Positions 1 to 43,214 of a stretch of DNA of 43,214 bases are shown one piece after another. Under the pieces are notes generated by a model, which was not told the DNA's origin, did no database searches, and saw nothing but the letters and a program-made list of their open reading frames with translations. Positions within the stretch are counted from its first letter, which is position 1. Every line of letters starts with the position of its first letter. Made by a program: the position numbers and the translations under genes. Source of the stretch: Solirubrobacteraceae bacterium. GTDB lineage: Bacteria > Actinomycetota > Thermoleophilia > Solirubrobacterales > Solirubrobacteraceae. The DNA lies in assembly GCA_024711025.1 (NCBI GenBank), contig JANJTP010000046.1, positions 1 through 43,214 of the forward strand. The letters are read 5' to 3'.

Positions 1-133
1 GCGGGGGGGGCGGTGGCGGGGGGCGCCCCCGGGGCCGCGCCGGGGGGGCGGGCGCGGGCGCCGGGCGTTGGCGCGGGTGGTCACCCCGCCCCCCCCCCGC
101 GCCCGGGGGCCCCGCCGGGGCGCGCGGCCCACG
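1..133. other. GC low-complexity stretch, no gene seen
   Basis: This stretch is almost only G and C, with long G and C runs. Open frames cross it only because AT-containing stop codons are absent. No start site, motif or codon pattern supports a gene. It lies downstream of the leftward hemerythrin gene. Runs like these are also where assemblies tend to contain errors. Confidence 0.5.
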
Positions 134-241
134 CCGTGGAGGGGGATTGCCGGACCAGGTCCGTGAGGTCCGTGGAGGGGGATGGCCGGACGAGGTCCGT
201 GAGGTCCCGGGAGGGGGATGGCCGGACCAAGTCCGTGAGGT
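134..241. repeat. Three tandem copies of a 36-bp unit
   Basis: Units begin at 134, 170 and 206 with exact 36-bp spacing and only a few differences, and a partial fourth unit follows at 242. Each unit carries GGAC and GGTCC arms; in the last copy CCGGACC (222-228) and GGTCCGG (239-245) form a perfect 7-bp inverted repeat. There are no spacers between units. The array begins 36 bp beyond the stop codon of the hemerythrin gene, so its transcript would fold into serial hairpins. It may act as a terminator or be a REP-like element. Confidence 0.8.
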
Positions 242-277
242 CCGGGAGGCCCGCAGGCGGTGGCCCGGAGGGGTCGC

Positions 278-766
278 TCAGGGAGCTGAGCGGGCGAGCC
301 GCTGCGCAACCTCCGCGGCGGCCTCCGCGGCGTCGCGCTCGGCCCGGGCGAGCGCCTCGCCGAGGCGGCGCAGCTCCTCGGCGTCGAGCGCCGACTCGAC
401 GCGTGGGAAGAGGACGCGCTCCTCGTGGCGGACGTGGTCGTGCAGTCGACGTCCCAGCGCGTGCAGCGCGGCGGGGTCGACCTCGCCGTCGGCCGCCAGG
501 TCGCCGGCGCGACGGTGGAGCTCGACGTGCTCGACCAGCACGCGGACGACCTCGGGGTCGCTGGGGTCCACGTGGCGGGCGAAGGCCGGCAGCACGAGCT
601 CCTCCTCCGCGCGGAAGTGGGGCACCATCTCGGCCACGTAGAAGGCGAGGAACGCCTGGCGCAGCTCAGCCGCGTCGGCGGCGCTCGCGCGGGCGAGGCG
701 CTGCGCGACGCGCAGCGCCTGATGGTGCTCGCGCGAAAGCGGCGCGATCTCCTCGGCTCGCTTCAT
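278..766 (-). CDS. Hemerythrin HHE-domain protein
   Basis: This 162-residue cytoplasmic protein reads as a single HHE cation-binding domain. Such domains form four-helix bundles that bind a di-iron site and sense or carry O2 or NO, or act in iron or oxidative stress handling. Candidate ligands are visible in order: H14/H15, H50 with E54 in an HFRAEE motif, H80/H84, then H109-H114 with the following E in HDHVRHEER. The C-terminal 35 residues are an Ala/Arg/Glu-rich helix. The ATG at 766 is chosen because a -10 box TAGGCT lies exactly 7 nt upstream (774-779), which implies a leaderless mRNA. The gene is divergent from the MaoC gene. The specific role is unknown. Confidence 0.85.
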   Translation of the reverse strand: MKRAEEIAPLSREHHQALRVAQRLARASAADAAELRQAFLAFYVAEMVPHFRAEEELVLPAFARHVDPSDPEVVRVLVEHVELHRRAGDLAADGEVDPAALHALGRRLHDHVRHEERVLFPRVESALDAEELRRLGEALARAERDAAEAAAEVAQRLARSAP

Positions 767-773
767 CCCATCC

Positions 774-779
774 AGCCTA
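774..779 (-). promoter_or_regulatory. -10 box for leaderless hemerythrin transcript
   Basis: Read leftward the hexamer is TAGGCT followed by 7 nt and the ATG at 766, so the predicted +1 falls on or next to the start codon. No Shine-Dalgarno sequence is present. The same hexamer lies 8 nt before the PPK2 start. Confidence 0.55.
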
Positions 780-830
780 CGCCCTTCTCTACCGTTGCGC
801 GTGGCGCGGATCAACGAGCAGGAGGAGCAG

Positions 831-1292
831 ATGGCCACCACCCTGACCGGCCCGGACGAGCTGAAGGGAGCCGTCGGACGCGAGCTCGGCGTGAGCGAGT
901 GGCTCGAGGTGACACAGGACGTCGTCGACCGGTTCGCCGAGGCGACCGGCGATCGCCAATGGATCCACGTCGATCCCGCCCGTGCCTCGCAGACGCCGTT
1001 CGGCGGCACGATCGCGCACGGCCTGCTGACGCTGTCGCTGGGCCCGAGGTTCATGTACGAGATCCTCGAGGTGCGCGGCTTCGACTTCGCCGTCAACTAC
1101 GGCTACGGCAGGGTTCGCTTCCCCGCGCCGCTGCCGGTCGGCCGGAGGGTCCGGATGCGCGGGGTGCTGGCGGGCGTCGACGACGTTCCCGGCGGCGTCC
1201 AGGTCGAGGTGACTCAGACGTTCGAGCTCGAGGGCGCCGACAGGCCGGTCTGCGTCGCCCAGTCGCTCTTCCGGCTGCTCGTCGCCGGCTGA
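831..1292 (+). CDS. MaoC-like hot-dog dehydratase
   Basis: This 153-residue single hot-dog-fold protein belongs to the MaoC/(R)-specific enoyl-CoA hydratase group, which adds water to trans-2-enoyl-CoA or related thioesters. The hydratase motif is intact: D41 and H46 have the five-residue spacing of the catalytic Asp/His pair, followed by FGGTIAHGLLTLSL. The length and motif resemble the NodN-like branch. The ATG at 831 is preceded by a strong ribosome binding site, AGGAGGAG (820-827), which rules out the upstream in-frame start at 795. The substrate cannot be told from sequence, and no fatty-acid oxidation partner is adjacent. Confidence 0.88.
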   Translation: MATTLTGPDELKGAVGRELGVSEWLEVTQDVVDRFAEATGDRQWIHVDPARASQTPFGGTIAHGLLTLSLGPRFMYEILEVRGFDFAVNYGYGRVRFPAPLPVGRRVRMRGVLAGVDDVPGGVQVEVTQTFELEGADRPVCVAQSLFRLLVAG

Positions 1293-1321
1293 CCCCCGGG
1301 GCCGGCCGGCGGACGACCCGC

Positions 1322-2746
1322 CTACTCGGCGCGCACGGCCGGGCCGGTCAGTCCTCCGTAGGCGAGCCGATAGCGCCCCGCTCCGGGAAGCGTCGCCCGG
1401 ACGGCGCCGCTGCGGCCGATCCGCACGACGCGCGCGCGGTGCCAGCGGCCGTCGGCGCCGCGCCGCTGGATGGTCGCTCGCGCGCCGCGCGTCGCGGGGG
1501 CGATCCGCCCGGTGAGCACGAGCCTGCCCGTCGCCGTCGCCGTCGCCGTCGCCGTCCCGGGGCGCCGGGCCGCGACGCGGGGGACCGCCGTCGACGGCGC
1601 GGACCGCGAGACGTCGGTGCTGAACGTGCGCAGGCGGATCCACGTGTCGCGCAGGCCGAGCGCCCGCCGGAGCTGCGGGCCGGTGACCTGGGTCGTGCCG
1701 CGGCTGCCCACGATCTGCGCAGCCACGATTCGCGGCGAGACGCCACGCCGCGTGACGCGGATCAGCCGCAGCCGACCCTTCACCAGCGAGCCGAGCTTCG
1801 CGGTCGCGGCGCTCAGCGAGAGCCGCACCGGCCCCCATCGGTGGTATGGCGAGACCGTGTCGTACCGGTCGCGCACGCTCCGCAGCCAGGGCTTCGGCGT
1901 CGCTCCGAGAAACGAGTTCTCGACGTTCTCGGTGCGCCCGCCGGACGTCGAGAAGAAGAAGGTCGGCACGGGAGCGCCGTCGTAGGTCACGACCTGCCCG
2001 GCGGTCGCGCGTGCTGCCGCGTTCGTCGCGGCGGTCTCTGCCGCCACGCCGCGGTACATCTGCGAGCGCGTGTCCGCCCACTGGGTGAACCCATTGCCGC
2101 CGGCGTTCGTCGTGATCGCGTACGTCCGCGCGGCTATCGCCTGGGCGCGCAGCGTCTCGGCCGGCCACGAGGCCGGCACCTCGGCGGAGATCACGCCGGC
2201 GACGTAGTCCTCCAGCGTGACGGCGTTCACCGCGTTGAGCCCGCCGGCTGCCGAGCGGACCTCGAGCGCTCCCCGGTAGCGACCGCCGCTCGTGCCGTTC
2301 TGCGCCGGGCCGTCGAGCTGCAGCGCAGCGCTGCCGGGAGGGCTCAGGCGCAGCGTTCCCGCGGTCGTCCACGAGCGTCCGTCCCCGCGCAGGACAAGCC
2401 CCTTCTCGCCGGCGCTCACCGTGTATGCGACCGCCGGGTCGAGCAGCTCGCCGTTCGCGCTCGACGCCCCGCGCACGACGTACGACGCGCGTGCGCTCTG
2501 CAGCAGCACGCGCACCGTGGGCGAAGAGGGGAGCCGATCGAGCTTCGTCCCGCGGTAGTAGTGGCGCAGGATCCGATCGGCGGTCCACCCGTGGCGGGCG
2601 TACCCCAGGGCCCCGTACTGGCTCATGCCGATCCCGTGTCCGTAGCCGCGGCCGTCCAGGACCAGCTGGGAGGCAGCATCGGCGGCGGGTGCCACGGCCA
2701 GGACGACGACGACCGCGGCGGCGACTGTCAATGGCTCACGGCGCAC
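1322..2746 (-). CDS. Secreted SpoIID/LytB-domain protein
   Basis: The protein has about 474 residues. The N-terminus is a signal peptide: an Arg pair, a run of Ala/Val, then a likely cleavage near ADA-AS at residue 24. The SpoIID hallmarks follow: GYGHGIGMSQYGA close to the mature N-terminus, and EVPASWPAETLRAQAIAARTYA near residue 185. In sporulating bacteria SpoIID trims peptidoglycan glycan strands; in non-sporulating actinomycetes related proteins are exported cell-wall proteins of uncertain role. A short Thr-Ala repeat linker leads into a C-terminal beta-rich segment of about 70 residues. The GTG at 2746 gives a compact signal peptide; an in-frame GTG at 2782 is the alternative. It converges on the MaoC gene with a 29-bp gap. 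Confidence 0.85.
   Translation of the reverse strand: MRREPLTVAAAVVVVLAVAPAADAASQLVLDGRGYGHGIGMSQYGALGYARHGWTADRILRHYYRGTKLDRLPSSPTVRVLLQSARASYVVRGASSANGELLDPAVAYTVSAGEKGLVLRGDGRSWTTAGTLRLSPPGSAALQLDGPAQNGTSGGRYRGALEVRSAAGGLNAVNAVTLEDYVAGVISAEVPASWPAETLRAQAIAARTYAITTNAGGNGFTQWADTRSQMYRGVAAETAATNAAARATAGQVVTYDGAPVPTFFFSTSGGRTENVENSFLGATPKPWLRSVRDRYDTVSPYHRWGPVRLSLSAATAKLGSLVKGRLRLIRVTRRGVSPRIVAAQIVGSRGTTQVTGPQLRRALGLRDTWIRLRTFSTDVSRSAPSTAVPRVAARRPGTATATATATGRLVLTGRIAPATRGARATIQRRGADGRWHRARVVRIGRSGAVRATLPGAGRYRLAYGGLTGPAVRAE
1530..1556. repeat. GTCGCC hexanucleotide microsatellite inside the SpoIID gene
   Basis: There are four and a half exact GTCGCC units. On the coding strand they encode an alternating Thr-Ala linker between the SpoIID domain and the C-terminal segment. 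Because the unit is 6 bp, gain or loss would change linker length without breaking the frame. Confidence 0.8.
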
Positions 2747-2838
2747 GCGCCCCAGGGTAGGAGAACGGTGCGGTGAGTGCACCCGATGGGAGTGATGAGG
2801 GTGGCGAGATTGGCCGTCCGGAATCGAGCGACCACGGC

Positions 2839-2844
2839 TATTCT
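2839..2844 (+). promoter_or_regulatory. -10 box upstream of aldehyde dehydrogenase
   Basis: TATTCT ends 6 nt before the ATG at 2851 and there is no Shine-Dalgarno sequence, so the transcript is probably leaderless. No clear -35 is seen at normal spacing. The same hexamer, within GCTATTCTC, recurs at 12492. Confidence 0.45.
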
Positions 2845-2850
2845 CGCGTA

Positions 2851-4344
2851 ATGACGACGATCAGCCCGAGTGCCGAGCGCACGGCGCTCGACGCGGTTCC
2901 AACACAGCTCTTCATCGGCGGCGAATGGCGCGAGGCAAGCGGCGGGGGGACGCTCCCGGTCGAGGATCCGTCGACCGGCGAGACGCTGGCCGAGGTGCCC
3001 GACGCGACGGTCGAGGACGGCAAGGCCGCCCTGGCCGCGGCCGACGAGGCGTTCAACGACTTCCGCCACATGCCCCCGCGCGATCGCGGCGAGATCCTCA
3101 GGCGCGCCTACGAGCTGATGATCGAGCGAGTCGACGAGCTGGCGCTCGTCATGACCCTCGAGATGGGCAAGCCGCTGCCCGAGGCGCGCGGCGAGGTCCT
3201 CTACGCCGCCTCCTACTTCCGCTGGTACGCCGAGGAGGCCGTCCGCATCAACGGCCGCTTCCAGGTGGCGGAGAACGGGGCCAGCCGGGTCCTGACGATG
3301 GAGCAGCCGGTCGGCCCGTGCCTCTTCATCACGCCCTGGAACTTCCCCCTGGCGATGGGCACCCGCAAGGTCGGTCCCGCGATCGCCGCAGGCTGCACCT
3401 CGGTCGTCAAGCCGGCCAAGCAGACGCCGCTCTCGATGCTCTCGATGGCGCGCATCCTCGAGGAGGCCGGCCTTCCGGGCGGCGTCGTGAACGTGATCAC
3501 CGCGCGCAGCTCGGGTGAGCTGATGGAGCCGCTGATCCGCGATGCCCGGGCGCGCAAGCTGTCCTTCACGGGGTCGACCGCGGTCGGCAAGAAGCTCGTC
3601 GAGCAGGCATCCGACCAGCTTCTGAGGATGTCGATGGAGCTCGGCGGCAACGCGCCGTTCGTCGTCTTCGAGGACGCCGACCTCGACCTCGCCGTCGAGG
3701 GGGCGCTGCTCGCCAAGATGCGCAACGGCGGTGAGGCCTGCACGAGCGCCAACCGCTTCGTCGTCCACGAGTCCGTCGCGGGCGAGTTCTCCCGCCGGCT
3801 GGCCGAGCGGATGGGGGCGCTGCGAGTCGCCCGCGGGACCGAGCCGGGCTCCCAGGTGGGACCGCTCATCGATCAGGCGGCGATCGACAAGGTCAAGGAG
3901 CTGGTCGACGACGCGGTCGGCAAGGGCGCCGCGGTGCTGACGGGCGGCGAGCCCCTCGGCGAGCGGGGCTACTTCTTCAGCCCGACCGTCCTGGGCGACG
4001 TCCCGGAGGGCGCCGACCTGGTCCGCGAGGAGATCTTCGGGCCGGTTGCGCCGATCACGACGTTCTCCGGCGAGGATCAGGCCATCGCCATGGCCAACGA
4101 CACCGAGTACGGTCTCGTCGCCTACCTCTTCACCGAGAACGTCAGCCGGGCCTTCCGCGTCATGGAGGCGCTCGAGACCGGGATGATCGGCTTCAACCAG
4201 GGGATGGTCTCGAACGCCGGGGCCCCGTTCGGCGGCGTCAAGCAGTCGGGCTACGGCCGCGAGGGGGGGCCCGAGGGCCTGCGCGAGTACCTCGAGACGA
4301 AGTACGTCGCGCTGAACCTGAGCGGCAGGCCGGCCGCCCTGTAG
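2851..4344 (+). CDS. NAD(P)-dependent aldehyde dehydrogenase, succinate-semialdehyde type
   Basis: This 497-residue cytosolic ALDH-superfamily enzyme oxidises an aldehyde to its acid with NAD(P). The family landmarks are in place: PWNFPLAMGTRK for cofactor binding, FTGSTAVGKKL, the general-base Glu263 in MELGGNAPF, the nucleophile Cys297 in GEACTSANR, EEIFGPVAPI, and a C-terminal FGGVKQSGYGREGG. The order and spacing match the GabD/succinate-semialdehyde branch, which usually has 450-500 residues, but other short-chain aldehydes remain possible. The ATG at 2851 is preferred over the upstream in-frame GTG at 2773 because of the -10 box 6 nt upstream. It is monocistronic, ending in a hairpin-rich convergent gap with fumC. 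Confidence 0.9.
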   Translation: MTTISPSAERTALDAVPTQLFIGGEWREASGGGTLPVEDPSTGETLAEVPDATVEDGKAALAAADEAFNDFRHMPPRDRGEILRRAYELMIERVDELALVMTLEMGKPLPEARGEVLYAASYFRWYAEEAVRINGRFQVAENGASRVLTMEQPVGPCLFITPWNFPLAMGTRKVGPAIAAGCTSVVKPAKQTPLSMLSMARILEEAGLPGGVVNVITARSSGELMEPLIRDARARKLSFTGSTAVGKKLVEQASDQLLRMSMELGGNAPFVVFEDADLDLAVEGALLAKMRNGGEACTSANRFVVHESVAGEFSRRLAERMGALRVARGTEPGSQVGPLIDQAAIDKVKELVDDAVGKGAAVLTGGEPLGERGYFFSPTVLGDVPEGADLVREEIFGPVAPITTFSGEDQAIAMANDTEYGLVAYLFTENVSRAFRVMEALETGMIGFNQGMVSNAGAPFGGVKQSGYGREGGPEGLREYLETKYVALNLSGRPAAL

Positions 4345-4372
4345 CGCGGCGGCCCATGGGCGGCCGCCGCGC
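4344..4372 (+). terminator. Hairpin directly after the aldehyde dehydrogenase stop
   Basis: The arms GCGCGGCGGCC (4344-4354) and GGCCGCCGCGC (4362-4372) pair perfectly over 11 bp with a 7-nt loop. There is no U-tract, which is common for high-GC actinomycete terminators. Confidence 0.55.
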
Positions 4373-4393
4373 CGTCGGTGTTGCGGCGGCCGG

Positions 4394-4430
4394 TCGCAGG
4401 GCGCGGACGGGAGCCGTGCGCGCCCTGCGA
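4394..4430 (-). terminator. Second hairpin in the convergent gap before fumC
   Basis: TCGCAGGGCGCG (4394-4405) and CGCGCCCTGCGA (4419-4430) form a perfect 12-bp stem with a 13-nt loop, 11 bp beyond the fumC stop codon. It can serve the leftward fumC transcript, with the 4344-4372 hairpin serving the rightward one. Confidence 0.55.
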
Positions 4431-4441
4431 GGTACCCGGCG

Positions 4442-5767
4442 TCAGGCGGCCTCGTTGCCCGCGGCGATCCGCCGCAGGTCGATCGCATCGTCGAAAAGCT
4501 CGGCGTCGACGCCCTCCTCGAGCGCGACGTCGCGCAGCGGCCGGCCGGAGTCGGCGGCCTTCTTGACGATCGCGGCGGCGCGGTCGTAGCCGATCACGGG
4601 GTTCAGCGCCGTCGCGACGGCGAGCGTCGCGCCCGCCGAGCGGTCGGTGCCGGCGCGGTTCGCCTTGATCCCGTCGACGCACTTCTCCGCGAAGACGACG
4701 GACGTCGTCGAGAGGAGGCTGATCGACTGGAGCAGGTTGCGGGCCATCAGCGGAATCCGCACGTTCAGCTCGAACTGGCCCTGCATGCCGCCGATCGTGA
4801 TCGCCGTGTCGTTGCCGATCACCTGCGCGGCCACCTGCAGCACGACCTCGGGGATCACCGGGTTGACCTTCCCCGGCATGATCGACGAGCCCTTCTGCAG
4901 CTCGGGCAGGAACAGCTCGCCGATGCCGGCGCGCGGGCCCGAGCCCATCAGGGCGAGATCGCCCGCGATCTTCGTCAGCGAGACCGCGACGACCTTCAGC
5001 GCGCCCGACAGCTCGACGAGCGAGTCGCGGTTGCCCTGCGCCTCGAACGGATGTGCCGGAGCGTCGATCTTCAGCTTCGACTCCTTGGCGAGCACGCGGC
5101 GCACGCCCTGGGCGAACTTCGGGTGCGTGTTCAGGCCCGTTCCCGTCGCCGTGCCGCCGAGCGGGATCTGGCGCACGTGGACGAGCGCCGCCTCGATCCG
5201 CTCGCGGCCCAGCGCGACCTGCGCCTGGTAGCCGGCGAACTCCTGGCCGAGCGTCACAGGCACCGCGTCCATGAGGTGCGTGCGACCGGCCTTGACGATG
5301 TCGTCGAAGCTCTTCGCCTTGCGGCCGAACGAGCGCTCGAGGCGCCTGAGCGCCGGCAGCAGCCGGTTCGTCGCCATGTCGACGGCGGCGAGGTGGACGG
5401 CCGACGGGAAGACGTCGTTCGACGACTGGCCCATGTTCACGTGGTCGTTCGGGTGCGCCCCACCGCCTGCGAGGCTCGCGATCACCTCGTTGGCGTTCAT
5501 GTTGGAAGACGTGCCCGATCCGGTCTGGAAGACGTCGATCGGGAACTGCTCGTCGTGTGCGCCGGATGCGACCGCGTCCCCCGCGGCCGAGATCGCCTCG
5601 GCCAGCTTCGGGTCGAGCAGGCCGAGCTCACCGTTCACGCGCGCCGCCGCGCCCTTGATCCGGCCGAGCCAGTGGATGACCTCGGCGGGCACCCGCTCGC
5701 CGGAGATCGGGAAGTTCTCTACCGCCTTCGCGGTCTCACCGCCGTAGAGGCGCTTCTTGGGGGGCAT
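4442..5767 (-). CDS. fumC: Class II fumarate hydratase
   Basis: This 441-residue member of the fumarase/aspartase superfamily interconverts fumarate and L-malate in the TCA cycle as a cytosolic homotetramer. Conserved blocks are present: GSGTSSNMNANEV, the HPNDHVNMGQSSND block, GRTHLMDAVPVTLGQEF, and the signature loop GSSIMPGKVNP with catalytic Ser near 294. The PGKVNP form favours fumarase over aspartase. The N-terminus is about 15 residues shorter than usual and opens near the RLYGGETAKAVENF block. The ATG at 5767 has an AGGAG about 10 nt upstream. It lies 29 bp after the alpha/beta-fold gene and is probably co-transcribed with it and PPK2. Confidence 0.93.
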   Translation of the reverse strand: MPPKKRLYGGETAKAVENFPISGERVPAEVIHWLGRIKGAAARVNGELGLLDPKLAEAISAAGDAVASGAHDEQFPIDVFQTGSGTSSNMNANEVIASLAGGGAHPNDHVNMGQSSNDVFPSAVHLAAVDMATNRLLPALRRLERSFGRKAKSFDDIVKAGRTHLMDAVPVTLGQEFAGYQAQVALGRERIEAALVHVRQIPLGGTATGTGLNTHPKFAQGVRRVLAKESKLKIDAPAHPFEAQGNRDSLVELSGALKVVAVSLTKIAGDLALMGSGPRAGIGELFLPELQKGSSIMPGKVNPVIPEVVLQVAAQVIGNDTAITIGGMQGQFELNVRIPLMARNLLQSISLLSTTSVVFAEKCVDGIKANRAGTDRSAGATLAVATALNPVIGYDRAAAIVKKAADSGRPLRDVALEEGVDAELFDDAIDLRRIAAGNEAA

Positions 5768-5796
5768 GCGTCTGGAGCTCCTACTCTTGCTCGCGT

Positions 5797-6663
5797 CTAG
5801 GGAAAACTGGTCCGACACCCTACGCCTCGACCGCAGAACGCCGCGATCTCGCGCGCGGCCCCGATCGGGTCGTCGTAGGCGATCAGGTAGCCGGTCCGAG
5901 GCAGCACCCGGAGCGAGCCGTGCGGCAGCAGGTCGAGCGCCTCGAGCGCGCAGTCGACCGGGTAGCGGCGGTCCGCGTCGGCCCAGAGCAGAAGCACCGG
6001 GGCGTCGATCGTGCCGTACGCATCGAGCAGGTCGCGTCTCGGCCCGCGCGGCCAGCTGCGCGCGAGCATCGCCCAGGAGCGCGCAAGGTCGGCGTTGCCG
6101 CCTACGTCGGCCAGCGCGTGGCGCGCCACGTCCGCCGCCTGCGGGTTGGCGGTGGCACTCAGGCGCAACCCGCGCCCCGGGCGCAGCGCGGCGCGCGCAC
6201 CGTGCATCAGCAGGCGGTCGAGGCCGGGGGCTGATCCGGCGCGAGCGACGCGTAGCCACAGATCCCAGCCGGGATCGGAGCCGGGCCGGTGCATCCGGTT
6301 CGGCATGACGACGAGCGCGCCCGGGTGCAGCACGCCGAGCTGCACCGCTCGGAGCACCAGCTCGACGCCGAGGCCGTGGCCGCCGACCAGCGGCCGCGGG
6401 CCGCCCACGTCGTGGCAGAAGCCCGCGACGAGCTCGCCGAGCCAGTCGAGCGTGTAGGGGTGGCGGGGGCGGTCCTCGGAGTCGCCGTGCAGCGGAAGGT
6501 CGGGGAGCACCACGCGGTGGCGGTGAGCGAGCCCCTCGACGAGCGGCACAAGCTCGCGGTGGCTCAGGAGCGCGGAGTGCCAGAGGACGAGCGCCGGTCC
6601 GGTGCCCTCCTCGCGGTAGGCGACTCGGGCTCCGTCGGGGTGGTGGTAAAGGCGGAGCTTCAC
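5797..6663 (-). CDS. Alpha/beta-hydrolase-fold protein lacking catalytic Ser and His
   Basis: The 288-residue protein has the fold of alpha/beta hydrolases: a beta-strand and oxyanion region PALVLWHSALLSHRELVPL, VVLPDLPLHGDS, a nucleophile-elbow region, and the acid strand PVLLLWADADRRYP. The elbow, however, reads PLVGGHGLGVEL, so the position normally held by Ser in GHSLG is Gly97. Near the C-terminus the usual GH of the catalytic His is GY (Tyr259). Both replacements are plain in the DNA. It is therefore probably not a serine hydrolase and may bind a ligand or protein instead. The start is GTG at 6663. It sits between PPK2 and fumC in one leftward cluster. Confidence 0.75.
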   Translation of the reverse strand: MKLRLYHHPDGARVAYREEGTGPALVLWHSALLSHRELVPLVEGLAHRHRVVLPDLPLHGDSEDRPRHPYTLDWLGELVAGFCHDVGGPRPLVGGHGLGVELVLRAVQLGVLHPGALVVMPNRMHRPGSDPGWDLWLRVARAGSAPGLDRLLMHGARAALRPGRGLRLSATANPQAADVARHALADVGGNADLARSWAMLARSWPRGPRRDLLDAYGTIDAPVLLLWADADRRYPVDCALEALDLLPHGSLRVLPRTGYLIAYDDPIGAAREIAAFCGRGVGCRTSFP

Positions 6664-6700
6664 GGGCCGGGCGAGCGTAGACCGGGCGGACCGAGCCGGA

Positions 6701-7480
6701 TCAGGCGGGGTCCGGCCTCGCCGGATCCGGCGGAAGCGGGAAGCCGGCGAGCAGGCAGCCGCGCTCGATCGCGTCGATGACGGCGTCGATGACCGCGACC
6801 CGGGCGAACTTCTTGCTGTTTGCGGGGATCACGTGCCACGGAGCCCACGCGGTGTCGGTGCGCTCGAGCATCTCCTCGACGGCGCTCGCGTAGGCATCCC
6901 GGCGCTCGCGGTTGCGCCAGTCCTCGTCGGTCAGCTTCCAGCGCTTGAGCGGATCGCGCTCACGGGCCCGGAACCGGCGCAGCTGCTCGTCCGAGGAGAT
7001 GTGCAGCCACAGCTTCACGACGATGATCCCCTCGAGGTGCAGCGAGCGCTCGAAGTCGATGATCTCCGCGTACGCGCGTTGCCACTGCTCGGTCGTCGCC
7101 AGTCCGTCGACCCGCTCGACGAGCACCCGCCCGTACCACGAGCGATCGAAGACGGCCATGCCGCCATGGCCGGGAAGCCGGTCGACGAAGCGCTGCAGGT
7201 AGAAATGGCGCTTCTCGTCGGGGGTCGGCGTGCCGTACTGCACGACGCGCACGTGGCGAGCGTCGAGCGGTGCGACCAGTCGCTTGATCGCGCCTCCCTT
7301 GCCGGAGGCGTCCCAGCCCTCGAACAGCACCAGGAGCCCCGGACCGGGACCCACGTTCCCGAGCTTGCCTCCGAGCGCCAGGCGAAGCTGCGCCAATCGC
7401 CAGCCGCGGTCAAGGAGCAGTCGCTCGTACTCCTTGGCGCCGTACGAGCTCTCGAGCTCGATTCCGTCGAGACGCGCCAT
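6701..7480 (-). CDS. ppk2: Polyphosphate kinase 2
   Basis: This 259-residue single-domain PPK2 enzyme transfers phosphate between polyphosphate and nucleotides, usually phosphorylating ADP or GDP at polyphosphate expense. It shows the Walker A motif GWDASGKGGAIK (residues 55-66), the Walker B-like DRSWYGR (112-118), the lid-region arginines RRFRARERDPLKRWK and a WHVIPANSKKFAR block, all typical of class I PPK2. The ATG at 7480 follows a TAGGCT box (7489-7494) by 8 nt with no Shine-Dalgarno, so it heads a leaderless transcript. The alpha/beta-fold protein and fumC follow with gaps of 37 and 29 bp. Confidence 0.92.
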   Translation of the reverse strand: MARLDGIELESSYGAKEYERLLLDRGWRLAQLRLALGGKLGNVGPGPGLLVLFEGWDASGKGGAIKRLVAPLDARHVRVVQYGTPTPDEKRHFYLQRFVDRLPGHGGMAVFDRSWYGRVLVERVDGLATTEQWQRAYAEIIDFERSLHLEGIIVVKLWLHISSDEQLRRFRARERDPLKRWKLTDEDWRNRERRDAYASAVEEMLERTDTAWAPWHVIPANSKKFARVAVIDAVIDAIERGCLLAGFPLPPDPARPDPA

Positions 7481-7488
7481 CGGCCGCA

Positions 7489-7494
7489 AGCCTA
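7489..7494 (-). promoter_or_regulatory. -10 box for the PPK2 cluster
   Basis: Leftward TAGGCT, 8 nt before the ATG at 7480. It is identical to the hexamer in front of the hemerythrin gene and to the rightward -10 of polX. Confidence 0.5.
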
Positions 7495-7562
7495 CGCGCC
7501 CGAAGCCGTGCAAAGGCGCGGCGGTGCTGCAGAGGGCCGGCCGTCTCGCCGTACACGGGCTC

Positions 7563-7784
7563 GTGACCATCGCAACCGAGCCGACGCGTCTCGCGCTGAA
7601 CGTCTCACAGGCGGCCGACAGGCTCGGCGTGTCGATCGCGACCGTGCGCCGCTGGTCCGATGCCGGCCATCTGCCTGGCTACCGGACCCCCGGCGGCCAG
7701 CGCCGTTTCACGGTCGAGCAGCTCGACGGCTTCATCGACTCCCTGCGCCCGGCGCCCCCGGCGCGCATCCCCACCGGACGCTGA
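7563..7784 (+). CDS. BldC/excisionase-like MerR-type HTH protein
   Basis: This 73-residue DNA-binding protein is essentially one winged HTH of the MerR superfamily: LNVSQAADRLGVSIATVRRWSDAGHLPGYRT, followed by PGGQRRFTVEQLDGFID. This is the layout of BldC-type regulators, which lack the dimerisation coiled coil and bind DNA head-to-tail on direct repeats. The start is GTG at 7563; the open frame continues upstream inside the antisense of PPK2, where no domain is visible. It is divergent from PPK2 (82 bp) and convergent with the HD-GYP gene. It is the first of three MerR-superfamily proteins within 4.3 kb. Confidence 0.8.
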   Translation: MTIATEPTRLALNVSQAADRLGVSIATVRRWSDAGHLPGYRTPGGQRRFTVEQLDGFIDSLRPAPPARIPTGR

Positions 7785-7790
7785 CGGCCG

Positions 7791-7825
7791 CGGCCCGTCC
7801 GCGGGCCGGCTGAGCCGGGCTCAGC
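7791..7825. terminator. Paired hairpins between convergent genes
   Basis: CGGCCCG (7791-7797) pairs with CGGGCCG (7802-7808), and GCTGAGCC (7809-7816) pairs with GGCTCAGC (7818-7825). The second stem overlaps the HD-GYP stop codon. Together they fill most of the 36-bp gap and could terminate both transcripts. Confidence 0.45.
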
Positions 7826-9155
7826 TCGGGCTCGCCGCTTCGCTCATGCGACGCTCCATGTCGAGCTCGCGATCGAAGTCGGCCTCGTCCTGGTGGCGGT
7901 AGTCGGTCCCGCGGCCGGCGAGGAGCTCGGCGAGCACCTCGACGAGATGCCCGTCGAGCTGGCTGCCGGACACGCGGCGCAGCTCGTTCAACGCCTCGAA
8001 CGAGGTCATCGGCGTGCGGTACGTGTCCGGTGCGGTCAGCGTGTCGTAGACCTCGGCGATGGCGACGATCCTCGCGATCTCGGGGATCTGCTCGCCGCGC
8101 AGCCCGCGCGGGTAGCCGCGGCCGTCGATCCGCTCGTGGTGGCAGCGCACGATCTCGCCGACCGGGCCAAAGACCCCGATGTCGCTCAGCAGGTCGGCGC
8201 CGATGTCGGGGTGGCGGCGGATGCCGCGCCAGTCGGACTCGCTGAGCTGCGCGCCGCGTTCCATCACGCGGTCGGACAGCACGAACTTCCCGATGTCGTG
8301 CAGCAGCCCGGCGGTGTGCGCGAGCTCCTGGTCGCGTTCGGCCAGCCCGGCGGCGCGCGCGACGTCGCGTGAGAACATCGCGACCGCCGCGCAGTGGCGC
8401 GCGGCCCGATGGTCGCGCTCGTCGAGCGTGCGCACGAGCGCCGACAGGACCCCCCAGGAGAGGCTCGCGTACTGGCGCGTCTGCTCGCGCGACTGGACGA
8501 CGAGCCGCGCCATGTAGGCGACGGCCGCGATCAGGACCAGCAGCAGCGCGAGCGCAGAGGTGCCGAGCTCGACGTACGCTGCCGCGACTGCGACCGTGAG
8601 CGCGACGCTGATCAGGACCGTCGGCGTGAGCTCGACGAACGCTCGCAGCACGCGCGCCGCACTCGTGCCGTCCAGCAGTGCCATCAGTGGCGCGACGACG
8701 CCGACGTTCAGCACGAAGACGCCGACCGTCACGACGCCCAGGAGCACGTAGAAGCCCATGCCGCCGACCGGGGGGCTCAGAGCTGCGACGAGCATCGCCG
8801 CGAGCAGCGTCGGGGTCGCGGCGCCGGCGAGGTTGATCAAGAGCGCCCGCCAGCGGTAGCGCTGCACCCCCCAGGCCGCGAGCTCCGAGACGACCGGTAC
8901 CGCGAACGCGCTCGCCGGGCCGAGGAACGCCACGGCGATCATGCCGCACGTGAACGCCGGTGAGAACGAGAGCCTCCCCGAGTAGCTCGCGTCGATCAGG
9001 TTCGCTCCGAGACCGACCACCAGCAGCACGAGCAGCGTGGGCTCGAGCAGGTCGCTGTGATCGGTGAACGCGAAGCCGGCCACGCCCGAGGCGAGCAGCA
9101 GGCCGGCGATCCCGACCGCGAGGCCCGGTCGCGGTCGGACGAGTGCGTCCGTCAC
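7821..9155 (-). CDS. Membrane HD-GYP domain phosphodiesterase
   Basis: The 444-residue protein has an N-terminal membrane region of about seven to eight hydrophobic helices (roughly residues 12-235) and a C-terminal HD-GYP domain (about 240-425). HD-GYP enzymes hydrolyse cyclic di-GMP. The catalytic HD is in HTAGLLHDIGK (H286, D287), followed by HPDIGADLL, the GYP motif in HHERIDGRGYPRGLRG (near 345-350), and ARIVAIAEVYDTLTA. All metal-binding landmarks look intact, so an active enzyme is expected. The membrane part does not match a sensor that I can name. The start is GTG at 9155, with a -10 box 7 nt upstream inside a perfect inverted repeat. It is divergent from the first degenerate MerR gene, which suggests a shared pathway. 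Confidence 0.9.
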   Translation of the reverse strand: MTDALVRPRPGLAVGIAGLLLASGVAGFAFTDHSDLLEPTLLVLLVVGLGANLIDASYSGRLSFSPAFTCGMIAVAFLGPASAFAVPVVSELAAWGVQRYRWRALLINLAGAATPTLLAAMLVAALSPPVGGMGFYVLLGVVTVGVFVLNVGVVAPLMALLDGTSAARVLRAFVELTPTVLISVALTVAVAAAYVELGTSALALLLVLIAAVAYMARLVVQSREQTRQYASLSWGVLSALVRTLDERDHRAARHCAAVAMFSRDVARAAGLAERDQELAHTAGLLHDIGKFVLSDRVMERGAQLSESDWRGIRRHPDIGADLLSDIGVFGPVGEIVRCHHERIDGRGYPRGLRGEQIPEIARIVAIAEVYDTLTAPDTYRTPMTSFEALNELRRVSGSQLDGHLVEVLAELLAGRGTDYRHQDEADFDRELDMERRMSEAASPS

Positions 9156-9181
9156 GCGGGGGAAGCTATCGCCCCCGCGTG
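9153..9181 (-). promoter_or_regulatory. Inverted repeat enclosing the HD-GYP -10 box and start codon
   Basis: CACGCGGGGG (9153-9162) and CCCCCGCGTG (9172-9181) are perfect 10-bp arms around a 9-nt centre. The leftward -10 hexamer TAGCTT occupies 9163-9168, and the GTG start is the outer end of the left arm. The transcript is predicted to be leaderless. A protein binding here would cover the promoter. Confidence 0.6.
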
Positions 9182-9284
9182 ACGGCGCACGTCTCGGATC
9201 ACTTACCGCGGACGTACAAGGTCGCGCCTCCTGCGATCAGTGGACCGGGACCGACCCCGTCGATGCTACTTGGATTGCACGTTC

Positions 9285-9316
9285 TTGCACAGGTTGCGAC
9301 GCAGGAACCTGTGCAA
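9285..9316. promoter_or_regulatory. 11-bp dyad, candidate MerR operator
   Basis: TTGCACAGGTT (9285-9295) and AACCTGTGCAA (9306-9316) are a perfect inverted repeat with a 10-nt spacer. Another TTGCAC lies just upstream at 9275-9280. The dyad sits between the divergent HD-GYP and MerR genes, 54 bp before the MerR start, so it could serve both. A single GTGCAA also lies upstream of the second MerR gene at 10900. Confidence 0.6.
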
Positions 9317-9369
9317 AGTCGTCGACGGCCGCGCGGACCTTGCTCTCTTCTGGCCCAATTCCGCAACAC

Positions 9370-10287
9370 GTGCGCACGCTCAAGACCTCGGAGGCGGCAT
9401 CGGAGCTGAACGTCAGCCCCAACACGCTGCGCGCTTGGGAGCGGCGGTTCGGCTACCCGCGCCCGATGCGCACCGAGGGTCGCCACCGCCTCTACACGCA
9501 CGGGGAGATCGCGTCGCTTCGCGACGCCCTCAAGGAGGGGCTGTCGATCTCCTCCGCGATCTCCCGCGCACGCGAGAACCTGCGTGCCGACACGCCGGTG
9601 CTCGTCGGCGCGCTCAGCGCCTGCGAGCTCGACCGCGCCGACGCGGCGATGGAGGCCGCGCTCGCGCTGCGCTCCGTCGAGCGCGCCGTCGAGGAGATCC
9701 TGCTCCCGTCGCTGCACGAGATCGCCGACCGCAGCGGTGAGGCGAGCGCCCCGTGGGCCTTCGCGGTCCAGTGGGCGTCCGACTGGCTGAACCGCGCGCG
9801 CCGCCTGGCTCCCTCCGGCGTCCGGCCGCTCACCGTGCTCGTCGGCGACGCCACGCGCGACGAGCAGGACCCCGACGCCCTCGACACGTGGGCGCTCGAG
9901 CTGTTCGCCCAGCGCGCGGGGGCGGAGGTGCTGACGCTGCCGGTCACCGGCCTCGTCGGCCTCGGCGACGTGCTCGCGAACTTCCACCCGAGGGCCATCG
10001 TGATCGCCGGCTCGCACGCCGGCGACGACGACGTCGCCCGCTGGGCGTACGCCGTGCGCGCGGCCAGCGGTCCGCTGCCGGTCGCGCTGTACCGGCGCGG
10101 CAGCCGACGCCCCGCGGGACGCACCACCGGCACGCTCGTCCTCCCGCACTCCCCGAGCGCCGCGCAGCACGAGCTGATGGCCCTCGTCGAGGGACGCCCG
10201 GCGGCTCCCGTGCCCGCCTCCGAGCCCTCGGTGGAGCGGAGCGCGTCGATCGCGCCCGTCCAGCTACGCCGGAGCGCATCGGCATGA
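9370..10287 (+). CDS. MerR regulator with degenerate cobalamin-binding-like domain (copy 1)
   Basis: The 305-residue protein starts with a MerR winged HTH (residues 3-70; LKTSEAASELNVSPNTLRAWERRFGYP, then GRHRLYT). The C-terminus has the two-part layout of CarH/LitR/MlrA proteins: a helical bundle (about 75-165, with RSVERAVEEILLPSLHEIA) and a Rossmann-like part (about 168-265, with LELFAQRAGAEVLTLPV). The B12-ligand motif DxHxxG is absent; the position reads DEQDPDALDTWAL with no His, so cobalamin binding is not expected. GTG at 9370 is the first start that leaves the HTH intact. A zinc-ribbon/PAS gene follows with an ATGA overlap, and a paralogue lies at 10975. Confidence 0.82.
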   Translation: MRTLKTSEAASELNVSPNTLRAWERRFGYPRPMRTEGRHRLYTHGEIASLRDALKEGLSISSAISRARENLRADTPVLVGALSACELDRADAAMEAALALRSVERAVEEILLPSLHEIADRSGEASAPWAFAVQWASDWLNRARRLAPSGVRPLTVLVGDATRDEQDPDALDTWALELFAQRAGAEVLTLPVTGLVGLGDVLANFHPRAIVIAGSHAGDDDVARWAYAVRAASGPLPVALYRRGSRRPAGRTTGTLVLPHSPSAAQHELMALVEGRPAAPVPASEPSVERSASIAPVQLRRSASA

Positions 10288-10775
10288 CGCGCCCCCAGCT
10301 CCAGGTCCTCCCGGGCTACGGCGAGACCGATGTCGAGCCGTACGTCGACTTCTGCGGCCACTGCGGCAAGCGCCAGGAAGCCGCCGCGCCGGCGAGCCGC
10401 GTGTGCGGCAACTGCCACCTCGGCCTGATCGTCTCCGCGCCGGGGAGCCTCGCCCCCGGTGCGAAGGAGCCCTTCCTGATCGTCGACGGACGGCTCCAGG
10501 TCTGCGCGGTCTCGCGACGCGCCGAGCGGCTGCTCGGGATCGCCGAGGCGGACGTCGTCGATCGGCAGCTCACCGACGTGCTGCTCCCCGCCGACGCCGA
10601 GGCGGTCGGCGTCGAGGGCTTCGTCTCGACGATCGTGCACGCTGCCCGCGGCGACGGGATCGTGCGCGACCTTGTGGTGCGGCCGGCCGGCGAATGGGGG
10701 ATCCGCTGGTTCACGCGGATCGGCCCGTGTGCCACGCCGAGCGCCGTGCTCATCGTTCTTGCGCCCAACGGCTGA
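10284..10775 (+). CDS. Zinc-ribbon plus PAS-like protein coupled to MerR
   Basis: The 163-residue protein has an N-terminal zinc-ribbon-like motif, C24-x2-C27 and C41-x2-C44, followed by a segment that reads as a PAS domain (about 58-160): PFLIVDGRLQVCAVSRRAERLLGI, then EADVVDRQLTDVLLPADAE, ending in a strand SAVLIVLAPNG. It has no output domain. The ATG overlaps the MerR stop codon by 4 nt, so the two proteins are translationally coupled and probably made in similar amounts. I infer a sensory partner of the MerR protein. The assignment as PAS rests on pattern only. A strong hairpin follows 39 bp downstream. Confidence 0.75.
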   Translation: MTRPQLQVLPGYGETDVEPYVDFCGHCGKRQEAAAPASRVCGNCHLGLIVSAPGSLAPGAKEPFLIVDGRLQVCAVSRRAERLLGIAEADVVDRQLTDVLLPADAEAVGVEGFVSTIVHAARGDGIVRDLVVRPAGEWGIRWFTRIGPCATPSAVLIVLAPNG

Positions 10776-10814
10776 CCGGGACCGACAACCTCACAGCCAG
10801 CAGGCGTTGCGAAG

Positions 10815-10839
10815 ACGGCCGGGCCTCGTGCCCGGCCGT
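10815..10839 (+). terminator. Hairpin terminator after the MerR/PAS pair
   Basis: ACGGCCGGGC (10815-10824) and GCCCGGCCGT (10830-10839) pair perfectly over 10 bp with a 5-nt loop, followed by TTCGCTGT. It separates the first MerR unit from the second MerR gene. Confidence 0.7.
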
Positions 10840-10899
10840 TCGCTGTCCGCAGGTCCCTCGGGTGCGGTCTCGTCGGCGCCGCAGCCTGCGATCCTTCCC

Positions 10900-10935
10900 G
10901 TGCAAGAGCCCTGCCGGAACGCAAAAGCCCTTGCG
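10900..10935 (+). promoter_or_regulatory. Candidate operator upstream of second MerR
   Basis: GTGCAA (10900-10905) matches an arm of the dyad at 9285-9316. A short inverted repeat, CGCAA (10920-10924) and TTGCG (10931-10935), follows. Both lie 40-75 bp before the start at 10975. The match is short and therefore tentative. Confidence 0.3.
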
Positions 10936-10974
10936 CGACTTGCCGAAAGCTCCTCAAACCTCGACAAATCCACC

Positions 10975-11859
10975 ATGGGCGTCATCCGCACGAACGCCGC
11001 CGCCGCCATGCTCGGCGTCAGCCCTAACACGCTCCGCTCCTGGGAGCGCCGTTTCGGCTTTCCCGAGCCGCGCCGGACGCAGGGCGGGCATCGGCAGTTC
11101 GACCTCGCCCAGATCGAGGCGCTGCGCGCGGCCTTCGGCGAGACCCACAACGTCTCCTCGGCGATCGCCGTCGCCCGCCAGCGCGGCACCGGGCCCGCGT
11201 CCGACTCGCGGCTGCGCTCCGCCTTCGTACGCTTCGAGGAGATCGAAGCCGGCCGGATCCTCGAGGAGAGCCTCGCCGTGCGCTCCGTCGAGCGCACCGT
11301 CGAAGAGGTCCTGCTCCCGGCGGTCGAGGCGATCGGTGCCGAGCAGCCCGGCGGCCCCGAGCACGGCTTCGCATGGCGCTGGTCGACCAGCTGGCTCGCC
11401 GCCGCGATGCGCGTCACGCCGGCATCCATCCGCGACGAAGCCGTCGTCGTCTTCGACGCCAGCGCCGCACGCGACGACGAAGCGCTCTGGGCGCAGGCGC
11501 TCGAGCTCGCGCTGCGCCGACGCGGCCTGCGAACCCTGACGATCGCGGCATCGCTCGACCCCGCGCGAATGACCCGCGCGCTGCACACGCTCGACCCCCG
11601 GGCGATCGTGCTCACCGGCCACGGCGCCGACCTCGACGCCCTCGGACGGCTCGTCTTCAACGCGCGGCGCATCAGCGGCGACAGCCTCACCGTATGCGAC
11701 TTCCGCGGCGCGCTCCCCGACAGCGGCGCCAGCGTCGTCACCCGGCTGGGCAGGCTGCCGCTCGAAGCGGCCGACCGGCTCGTCGCCGTGCTCGACGGAC
11801 GCGAGCTCTGGCCCGTCGAGCCCGCACGGCTCGAGCCGGTCGCGACGCTCGCGAGCTGA
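10975..11859 (+). CDS. MerR regulator with degenerate cobalamin-binding-like domain (copy 2)
   Basis: This 294-residue paralogue of the 9370 protein has the same architecture. The HTH (residues 3-65) shares VSPNTLRSWERRFGFP and GGHRQF; the helical part shares RSVERTVEEVLLPAVEAI; the Rossmann-like part runs VVVFDASAARDDEALWAQALELALRRRGLRTLTIA. The B12 motif is again missing: where DxHxxG would be, it reads RDDEALW. ATG at 10975 starts the protein just before the HTH. No zinc-ribbon/PAS gene accompanies it; the next gene is a MarR regulator 73 bp downstream. It may have arisen by tandem duplication and divergence. Confidence 0.82.
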   Translation: MGVIRTNAAAAMLGVSPNTLRSWERRFGFPEPRRTQGGHRQFDLAQIEALRAAFGETHNVSSAIAVARQRGTGPASDSRLRSAFVRFEEIEAGRILEESLAVRSVERTVEEVLLPAVEAIGAEQPGGPEHGFAWRWSTSWLAAAMRVTPASIRDEAVVVFDASAARDDEALWAQALELALRRRGLRTLTIAASLDPARMTRALHTLDPRAIVLTGHGADLDALGRLVFNARRISGDSLTVCDFRGALPDSGASVVTRLGRLPLEAADRLVAVLDGRELWPVEPARLEPVATLAS

Positions 11860-11932
11860 CCGCGAGCGACGAAGCGGCGCGCCGGGCGGCGTGCCGCTCC
11901 GTCCGGCCAGGGCGCGATGCTCCGCGTCCAGG

Positions 11933-12364
11933 ATGACGCTCGTTCCCGGCGACCCGCTCGCCCACCGCGCCCTCGAATCCCTACTTAGAGCCGAGGCGAA
12001 CGTCCGACGCCGGCTGGCCCTCGATCTCGACCGCGAGGGACTCTCTCCCACCGGCTTCTTCGTCCTCGTCGTCCTCGAGACCGCCGGTGGAGAGCTCGAG
12101 CTGCGAGCGCTCCGCCGCCGGCTGCAGACCTCGAAGGCCAACGCGACCGAGGTCGTCGACACGCTCGTCGCGCGCGGGCTCGCCACCCGCCGGCGCCTCG
12201 CCGACGACCGGCGCCTCGTCGCCGTCGCGCTGACCGATCAAGGCCGCGAGCTGGTCGGGCGCCTGTTTCCCGAGCACACCGCACGGGTCCAGCACGCATT
12301 CGCCGCGCTGGACGAGCAGGAGAAGCGGTCGCTGGCGCAGATCTGCCGCAAGCTCGCCGCTTGA
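11933..12364 (+). CDS. MarR-family transcriptional regulator
   Basis: The 143-residue protein has the MarR winged-helix layout: an N-terminal dimerisation helix (LAHRALESLLRAEANVRRRL), GLSPTGFFVLVVLETA, the recognition helix region LRRRLQTSKANATEVVDTLVARGL, and the wing ATRRRLADDRRLVAVALTDQGRELV. MarR proteins are usually dimeric repressors relieved by small ligands or oxidation. ATG at 11933 is used; the in-frame GTG at 11891 would add only a basic tail. It lies upstream of a small membrane protein gene whose promoter carries a duplicated dyad, a plausible target of this regulator. Confidence 0.85.
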   Translation: MTLVPGDPLAHRALESLLRAEANVRRRLALDLDREGLSPTGFFVLVVLETAGGELELRALRRRLQTSKANATEVVDTLVARGLATRRRLADDRRLVAVALTDQGRELVGRLFPEHTARVQHAFAALDEQEKRSLAQICRKLAA

Positions 12365-12444
12365 CCCGGCGGCGGCTGCGGGCGGCGGGGTTCTGCGGGC
12401 GCCTCGCGCCATCCGTGGCGCCACGCCTGAGGGGTCTTGATACC

Positions 12445-12484
12445 CATCGATGATGGTCGATGACCGCATCGACGCACGTCGATG
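12445..12484. promoter_or_regulatory. Duplicated dyad operator (CATCGA-N6-TCGATG, twice)
   Basis: Two perfect dyads, at 12445-12462 and 12467-12484, each have arms CATCGA and TCGATG separated by exactly 6 bp. They are offset by 22 bp, two helical turns, so two dimers would bind the same DNA face. They end 7 bp before the -10 box at 12492 and cover the -35 region, the geometry of a repressor site. The MarR protein encoded just upstream is the obvious candidate. Confidence 0.7.
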
Positions 12485-12491
12485 GCGCTGC

Positions 12492-12497
12492 TATTCT
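12492..12497 (+). promoter_or_regulatory. -10 box of the small membrane protein gene
   Basis: TATTCT in the context GCTATTCTC is identical to the aldehyde dehydrogenase promoter at 2839. It lies 76 bp upstream of the ATG at 12574, leaving a 5' leader with a normal ribosome binding site. Confidence 0.45.
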
Positions 12498-12573
12498 CTC
12501 GGGTTGCACTGAACTAGCGGACCCGCCGGTCTGTCGGCCGGCTCGCCCGCCCGGACATGAGAGGAGCGCGACG

Positions 12574-12966
12574 ATGCGCACCAACTTCATCTCCCGGCTG
12601 GCCCTGCTGGCTCTAGCCGGATTCCTGGTCGCCGCGACCCAGGTGTGGGTAGGCGCGACGCTCGGGTGGATCGCGTTCGGGGCAGGGATCGCCATGATCG
12701 TGCTGGCTTGCGCCGACGGTACGGCCCCCTCGATCGCACAGCGGGGCATCGACGCGGTGATCGTCGCGCTCGGCGCGTGGATCATCGTCGCCGGGCTCGT
12801 GTTCGACGGCCGCGTGCTCGAGTGGACCACCTTCGGCGGAGCCATGCAGCTCGCAGCGCTCGCGCTGACCGGCCTCGTCGTGCACGAGCTCGCCAGCGAG
12901 CGCGTCGTGCACGAGCTGAGCGTCGCTCCGGTCGAGCGCCGGACCGAGGCGCCGATCGCCGCCTGA
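12574..12966 (+). CDS. Small four-helix membrane protein, SPW-like
   Basis: This 130-residue protein is mostly hydrophobic, with four predicted transmembrane helices: about residues 8-24, 28-46, 55-75 and 82-105. They are followed by a polar tail containing ELASERVVHEL. The W-x-G-x-x-L-G-W pattern in the first hairpin resembles SPW-repeat membrane proteins, a family of unknown function. ATG at 12574 has a good ribosome binding site, AGAGGAG, 7 nt upstream, which excludes the in-frame start at 12460. The promoter carries two identical dyads, so expression is probably tightly controlled, likely by the MarR protein upstream. Confidence 0.75.
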   Translation: MRTNFISRLALLALAGFLVAATQVWVGATLGWIAFGAGIAMIVLACADGTAPSIAQRGIDAVIVALGAWIIVAGLVFDGRVLEWTTFGGAMQLAALALTGLVVHELASERVVHELSVAPVERRTEAPIAA

Positions 12967-13068
12967 TCGGCACCCGCGGGGCACCGGATCGGCCGGGGCC
13001 CCGCGCCGCCCCGCGACCTGCCGACTCGGGGGCATGCCCCGCCGGTGGCGGCGCTTGGAGGGCGGGGG

Positions 13069-13074
13069 TATCGT
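13069..13074 (+). promoter_or_regulatory. -10 box supporting a leaderless histidine kinase start
   Basis: TATCGT ends 6 nt before the GTG at 13081. The region also holds three copies of GGAGGGC(G/A)GGG near 13057, 13083 and 13113, flanking the start, which could be binding sites. Confidence 0.4.
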
Positions 13075-13080
13075 TCGCTC

Positions 13081-14949
13081 GTGGAGGGCAGGGGTGTCCA
13101 CCCCTACGGCAGTGGAGGGCGGGGACTGAGGCAAGCCGCGCTTGCGGTCGGAGCCTTGGCGGGCGTGGCGATGACGGCGGTCGCCGGCGCCGTCGCGCTG
13201 TCGGGCTCCATCGGAGGCGGGTGGCCGGTCGCGCTCGGTCGGGCGCTGATGGTCGCGGTTCCCGTCGCGGTCGGGCTGTTCGTGTGGCAGCGCAGCTCGT
13301 ACCAGCGCTTCGGGGTCCTCATGGTGGCGACCGGCGCGGTCCTGTTCCTCTCCACCCTGGCGGAATCCGAGCAGCAGCTCCCGTACAGCATCGGCCGCGT
13401 CGGCGGATTCATCCCGGTCTGGCTCTTCACCTACCTGCACCTCGCGTTCCCGGCCGGACGGCTTGGAACGCGCGCCGACATGCTCCTCACGTGGACGGCC
13501 GGTGCGCTGCTCGTCGCGCTGTTCATCGCGCCGCTCCCGGTCGAGGAGGCGTTTCCCGATCCGAGCCCCTTCTCCAGCTGTGACCGCGACTGCCCGCGAA
13601 ACGCCTTCTTCGTCGCCGGCGGCGAGCCCCCGCTGCTCGACGGCGTCATCCGACCACTGCGCGAGACGTTGACGATCCTCCTGATATGCGCGGTGGTCGT
13701 CCGGCTCGCCCAGCGGAGCGCGACGGCCACGCCGCTCATGCGTCGCACGCTCTTCCCGGCGCTCGTCGCATCCGCCGTCTGGCTGGCCGCGGTGACCGCG
13801 ATGAACGTGATCCGCCTCGCCAACGGCGGCGATCCGCCGATGTTCGACATCTTCGCCTGGCTCCTGGCGCTGACGGGGCCGTTGCTCGCGCTGGGCTTCC
13901 TGCTCGGGCTGCTTCGCCGTCGCCTGTCCATCGCGGGCGCGCTGCAGCGCCTCGCGGTGCGGCTGGGCGAGCGGCCGGATCCCGAGGGTCTGCGCCTCGC
14001 GTTCGCGGACGCGTTCGTCGACCCCGACGTCGCGGTGCTCTTCCCCGTCAACGGGGGATGGATCGACGCCGCGGGCGCGCCTGTGCGCCTGCCGGTCGCG
14101 GACAGCGGGCGCTGCGTGACGCGGGTCCTCGAGGACGGCGCGGTCCTGGCGGCGCTCGTGCACGACTGCGCCCTGCGGGACGAGGACGAGCTGGTCGGCG
14201 CGGCGAGCTCGCTGGCGACGATGGCGCTCGGAAACCAGCGCCTGGCTGCGGAGGTCGAGGCGTCCGCTCGCGAGCTTCGCCACTCTCGGGCGCGGATCGC
14301 CCAGGCGGCCGATCGCGAGCGGCGCCGCATCGAGCGCGACCTTCACGACAGCGCGCAGCAGCGGCTCGTCGCGCTGCGCATCCAGCTCGAGCTCGCCGAG
14401 GATCTCGTACGCGGCGATCCCGAGCAGGGAGCGGCGCGGCTGCACGAGCTCGTGCCGGTGGTCGACGAGGCGCTCGAGGAGATCCGCCGCCTCGCGCGCG
14501 GCATCTATCCGCCGCTGCTCGCCGACCTCGGGCTGGCGGACGCGTTGCGCGCCGCGACCGCTGACGGCCCGGTGGAGGTGCGGTTCCAGGTCGAGGAGCT
14601 CGGGCGCTACCCGGCCGACGTGGAGAGCGCCGTCTACTTCTCCGTGCTCGAGGCGCTGCAGAACGTCGCCAAGCACGCCGGGACGGGTCGCGCGACCGTC
14701 CTGCTCTCAGGAGGTGACGGCCCGCGGTTCGCGGTCAGCGACGAAGGAGCCGGCTTCCCCGACGATGAACGCGAGATCGGCGTCGGCATCGCGAACATGC
14801 GCGACCGGCTCGCCGCGATCGACGGCGACCTGTGGATCGACTCCTCGCCCGGACGAGGCACGAAGGTTCGGGGTCGCGTGCCCGCCGGCCGATGCGAGGG
14901 GGGACCACCGGGTGGGCGTGCGACCCCGCCTCAGGCGGGTAGTCCGTGA
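13081..14949 (+). CDS. Membrane sensor histidine kinase, NarL-partner type
   Basis: The 622-residue protein has an N-terminal membrane region of about eight hydrophobic helices (roughly residues 18-285), a cytoplasmic linker, a HisKA_3 dimerisation domain with the phospho-acceptor His422 in ERRRIERDLHDSAQQRLVAL, and a HATPase_c domain with Asn528 in LQNVAKHA, the DEGAGF loop and GVGIANMRDRL. Such kinases phosphorylate NarL/LuxR-type response regulators; one is encoded at 15746. An extracytoplasmic loop near residues 160-175 contains a Cys pair (CDRDC). The GTG at 13081 is favoured by the -10 box 6 nt before it; GTG at 13045 is also in frame. Its 3' end overlaps that of the opposite receiver gene by 19 bp. 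Confidence 0.88.
   Translation: MEGRGVHPYGSGGRGLRQAALAVGALAGVAMTAVAGAVALSGSIGGGWPVALGRALMVAVPVAVGLFVWQRSSYQRFGVLMVATGAVLFLSTLAESEQQLPYSIGRVGGFIPVWLFTYLHLAFPAGRLGTRADMLLTWTAGALLVALFIAPLPVEEAFPDPSPFSSCDRDCPRNAFFVAGGEPPLLDGVIRPLRETLTILLICAVVVRLAQRSATATPLMRRTLFPALVASAVWLAAVTAMNVIRLANGGDPPMFDIFAWLLALTGPLLALGFLLGLLRRRLSIAGALQRLAVRLGERPDPEGLRLAFADAFVDPDVAVLFPVNGGWIDAAGAPVRLPVADSGRCVTRVLEDGAVLAALVHDCALRDEDELVGAASSLATMALGNQRLAAEVEASARELRHSRARIAQAADRERRRIERDLHDSAQQRLVALRIQLELAEDLVRGDPEQGAARLHELVPVVDEALEEIRRLARGIYPPLLADLGLADALRAATADGPVEVRFQVEELGRYPADVESAVYFSVLEALQNVAKHAGTGRATVLLSGGDGPRFAVSDEGAGFPDDEREIGVGIANMRDRLAAIDGDLWIDSSPGRGTKVRGRVPAGRCEGGPPGGRATPPQAGSP
14925..14939. terminator. Short shared hairpin at overlapping 3' ends
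   Basis: CCCGCC (14925-14930) and GGCGGG (14934-14939) flank TCA, which is the stop codon of the leftward receiver gene and lies within the kinase coding end. It is weak (6 bp) but ideally placed to act in both directions. Confidence 0.35.
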
Positions 14950-15398
14950 TCTCGCGCATCCCAAACGGACCGCAGCACGCGCGGCGAGAGCTCCTGCTTG
15001 GGGATGCAGGTGGCCGCGCCCGACGCGACGACCAGGGGCTCCAGCTCGCGGGCCGAGTCCATCGAGACGAGCACGACCATCGAGTCGGGTGCGTGGAGCG
15101 CCAGCCGACGGGCCGTCTCGACTCCGTCCATGCCCGGCATCCGGACGTCGAGCAGCACGACATCGGCCTGCAGGTCGCTCGCAAGCGCCAGCGCCTCGAT
15201 GCCCGACGACGCCTCGCCGACCTGCTCGAACCCGGGTGTCGCGGCGATCAGCATTCGCGCCGCCGCCCGGAAGACGGGACGATCGTCGGCGACGAGCACC
15301 GTGATCGGCCGCCCGTCGTCCGACGAACGGGCCGGGGAGCCGGCGTCTCGGCCCGCGGAAGCGATCGGCGTGGGCGGCGGGCACGACTCGTATCGCAC
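14931..15398 (-). CDS. Single-domain response regulator
   Basis: The protein has about 155 residues: a Pro/Ser-rich N-terminal linker of about 30, then a receiver domain only (ITVLVADDRPVFRAAARML; phospho-acceptor Asp84 in VVLLDVRMPGMDG; the switch Ser/Thr replaced by the VLVSMDS segment; conserved Lys in CIPKQEL). There is no DNA-binding domain, so it probably acts by protein contact or as a phosphate sink. GTG at 15398 gives the shortest complete domain; ATG at 15521 is an in-frame alternative that adds a low-complexity tail. It lies antisense between the kinase and the NarL-type regulator and converges on the kinase. Confidence 0.78.
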   Translation of the reverse strand: MRYESCPPPTPIASAGRDAGSPARSSDDGRPITVLVADDRPVFRAAARMLIAATPGFEQVGEASSGIEALALASDLQADVVLLDVRMPGMDGVETARRLALHAPDSMVVLVSMDSARELEPLVVASGAATCIPKQELSPRVLRSVWDARDHGLPA

Positions 15399-15745
15399 CC
15401 GCCACCCATTCGTGCCGCCTGTTGACCGAGCCGCGCTCGGCCGGTCGGGGGCCTCGCCCCTTAAGCGACCGTCCCGCCGGGTCCCCCCCGGGGCGATCGT
15501 TGAGATGTCGTCGTCGCGCATCACGGCGATGAGGTCCCTTTGACCGCTGCTCCTCGGTCGGGTCGGTGCGGGTTCACACGGTGCCCGAGAACGGGCTCGC
15601 TGCCAAGGGGGATCCCCCACCCGATCGCTTGCGTGCGCGCACGACGGTCGGGTGACGTGCGCGCCGCGGACACGATCCCCGAACGTGTCGGAGCAGAGTG
15701 GACCTGCCCGGGTCGGCGTACGGATAATGGCGTCGTGATCTCCGT
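15399..15745. other. Divergent intergenic region between two response regulators
   Basis: About 350 bp separate the two start codons (about 225 bp if the receiver starts at 15521). No RNA gene or further protein was recognised. It holds the rightward GATAAT box at 15723-15728; the leftward promoter is not clear. The rest is ordinary high-GC spacer. Confidence 0.5.
15723..15728 (+). promoter_or_regulatory. -10 box of the NarL-type regulator
   Basis: GATAAT is one of the best -10 matches in the window, 17 nt before the ATG at 15746, giving a leader of roughly 10 nt. No convincing -35 is seen. Confidence 0.45.
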
Positions 15746-16447
15746 ATGACGACGCCCGCACGCGACGCAGCCGAGCGCCCGATCCGGGTCGTCGTCGGCG
15801 AGGACAGCTACCTCGTGCGCCAGGCCATCGAGCATGTGCTCGCCGGCTCTCCGGGAATCGAGCTGGTCCAGTCGTGCGACGGGCGCGACTCACTGCTGCG
15901 CGCCGTCGACGCGCTCGCCCCGGACGTCGTCGTCACCGACATCCGCATGCCGCCGTCGCACACCGACGAGGGGATTCAGGTGGCGGCGGCCCTGCGGGCG
16001 ACCCATCCGCGGATCGGGGTCGTCGTGCTCAGCCAGTTCGCCGAGCCGGCCTACGGCCTGGCGCTGCTCGAGGGCGGCTCCGATGGGCGCGCCTATCTGC
16101 TCAAGGAGCGCATCCAGCATCGAGCGCAGCTCGTGTCCGCGATCAGGGCGGTGGCCGAGGGCGGGTCGGTGGTCGACTCCAAGGTCGTCGAGGCCCTGAT
16201 CGCCGCACGTACGCGCGACGCGAGCTCGGCGCTGGCGCAGCTGACGCCGCGCGAGCTCGAGATCCTGGGATTCGTCGCCCGCGGCTACAGCAACCAGGCG
16301 ATCGCGGACGAGCTCGTGGTCACGAAGCGGGCCGTCGAGAAGAACATCAACGCGATCTTCCTCAAGCTCGACCTGCCCGAGGCGCCGGACGTCAGCCGGC
16401 GGGTCAAGGCGGCGCTGATCTACCTCGCCGAGCGAGAAGACGCCTGA
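15746..16447 (+). CDS. NarL/LuxR-family response regulator
   Basis: The 233-residue two-domain regulator has a receiver at residues 12-135, with acidic ED in VVVGEDSYLVRQAI, phospho-acceptor Asp65 in VVVTDIRMPPSHTDEG, the Ser of VVVLSQF and Lys of YLLKERI. A LuxR-type HTH follows at about 165-225 (LTPRELEILGFVARGYSNQAIADELVVT, then KRAVEKNINAIFLKL). The insertion PPSHTDEG after the phospho-site is typical of an actinobacterial subgroup. It most likely forms a pair with the histidine kinase at 13081, whose HisKA_3 domain matches this regulator class; the single-domain receiver may modulate them. Confidence 0.9.
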   Translation: MTTPARDAAERPIRVVVGEDSYLVRQAIEHVLAGSPGIELVQSCDGRDSLLRAVDALAPDVVVTDIRMPPSHTDEGIQVAAALRATHPRIGVVVLSQFAEPAYGLALLEGGSDGRAYLLKERIQHRAQLVSAIRAVAEGGSVVDSKVVEALIAARTRDASSALAQLTPRELEILGFVARGYSNQAIADELVVTKRAVEKNINAIFLKLDLPEAPDVSRRVKAALIYLAEREDA

Positions 16448-16530
16448 CCGTCGAGGAGCGCCTGACGTCGCTCGTCGGCGGCTCGCCGGCGACAGGTGTG
16501 GGCGCGGTGTTGCGCACACCACCACGGGAG

Positions 16531-16544
16531 GCCGGTGCACCGGC
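16531..16544. promoter_or_regulatory. Perfect 14-bp palindrome downstream of the regulator
   Basis: GCCGGTGCACCGGC is fully self-complementary. A weaker inverted repeat, GGTGTG (16495-16500) with CACACC (16515-16520), precedes it. Both could be terminator stems for the response regulator transcript or an operator for the small open frames that follow. Confidence 0.35.
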
Positions 16545-16601
16545 TTGCGGGTCCGCGCCCCCTGCGCGACAGTTCGCACCATCGAGCTGTGGGATCCAGC
16601 G

Positions 16602-16697
16602 ATGGCACAGACGCGGACCGACGACGAGTCGCGGCCGAAGGCCGGCTTCGCGCTCGCGCGGCGGGTCGCCCTCGCCGGTTTCGGGGGGTCGTCATGA
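16602..16697 (+). CDS. Possible 31-residue small protein
   Basis: A short ATG-initiated frame encodes a basic peptide starting MAQTRTDDESRPKAGFALAR. Its stop overlaps the next ATG in a TCATGA junction, giving a 4-nt overlap typical of translational coupling. Nothing else supports it, and no family is recognised. Confidence 0.22.
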   Translation: MAQTRTDDESRPKAGFALARRVALAGFGGSS

Positions 16698-16945
16698 GGG
16701 GACAGCCGGTCCTGGACGGCCGTGCCGTCGCGAGGCGCCTGTCGGGCTCGCTGCGGCTCCACGGCGCCGGCACCGCTCCCGCCGCGCGTTTCGAGCGGCG
16801 GGTCCGCGATGCGTTCAAGCTGCTGGAGCAGCGTCCGGAGCTCGGGCGGGCGCTGCCGCGGTCCCGCTCGCCGCGGCACCCGAGCGGGGTCGACGCGGCT
16901 CGCCGGACCACCCGGATGGGCCGGCCCGCCATCCCGGGGGCCTGA
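16694..16945 (+). CDS. Hypothetical small basic protein
   Basis: This 83-residue frame has third positions that are strongly G or C, like its neighbours. It encodes a helical segment, RFERRVRDAFKLLEQRPELG, followed by a basic Pro/Arg/Ser-rich tail. A GGGGGG tract lies a few bases before the ATG and may act as a weak ribosome binding site. No family is recognised. It lies alone between the response regulator and ileS. It may be real, but a chance open frame cannot be excluded in such GC-rich DNA. The following 16946-17110 shows nothing I can call. Confidence 0.35.
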   Translation: MRGQPVLDGRAVARRLSGSLRLHGAGTAPAARFERRVRDAFKLLEQRPELGRALPRSRSPRHPSGVDAARRTTRMGRPAIPGA

Positions 16946-17110
16946 CGGCGCCGTCGATCCGCGCGGCGCGCGAGCCGGTCGCGGCGGCGATCCCTGGCCC
17001 GGCCGACGGTGGCGGCTCAGCCGGCCGCGACGCCCCGATCCGCTCGTTGCGGCGTGGCCGGCGCCGCCGCCGCGACGCGGATCGGGCGCCCGCGGGCGCG
17101 TGTTGCCACA

Positions 17111-20100
17111 ATGAGCGGTCGCGCCATGACCCTGCAGCCCGTCGATCCCAATGCCTCGTTCCCGCGGATCGAGGAGCGCGTGCTCGAGCGCTGGCGCGAG
17201 CGCGACGTCTTCCACGAGTCGATCCGACGGCGCGCCGACGGGGAGCCGTGGGTCTTCTACGAGGGCCCGCCGACCGCCAACGGCCGGCCCGGCTCGCATC
17301 ACGTCCTTGCACGCGTCTTCAAGGACCTCTTCCCGCGCTTCCAGACGATGCGCGGGAGGCTCGTCGAGCGCCGCGCCGGCTGGGACTGCCACGGGCTGCC
17401 GGTTGAGATCGCCGTCGAGCGGGAGCTCGGGATCTCGTCGAAGGACGAGATCGAGGCGTACGGCATCGCCGAGTTCAACGCGAAGTGCCGCGAGTCGGTC
17501 TTCACCTTCCTCGAGGACTGGACGCGGCTGACCGAGCGGATCGGCTTCTGGGTCGACCTGGACGACGCATACCGCACGCTCGACTCGACGTACGTCGAGT
17601 CGGTCTGGTGGGCGCTGCGGCAGATCTGGGACAAGGACCTGCTGTACGAGGGCCACAAGGTCGTGCCGTACTGCCCTCGCTGCGGGACCGCTCTCTCGAG
17701 CCACGAGCTCGCGCTCGGCTATCGCGACGTCGTCGACCCGAGCGTCTTCGTGCGCTTCCCGGTCGACGGCGGGCCGCTGGGGCCGTTGAGCGAGGGCGAC
17801 GCGCTCGTCGTCTGGACGACGACCCCCTGGACGCTCGTCTCCAACGCGGCGGTCGCCGTGGATCCCGGGCTGACGTACGTGCGCGCCCGCCTGCCGGGCT
17901 CGGACGGCGCGCTGGTCGTCGCCGAGAGCCTCGCGGCCCGCGTCCTCGGCGAGGGGGTCGAGATCCTCGATCGCTTCCCCGGCGCCGCGCTCGAGGGCAT
18001 CCGCTACCACGCGCCGTTCGACTTCATCGCCGGGGAGGAGTTCGGTCCCCGAGGGCACACGGTCGTGCCGGCGGACTTCGTCACGGCCCAGGACGGATCC
18101 GGTCTCGTGCACACCGCGGTCGCGTTCGGCGAGGACGACTTCCGGCTCGGTGAGCAGGTCGGCCTGACCGTCGTGAACCCGGTCAGGCTCGACGGCACGT
18201 TCGACGAGCGCATCGGCCGGTACGCCGGTCGCTTCGTCAAGGACGCCGACCGCGACCTCGTCGCGGACCTGCGAGAGCGCGGCGTGCTGCTGCGCGCCGA
18301 GGACTACGAGCACGCATACCCGCACTGCTGGCGCTGCTCGACCCCGCTGATCTACTACGCCAAGCCCTCCTGGTACATCGCGACGTCCCGGATCCGCGAC
18401 CGGCTGCTCGCGTCCAACGAGCAGGTCGACTGGCACCCGGCGCACATCAAGGAGGGGCGCTTCGGCGACTGGCTGCGCAACAACGTCGACTGGGCGCTCT
18501 CGCGCGAGCGCTACTGGGGCACGCCGCTGCCGATCTGGCGCTGCGAGCTGGGCCACGTCCACTGCGTCGGCTCGTTCGACGAGCTCGAGGAGCTCAGCGG
18601 CGTGCGGCTCGCCGACCCCCACCGCCCGTATGTCGACGACGTCCGCTTCCCGTGCCCGCAGTGCGCCGCCGCCATGACGCGCGTGCCGGAGGTCGTCGAC
18701 GTCTGGTTCGACTCGGGCGCGATGCCGTTCGCCCAGCAGCACGCGCCGTTCGAGAACGAGGAGCGCTTCGAGCGGAACTTCCCCGCGGACTTCATCTGCG
18801 AGGCGATCGACCAGACGCGCGGCTGGTTCTACTCGCTGATCGCGGTCTCGACGCTGCTCTTCGACCGCTCCTCGTACCGCTCGGTGGTCTGCCTCGGCCA
18901 CATCCGCGACGAGCACGATCGCAAGATGAGCAAGTCGCTCGGCAACATCGTCGACCCGTGGGACGTGCTCGACCGCTTCGGCGCCGACGCGCTGCGCTGG
19001 TACTTCTTCACGAGCAAGCAACCTTGGGACGGCTACCGCTTCTCGCTGGGAGCAGTCGGCGAGGGTGTGCGGCTGTTCCTCAAGCAGCTCTGGAACACGT
19101 ACGCGTTCCTGGCGCTCTACGAGAACGCGGCGGCGCAGCAGGCGGAGCGGCCGGCGGGCGAGCGGACCGAGCTCGATCGCTGGATCGGCTCGCGGATGAC
19201 GGCCACCGTCATCGAGGTCACCGACCGGCTGGAGGCGTTCGACGCGACCGGCGGCGGCCGCGCGGTCCAGGCGTTCGTCGACGACCTGTCCAACTGGTAC
19301 GTGCGGCGCTCACGCCGGCGCTTCTGGGAGGGCGACCCGGTCGCCTTCGCGACCCTGCGCGAGTGCCTGGTCACGGTGGCCAAGCTGCTGGCGCCGTTCA
19401 CGCCCTTCGTGGCCGACGAGATCTACGAGAACCTTGACGGTGCGGAGCCGTCGGTCCATCTCTGCGACTGGCCGTCGCCGGGCGAGCGCGACCTCCCGCT
19501 CGAGGTCGCGATGGCGACGGCGCGCGAGACCGTGCGGCTCGGACTCGCGGCGCGCGGCCAGGCGAAGGTGAAGGTGCGCCAGCCGCTGCGCGAGGCGGTC
19601 GTCGTGGCGGCGGGGAGCGAGCGGGAGGCGATCGAGCGCCTCTCCGAGATCGTGCGCGACGAGCTGAACGTGCTCGAGCTGCGCTTCGTCGACGATGCCG
19701 ACGACCTGGGCTCCTACCAGCTGAGGCCGAACTACCGCACGCTCGGCCCGCGGTTCGGCAAGCGGATGCCGATGGTCGCCGCGGCGATCGCCGCGCTCGA
19801 CCCGGCGCATGTCGCCGCGGCGCTGCGCGACGGCCGGACCGTCGGCGTCGTCATCGACGGCGACGAGCAGCCGCTCGGTGCCGACGACCTGCAGCTCGCG
19901 ATGGCCCCGATCGACGGCTACCAGCTGGAGCGGGAGGGCTCGCACGCCGTCGCCCTCGACCTGCACCTGGACGAGGGTCTGCGCCGTCGCGGGCTTGCGC
20001 GCGAGGTGGCGCACGCCGTCCAGGGGGCACGAAAGGCGGCGGGGCTCGCCGTCGAGGACCGCATCGTGCTGACGCTCGCGGGTGACGCCGACGTGCTGAC

Positions 20101-20239
20101 CGCGGTCCGCGAGCACGAGCGCTTCGTCGCCGGGGAGACGCTCGCGACGACGCTGCTGATCGCCGACGGCGCGCTCGACGGCGCGCAGCCGGCGACCGTC
20201 GAGGGTCGCGAGCTGCTGATCGCCGTCGAGCGGGTCTGA
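17111..20239 (+). CDS. ileS: Isoleucyl-tRNA synthetase with GXHH signature (type 2)
   Basis: This 1042-residue class I synthetase charges tRNA-Ile. Domains in order are the Rossmann catalytic domain with the CP1 editing insertion, the KMSKS loop (K605-S609 in DRKMSKSLGN), an anticodon-binding helical domain and a C-terminal extension. The active-site signature, normally HXGH, reads PPTANGRPGSHHV: Gly61-Ser62-His63-His64, a GXHH swap. The DNA (GGC TCG CAT CAC) leaves no doubt. This swap is known from a subset of type 2 IleRS enzymes, reported to be extremely resistant to mupirocin. The ATG at 17111 is chosen; ATG at 17126 is possible. Paired Cys (CPRC, CWRC, CPQC) are consistent with zinc sites. 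It is apparently monocistronic. Confidence 0.95.
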   Translation: MSGRAMTLQPVDPNASFPRIEERVLERWRERDVFHESIRRRADGEPWVFYEGPPTANGRPGSHHVLARVFKDLFPRFQTMRGRLVERRAGWDCHGLPVEIAVERELGISSKDEIEAYGIAEFNAKCRESVFTFLEDWTRLTERIGFWVDLDDAYRTLDSTYVESVWWALRQIWDKDLLYEGHKVVPYCPRCGTALSSHELALGYRDVVDPSVFVRFPVDGGPLGPLSEGDALVVWTTTPWTLVSNAAVAVDPGLTYVRARLPGSDGALVVAESLAARVLGEGVEILDRFPGAALEGIRYHAPFDFIAGEEFGPRGHTVVPADFVTAQDGSGLVHTAVAFGEDDFRLGEQVGLTVVNPVRLDGTFDERIGRYAGRFVKDADRDLVADLRERGVLLRAEDYEHAYPHCWRCSTPLIYYAKPSWYIATSRIRDRLLASNEQVDWHPAHIKEGRFGDWLRNNVDWALSRERYWGTPLPIWRCELGHVHCVGSFDELEELSGVRLADPHRPYVDDVRFPCPQCAAAMTRVPEVVDVWFDSGAMPFAQQHAPFENEERFERNFPADFICEAIDQTRGWFYSLIAVSTLLFDRSSYRSVVCLGHIRDEHDRKMSKSLGNIVDPWDVLDRFGADALRWYFFTSKQPWDGYRFSLGAVGEGVRLFLKQLWNTYAFLALYENAAAQQAERPAGERTELDRWIGSRMTATVIEVTDRLEAFDATGGGRAVQAFVDDLSNWYVRRSRRRFWEGDPVAFATLRECLVTVAKLLAPFTPFVADEIYENLDGAEPSVHLCDWPSPGERDLPLEVAMATARETVRLGLAARGQAKVKVRQPLREAVVVAAGSEREAIERLSEIVRDELNVLELRFVDDADDLGSYQLRPNYRTLGPRFGKRMPMVAAAIAALDPAHVAAALRDGRTVGVVIDGDEQPLGADDLQLAMAPIDGYQLEREGSHAVALDLHLDEGLRRRGLAREVAHAVQGARKAAGLAVEDRIVLTLAGDADVLTAVREHERFVAGETLATTLLIADGALDGAQPATVEGRELLIAVERV

Positions 20240-20256
20240 GCGCGGGCCGACGGCGC

Positions 20257-20580
20257 TCAGGCCACGAGCGCCGCGTCCAGCTGCTGCTCGATCCGCGGCT
20301 TGGGGGCTGCGCCGACGATCTGGTGGACGGCCTGGCCGTCCTTGAAGAGGATCATCGTCGGGATCGACATCACGCCGAACTTCGCGGCGGTCTGCTGGTT
20401 CTCGTCGACGTTGAGCTTGACGACGCGCAGGTCCTCACGCTCTGCGTCGATCTGCTCCAGGACGGGCCCGACCATGCGGCACGGGCCGCACCAGGGCGCC
20501 CAGAAGTCGACCAGCGTCGGAGTCGTGGACTCGACTACCTCGGCCTGGAAGCTCGCATCGGTGATCTCGGGGAGTGCCAT
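20257..20580 (-). CDS. trxA: Thioredoxin
   Basis: This 107-residue cytosolic dithiol-disulfide oxidoreductase matches the classic thioredoxin length. The redox site is WCGPC (Cys31, Cys34) preceded by DFWAP; the cis-Pro is in SIPTMILFKDG; VDENQQTAAKFGV is the conserved middle. It keeps target proteins reduced using thioredoxin reductase, which is not in this window. ATG at 20580 has a perfect AAGGAG 9 nt upstream, so the in-frame ATG at 20616 is not used. It converges closely on ileS, with a 17-bp gap. Confidence 0.95.
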   Translation of the reverse strand: MALPEITDASFQAEVVESTTPTLVDFWAPWCGPCRMVGPVLEQIDAEREDLRVVKLNVDENQQTAAKFGVMSIPTMILFKDGQAVHQIVGAAPKPRIEQQLDAALVA

Positions 20581-20611
20581 ATCTCGCTGCTCCTTGGTGG
20601 TGGCGACCTGA

Positions 20612-20634
20612 CTCACTATACAAAGTGTAGTGAG
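20612..20634 (-). promoter_or_regulatory. Thioredoxin promoter with 7-bp dyad
   Basis: CTCACTA (20612-20618) and TAGTGAG (20628-20634) form an inverted repeat. Leftward, TATAGT (20620-20615) is a good -10 box, 34 nt from the start codon at 20580, leaving a leader that holds the ribosome binding site. The dyad would place a repressor or activator directly on the promoter. Confidence 0.45.
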
Positions 20635-20649
20635 GTCGCGGCGATGCGC

Positions 20650-21405
20650 TCAGCGCGGCGGCGGAGTCCGGCGCGGCGGCGCCTGCAGTCGCATCGCAGG
20701 CACCAGCCAGACGGCCTCGGCGGCGATCCGCCATGACATCTTGGAGCTGCCGGCACGCCGGTCGCGGAAGGTGATCGGCAGCTCGACCACGCGGAAGCCG
20801 GCGCGGATTGCGCGGAAGGTGAGCTCCACCTGGAACGCGTAGCCGCGCGAGCGCACGCTCGACAGGTCCAGGGCCTCCAGGGCCTCGGCGCTCAGGCACT
20901 TGAACCCCCCGGTCAGGTCGCGCACCGGCAGGCCGAGGACGCCCTGCGCGTAACGTGAGCCGCCGCGCGAGACGATCCGCCGCAGCCGGCCCCAGTCCTC
21001 GATCCTCCCGCCCTCGACGTAGCGCGAGCCGAGCGCGACGTCGGCCCCGCCGTCGCGCACCGCCGCCAGCAGGCGGCCGAGGTCGCGTGGGTCGTGCGAG
21101 AGGTCGCTGTCCATCTGCAGGACCTGGCCGGCGCCGGCATCGAGCGCGCGGCGGAAGCCGGCCAGGTACGCGGGGCCCAGGCCCTCTCGCTCCGGGCGAT
21201 GCAGCACCTCGACGTGCGAGCCGTCGGCGGCCGCCAGGCGATCGGCGATCGCGCCGGTGCCGTCGGGCGAGTCGTCGTCGACGATCAGGATCGTGTGGCC
21301 GGCCGGGCTCGCGAGCGTGAGCGCGGCATCGGCGGCGCGAACGACGGCTTCGACGTTCTGGGCCTCGTTGAAGGTGGGCAGCACGAGCCACGGTCGACCG
21401 GGCAT
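20650..21405 (-). CDS. Polyprenol-phosphate mannosyltransferase-like GT2
   Basis: The 251-residue GT-A family 2 enzyme resembles dolichol/polyprenol-phosphate mannose synthase, which moves mannose from GDP-mannose to a lipid phosphate to supply periplasmic mannosylation. It shows WLVLPTFNEAQNVEAVV at the N-terminus, the nucleotide-binding ILIVDDDSPDGTG, the metal-binding QMDSDLSHDP, GSRYVEGG, TGGFKCL and SRGYAFQVEL. It lacks C-terminal transmembrane helices, like the soluble catalytic form in actinobacteria. ATG at 21405 is used, with a -10 box (TAGCCT) ending 10 nt upstream; the promoter overlaps that of the divergent polX gene. Confidence 0.88.
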   Translation of the reverse strand: MPGRPWLVLPTFNEAQNVEAVVRAADAALTLASPAGHTILIVDDDSPDGTGAIADRLAAADGSHVEVLHRPEREGLGPAYLAGFRRALDAGAGQVLQMDSDLSHDPRDLGRLLAAVRDGGADVALGSRYVEGGRIEDWGRLRRIVSRGGSRYAQGVLGLPVRDLTGGFKCLSAEALEALDLSSVRSRGYAFQVELTFRAIRAGFRVVELPITFRDRRAGSSKMSWRIAAEAVWLVPAMRLQAPPRRTPPPR

Positions 21406-21414
21406 GAGGCCGCG

Positions 21415-21421
21415 TAGGCTA
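21415..21421. promoter_or_regulatory. Overlapping divergent -10 boxes (mannosyltransferase / polX)
   Basis: The 7-bp TAGGCTA gives TAGGCT rightward (21415-21420) and TAGCCT leftward (21421-21416). Only 29 bp separate the two start codons, so both promoters must lie here and RNA polymerase can bind in only one direction at a time. Confidence 0.55.
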
Positions 21422-21434
21422 GTGCCGAGCACCG

Positions 21435-23171
21435 TTGGCGGATCCCACGAACAGCGAGCTGGCCGCGATCCTCGACGAGCTCGGCGACCTCTACGAGCTC
21501 GACGGCGCGATCGTCCACCGCGTCGTGGCCTACCGCAACGCCGCCAAGGCCGTCCGAGAGGCGCCGGTCTCGGTCGCGCGGCTCGTGCGCGACGGTCGCG
21601 TCACCGAGCTGCCGGGCATCGGGGCGACCCTGGAGGAGAAGCTGGCCACGTACCTCGCGACCGGCGCCGTCCCGGCGCTCGAGCGGCTGCGCACGGCTCA
21701 CCCCGCCGGCGTCGTCGCGATGACGAAGCTCCCCGGCATCGGCCCCAGACGTGCCCGGCGGCTGCACGACGAGCTCGGGATCGACACCCTCGATGCCCTG
21801 CGCGCCGCCTGCGAGAGCGGCCGGGTGCGCGGGCTGGCCGGCTTCGGCGAGCGGGCGGAGGCGAGGATCCTGGCAGGCCTGGACGCAGAGGACGAGCGCC
21901 CGCGCTCCGTTCGGGTCACGCTGCCCGCGGCGCTCGACGTCGCGGAGCGGATCGTCGCCGGGCTGCGCCGTGAGCCCGCCGTCGCGCGTGCCGAGATCGC
22001 CGGCTCGGCCCGGCGCGGCGTCGACGCCGTCAAGGACGTGGACGTGGTCGTCGCCTCGGAGGATCCCGGCGCCGTCGTCGCCGCCTTCGCGGCGCTCGAC
22101 GTCATCGCCGCAACCGAGGCCTCGGGCGACGGGGGCGCCCGCGGGCTGGCTCATACCGGCCTGCCGGTCGACCTGCGCATCGTCGCGCCGGAGGCGTTCG
22201 GCAACCTCCTCCAGCACCTCACGGGCTCCAAGGAGCACAACGTGCGCCTGCGCGAGATGGCCGTCCGGCGCGGGCTTCACGTCAGCGAGCACGGCATCCT
22301 CGACGACGCCACCGGCGAGACGACGCTCTGCGCTGACGAGCCGGAGGTCTACGCGCGGCTCGGGCTCGCCTACGTCCCCGCGGAGCTGCGCGAGGACCGC
22401 GGCGAGCTCGACGCGGGCTTCGCGGCGCCGGCGCTCGTCGAGCTCGCGGACCTGCGAGGCGACCTGCACTGTCACACCGTCGCCAGCGACGGGCGAGGGA
22501 CCATCGAGGAGATGGCGGTCGCGGCTCGCGAGCTCGGCCGCGAGTACCTGGCGATCACCGACCACTCGGCGAGCCACGGCTTCGGGAACGAGGTCTCGCC
22601 CGAGGCGCTCGTCCGCCACATGGCGGCGGTCCGCGCCGCCGACGAGCGCGTCGAGGGGATCCGGCTGCTCGCCGGCAGCGAGGTCAACATCCTGCCCGAC
22701 GGGTCGCTCGACTACGACGACGACCTGCTGGCACAGCTCGACTGGGTCGTGGCGAGTGTCCACAGCTCGCTGCGAATGGAGTCCGAGCCGATGACCGCGC
22801 GGCTCCTGCGAGCCGTCCGGCACCCGCTCGTCGACGCGATCGGCCATCCGACCGGCCGCCTGATCGGAAGGCGGCGCCCGTCCGCGGTCGACGTCGAGGC
22901 GCTGATCGACGCGGCCGCGCAGACCGGCACGTTCCTGGAGATCAACGGCGCTCCCGACCGGCGGGACCTCGACGACGTGCACGCCCGATCGGCTGCCGCG
23001 CGGGGCGTGCGCCTGGTGATCGTCTCCGACGCGCATCGCCCGGCCACGCTGGTCAACCAGCGTTGGGCGGTGCTCAGCGCGCGACGGGCATGGCTCGGTC
23101 CGGCCGACGTCGCCAACACGCTCGGCTGGGAGGCGCTCGAGCCCGCGCGCCCTCGCCACCGCGTGGGCTGA
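21435..23171 (+). CDS. polX: Family X DNA polymerase with PHP domain
   Basis: This 578-residue bacterial PolX is a gap-filling repair polymerase with a C-terminal PHP nuclease. Layout: an N-terminal 8-kDa-like and helix-hairpin-helix region (LPGIGATLEEKL, LPGIGPRRARRL), the palm with GSARRGVDAVKDVDVVV carrying Asp201 and Asp203, the third carboxylate Asp246 in PVDLRIV, then GSKEHNVRLR. The PHP domain starts near residue 343 (DLHCHTVASDGRGTIEEM) with ITDHSASHG and a final SDAHRP. All catalytic residues look intact. The start appears to be TTG at 21435, since no ATG or GTG precedes it in frame. Confidence 0.93.
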   Translation: MADPTNSELAAILDELGDLYELDGAIVHRVVAYRNAAKAVREAPVSVARLVRDGRVTELPGIGATLEEKLATYLATGAVPALERLRTAHPAGVVAMTKLPGIGPRRARRLHDELGIDTLDALRAACESGRVRGLAGFGERAEARILAGLDAEDERPRSVRVTLPAALDVAERIVAGLRREPAVARAEIAGSARRGVDAVKDVDVVVASEDPGAVVAAFAALDVIAATEASGDGGARGLAHTGLPVDLRIVAPEAFGNLLQHLTGSKEHNVRLREMAVRRGLHVSEHGILDDATGETTLCADEPEVYARLGLAYVPAELREDRGELDAGFAAPALVELADLRGDLHCHTVASDGRGTIEEMAVAARELGREYLAITDHSASHGFGNEVSPEALVRHMAAVRAADERVEGIRLLAGSEVNILPDGSLDYDDDLLAQLDWVVASVHSSLRMESEPMTARLLRAVRHPLVDAIGHPTGRLIGRRRPSAVDVEALIDAAAQTGTFLEINGAPDRRDLDDVHARSAAARGVRLVIVSDAHRPATLVNQRWAVLSARRAWLGPADVANTLGWEALEPARPRHRVG

Positions 23172-23217
23172 GCGCACGCTCGGCCCGTGGCCGGCCGGCG
23201 GTCGGGGGAGACGCCCT

Positions 23218-24213
23218 TCAGCCCGCGCCGAGCAGCGCGTCGAGCAGCTCGTCCGCGACGACGCGGTCCACCGCGGACCTCGTGAACGGCGCGAGCAGCG
23301 GGATCGCGCGCTCCTGGTAGCGCGGGGCCGGGTCGTCCAGCGCGGCGCGGATCGCCGGGACGAGGTCGTCGGTCACGAGCCGCCGGTCGAGCGCCCGGGC
23401 GATCGGCAGCGCGACGTACGGCCCCGGCGCGGGGGTCGTCACGAGGACGCAGCCGTCGGCGAGCGCCTCGAGCTGCGCGACGCCATGGTCCTCGCGACGG
23501 GGAGCGATGACGAACAGCCGCGCGCGCAGCAGCAGCGCGCGGTAGTCGTCCCGGGCCAGCCGGCCGGCGACGAGCACGCCGGGCGGCGGCTCGGGAAGGC
23601 GGTCGTGGTCCAGTCCGGCGACGACGAGGACCTCGTCGTCGCGGCGCGCCATCGACCATGCCGCGAGCACGCGGTCGAGCCCCTTCTTCTCCGGATCGGC
23701 CGCGTACGTCACGGCGGCGACGTCGCGGAGCGCCCACGGCTCCCCGAGGCCCGCCGGCTCGACGGGGACCGGCACGGCGATCGACGGCGTCGCGAGTCCG
23801 GCCGGGGCTCCCTCCAGCGAGCCCGCGTCCTGCGGCACGAGGAGCGGCGCCCGACGCAGGCGCCTGCGCTCCAGCGGGCGCTGCCAGACGCCATGGCGCC
23901 CGGGACGGGTGCGCGCGGCGAGCGCGTCGAAGCGGATCGCACCGGGTCGCGGCCAGAGCAGCGCGGCCGTGGTCGTCGAGTAGACGATGGTCCGCGGCCT
24001 GTGGTCCGCCAGGCCCCGCTCGGCGGCGCGCCGCGCGGCGAGGGCCCAGCGCAGATCGGTGTACGCCAGCGTGCGGACCGCCGGCTGCGGCGCTGCGCGG
24101 ACGCACGCGACGCGTGCGCCGGCGCGCTCGAGCGACGCGGCCAGCTCGTCGTCGACGGCCCGCAGCCCGGCCGTCGAGCCGAGCGAGACGAGCAGCACGT
24201 CGGCGCGATCCAT
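23218..24213 (-). CDS. Glycosyltransferase, GT4-like
   Basis: The 331-residue protein looks like a GT-B fold glycosyltransferase. The C-terminal half has the usual donor-binding elements: YAADPEKKGLDRVLAAWSMARR, VLVVAGLDHDRL, and the EDHGVAQLEALADGCVLVTT stretch with the Glu-x7-Glu pattern. The N-terminal acceptor half is short and divergent. It is likely cytosolic or membrane-peripheral; donor and acceptor are unknown. It is the last gene of a leftward operon with a trehalose-phosphatase-like gene and a membrane protein, 35 bp after the latter, which suggests a shared product such as a glycan or compatible solute. Confidence 0.75.
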   Translation of the reverse strand: MDRADVLLVSLGSTAGLRAVDDELAASLERAGARVACVRAAPQPAVRTLAYTDLRWALAARRAAERGLADHRPRTIVYSTTTAALLWPRPGAIRFDALAARTRPGRHGVWQRPLERRRLRRAPLLVPQDAGSLEGAPAGLATPSIAVPVPVEPAGLGEPWALRDVAAVTYAADPEKKGLDRVLAAWSMARRDDEVLVVAGLDHDRLPEPPPGVLVAGRLARDDYRALLLRARLFVIAPRREDHGVAQLEALADGCVLVTTPAPGPYVALPIARALDRRLVTDDLVPAIRAALDDPAPRYQERAIPLLAPFTRSAVDRVVADELLDALLGAG

Positions 24214-24248
24214 GGGCCGGATCGTGTCACGAGCCGTGGCGGGAGCGG

Positions 24249-24770
24249 CTAGCCGACCGGCTCGGCCGGCAGCTCGCGCCTCAGCCCCGGCGTGCGCACG
24301 AGACGCAGCGGTCCGAGCGGGGATCCGCTGGCGACGTGGAACGTGACTCCGTCACGCTCCTCGATCGCGCTCACAGCGGCGTCCTGGTGGCGCCAGGAGA
24401 GCGCCCAGATCGCGGCGAAGCCTGCGGCGATCGAGGCCACCTGCGGGAACGCGACCGACAGCGCGGCGGCGCCGATCGTCGCCGCCAGCAGCGGCCAGAG
24501 CCGCGCCAGCAGCACGCGACCCGGACGCAGGTCGGGAAGCGTCGTCGCCGTGCGGGCGTCGCGCAGAGCCCGGGCGACGGGCGCGGCCGGCCGTCGCCGT
24601 CGGCCCAGCCAGCCGCCGAGCAGCATCGCCACCAGCCACCAGCCCGCCGACACCGGGACGAGCAGGTCGTACCCGAGCTCCTGCGCCTCGAGGACGGCGA
24701 TCACCGCGAGGGCGGTCGCCGCTCCGGCGCTCAGCAGCACCGCGCTCTTCAGGAGGTCGACGAACCGCAC
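24249..24770 (-). CDS. Four-helix membrane protein of unknown function
   Basis: The 173-residue protein has four hydrophobic helices (about residues 8-27, 38-56, 92-108 and 111-125). An Arg-rich cytoplasmic loop lies between helices 2 and 3, and a soluble C-terminal tail contains IEERDGVTFHVASGSPLG. No family is recognised. The start is GTG at 24770, only 6 nt after the stop of the trehalose-phosphatase-like gene, so translation is probably coupled. Its place between a sugar phosphatase and a glycosyltransferase suggests a membrane-associated step in the same pathway, but the sequence does not say which. Confidence 0.72.
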   Translation of the reverse strand: MRFVDLLKSAVLLSAGAATALAVIAVLEAQELGYDLLVPVSAGWWLVAMLLGGWLGRRRRPAAPVARALRDARTATTLPDLRPGRVLLARLWPLLAATIGAAALSVAFPQVASIAAGFAAIWALSWRHQDAAVSAIEERDGVTFHVASGSPLGPLRLVRTPGLRRELPAEPVG

Positions 24771-24776
24771 GGCGCC

Positions 24777-25580
24777 TCACGCCAGCAGCAGCTCGAGCAG
24801 ATCTCGCACCCCGGCGGTTCCGATGACCACGGCGTCCGCGGCGTCGAGCAGCGCGCGCGGAGTCTCGTCGGAGGCGACCGCGACGCAGACCGCCGTCTCC
24901 AGGCGCCCGTCGGCGACCAGCTCGCGGAGCCCCGCGAACGCGTCCGCGTCGGTCCGGTCGTCGCCCACGTAGAGCGCCGAACGGGCTCCCGACCCGTCGA
25001 GCAGCCGGCGGACGGCACGGTCCTTGCCGATCTGCACCGGCGCGCGCAGCTCGAGCACGCGGCGGCCCTCGTGGACGTCGAGGCCGCGCGCTCGCGCGGC
25101 CTGGCCGACCAGGCGGGCGGCGTCCTCGGCCGCGGCCTCGTCCTCGGCGCCGCGCCAGTGGAGTGCGACGATCGGGCCCTTGTCCTCCTCGCGGACGCCG
25201 GCCTCGCGCAGCCGCTCGACCGTCTCGAAGTCGAGCACGGCGCGCACGCGCTCGGCCCAGCGGGCCGCGTCCGGGTCGATCTCGGCGACCGGCGCGCCGC
25301 GGACGAGGAGCTCGGCTCCGTGGTTGCCGGCGTAGGGGATCGTGCCGATCCCGAGCATCTGCCGCGCGGCCGTCGCCCGCCGGCCGGTGACGCAGCCGAC
25401 CAGCGCGTAGCGGCCGGTCAGCCCGTGGACCAGCCGCCGAGTTCGCTCCGGCACCGTCGCGGCGAGCGGGTCGCGAACGATCGGCGCGAGCGTGCCGTCG
25501 ACATCCAGCAGGATCGCCGCGCGCCCGGGATCGGCCCGCAGCGGGGCGACGACGTCGGCGAGCGGCGCGGGCGGCGGCAC
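24777..25580 (-). CDS. otsB: HAD-family trehalose-6-phosphate phosphatase-like
   Basis: The 267-residue HAD-superfamily phosphatase is of the OtsB type. Motif I is ILLDVDGTLAP with the nucleophile Asp26 and Asp28; VTGRRATAARQML, YAGNHGAELLVRG and IGKDRAVRRLL are characteristic of trehalose phosphatases; the late acidic motif is YVGDDRTDADAF. It removes phosphate from trehalose-6-phosphate or a similar sugar phosphate. No otsA is adjacent, so the substrate is an inference. The GTG at 25580 is chosen because a -10 box (CATACT) ends 7 nt upstream, giving a leaderless transcript that overlaps the divergent TauE promoter. It is first gene of a three-gene operon. Confidence 0.85.
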   Translation of the reverse strand: MPPPAPLADVVAPLRADPGRAAILLDVDGTLAPIVRDPLAATVPERTRRLVHGLTGRYALVGCVTGRRATAARQMLGIGTIPYAGNHGAELLVRGAPVAEIDPDAARWAERVRAVLDFETVERLREAGVREEDKGPIVALHWRGAEDEAAAEDAARLVGQAARARGLDVHEGRRVLELRAPVQIGKDRAVRRLLDGSGARSALYVGDDRTDADAFAGLRELVADGRLETAVCVAVASDETPRALLDAADAVVIGTAGVRDLLELLLA

Positions 25581-25586
25581 GCGATC

Positions 25587-25593
25587 TAGTATG
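25587..25593. promoter_or_regulatory. Overlapping divergent -10 boxes with two leaderless starts
   Basis: Rightward TAGTAT (25587-25592) is followed by 7 nt and GTG at 25600. Leftward CATACT (25593-25588) is followed by 7 nt and GTG at 25580. Only 19 bp separate the start codons. Both mRNAs should begin at their GTG. Confidence 0.65.
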
Positions 25594-25599
25594 CCGTGA

Positions 25600-25968
25600 G
25601 TGCCACGGCGCCGATTGCTCGAGCTCACGGCGATAGGTCTCGCCGCCGGGCTCTTCAGCGGCCTGTTCGGCGTGGGCGGCGGTGTGGTCATCGTTCCGCT
25701 GCTCGTCCTCTGGCTCGCCTTCGGCGATCGCGAGGCGACCGGCACCTCGCTCGTCGCGATCGTGATCATCGCGCTGGTCGCCGCGATCGCGCAGGCCGGC
25801 TACGGCAACGTCCGCGTCGGCGACGCGCTGCTCGTCGGCCTGCCGGCGACCGGCGGGGTGATCGGCGGCACGTGGCTCCAGCAGCGGATCCCGGCGGCCG
25901 GCGTGCGTCTCCTGTTCGCGCTCTTCCTCGCCGTCACGGCGGTGCTGCTCGTCGTGCGGGCGCTGTGA
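25600..25968 (+). CDS. Half-size TauE/SafE family permease subunit (first)
   Basis: This 122-residue integral membrane protein has about four helices and one TauE/SafE (DUF81) repeat: GLAAGLFSGLFGVGGGVVIVPLLVLWL near the N-terminus, ATGTSLVAIVIIALVAAI, then YGNVRVGDALLVGLPATGGVIGGTWL. Full TauE/SafE transporters, linked to sulfite or sulfoacetate export and similar anions, have about 250 residues and two such repeats. Here each repeat has its own gene. The GTG start at 25600 is fixed by the -10 box 7 nt upstream. It overlaps the second half gene by 4 nt (GTGA). A heterodimeric transporter is inferred; the substrate is unknown. Confidence 0.85.
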   Translation: MPRRRLLELTAIGLAAGLFSGLFGVGGGVVIVPLLVLWLAFGDREATGTSLVAIVIIALVAAIAQAGYGNVRVGDALLVGLPATGGVIGGTWLQQRIPAAGVRLLFALFLAVTAVLLVVRAL

Positions 25969-26363
25969 TCACCGCGATCCTGATCGGCGTCGTCGCGGGG
26001 CTGCTCTCGGGCCTGCTCGGAGTCGGCGGCGGCGCGCTGTTCGTCCCCGCGCTCGTCCTGGTGCTGGGCCTCTCCCAGATCGAGGCGCAGGCCACCTCGC
26101 TGCTGGCGATCGTCCCCGTGGCGCTCGTCGGCGCCTGGCGCCAGCACCGCTACGGCAACATGCGTCTGCGCGAGGGCGTGCTGATCGGGGTCGTGGCCGC
26201 GCCGTCGGCGGCGCTCGGCGTGGTCGTCGTGAACGCGCTGCCCGAGCACCTCGTCCAGATCGCGTTCGCCTGCCTGCTGATGTGGATCGCGTGGTCGCTG
26301 GCGCGCGGAGCGCTGCGCGAGCTGCGCGGCGGCCGGGCGCCTACGGAGTCGCTCAGCCCTTGA
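25965..26363 (+). CDS. Half-size TauE/SafE family permease subunit (second)
   Basis: This 132-residue membrane protein repeats the pattern of its upstream neighbour: ILIGVVAGLLSGLLGVGGGALFVPALVLVL, AQATSLLAIVPVALVGAWRQHRYGNMRLREGVLIGVV, ending in LLMWIAWSLARGALREL. GTG at 25965 overlaps the stop of the first half gene, a classic coupling junction that should give equal amounts of both proteins. The two halves probably pair to form the usual pseudo-symmetric transporter. Its 3' end overlaps the opposite LytTR gene by 11 bp. Confidence 0.85.
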   Translation: MITAILIGVVAGLLSGLLGVGGGALFVPALVLVLGLSQIEAQATSLLAIVPVALVGAWRQHRYGNMRLREGVLIGVVAAPSAALGVVVVNALPEHLVQIAFACLLMWIAWSLARGALRELRGGRAPTESLSP

Positions 26364-27090
26364 GCCTGCGGCGCAGCGCCGCCACGGAGCGTCGCGCGAC
26401 CGGAACCCGAGAGCCGTCTCGCAGCTCGATGACCGCGGTCCCGTTCGGCTGCGAGCGCAGCTCGATCGCATGGTTGAGATTCACGAGATGCGCTCTGTGA
26501 ACGCGCGCGAAGCCCGCGCCGCCCCAGTCCTCCTCGAGCTGGGCGAGCGACGCGCGCAGCACGAAGTCGCCGTCCTCGCTGTGGATCTGCGCGTAGTCGC
26601 CGTCCGCGTCGATGCGGCTGATGCGGTCCAGGCGCACCAGGCGCTTGCCCTCGGCGCCCGGGTTGTCGAGCGCGACCACCCCCGTGGCGCCCGACGCCTG
26701 CGCCGATCCGGTGCCCGAGCGCGCACGTGCCGCCTCGATCCGCGCCAGCGCGGCGTCGAGCCGCTCACGGCTGACGGGCTTGACCAGGAAGTCCATCGCC
26801 TCGACCTCGAAGGCCTCGACCGCGGCTTCGGCGTGGCCGGTGAGGAAGACGACCTCCGGCGGGTCGTCGAACCGGCGTAGCAGCCGCGCGAGCTCGAGCC
26901 CCTCGATCTCGGGCATGCGGACGTCGAGCAGGAGCGCGTCGTAGTGGCCGCTCACGAGCCGCGACAGGGCCTCGCGGCCACCGCCCGCCGTGTCGACGCG
27001 CTCGACGCGCGGCGAGCGCTCGAGGAGGCGCTGCACGTCGGCGAGCGCGCGCGGCTCGTCGTCCACCGCAAGCACGACGAGCGCGCTCAT
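26353..27090 (-). CDS. LytTR-family response regulator
   Basis: The 245-residue regulator has an N-terminal receiver domain (VVLAVDDEPRALADV; phospho-acceptor Asp56 in DALLLDVRMPEIEG; VFLTGHAEAAVEAF; Lys in DFLVKPVSRERL). The C-terminal LytTR DNA-binding domain covers about 140-243: LVRLDRISRIDADGDYAQIH, FVLRASLAQLEEDW, FARVHRAHLVNLNHA, GSRVPVARRSVAALR. LytTR domains bind DNA through beta-strands and usually recognise pairs of imperfect direct repeats. The ATG overlaps the stop of the upstream LytS-like gene (ATGA), so kinase and regulator form one unit. Confidence 0.92.
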   Translation of the reverse strand: MSALVVLAVDDEPRALADVQRLLERSPRVERVDTAGGGREALSRLVSGHYDALLLDVRMPEIEGLELARLLRRFDDPPEVVFLTGHAEAAVEAFEVEAMDFLVKPVSRERLDAALARIEAARARSGTGSAQASGATGVVALDNPGAEGKRLVRLDRISRIDADGDYAQIHSEDGDFVLRASLAQLEEDWGGAGFARVHRAHLVNLNHAIELRSQPNGTAVIELRDGSRVPVARRSVAALRRRLKG

Positions 27091-27569
27091 GCCGGCACTC
27101 CTTCCATCAGGGTGATGTCGAGCCGTTGGGGCGGAGCTTCGCCGCCGCGCAGCTCGAGCGCGAGCCCCGCGGGCGCCGGGCGCAGCACGACCGAGCACGG
27201 GCCCGGAAGTTCGCGCAGGCGTCGATCGAGCGCCTCGGAGACAGGCCGCTGGATGGCGAGCGGGGCGACGGGCCCGATCGTCGCGAGCGCGGCGACGGGC
27301 GGAAGCTCGAGCGCGAGGCGATCGGGAAAGCGCGCCTGCTGGAGCCGCAGGTACGCCGCGGTGTGCGCGAGCTCGTCGGCGACGTCGACGCGATCGGGCT
27401 GCTCGCGCAGCCGATAGCTGAGGAACTGGCCCAGCTCGGCGAGCACTTCGCGCGCCCGGTCGGGGTCGTCCTCGATGTAGCTCGCCGTCACCGCGAGCAC
27501 GTTGTTGACGAAGTGGGCCGATACGGGCGCGAGGCTCGCTCTCGCGGAATCGTGGTCGCTTGCGCTCAT
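27087..27569 (-). CDS. Minimal LytS-like histidine kinase, no sensor domain
   Basis: This 160-residue protein contains the His_kinase (LytS/YehU) dimerisation region: LAPVSAHFVNNVLAVTASYIEDDPDRAREVLAELGQFLSYRL with the phospho-acceptor His19, then VDVADELAHTAAYLRLQQARF. Members of this family normally carry a multi-helix sensor in front and a full HATPase behind. Here there is no sensor or membrane segment. The ATPase part is short and lacks clear N and G boxes; PVSEALDRRLRELPG stands where the N box is expected. It may be a phosphotransfer or adaptor protein rather than an autonomous kinase. It overlaps the LytTR gene by 4 nt. Confidence 0.75.
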   Translation of the reverse strand: MSASDHDSARASLAPVSAHFVNNVLAVTASYIEDDPDRAREVLAELGQFLSYRLREQPDRVDVADELAHTAAYLRLQQARFPDRLALELPPVAALATIGPVAPLAIQRPVSEALDRRLRELPGPCSVVLRPAPAGLALELRGGEAPPQRLDITLMEGVPA

Positions 27570-27750
27570 CGGCCCGCCGAGGCTACCGGGCCGCGTGGCC
27601 CGGCGCGCAGGCCGGGATGCGCCGTCGTGCCACTCGGCGCGGCTTCTGGGCCGCTCGTCCTCGAATACGGGGTCCGCGGCTCGCCGCGGTTGCCGCTCCG
27701 GGGCTCGGCGCGTAGTCTCGCCGGCGGCCCGCAGGTGCCGCGCCCCCTTC

Positions 27751-30700
27751 GTGCAGCAACCCCCCGACAGCCCTCAGGGCGCCCTCGAGCAGCGCCTCTT
27801 CGAGATCGCCACGGACGCCCTCGTGGTCGCGGCGAGCGATGGCACCATCCGCCTCGCCAACCCCGCCGCGGGACGGCTGCTGGGACGGGTCGCCGCCGAG
27901 CTGTCCGGAGGCTCGCTGTGGGATGCCGTCCATCCCGACGACCTCGGGCATGCCCGAGGGCTGCTCGCCGCGCCGACGGCCGGCGAATCCGGCCCCGACG
28001 AGGAGCTCCGCTTCAGGGTCGTCCGACCCGACGGCGAGTCGCGCTGGGTCGAGGCGCGTGCCGTGGCCGATCCCCGAAGCGGGCTATGGCATCTGGTCGC
28101 GCGCGACGTGACGCAGCGCAGCGAGGCCGACTCGGAGCGTCTCGCACAGGCGTTCCACGACTCGCCGATGGGCATGGCGTTCATCGATCCCGACGGCACC
28201 CTGCGCCGCGTCAACCCGGCCCTCTGCCGCCTGCTCGTCCGGTCCGAGCAGGAGCTGATCGGCGCCCAGGCACTCGATCTCGCCTCCAGTCGCGACGCGG
28301 CCGAGCGCTGGGCTCGCAGGCACTGGGCCGACGGTGCGCCGGAGTCGCTGGAGCTCGAGGCCAGGCTGAGCACCGGCGGCGGGCGGCCCGTCGTCGCGCT
28401 GGTCAGCGCGACGCTCGTCCGCGACCGGGCCGGGGAGCCCCTCTACTACCTCAGCCAGTTCCAGGACGTCACCGCGCGGATCGCGGCGCAGGAGGCACTT
28501 GCGGCGAACGAGGCGAAGCTCGCCGAGGCCCAGCAGGTCGCCCGCCTGGGAAGCTGGGAGTGGCTCGTCGAGGACGATCGCGTCAGCTGGTCGGACGAGC
28601 TCTACCGCATCCACGGGCTGCGTCCCGACCCCGGGGCGGCACGGGCCTATGCGGACCATCTCCAGCGCGTGCACGAGGACGACCGCGGCCGTGTGGCCCG
28701 CGCGGTCGAGCGCGCCGTCGCCGAGCTGTCCCCGTGGAGCATCGACTACCGGATCGTCCGTCCCGACGGCGACGTGCGCATGGTGCACGCCCGTGGCGAG
28801 GTCGCCGCGGGGGACTCCGGCCGCGTGATCGTCCACGGGACCTGCCAGGACGTCACGGAGTCGCGCCGCGTCGAGGACGCGCTGCGGGCGGCCGAGCAGC
28901 TCTTCCGTCGCGCGTTCGACGACGCGCCGATCGGGATGGCGCTGCTCGACCTCGAGGGCGGCTGGCTGCGCATGAACCCCGCACTCGCGCAGATGGTCGG
29001 GTATAGCGAGGCGGAGCTGCGTGCGATGACCCTCGAGGGGCTTGCCCACCCGGAGGACGTCGGGCTCGACCGACCGCTCGTGCGCGAGCTGCTGGCCGGT
29101 CGCCGGCGCAGCTACGCGGTCGAGAAGCGCCTCGTGCACTCGGACGGGCGGATCATCCACGTCCTCGCGCACGTCTCGCTGATGCACGGCGACGGTGAGC
29201 GGCCGCTGTACTTCCTCGTCCAGCTCGTCGACCTCAGCGAGCGCCGCCGCGCCGAGGCCGAGCGACGCGCCGGCGAGCAGCGCCTGCAGGCGATCGTCGA
29301 CAACGCGCCGGCGCTCATCTCGGTCAAGGACGCCCAGCGGCGATTCGTGCTCGTGAACCGCCGATGGGAGGTGGTCATGGGCGTCGCGGCCGATGTCGCG
29401 CTCGGCCGGACGGCGGCCGAGATCCTGCCGCGGGCGCTCGCCGACACCGAGCGCGACGATCTGGACGAGGAGGTCGTGGAGACGGCGACGCCTCGCGAGA
29501 CGCAGGTCCTGGTGGTCAGCGGCAACGGCGACGGCGACCGCGAGTTCCTGACCGTGAAGTTCCCGCTGTTCGACACCGACGGGCGGATCAGCGGCGTCTG
29601 CTCGATCTCCACCGACCTCACCGAGCGCCACCGCGCGGAGCGCGAGCGAGCCGAGCTGGAGCAGCGCCTGGCGCAGGCCCAGCGCCTCGAGTCGGTCGGC
29701 CAGCTCGCCGGTGGCGTCGCCCACGACTTCAACAACCTGCTGTCGGTGATCCTGAGCTGCGTCGGCTTCGCCGAGCACCAGCTCGACGAGAGCAGCCCGG
29801 TGCGAGCCGAGGTCGAGGAGATCGGCCGCGCGGCCGAGTGCGCGGCGGCGCTCACCCGTCAGCTCCTCATGTTCAGCCGGCGGGAGGTCGTGCAGCCCGA
29901 GGTGCTCGACGTCGGCGCGCTGGTCGGCGGGCTCGAGTCGCTGCTCTCGCGCTCACTCGGGGAGCGGGTGACGCTGCGGATCGCCCGCGACGGGCATCTT
30001 CCGGCGGTGCTCGCCGACCGCTCGCGTCTGGAGCAGGTGCTGGTGAACCTCGCCGTCAACGCGCGCGACGCGATGCCGGAGGGCGGGATCCTCGCGATCG
30101 AGGTGCGGGCCGTTCCCGGAGGCGTGACCGTGTCGGTGACCGACGAGGGCGTGGGCATGGCGGCGAACGTCGTCGATCGGGCCTTCGAGCCTTTCTTCAC
30201 GACGAAGGCGCCCGGCGAGGGGACCGGCCTCGGCCTTGCGACCGTTCACGGCATCGTGACCGACTCGGGTGGCGAGGTCGAGATCGAGTCGCGCCCCGGG
30301 GTCGGCACGACCGTGCGCTTCACGCTGCCGGCCGCCGGGGAGGGCGAGCCGGTCGCGCGCCTCGACCAGGGCGAGGGCCCGGCGATGCCGCGCCTGCCGG
30401 GCGCACGCGTGCTCGTCGTGGAGGACCAGGACCCCGTTCGCCGCCAGGCGGTGCGGATCCTCGAGGCCCACGGCTACGAGGTGCTGCAGTCGGGGAGCGC
30501 CGCGGAGGCGCTCGAGTGCTGGCAGCCGGTCGACCTCCTGCTCACCGACGTCGTCATGCCCGGCATGAGCGGCCACGAGCTCGCGCGGCGGGCGATCGAG
30601 CGCAGCCCCGAGCTACGGGTCGTCTTCATGTCAGGGCACACCGAGGACGCCCTCGTACGGGACGGTGCGCGCGAGCGGCAGCTCGCGCTCGTGCAGAAGC

Positions 30701-30768
30701 CGTTCACGCGCGACTCGCTGCTCGCCGCGGTCGCCGGGGCGCTCGTCGCTGGGCCGGTCGGGGACTAG
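27751..30768 (+). CDS. Soluble five-PAS hybrid histidine kinase
   Basis: The 1005-residue cytosolic hybrid kinase has five PAS domains in a row, near residues 15-125, 132-245, 260-375 (PAS_3 type, ARLGSWEWLVEDDRVSWSDELYRI), 383-500 (APIGMALLDLEGGWLRMNP) and 509-630. A HisKA domain with His658 (VGQLAGGVAHDFNNLLSVIL) follows, then HATPase_c (LVNLAVNARDAMPEGG, DEGVGM, GTGLGLATVHGIV) and a C-terminal receiver (about 884-1000, Asp933 in LLLTDVVMPGMSG, Lys in VQKPF). No membrane segment or signal peptide is present, so it senses an internal cue. GTG at 27751 is the best start because the frame upstream is featureless. No phosphotransfer partner gene is adjacent. Confidence 0.9.
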   Translation: MQQPPDSPQGALEQRLFEIATDALVVAASDGTIRLANPAAGRLLGRVAAELSGGSLWDAVHPDDLGHARGLLAAPTAGESGPDEELRFRVVRPDGESRWVEARAVADPRSGLWHLVARDVTQRSEADSERLAQAFHDSPMGMAFIDPDGTLRRVNPALCRLLVRSEQELIGAQALDLASSRDAAERWARRHWADGAPESLELEARLSTGGGRPVVALVSATLVRDRAGEPLYYLSQFQDVTARIAAQEALAANEAKLAEAQQVARLGSWEWLVEDDRVSWSDELYRIHGLRPDPGAARAYADHLQRVHEDDRGRVARAVERAVAELSPWSIDYRIVRPDGDVRMVHARGEVAAGDSGRVIVHGTCQDVTESRRVEDALRAAEQLFRRAFDDAPIGMALLDLEGGWLRMNPALAQMVGYSEAELRAMTLEGLAHPEDVGLDRPLVRELLAGRRRSYAVEKRLVHSDGRIIHVLAHVSLMHGDGERPLYFLVQLVDLSERRRAEAERRAGEQRLQAIVDNAPALISVKDAQRRFVLVNRRWEVVMGVAADVALGRTAAEILPRALADTERDDLDEEVVETATPRETQVLVVSGNGDGDREFLTVKFPLFDTDGRISGVCSISTDLTERHRAERERAELEQRLAQAQRLESVGQLAGGVAHDFNNLLSVILSCVGFAEHQLDESSPVRAEVEEIGRAAECAAALTRQLLMFSRREVVQPEVLDVGALVGGLESLLSRSLGERVTLRIARDGHLPAVLADRSRLEQVLVNLAVNARDAMPEGGILAIEVRAVPGGVTVSVTDEGVGMAANVVDRAFEPFFTTKAPGEGTGLGLATVHGIVTDSGGEVEIESRPGVGTTVRFTLPAAGEGEPVARLDQGEGPAMPRLPGARVLVVEDQDPVRRQAVRILEAHGYEVLQSGSAAEALECWQPVDLLLTDVVMPGMSGHELARRAIERSPELRVVFMSGHTEDALVRDGARERQLALVQKPFTRDSLLAAVAGALVAGPVGD

Positions 30769-30908
30769 CCCAGGCGGGTGCCGCGGGTCGCCCGATGTCT
30801 CGGGAGCCGGAGTGCGGGGCGCCGGGAACTCGCCTGTTCTGCTGCTCGCCCGTCGGGCCGACGCCCAAGGGCGAGGAGAAGAGGCTCGGCAGGCCGCCCG
30901 GCCTCCGA

Positions 30909-30914
30909 TATGGT
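30909..30914 (+). promoter_or_regulatory. -10 box of the PucR-type regulator gene
   Basis: TATGGT ends 9 nt before the GTG at 30924, giving a leader of about 2 nt. An in-frame GTG at 30933 would give a leader of about 11 nt. Confidence 0.35.
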
Positions 30915-30923
30915 CGAGCGGCG

Positions 30924-32462
30924 GTGTCCTCCGTGACTCCCTTCGCGCTCGGCGATCTACTCGACCAGCACGAGCTGGGCCTCGAGCAGCTCACAGGGTC
31001 GGCGGACGACCGGGCGCGCCGCGTCTCCGGCGTCCACAGCATCGAGATCGAGTACCCGACGCGCTGGCTCGCCCCGGACTGGGTGATGCTCACGACCGGG
31101 GTTCGCCTGCGCGGGCGGCCGGAGGATCAGCGCCTGCTGGTGCGCGAGCTGGCGGCTCGCGGCACGGCGGCGCTCGGCTTCGCTCGCGACGTCGTCTTCA
31201 AGAGGGCTCCGGAGGCGCTGCTCGACGAGGCTCGAGCGACGGGGCTGCCCGTCTTCACGGTGCCGCTCGAGACGCCGTTCCGCGACATCGTCGCGTTCGT
31301 CCAGCGCTCGCTGCTCTCGTCGGACATGCGCGCGCTGCAGCGACTCTCGTCGATGCAGCGCTACCTGATCGACGCTCTCCACTCGCGCGATCCCCAGACC
31401 GCCGTCGTGGAGCGGCTGGCGACGCTGCTCGACAGCTCGGTCGCCGTCCTCGGGCCGCGCGGCGAGCTGGAGAAGGCGATCGGCGAGCTGCCGGGCGAGC
31501 TGGCCGGCGTCCTCGACCTGGAGACGAGCGGGGTTCAGCAGATCGAGCTGGCCGATGGCTGGGTCGCGATCGCGACGCCGGTCGCCGGTGAGCAGCCGCT
31601 TTCCGGGAGGTGGCTCGTGGCCGCGTTTCGCTCGCGGCGCGCGGTGAACCGCCTCACGAAGCCGATCGTGCAGGCCGCGGCGCCGCTCGTCTCCGCGATC
31701 GGCCACTTGGAGGACGCGCTCGTCGCGCAGGACCACGCCCTGCGGGCGACGCTGGTGGGCGAGCTGCTGCGCCCGACCGGGCGGGACGAGCCGGCCCTCG
31801 TCGCTCGTGCCAAGGGACTGGGCGTCTCGCTCGAGGGGCCGCACCAGGTCGCGGTCGTCAGCCCGACCGATCCCGCCGTTTCGCTCGACGCCGCCGACGA
31901 GGCACTGGCGGAGCGCCTCTCGCGGAGCGCTGTGCCACATTTGGTCGGCCGTGACCGGGGGTTCGTTGCGCTCGTGCTGCCGCCGGTGAGCACCCAGGTC
32001 GCCGAGCTGCTGGCCGATGCGCTCGACGCGGTGGGCGGTTCGGCGTGCGGGGTCGGCCGCGTCGCCGCGGAGCTCGCCGAGCTGCCGAGCAGCGCCGCCG
32101 ACGCGCATGTCGCCAGCAGGCTGGCGCGGGAGCGCGGTCTGCGCGTCCAGCGCTTCGAGGACCTGGACCTGCCGACGCTCGTCGTCGGGCATGTGGCGAT
32201 CGACCGCGTCGCGCCGGCGGTCGATGAGATCCTGAGCGTGATCAACGCGCGCCCGAGCGTGCGCGAGGGGCTCGATGCATGGTTCGCCAGCGACCTGGAC
32301 GTGGCCGCCGCCGCTGCCGCGCTGCGCCTGCACCCGAACTCGCTGCGCTACCGGCTGCAGCGTCTGGCGGACGGGCTGGGGCTGCCGCTGCGCGCGCCGG
32401 GCACGATCGTGACTCTGTACCTGGCGCTCGCGCTGGAGCGTCGGCGCGGCGCGGGCGGCTGA
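30924..32462 (+). CDS. PucR-family transcriptional regulator
   Basis: The 512-residue activator has the standard PucR layout. An N-terminal ligand-sensing PucR domain covers roughly residues 5-135 (GVHSIEIEYPTRWLAPDWVMLTT, then GLPVFTVPLETPFRDIV). A GAF-like middle follows, and a C-terminal HTH_30 (LDVAAAAAALRLHPNSLRYRLQRLADGLGL). PucR proteins activate purine, hydantoin and related nitrogen-compound catabolic genes when the inducer is present. It faces the NCS1-hyuB-hyuA operon tail to tail, which makes that operon the likely target. The start is GTG at 30924 (alternative GTG 30933). The 155 bp upstream of it contain no gene. Confidence 0.9.
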   Translation: MSSVTPFALGDLLDQHELGLEQLTGSADDRARRVSGVHSIEIEYPTRWLAPDWVMLTTGVRLRGRPEDQRLLVRELAARGTAALGFARDVVFKRAPEALLDEARATGLPVFTVPLETPFRDIVAFVQRSLLSSDMRALQRLSSMQRYLIDALHSRDPQTAVVERLATLLDSSVAVLGPRGELEKAIGELPGELAGVLDLETSGVQQIELADGWVAIATPVAGEQPLSGRWLVAAFRSRRAVNRLTKPIVQAAAPLVSAIGHLEDALVAQDHALRATLVGELLRPTGRDEPALVARAKGLGVSLEGPHQVAVVSPTDPAVSLDAADEALAERLSRSAVPHLVGRDRGFVALVLPPVSTQVAELLADALDAVGGSACGVGRVAAELAELPSSAADAHVASRLARERGLRVQRFEDLDLPTLVVGHVAIDRVAPAVDEILSVINARPSVREGLDAWFASDLDVAAAAAALRLHPNSLRYRLQRLADGLGLPLRAPGTIVTLYLALALERRRGAGG

Positions 32463-32497
32463 GCGGCTCCGCCGTTCGCGGCCGCGGCCCCGCCCCC

Positions 32498-32596
32498 GGC
32501 GGCCGCCGTTTCGGCTCGGCTGCCGGCCGGCGCGGAGGTGTGCGAGGAATGCGTCCTCGAATGTCTCGGCGGCCGCCGTCTGGGCTCGGCCGCCGG
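32498..32596. repeat. Direct repeat pair with palindromic core between convergent genes
   Basis: Two near-identical blocks of about 29 bp start at 32498 and 32568, exactly 70 bp apart. Each begins with the palindrome CGGCGGCCGCCG and continues with GGCTCGGC-GCCGG. They fill much of the 172-bp gap between the PucR and transporter stop codons and could fold into terminators for either strand. Confidence 0.65.
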
Positions 32597-32634
32597 GCAG
32601 CCCTGGGGGGGGCTCCGGCGGCCGAGCGGGCCGC

Positions 32635-34263
32635 TCAGCTGACGGCAGCCGGCGGCGGCGACGGGTGATCTGCGTGGGCCTCACGATGCGCGGCGGCGTA
32701 GAACGCCGGGCCGGCGGCGCAGCTCGCGCAGATCGGCTGGTGGCCGTGCGACGGGTCGCGGTCCACCTCGCGTGCCAGGTACATCTTGGAGCAGTGGTAG
32801 CAGCGCACGCGGTCCTCCCACGGATCGGAGACCTCGTCGAGCGGGTCGTGAGGGCGGCGCAGGACGAACCAACGCTCAGGAGCGATGCGCAGCGCAGCCG
32901 CGTAGAGGATCGCCCCCACGGCGAAGACCACAGGGAGCCCCCAGGTGCCGAAGAACGCCTCGTCGGTCAGCTTGAGGATCACGCCGACCGCCGTCGCGAC
33001 GATCACCGAGCCGATGCCGCCGGGGTTGAGCGCCGGCACGCGCCCCGGGCGGAACTCCATGCTCGCGAGCCCGACCGTGCGGCGGACGTAAGCGATGTGG
33101 ACGAGCGCGATCGACACCCAAGCGACGATTGCGATCCCCTGGTAGGCCAGCGCGTCGAGGATGAACGAGAAGACGTTCGTCAGCATGATCAGGTAGGTGA
33201 TCGCGCCCGCGATCAGTACCCACACGGTCCTTGGGAAGTGGAGCTGCAGCGCCCGCGAGCCGAAGCTCTGCAGGTTCGTCGAGGCGAGGTACAGGTTCGC
33301 GGTGTTGATCCGCGACTGCGTGACGAAGATGAGCCCTAGGCCGACGAGGCCGGTGACGCCGACCATCGCGGTGGCCAGCTCGCCCTCGCCGAGCTGCTCG
33401 ATCGAGAGCTGGTCGACGAGGTAGATGCCGACCAGGCCGTTGACGAAGAAAGTGAAGAAGTAGAAGACGGGGCCGAACGTGACGACCGACGAGTACCCGA
33501 GGTCCTGCCGGCGCCCCAGCCGGGCGTAGTCCATCGTGTACATCATCAGCACCCAGACGCCCATGTAGACGCTGACGGCCCAGATCCAGCCCGGTCCCGT
33601 GACGTCCGCCGTCGCCGGAAGGTGCGCCCAGCCGCCGTCGTACCCGCCGGCGTCGGAGGTGACCCAGATCAGCACGGCGATCAGGCCGATCGCATAGACC
33701 GGCAGCAGCCAGGCGTTGAAGCGGTCGAGCCAGACGCGCACGCCGCGCATGACGAGCGGCATCGTGTACAGGACGATCAGCAGGTACCAGATCTTGATGT
33801 CGAGATCGAGGCCCTGGTCGGCGAAGAACTGCTGCGCGGCGACCGCGACGATCGAGCCCTCGAAGACGAAGTAGTAGATCGCCGTTGCCGCGAAGACGAT
33901 CGTCGCGAAGGCGGCGCCGACGAAGCCGAACATGGCACGGCTGAAGAGCGCGACGGTGAGGCCGCTCTCGGCCGCCGCCCGGTTGATGATGATGTTGATG
34001 ACGGAGTAGATCGCGCAGGTGACCGCCAGGCCGACGATGGCGGCACCGGTGCCGATGGTGATCGCGACGAGCGCGGCGACGTACATGTAGAAGATCGCCG
34101 TGATCAGCGCCCACCAGGCCATCTGCAGCCCACCGCGGGTCAGCCGCCAGGTCTTCGGGACGACGTGCAGCGAGTAGTCCTCGGTTGCGGCCTCCTGGAC
34201 CACGCGGGGGTCGTCCTCACGGCTGATCTCGAGGGTCGGCAGCACCGCCTCTGACGTGGACAT
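32635..34263 (-). CDS. NCS1-family nucleobase/hydantoin permease with zinc-ribbon tail
   Basis: The 542-residue protein is a twelve-helix NCS1 symporter of the cytosine/uracil/allantoin/hydantoin group, which imports N-heterocycles with Na+ or H+. It shows a cytoplasmic N-terminus, VPKTWRLTRGGLQMAWWALITAIF in helix 1 and AMFGFVGAAFATIVF further on. The tail after the last helix is unusual: Cys488-x2-Cys491 (CYHC) and Cys512-x2-Cys515 (CASC) form a zinc-ribbon pattern, followed by a His/Pro-rich end. ATG at 34263 has AAAGGAG 12 nt upstream. It is the third gene of the hyuA-hyuB operon, 90 bp after hyuB. Confidence 0.9.
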   Translation of the reverse strand: MSTSEAVLPTLEISREDDPRVVQEAATEDYSLHVVPKTWRLTRGGLQMAWWALITAIFYMYVAALVAITIGTGAAIVGLAVTCAIYSVINIIINRAAAESGLTVALFSRAMFGFVGAAFATIVFAATAIYYFVFEGSIVAVAAQQFFADQGLDLDIKIWYLLIVLYTMPLVMRGVRVWLDRFNAWLLPVYAIGLIAVLIWVTSDAGGYDGGWAHLPATADVTGPGWIWAVSVYMGVWVLMMYTMDYARLGRRQDLGYSSVVTFGPVFYFFTFFVNGLVGIYLVDQLSIEQLGEGELATAMVGVTGLVGLGLIFVTQSRINTANLYLASTNLQSFGSRALQLHFPRTVWVLIAGAITYLIMLTNVFSFILDALAYQGIAIVAWVSIALVHIAYVRRTVGLASMEFRPGRVPALNPGGIGSVIVATAVGVILKLTDEAFFGTWGLPVVFAVGAILYAAALRIAPERWFVLRRPHDPLDEVSDPWEDRVRCYHCSKMYLAREVDRDPSHGHQPICASCAAGPAFYAAAHREAHADHPSPPPAAVS

Positions 34264-34353
34264 CGCTCTTCTCTTCTCCTTTCGGCCTCTCCGATCGGGA
34301 GGCGCCGTGTGACGGGCCGATCCGGACGGGGCCGGGTCGTGCTGTCGTGTGGC

Positions 34354-36327
34354 CTAGTGCCAGTGCCGGGCCGCGCGGCGGGCGAGCATCTCGCGGAACT
34401 TGGCCGTCGTCCGCGGCAGCAGCGTGCCGTCGCCCCATTCGACGATCACCCCGTACTGGCGCACGAGGTCGTGGACGTCGAGCTCCCCGGAGCGGTAGCG
34501 CGCCGCGACGCCCTCGGGCTCCTCTTCGAGCCATCCTCGGCGCTCGGCGCCGATGCGCTCGCGCTCGGCGTGGGTGGCCGCCTGGTCGACCTCGTACTCG
34601 TCCATGTCGGCGTCGACGACGCGCAGCACGACGCCGTAGTCCCGGCGGGCGCGCTCGAGGCTGACGTATCCGTCGGCGACGTCCTCGCAGACCGCACGCG
34701 GCTCGCGCTCGAGCGGGTCGCCGAGCCCGCCGCCTCCGGCCGACGGGCGGGTGAAGACGTCGCCCTCCTTGACCGGCACGTTCGAGAACACCGCACCGAG
34801 GAAGCGCTCGTCGCTGGTGCCGGGGTTCAGCCACGCGCCGTGCGGGATCGACGGCAGGCCGCCGTCGATCCCCCAGGTGACGGCCCTCGCGCGATCGCAG
34901 CAGTAGCTCATCACCGCGCTGCGCGCCTGCGTCAGCCGACCGCCCTTCTCAACGCCGACGCCGCCGCGGAAGCGGCCCGGGCCGGCGGAGTCGGTGACGA
35001 TGTGGTGACCGGTCGTGACGACCGGTGCCAAGCGCTCCTGGCCCTCGAGCGGCTGGACGGCGAGGCCGACGCCGAAAACCGGTGACGAGCAGTTCGAGCC
35101 GTCCTTGCCGTTGCGCGCGCCCCAGCCGCCGACCATCCAGTCGTACCACATGAAGTAGGGGTTGTCCGCAACGCGGGCGTCGCGGCCGCCGACGAGCAGG
35201 TACTCGAGGTTGAACGAGGCCGCCATCGCCCGCTCGGGCATGATCCGCGACCACAGCTCGAAGATCCCGTTCATGATCTTCTCGTAGGGACCCGAGCAGT
35301 AGCCCGTCACGGCGACCGGCCAGGGGGCGTTGACAACCGTCCCGAGCTCGCCGAGGTCGACCTCGATCGCGCGGTAGAAGCCGCTGTTGAGCGGGATGTC
35401 GGGGAAGAACGTCTTCGTCCCAGCCATGACCCCGGACGTGGAGGCGCCGAAGCACGAGTTGAGGAACGTGCCGACCGCCGGGTGCGAGCCCGAGAGGTCG
35501 TAGTGCAGGTGGTCGTCGTGGATCGTCAGCTTGATCTTGATCGGGACCAGCCCCTCGCCCTCGTTGGGGTCGAAGTCGATGTGGTCCTCGGTTTCCCAGG
35601 TGCCGTTCGGGAGCTGCGTGATGCGGTGGCGTGTCAGGCGCTCGACGTAGTCCTGAACGGCCTCGAAGGCCGTCAGCACGATGTCCTTGCCGTACTTGCC
35701 GACGAGCCGGTGGATCTCGCGCTCGCAGACGCGGGTCGCCTCGGCCTGCGCCTGCAGGTCGCCCTCGGTGCTGTCGGGGGCACGTGTGTTGGAGAGGATC
35801 ATCCGCGCGACGTCGCGCAGGTAGCGGCCGCGATCGAAGACCCGCGTCGGCGGGATCCGTATGCCCTCGCCGAAGTGCTCCTTGGCGTTGACGTCGAACG
35901 AGCCCGGCACGGTCCCGCCCATGTCGGCCCAGTGGCCGTTGGACTGCGAGTAGGCGATGATCTCGCCCCCCGTGAAGATCGGGCGGATGACGCTCACGTC
36001 GTTGAAGTGCGTGCCGCCGAGGTAGGGGTCGTTGATCAGGAAGACATCGCCCTCGTGGATGTCCTCGCCGAACTGGGCGATCACCGCCTGGGCCTTGTAG
36101 TGCAGCGTCCCGACGTGGACGGCGATGTCCTGGCTGCCCTGCATGATCGTGTTGCCGTCGCGATCGCACAGCGCCGAGCTGAAGTCGCGGGCGTAGATGA
36201 CGAACGAGTGACAGGTCCGCAGGATCTGCTCCGCCATCAGGTCGACGGAGGTCGTGAACGCGTTCTTGAGGACCTCGAACGTGACGGGGTCCAGTCGCTC
36301 ATCGCGCTCGATGGTCGGCTGGCTCAT
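34354..36327 (-). CDS. hyuB: HyuB-type hydantoinase/oxoprolinase B subunit
   Basis: This 657-residue protein is the B subunit of the ATP-dependent hydantoinase / 5-oxoprolinase / acetone-carboxylase-like family, which works with HyuA on cyclic amides such as N-methylhydantoin. Typical blocks: DPVTFEVLKNAFTTSVDLMAEQ at the N-terminus, INDPYLGGTHFNDVSVIRP, SQSNGHWADMGGTVPGS, GRFRGGVGVEKGGRL and a C-terminal SAGGGGLGDPLEREP. ATG at 36327 overlaps the hyuA stop in an ATGA junction and follows a GGAG, so the subunits are co-translated. The exact substrate among hydantoins, 5-oxoproline or related compounds is not resolved. Confidence 0.93.
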   Translation of the reverse strand: MSQPTIERDERLDPVTFEVLKNAFTTSVDLMAEQILRTCHSFVIYARDFSSALCDRDGNTIMQGSQDIAVHVGTLHYKAQAVIAQFGEDIHEGDVFLINDPYLGGTHFNDVSVIRPIFTGGEIIAYSQSNGHWADMGGTVPGSFDVNAKEHFGEGIRIPPTRVFDRGRYLRDVARMILSNTRAPDSTEGDLQAQAEATRVCEREIHRLVGKYGKDIVLTAFEAVQDYVERLTRHRITQLPNGTWETEDHIDFDPNEGEGLVPIKIKLTIHDDHLHYDLSGSHPAVGTFLNSCFGASTSGVMAGTKTFFPDIPLNSGFYRAIEVDLGELGTVVNAPWPVAVTGYCSGPYEKIMNGIFELWSRIMPERAMAASFNLEYLLVGGRDARVADNPYFMWYDWMVGGWGARNGKDGSNCSSPVFGVGLAVQPLEGQERLAPVVTTGHHIVTDSAGPGRFRGGVGVEKGGRLTQARSAVMSYCCDRARAVTWGIDGGLPSIPHGAWLNPGTSDERFLGAVFSNVPVKEGDVFTRPSAGGGGLGDPLEREPRAVCEDVADGYVSLERARRDYGVVLRVVDADMDEYEVDQAATHAERERIGAERRGWLEEEPEGVAARYRSGELDVHDLVRQYGVIVEWGDGTLLPRTTAKFREMLARRAARHWH

Positions 36328-38363
36328 CGTGTCTCCTCCGTCGGGATGCTCATGATGATCAGCAGGTGCTCGTCGACCTCCGCCTTGACGCCGGGCGGGA
36401 CGACGGTCGTGGAGTCGAGCTGCTCGATGATTGCCGGGCCGATGATCTCAGCGCCGGCGTGCAGCTCCTCGCGGCGGTAGAGCCCGGTCGCGACGGGTCC
36501 GTCGTCGAAGACGACCTCGCGGCTGTCGTACGCGACAGGCCGGTGCCACCTGGGCTCCTCGCGGGCCAGGTTCGGCTTCCGGGTGACGCCGATCGCCTCG
36601 ACCTGGAGCTGGTAGATCTCGACCGGCGCGTCGTGACGGCTGTAGGTGAACTCGCGCTCGTGCTGCTCGTGGAAGCGCTCGACCGCCTCGTCGAGCGAGC
36701 CCAGGTCGTCGGCCACCTCGACCGCCAGTGAGCGCCACTGCCCGAGGTAGCGCATCGAGATGCGCCGCTGCAGGCTGGTGTCCTCCTCGGCGACGCCCTC
36801 GGACGCCATCCGCTCGCGTGCCTCGCCCTCGAGCGCGCGGAACTCGGCGTCGATCTCGTCGAGCCGCGCGTTCTCGACGCGCCGCAGATACATCGTCTCC
36901 AGATCGTGGCGGACGTCGACGAGCAGGCAGCCGAGCGCGCTGGTGATTCCGGGGTTGGGCGGGACGATGACGGTCGGGATCGACAGCTCCCTCGCCAGGT
37001 CGGCGCCGTGCAGCGGTCCGGCTCCGCCGAATGCGACGAGCGCGAACTCGCGCGGGTCGTAGCCGCGGCGGATCGAGACGAGCCGCACGGCATCGGCCAT
37101 GTTCGCGTTGGCGACCTTCAGCACGGCCTGAGCAGCCTCGTCTGTCTCGAGCCCGAGCGGCACCGCCACGTCGCGGCGGACGACCTCGACGGCGGACTGG
37201 CGGTCGAGTGTCATCTTGCCGTCGAGCAGCTCCGTGCCGAGCCGGCCGAGCGTGACGTTGGCGTCGGTGTTGGTCGGGCTGTCGCCGCCGGTGCGATAGC
37301 ACGCAGGGCCGGGATCGGCGCCGGCCGACTGGGGGCCGTTGCGCAGGCTCCCGGCCTCGTCGATCCAGGCGAGCGAGCCACCGCCGGCGCCGATCGTCAG
37401 GATCTCGATCGACGGGAAGATGATCGGGTAGCCGTACTCGACGAACCATTCCTTGGTGACGCGCATCTCGCCGTCGTGGACGAGCGAGATGTCGGTGCTG
37501 GTGCCGCCCATGTCGAGGCCGATCGCGTTGCGGTGGCCGCAGAGCATCGCCACGTGGCGGCAGGCGATCGCTCCGGCGGCGATGCCGGAGCCGGCCAGCC
37601 GCACCGAGAAGCGGCGCACGGTCGCGGGGGTCATGACGCCGCCGCCGGAGTGCAGCAGCAGCAGGTCGCCCCGGTAGCCGTCCCGCGCCAGCGCCTTGCC
37701 GAGGCGGTCGACGTAGCCGGAGACGAGCGGCGTCAGCACCGCGTTGGCGACGGTCGTCGAGAAGCGCTCGTGCTCGAAGATCTCCGGAAGCACGTCGCTG
37801 GAGGTTGAGACGTCGATGCCCGGGATCTCCTCGGCGAGGATCTCCTTCATCCGGCGCTCGTTGGCGCTGTTGGCGTACGAATTGATGAAGCAGACGGCGA
37901 TCGTCTGGACGCCGCGGCGCCCGAGCCGCTTGGCGACGGCGCGCGCCTCCTCCTCGTCGAGCGGCTCGATGACGTCGCCGTCGTAGTCGACGCGCTCGGA
38001 GACCTCGAGCCGGTCGCGGCGGCGGATGTAGGGAGGCGCGACGTCCTTGTAGGCGTCCCACAGGTCGTCGCGCGTGCCGCGGCGGATCTCGATGACGTCG
38101 CGAAAGCCCTTGGTCGTGACCATCGCCGCGGGCGGGAACCGGCGGGTGATCAGGGCGTTTGTCGCGATCGTCGTGCCGTGTGAGAACAACTTCACCTGGT
38201 GGAGGTCGACGCCGGCGGCGGCGACGCCGTCGAGGATCGCCCGCATCGGGTCGGCGGGCGTCGACGGCACCTTCGCGACGGATGTCGCCGTCGTCTCCTC
38301 GTCCAGGACGAGCACGTCGGTGAAGGTCCCTCCGACGTCGACCGCAACCCGCAGGCTCGACAT
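36324..38363 (-). CDS. hyuA: HyuA-type hydantoinase/oxoprolinase A subunit
   Basis: This 679-residue protein is the A subunit with the ASKHA-type ATPase fold: VAVDVGGTFTDVLVLD at the N-terminus (phosphate-binding loop), FSHGTTIATNALITRR, the second phosphate loop AIGLDMGGTSTDISLV, IGAGGGSLAWIDEAGSLR, SAGADPGPACY, and VAFGGAGPLHGADLA. It phosphorylates the cyclic amide to drive ring opening with HyuB. ATG at 38363 has an AAGGAGAGG ribosome binding site; the upstream in-frame ATG at 38492 lacks one and adds a featureless tail. It is the first gene of the operon and so carries its promoter in the 234-bp region upstream. Confidence 0.94.
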   Translation of the reverse strand: MSSLRVAVDVGGTFTDVLVLDEETTATSVAKVPSTPADPMRAILDGVAAAGVDLHQVKLFSHGTTIATNALITRRFPPAAMVTTKGFRDVIEIRRGTRDDLWDAYKDVAPPYIRRRDRLEVSERVDYDGDVIEPLDEEEARAVAKRLGRRGVQTIAVCFINSYANSANERRMKEILAEEIPGIDVSTSSDVLPEIFEHERFSTTVANAVLTPLVSGYVDRLGKALARDGYRGDLLLLHSGGGVMTPATVRRFSVRLAGSGIAAGAIACRHVAMLCGHRNAIGLDMGGTSTDISLVHDGEMRVTKEWFVEYGYPIIFPSIEILTIGAGGGSLAWIDEAGSLRNGPQSAGADPGPACYRTGGDSPTNTDANVTLGRLGTELLDGKMTLDRQSAVEVVRRDVAVPLGLETDEAAQAVLKVANANMADAVRLVSIRRGYDPREFALVAFGGAGPLHGADLARELSIPTVIVPPNPGITSALGCLLVDVRHDLETMYLRRVENARLDEIDAEFRALEGEARERMASEGVAEEDTSLQRRISMRYLGQWRSLAVEVADDLGSLDEAVERFHEQHEREFTYSRHDAPVEIYQLQVEAIGVTRKPNLAREEPRWHRPVAYDSREVVFDDGPVATGLYRREELHAGAEIIGPAIIEQLDSTTVVPPGVKAEVDEHLLIIMSIPTEETR

Positions 38364-38598
38364 GCATCCTCTCCTTGCTCGGTCGGTCGATCCTCTGCCA
38401 GCCGTGCTTCCCGTGCTAATGGTGTGATCCACGAATTGGCATCCCTGATGTTCGTCGGATGCACGAGGTTCACGGCTCTCGGATTGGCGCACGCGAACCG
38501 CGGCGGGCTTTTTCGAGGCCGGTCAGCAGTGATTCCCGATCATCTGGAGATGGAGGGATTCGGATTCGACCGGAGGCCGCCGGTCGGCCGCATCGGGC
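38364..38598. promoter_or_regulatory. Upstream region of the hyu operon
   Basis: This 235-bp gap between hyuA and the leftward OB/HD gene is less GC-rich than its surroundings and contains no gene. A dyad GCATCC (38439-38444) and GGATGC (38457-38462) with a 12-nt spacer lies 75-100 bp before the hyuA start, a reasonable place for an activator such as PucR. I cannot place the -10 box with confidence. Confidence 0.35.
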
Positions 38599-39537
38599 TC
38601 AGGCCGCCGCGTCGGCGCCCAGCCCGTGCTCGATCGCGCCCTTCACCGCCGCGTCGAGCACGTTGATCCGGTGGAGCGCCAGCGCCTCGGGCAGCGCGAA
38701 TCGCCGTTGCGGCGCGGCGTCGGGCCCGTGGTGCGTCAACACGCAGTGCTCGAGGGCGAGCAGCCGCGGGCCGTCGAGCCCGGCCCGCCCGGCCCGCGAG
38801 CCGATCATCCGCAGCCCGAGCTCGACGTGGCCGAGCATCCGCCCCTCTTCGCTGATCGCGATCTCGGCGCCGAGCGCCAGCTCGCGGGTGCGCCCGAGGT
38901 CGTGGACGATCGCCGCGCTCAGCAGCAGGTCCTGGTCCAGCCGCGGGTGCAGCTCGCAGGCCTGCACGGCGAGCTGGGCGACCGCAACCGTGTGCTCGAG
39001 CAGGCCGCCGAGGTAGGCGTGGTGCGCCGCGCGCGTCGCCGGAAAGCGGCGCATCGCGCCGCGCAGCTCACAGTCGCCGAGCACGTCGTCGAGCAGCGCT
39101 CGGTACGCGGGCTGACGCACCTCCCCGCCGAGCGCCTCGAGGAAGCCGTCGAGCTCGTCGAGGTCGCGATAGGCGACGGGCAGGAAGGCGGCCGGGTCGG
39201 CCTCACCCTCCCGCACGCGCCTGGCCGAGGCGAGCTCCGCCTGCAGCTCGCCCCGGAAGCGGCTGATCCGCCCGCTGACGTGGACCAGGTCGCCGCGCTC
39301 GAAGCGCGCCCCGTGGAGGTCGGCGTCGCGGAACAGCCGAGCGGTGAGCGCTCCCGTGCGGTCGCGCAGCTCCAGCGCCAGGTACGGCGAGCCCGTCCGG
39401 GCGAGCATGCGGTCCTTGCGCGTGCAGGCGTACACGCCGTCGATCGCGTCGTTCTCGCGCAGGGTCGCGATCGCGCCTCGCCGGTCGGCGCCGGAGGTCC
39501 GCGCGTCCCGCCGCGCGCCTGAGCCGCCGGTTGCCAC
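38599..39537 (-). CDS. YhaM-like OB-fold/HD-domain 3'-5' exoribonuclease
   Basis: The 312-residue protein combines an OB-fold nucleic-acid-binding domain (about residues 25-110; LALELRDRTGALTARLFRDAD, GDLVHVSGRISRF) with an HD phosphohydrolase domain (about 150-290; HHAYLGGLLEHTVAVAQLA, AAIVHDLGRTREL near 210, LEHCVLTHHG). This is the architecture of YhaM, a Mn-dependent 3'-5' exoribonuclease that trims RNA ends. The start is most likely GTG at 39537, 25 bp from the divergent PAC2 gene; the frame continues upstream to 39699 but runs through that gene. The substrate has not been established for this branch. Confidence 0.82.
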   Translation of the reverse strand: MATGGSGARRDARTSGADRRGAIATLRENDAIDGVYACTRKDRMLARTGSPYLALELRDRTGALTARLFRDADLHGARFERGDLVHVSGRISRFRGELQAELASARRVREGEADPAAFLPVAYRDLDELDGFLEALGGEVRQPAYRALLDDVLGDCELRGAMRRFPATRAAHHAYLGGLLEHTVAVAQLAVQACELHPRLDQDLLLSAAIVHDLGRTRELALGAEIAISEEGRMLGHVELGLRMIGSRAGRAGLDGPRLLALEHCVLTHHGPDAAPQRRFALPEALALHRINVLDAAVKGAIEHGLGADAAA

Positions 39538-39543
39538 GCGCCC

Positions 39544-39555
39544 ATGATGTACGGT
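39544..39555. promoter_or_regulatory. Overlapping divergent promoter (YhaM-like / PAC2)
   Basis: Rightward TACGGT (39550-39555) is followed by 7 nt and ATG at 39563. Leftward CATCAT (39549-39544) is followed by 6 nt and GTG at 39537; this box is a weaker match. The start codons are 25 bp apart. The rightward box overlaps the in-frame GTG at 39554, which argues against that start. Confidence 0.5.
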
Positions 39556-39562
39556 GGAGCGG

Positions 39563-40453
39563 ATGCCGCCCCTCATCTGGGAGAGCCGCCCGGACGGCCT
39601 GCGGGCGCCCGCGCTGATCGCCGCTTTCGGCGGTTGGAACGACGCCGGCGAGGCGGCTTCCTCGGCGCTCAACTTCCTCGGCTCGCAGCTCGGCGCCACG
39701 CGGTTCGCCCGACTGGACCCGGAGGAGTTCTACGACTTCCAGTCCAACCGGCCGACGGTGAACCTCGTCGAAGGGCGCACGCGGGGCGTGGATTGGCCGG
39801 CGGTGGAGGTGTGGGCGGCACGCGCCCCGCGCGCCCCGCGCGACCTCGTTCTCGTCTCCGGTCCCGAGCCGTCGATGCGCTGGCAGACGCTGTGCGCGGC
39901 GCTCGTCGAGCTCTCCGAGGCGCTCGACGTCCAGCTCGCCGTGACGCTCGGCGCGCTGCTCGCCGACGTGCCCCACTCGCGGCCGGTGCCACTCGTCGGC
40001 CTGGCGAGCGACGAGTCGCTGGTCGAGCGCCATGCGCTCGCGCCGACCTCGTACGAGGGCCCGACCGGCATCACGGGGATCCTGTTCGCGGCCTTCGAGG
40101 ACTCCGGGCTGCCGACCGCGTCGGTGTGGGCGAGCGTTCCCCATTACGTCGCCGCGGCGCCGAACCCGAAGGCGACGCTGGCGCTCGTACGCAAGCTCGA
40201 GTCGATCGTCGGGATCGCGGTCGACGCCGAGGAGCTCGAGAAGGCGGCCGTCGAGTACGAGCGCCGCGTCGGCGTCGCGGTGGCCGCCGACGACGAGGTG
40301 CGCCGCTTCGTCGAGCGGCTCGAGCGAGCTGCGGATGCCGAGATACCGCCGGCCGACGAGCAGGACGTGCCCTCGGGCGACGTCCTCGCTCGCGAGTTCC
40401 AGCGCTTCCTCAACCAGCGCGGGGGCGACGGCGCGCCGGGCTCCGGGCGCTGA
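39563..40453 (+). CDS. PAC2-family protein (proteasome-assembly-chaperone-like)
   Basis: The 296-residue cytosolic protein matches the PAC2 family of actinobacteria and archaea: ALIAAFGGWNDAGEAASSALNFL at the N-terminus, RLDPEEFYDFQSNRPTV, DLVLVSGPEPSMRW, LGALLADVPHSRPVP, GPTGITGILFAAFEDSGLPTASVWASVPHYV and a Glu-rich C-terminal helix. Eukaryotic PAC2 helps assemble the proteasome core; the role in actinomycetes is unsettled. The ATG at 39563 is fixed by the -10 box 7 nt upstream. It is monocistronic or read through weakly into the transsulfuration genes 100 bp downstream. Confidence 0.9.
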   Translation: MPPLIWESRPDGLRAPALIAAFGGWNDAGEAASSALNFLGSQLGATRFARLDPEEFYDFQSNRPTVNLVEGRTRGVDWPAVEVWAARAPRAPRDLVLVSGPEPSMRWQTLCAALVELSEALDVQLAVTLGALLADVPHSRPVPLVGLASDESLVERHALAPTSYEGPTGITGILFAAFEDSGLPTASVWASVPHYVAAAPNPKATLALVRKLESIVGIAVDAEELEKAAVEYERRVGVAVAADDEVRRFVERLERAADAEIPPADEQDVPSGDVLAREFQRFLNQRGGDGAPGSGR

Positions 40454-40553
40454 GCGCCAGGCCTCGCGCAGGCCCGCGCAGGCCACTTGGCGCGGGAACG
40501 CGCGGCAGCCCGGGTCGCGTGCGCGGGCGCGCCATGCTTGACTGACGAGCGAC

Positions 40554-41948
40554 ATGAGCTCCATCACCCCCGCGGCCGCGGACATCAAGGACTCGCTCCT
40601 CGACGCGGTCGGAGGCACCCCGATCGTGCGGCTGTCCCGCCTCGGAGCGGGCCTCGTCCCGCAGATCGTCGCGAAGGTCGAGTACATGAATCCCGGCGGG
40701 TCGATCAAGGACCGCCCGGCGATCGCGATGATCGACGCGGCCGAGCGCGACGGCCTGCTGCGCCCCGGGGGGACGATCGTCGAGCCGACATCGGGCAACA
40801 CGGGCACCGGCCTGGCGATCGCCGCGCGGCTGCGCGGCTACCGCGTGATCGCGGTGATGCCGGACAAGATGAGCAAGGAGAAGATCGACCTGCTGCGCGC
40901 CTATGGCGCCGAGGTCGTGATCGCTCCCACGGCCGTGCCGCCGGACTCCCCGGAGTCCTACTACCGCGTGGCCGACCGGCTGACGGCGGAGATCCCGGGC
41001 GCCTTCCAGCCGAACCAGTACTTCAACCCGGCGAACCCCGCGGCGCACTACGCGACGACCGGCCCCGAGATCTGGGAGCAGACCGGCGGGCGGATCACGC
41101 ACCTCGTCGCCGGCGTCGGCACCGGCGGCACGATCGGCGGCGTCGGGCGCTACCTCAAGGAGCGCCGACCCGGCATCCAGGTGATCGGGGCGGACCCCGT
41201 CGGCTCGATCTACTCCGGCGGCGAGGAGAACGTTCGGCCGTACCTCGTCGAGGGCGTCGGCGAGGACTTCTGGCCGGGGACGTTCGACCCGAAAGTGGTC
41301 GACCGCTACGTCGCCGTCAGCGACAAGGAGTCGTTCCTCGCCACGCGGCGGATGGCCCAGGTCGAGGGCATCCTCGCCGGCGGCTCGAGCGGAATGGCGG
41401 TCCACGCGGCGCTGGTCGTCGCGGCCGAGCTCGACGACCCCGAGGCCCTGATCTGCGTCCTGCTGCCCGACGGCGGGCGCAGCTACCTGTCGAAGATCTA
41501 CAACGACGCCTGGATGACCCAGCACGGCTTCCTCGAGCGCGAGGGCGCGAAGGTCGTCGGCGAGGTCCTGCGCCGCAAGCAGGACGAGGGCGCGATGCCG
41601 CCGCTCGTCAGCGTCCGGGCGCACGACCGCGTGCGGGACGCGATCGCGCTGCTGCACGAGCACCGCGTCTCGCAGTTGCCGGTGGTCAGCGAGAACGATC
41701 CCTCGGCGATCGTCGGCTCGGTCGGCGAGCGTGGCCTGCTGCGCCGCGCCGTCGACTCCCCCGAGCTGCTCGGCGCGGCGATCGTCGACGTCATGGAGCC
41801 GCCGTTCCCCGCCGTCTCCGTCGACGACGAGGTGCGCGAGGCGGTCGAGCTGCTCAGCGGCGAGCGCCAGGCGCTGCTCGTCATGCAGGGGGGGCGGCCC
41901 GCCGGTGTCGTCACGCGCACCGACCTGCTCGAGGCGCTCGCCCGATGA
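40554..41948 (+). CDS. cbs: Cystathionine beta-synthase
   Basis: This 464-residue PLP enzyme condenses serine and homocysteine to cystathionine. The N-terminal fold-type II catalytic domain (about 10-320) has the PLP Lys52 in NPGGSIKDRPA, the substrate loop PTSGNTGTGLAIA and the phosphate-binding GVGTGGTIGGVGRYL. The C-terminal regulatory pair of CBS motifs (about 335-464) includes VRDAIALLHEHRVSQLPVV and VREAVELLSGERQALLVM. There is no heme-binding N-terminal extension. The Bateman module marks it as CBS rather than plain cysteine synthase. The next gene overlaps by 4 nt, forming a transsulfuration unit. No riboswitch-like structure was seen upstream. Confidence 0.93.
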   Translation: MSSITPAAADIKDSLLDAVGGTPIVRLSRLGAGLVPQIVAKVEYMNPGGSIKDRPAIAMIDAAERDGLLRPGGTIVEPTSGNTGTGLAIAARLRGYRVIAVMPDKMSKEKIDLLRAYGAEVVIAPTAVPPDSPESYYRVADRLTAEIPGAFQPNQYFNPANPAAHYATTGPEIWEQTGGRITHLVAGVGTGGTIGGVGRYLKERRPGIQVIGADPVGSIYSGGEENVRPYLVEGVGEDFWPGTFDPKVVDRYVAVSDKESFLATRRMAQVEGILAGGSSGMAVHAALVVAAELDDPEALICVLLPDGGRSYLSKIYNDAWMTQHGFLEREGAKVVGEVLRRKQDEGAMPPLVSVRAHDRVRDAIALLHEHRVSQLPVVSENDPSAIVGSVGERGLLRRAVDSPELLGAAIVDVMEPPFPAVSVDDEVREAVELLSGERQALLVMQGGRPAGVVTRTDLLEALAR

Positions 41949-43060
41949 GCGCCCGGCGGCTGCCGGAGGACGCGCGCTTCGCGACGCGCGCGGTCCACGC
42001 CGGCCTCGAGCCCGACCCGCACTTCCGCTCGGTCGTCCCGGCGATCCACCAGACCTCCACGTTCGCGCAGCCCGCTCCCGGCGAGTATCTCGAGGAGTAC
42101 GACTACGCGCGCACCGCCAACCCGACGCGCCGCGCGCTCGAGGACGCGCTCGGCCAGCTGGAGGGCGGCCTGGCCACGACGTTCGGCTCCGGTCTGGCGG
42201 CAGAGCACGCGCTGATCAGCGCGACCTGCGAGGCGGGCTCGCACATCGTCCTCCCGCGCGACCTCTACGGTGGCACCTACCGCCTGGTCGACAAGATCCT
42301 CACGCGCTGGGGCCTGCGCTACACCATGGTCGACCAGACCGACCTCCACGCGCTCGCCGTCGCGATCGAGCCGGACACACGGCTGGTCTGGGTCGAGACG
42401 CCGACGAACCCGCGTCTCGACGTCGTCGATGTCGCCGCGCTCGTCGAGCTCGCGCACGCGCGAGGCGTGCTCGCCGCCGTCGACAACACCTTCGCCACGC
42501 CCGTCAATCAGCGGCCGCTCGAGCACGGGGCCGACGCCGTCGTGCACTCGGCCACCAAGTACCTCGGCGGCCACTCCGACGTCGTGCTCGGCGCCGTCGT
42601 CGTCGCCGACGAGCAGCTCCACGAGCGCGTGCGCTTCGTGCAGAATGCCGCGGGGGCGATCCCCGGGCCGATGGACTGCTTCCTCGTCCACCGCGGCCTG
42701 CGAACCCTCCACCTGCGCATGGCGGCGCATGCCGCGAGCGCGGGGGCCGTCGTCGAGCTGCTGCTCGGCACGCCGGGTGTCAGCGACGTCGCGTGGCCCG
42801 GCTTCAGCGGCATGGTCTCGTTCCGCCATCGCGACGCGCACGGCATCTGCACCCGCACCCGCGTCTTCACGCTCGCCGAGTCGCTCGGCGGCGTCGAGTC
42901 GCTGATCGAGGTCCCGCAGGCGATGACCCACGGCTCGGTCGAGGGCTCCGACGCGGCCGTCCCCGCGGACCTCGTGCGCCTCTCGTGTGGCATCGAGGAC
43001 CCGGTGGATCTGGTCAACGATCTCCACCAGGCGATCCTGGGCGGGTCTCGCGGCGCCTGA
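41945..43060 (+). CDS. Cystathionine gamma-synthase/gamma-lyase family enzyme
   Basis: This 371-residue Cys/Met-metabolism PLP enzyme has PLP Lys205 in the hallmark HSATKYLGGHSD, YDYARTANPTRRALEDALGQLEGG near the N-terminus, VWVETPTNPRLDVVD, AAVDNTFATPVNQRPL and VRLSCGIEDPVDLVNDL at the end. Sequence alone does not separate gamma-synthase (MetB, forward) from gamma-lyase (reverse, making cysteine). Linkage to cystathionine beta-synthase favours the lyase, completing homocysteine-to-cysteine conversion. ATG at 41945 overlaps the cbs stop by 4 nt. Confidence 0.9.
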   Translation: MSARRLPEDARFATRAVHAGLEPDPHFRSVVPAIHQTSTFAQPAPGEYLEEYDYARTANPTRRALEDALGQLEGGLATTFGSGLAAEHALISATCEAGSHIVLPRDLYGGTYRLVDKILTRWGLRYTMVDQTDLHALAVAIEPDTRLVWVETPTNPRLDVVDVAALVELAHARGVLAAVDNTFATPVNQRPLEHGADAVVHSATKYLGGHSDVVLGAVVVADEQLHERVRFVQNAAGAIPGPMDCFLVHRGLRTLHLRMAAHAASAGAVVELLLGTPGVSDVAWPGFSGMVSFRHRDAHGICTRTRVFTLAESLGGVESLIEVPQAMTHGSVEGSDAAVPADLVRLSCGIEDPVDLVNDLHQAILGGSRGA

Positions 43061-43155
43061 CGCCACCCGTCGCCGGCCACCGTGCTGGCGCACTATCGGC
43101 CGCCGACGTGCGTCGTCATCCATCCGCGAGCCCTCGCCCAGGGGGTGGGGGGGGA

Positions 43156-43212
43156 CTACGTGGCGGCAGAGCGCACCCGCCGCCGCACACCGAGCAGGGG
43201 CTCTATCAGCCG
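43156..43212 (-). CDS. Possible 3' end of a leftward gene, cut by the window edge
   Basis: Reading leftward from the window end, one frame gives RLIEPLLGVRRRVRSAAT and then a TAG stop at 43158-43156. An amphipathic stretch with a basic tail looks like a protein C-terminus, but 18 residues are too few to judge. The rest of 43061-43214 shows only G-rich spacer. Confidence 0.2.
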   Translation of the reverse strand, partial: RLIEPLLGVRRRVRSAAT

Positions 43213-43214
43213 CG

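Follow-up and report, generated by a model that had tools for sequence, protein, structure and literature searches.

The genes encoding a membrane HD-GYP protein and a MerR-type regulator (MerR1) are arranged as a conserved divergent pair in the Solirubrobacteraceae, a family of soil bacteria. Together with the genes of a zinc-ribbon/PAS protein and a second MerR-type regulator (MerR2), they rather probably form a MerR-controlled c-di-GMP module, in which MerR1 would act on a palindrome in the promoter region shared with the HD-GYP gene and the zinc-ribbon/PAS protein would be its likeliest partner. The initial annotation had described the four genes as a c-di-GMP/MerR switch controlled by direct protein contact, parallel to E. 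coli MlrA and BluR, which it gave as MerR proteins with domains that lack the B12 ligand. In outline, this is a fair reading in view of the gene order, the lost ligand and the HD-GYP and GGDEF neighbours, because MerR proteins of the CarH/MlrA type are repeatedly encoded beside HD-GYP genes in one branch and beside GGDEF genes in another. The protein-contact mechanism, however, is not carried by this evidence.

Organization of the gene cluster

The window, i.e., the whole analysed stretch of 43,214 nucleotides, belongs to a Solirubrobacteraceae genome (Thermoleophilia, Actinomycetota) according to synteny and to its best named relatives. It contains the following features at this locus.

About 7563 to 7784, plus strand: BldC/excisionase-like HTH gene (HTH_17, E 2.6e-12; excise domain, 1.7e-11)
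7821 to 9155, minus strand: membrane HD-GYP protein, predicted c-di-GMP phosphodiesterase (Pfam HD_5, E 1.6e-31; motifs; hydrophobic segments)
9285 to 9316, no strand: palindrome TTGCACAGGTT-N10-AACCTGTGCAA with perfect 11-bp arms in the HD-GYP/MerR1 divergent promoter, candidate operator
9370 to 10287, plus strand: MerR1, MerR regulator of the CarH fold lacking the cobalamin ligand (profile match, AlphaFold, motif alignment)
10284 to 10775, plus strand: zinc-ribbon/PAS protein (invariant CxxC pairs, PAS fold)
10902 to 10931, no strand: direct repeat GCAAGAGCCCT/GCAAAAGCCCT (19-bp spacing) in front of MerR2 (weaker evidence than for the palindrome)
10975 to 11859, plus strand: MerR2, second CarH-type MerR protein, from a separate lineage and likewise lacking the cobalamin ligand
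11933 to 12364, plus strand: MarR-family gene, frequently following in the cassette (MarR, E 4.7e-10; synteny)

Coordinates and frames of the four ORFs agree with those initially annotated, and the ATGA overlap of the zinc-ribbon/PAS gene with MerR1 is real. Neither the BldC-like gene nor the inverted repeat at 9285 to 9316 was part of that description. The BldC-like gene, whose start is uncertain (7524 or 7563), is convergent with the HD-GYP gene and recurs beside the HD-GYP or a MerR gene in many relatives, as a member of the conserved cassette. The MarR-family gene appears to be tied to the cassette by synteny only.

Conservation of the neighbourhood

The usual order is BldC-like gene (forward), HD-GYP (reverse), MerR1, zinc-ribbon/PAS gene, MerR2, and in some cases the MarR gene (all forward), with ileS next to or near the cassette. 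This order was observed in Conexibacter, Paraconexibacter and many metagenome-assembled genomes. Conservation of the four-gene neighbourhood, the main point on which the earlier reading was to be checked, is borne out, as the order recurs in 38 out of 41 genomes with MerR1. For 38 of the 41 MerR1 genes found in 146 Solirubrobacteraceae genomes, an HD-GYP orthologue is situated immediately divergent (Fisher p 6e-27, not corrected for relatedness; the counts stem from a single family and do not represent independent events). This gene order is more than chance.

In case of the three remaining MerR1 genes, two occur in fragmented assemblies without an HD-GYP orthologue. The third, in genome G238, shares its locus with an HD-GYP protein of a different subfamily, encoded two genes upstream of MerR1, and is still preceded by the palindrome. 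Four genomes contain the HD-GYP gene without MerR1, and in one of them it directly adjoins MerR2. The Thermoleophilaceae retain only the zinc-ribbon/PAS gene, MerR2, the MarR gene and ileS.

Since synteny of the interval from fumC to ileS extends throughout the order, and the zinc-ribbon/PAS gene and MerR2 stay there where HD-GYP is lacking, the genes might be neighbours merely through shared ancestry and a housekeeping location, serving separate pathways, with a palindrome that regulates MerR1 alone. This explanation is quite unlikely: HD-GYP and MerR1 come and go jointly (the 38 of 41 cases), G238 carries a different HD-GYP gene in the same locus, and an independent branch of MerR proteins has GGDEF and HD-GYP genes as neighbours at another place (see below).

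MerR1 paralogues of two Conexibacter genomes precede genes for a UDP-glucose dehydrogenase, a family-2 glycosyltransferase and a GlmS-like protein, which is suggestive of matrix control. In front of these paralogues, the palindrome was not found. PADLOC matches were weak and generic. No account of this locus was found among the papers searched on Conexibacter and c-di-GMP or on MerR proteins with PAS and zinc ribbon.

The HD-GYP protein

Both the HD motif (HDIGK) and the HHE...DGxGYP motif (HHERIDGRGYP) are present in the HD-GYP protein, and seven hydrophobic segments were predicted within residues 12 to 220, ahead of the catalytic part (by Kyte-Doolittle analysis only). Throughout 27 orthologues, H286, D287, H315, H339, H340 and G347/Y348/P349 show no or almost no variation. 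The Lys of HDxGK, present in the protein of the window, varies between K, R, H and N in these orthologues, and the usual Asp of the 'aDvYD' metal site is replaced by an invariant Glu. Due to these two deviations, catalysis is not certain family-wide, and activity on c-di-GMP is a prediction from the motifs. The host genome encodes 6-7 GGDEF domains.

Loss of the cobalamin site in MerR1 and MerR2

The MerR DNA-binding domain scores above the Pfam cut-off in both regulators. The best NCBIfam match is the CarH model, with 68 bits for MerR1 and 65 bits for MerR2 as compared to an equivalog cut-off of 400, while the MlrA model matches the DNA-binding domain only (31-32 bits, cut-off 417), i.e., no MlrA-specific match was obtained. 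The AlphaFold model of MerR1 (mean pLDDT 87) comprises all parts of CarH, namely MerR DNA-binding domain, four-helix bundle and Rossmann-like domain, and aligns to full-length Thermus CarH with Z 16.9 over 255 residues and to the SCHIC domain of AppA with Z 15. In a quick tree, MerR1 and MerR2 fall into distinct, old lineages and are not a recent pair.

Across 51 aligned MerR relatives, neither the D/ExHxxG/P cobalamin motif nor the Wx9EH motif of the helix bundle (0 of 51 each) nor any conserved histidine downstream of the DNA-binding domain was found. The D/ExHxxG/P pattern does detect the more distant MerR relatives L210, L211 and L212, which served as positive control; in such relatives from other parts of the phylum, the motif reads ELHSVG, DLHTIG or ERHDLG. 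The cobalamin site has thus been lost in the MerR1/MerR2 group, and the missing ligand noted in the initial annotation holds for the entire alignment. Heme binding by the domain in the manner of AppA SCHIC is not favoured due to the lack of a conserved His after the DNA-binding domain. Probably, the vacated CarH-like domain reads protein partners instead of B12.

BrlR of Pseudomonas is a MerR-type c-di-GMP receptor, and MerR1 or MerR2 could likewise bind c-di-GMP itself, the HD-GYP protein merely setting the ligand level. The co-location with HD-GYP and GGDEF genes and the vacated ligand domain would be in agreement with such a role, but no c-di-GMP-binding motif was recognised in MerR1 or MerR2 and nothing specific favours it, so that we regard it as very unlikely.

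The zinc-ribbon/PAS protein

C24, C27, C41 and C44 of the zinc-ribbon/PAS protein, forming two CxxC pairs, are invariant in 38 sequences. The Pfam PAS match is weak and just under the cut-off; a PAS fold is nevertheless found in the AlphaFold model (pLDDT 87; Z 10.9 to a PAS domain). No such gene was detected in four clusters with HD-GYP, MerR1 and MerR2. In loci that lack HD-GYP and MerR1, the gene accompanies MerR2 alone. Due to this distribution, it goes with the MerR proteins and not with HD-GYP. None of the zinc-ribbon/PAS paralogues examined in Conexibacter and relatives has a MerR neighbour; thus, this combination of domains also occurs independently of MerR.

A conserved palindrome in the divergent promoter

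The divergent promoter between HD-GYP and MerR1 comprises 214 bp and contains the 32-bp palindrome, the long form of which reads TTGCACA-N18-TGTGCAA. In 18 out of 33 promoters of relatives, TTGCACA-N17/18-TGTGCAA (<=5 mismatches) is located 50-54 bp before the MerR1 start, as compared to an expected number of approximately 0.6 if the best matches were placed at random; the other 15 lack a good palindrome at this position. Between pairs of these 18 genomes, the half-sites are 75% identical, versus 29% for the adjacent 34 bp. Judged by its sequence, the palindrome is a conserved, operator-like candidate site. Upstream of MerR2, TGCAAG/CTTGCG half-sites are enriched in the relatives.

The perfect form TTGCACA-N18-TGTGCAA occurs only once in the 3.1 Mb host genome, at this locus. 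Weaker sites show no excess in that genome; the reversed control contains more of them. The only other exact match, to the shorter pattern, lies on a contig (C11) with genes of betaproteobacterial appearance, which, judged by eye from its proteins only, is probably contamination. A wider regulon was therefore discarded, the strong palindrome being confined to the locus itself. Having one strong site only, the switch would have few targets apart from its own genes.

MerR genes beside GGDEF genes

In 14 loci of other Solirubrobacterales, relatives of the MerR2 lineage are located directly downstream of a GGDEF gene. Two of these loci have the order GGDEF, MerR, BldC-like gene, HD-GYP, all genes being codirectional, and their GGDEF proteins carry an AGDEF or SGDEF motif. 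The remaining loci have a degenerate GGDEF motif. In a quick tree, the GGDEF-linked lineage is set apart from MerR1 (100% SH-aLRT). Thus, two branches of the MerR family each occur beside c-di-GMP genes. A degenerate GGDEF domain probably has no enzymatic activity and may act as a protein partner.

It is tempting to speculate that the HD-GYP protein, or the GGDEF protein in other clades, touches the CarH-like domain of MerR as a trigger enzyme and that c-di-GMP thereby switches DNA binding, the palindrome serving autoregulation only. MlrA with PdeR/DgcM and BluR with BluF are possible precedents from E. coli (PMC3509220, PMC5052742), and of the two MerR branches beside c-di-GMP genes one adjoins a degenerate GGDEF domain as a possible protein partner. 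Such a complex is nonetheless unlikely: an integral membrane HD-GYP protein would tether or exclude a DNA-bound partner, and MerR2 occurs without adjoining HD-GYP or GGDEF genes in the Thermoleophilaceae and elsewhere. Based on the sequence data, transcriptional control at the shared promoter is more directly indicated than a trigger complex.

A low probability is likewise assigned to the far-reaching version, a widespread actinobacterial switch, independent of MlrA/BluR and governing surface or matrix functions, in which B12-less CarH-type MerR proteins are under direct contact by HD-GYP or degenerate GGDEF proteins, with a zinc/PAS co-sensor. A second, deep-branching lineage with c-di-GMP association would suggest a recurrent path from loss of the B12 site to c-di-GMP capture in the CarH fold.

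Proposed mode of action

In the favoured MerR-controlled module, MerR1, of CarH/MlrA fold and devoid of the cobalamin site, would bind the palindrome at 9285 to 9316 and govern the shared divergent promoter, and hence both the membrane HD-GYP phosphodiesterase and the MerR1-zinc-ribbon/PAS operon. MerR2, whose own promoter contains similar half-sites, would be a related regulator. The zinc-ribbon/PAS protein, presumably co-produced with MerR1, is the likeliest candidate partner of the vacated CarH-like domain. The switch might then adjust local c-di-GMP breakdown to a signal, with either the PAS/zinc protein or the membrane domain of HD-GYP as the sensor. We infer that the palindrome is bound by MerR1 or MerR2 and that the zinc-ribbon/PAS protein binds or modulates MerR; the sign of MerR action, i.e., activation or repression, and the output of the module are likewise conjectural. 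The locus is compact, with a DNA site of 32 bp, and testable in culturable Conexibacter.

Comparison with known systems

In E. coli, the C-terminal domain of MlrA contacts an EAL protein (PMC3509220) and BluF contacts BluR (PMC5052742). Similar to MlrA and BluR, the proteins described here are MerR regulators with a C-terminal, putatively partner-binding domain and are tied to c-di-GMP proteins, a tie that is known here from the genes alone. Both systems include one branch with a degenerate partner domain, the EAL domain of BluF in E. coli and the GGDEF domain in the clade of L164-L183 here. The published MlrA site, AAAGTTGTACA(12N)TGCACAATTTT, i.e., TTGTACA-N12-TGCACAA (PMC3509220), has half-sites similar to those of the palindrome but a spacing of 12 instead of 17-18 bp. 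Further differences are the membrane HD-GYP (or GGDEF) neighbour in place of an EAL or BLUF protein, the zinc-ribbon/PAS protein in the operon, the position of the site inside the HD-GYP/MerR1 divergent promoter, and the occurrence in another phylum.

Domain architecture and fold of MerR1 are the same as in CarH/LitR of Thermus and CarA of Myxococcus. Unlike these, MerR1 lacks both D/ExHxxG/P and Wx9EH, whereas even the B12-independent CarA still keeps the B12 motif (PMC9304148), and its gene context is related to c-di-GMP and not to carotenoids. The AppA SCHIC and PpsR PAS domains of Rhodobacter are a further example of B12-like and PAS domains as partners, and both folds are among the structure matches of MerR1 and the zinc-ribbon/PAS protein; these are generic fold matches only, and the domains are otherwise distributed between the proteins. 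With the RsiG-WhiG switch of the Rubrobacteria and Thermoleophilia, including Conexibacter woesei (PMC8325347), the module would share the bacterial class and c-di-GMP-controlled transcription, but RsiG-WhiG consists of unrelated proteins and follows an anti-sigma mechanism.

Microsynteny of the regulatory genes

A gene encoding a BldC-like HTH protein repeatedly adjoins HD-GYP genes of the subfamily found in the window (L070, L071, L172, and L075), and this pairing also occurs without a nearby MerR gene of the MerR1/MerR2 family. At loci L164-L183, a conserved gene run of dnaX, a ybaB-like gene, and recR ends with a gene whose product carries a degenerate GGDEF domain; a MerR gene lies immediately 3' of this last gene.

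Two Conexibacter loci contain paralogues of MerR1, the CarH-fold regulator of the window:
L191:6124-12033, MerR1 paralogue locus
L194:1266-7057, MerR1 paralogue locus

The genes immediately downstream of these paralogues, which encode a UDP-glucose dehydrogenase, a glycosyltransferase of family 2, and a GlmS-like protein, possibly form an exopolysaccharide operon.

A paralogue of the Zn-ribbon/PAS protein was identified next to ruvC, ruvA, ruvB, and secD:
L202:5236-5688 (+), Zn-ribbon/PAS paralogue, 150 aa

Similar locations were observed in many Thermoleophilia, and the ruv/secD-linked paralogue is apparently common across this class.

In the host genome, the dGTPase and glutamate synthase genes on contig C11 (L185, L187), which carries the other exact match to the shorter palindrome pattern, are betaproteobacterial in appearance; this contig may be a contamination of the assembly. 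On contig C62, a GGDEF-EAL protein runs on into a MerR/BldC-like HTH:
L188:4269-6218 (-), GGDEF-EAL protein with HTH_17 at residues 458-509

Judged by its domains, this protein is a c-di-GMP enzyme joined to a DNA-binding domain in one chain.
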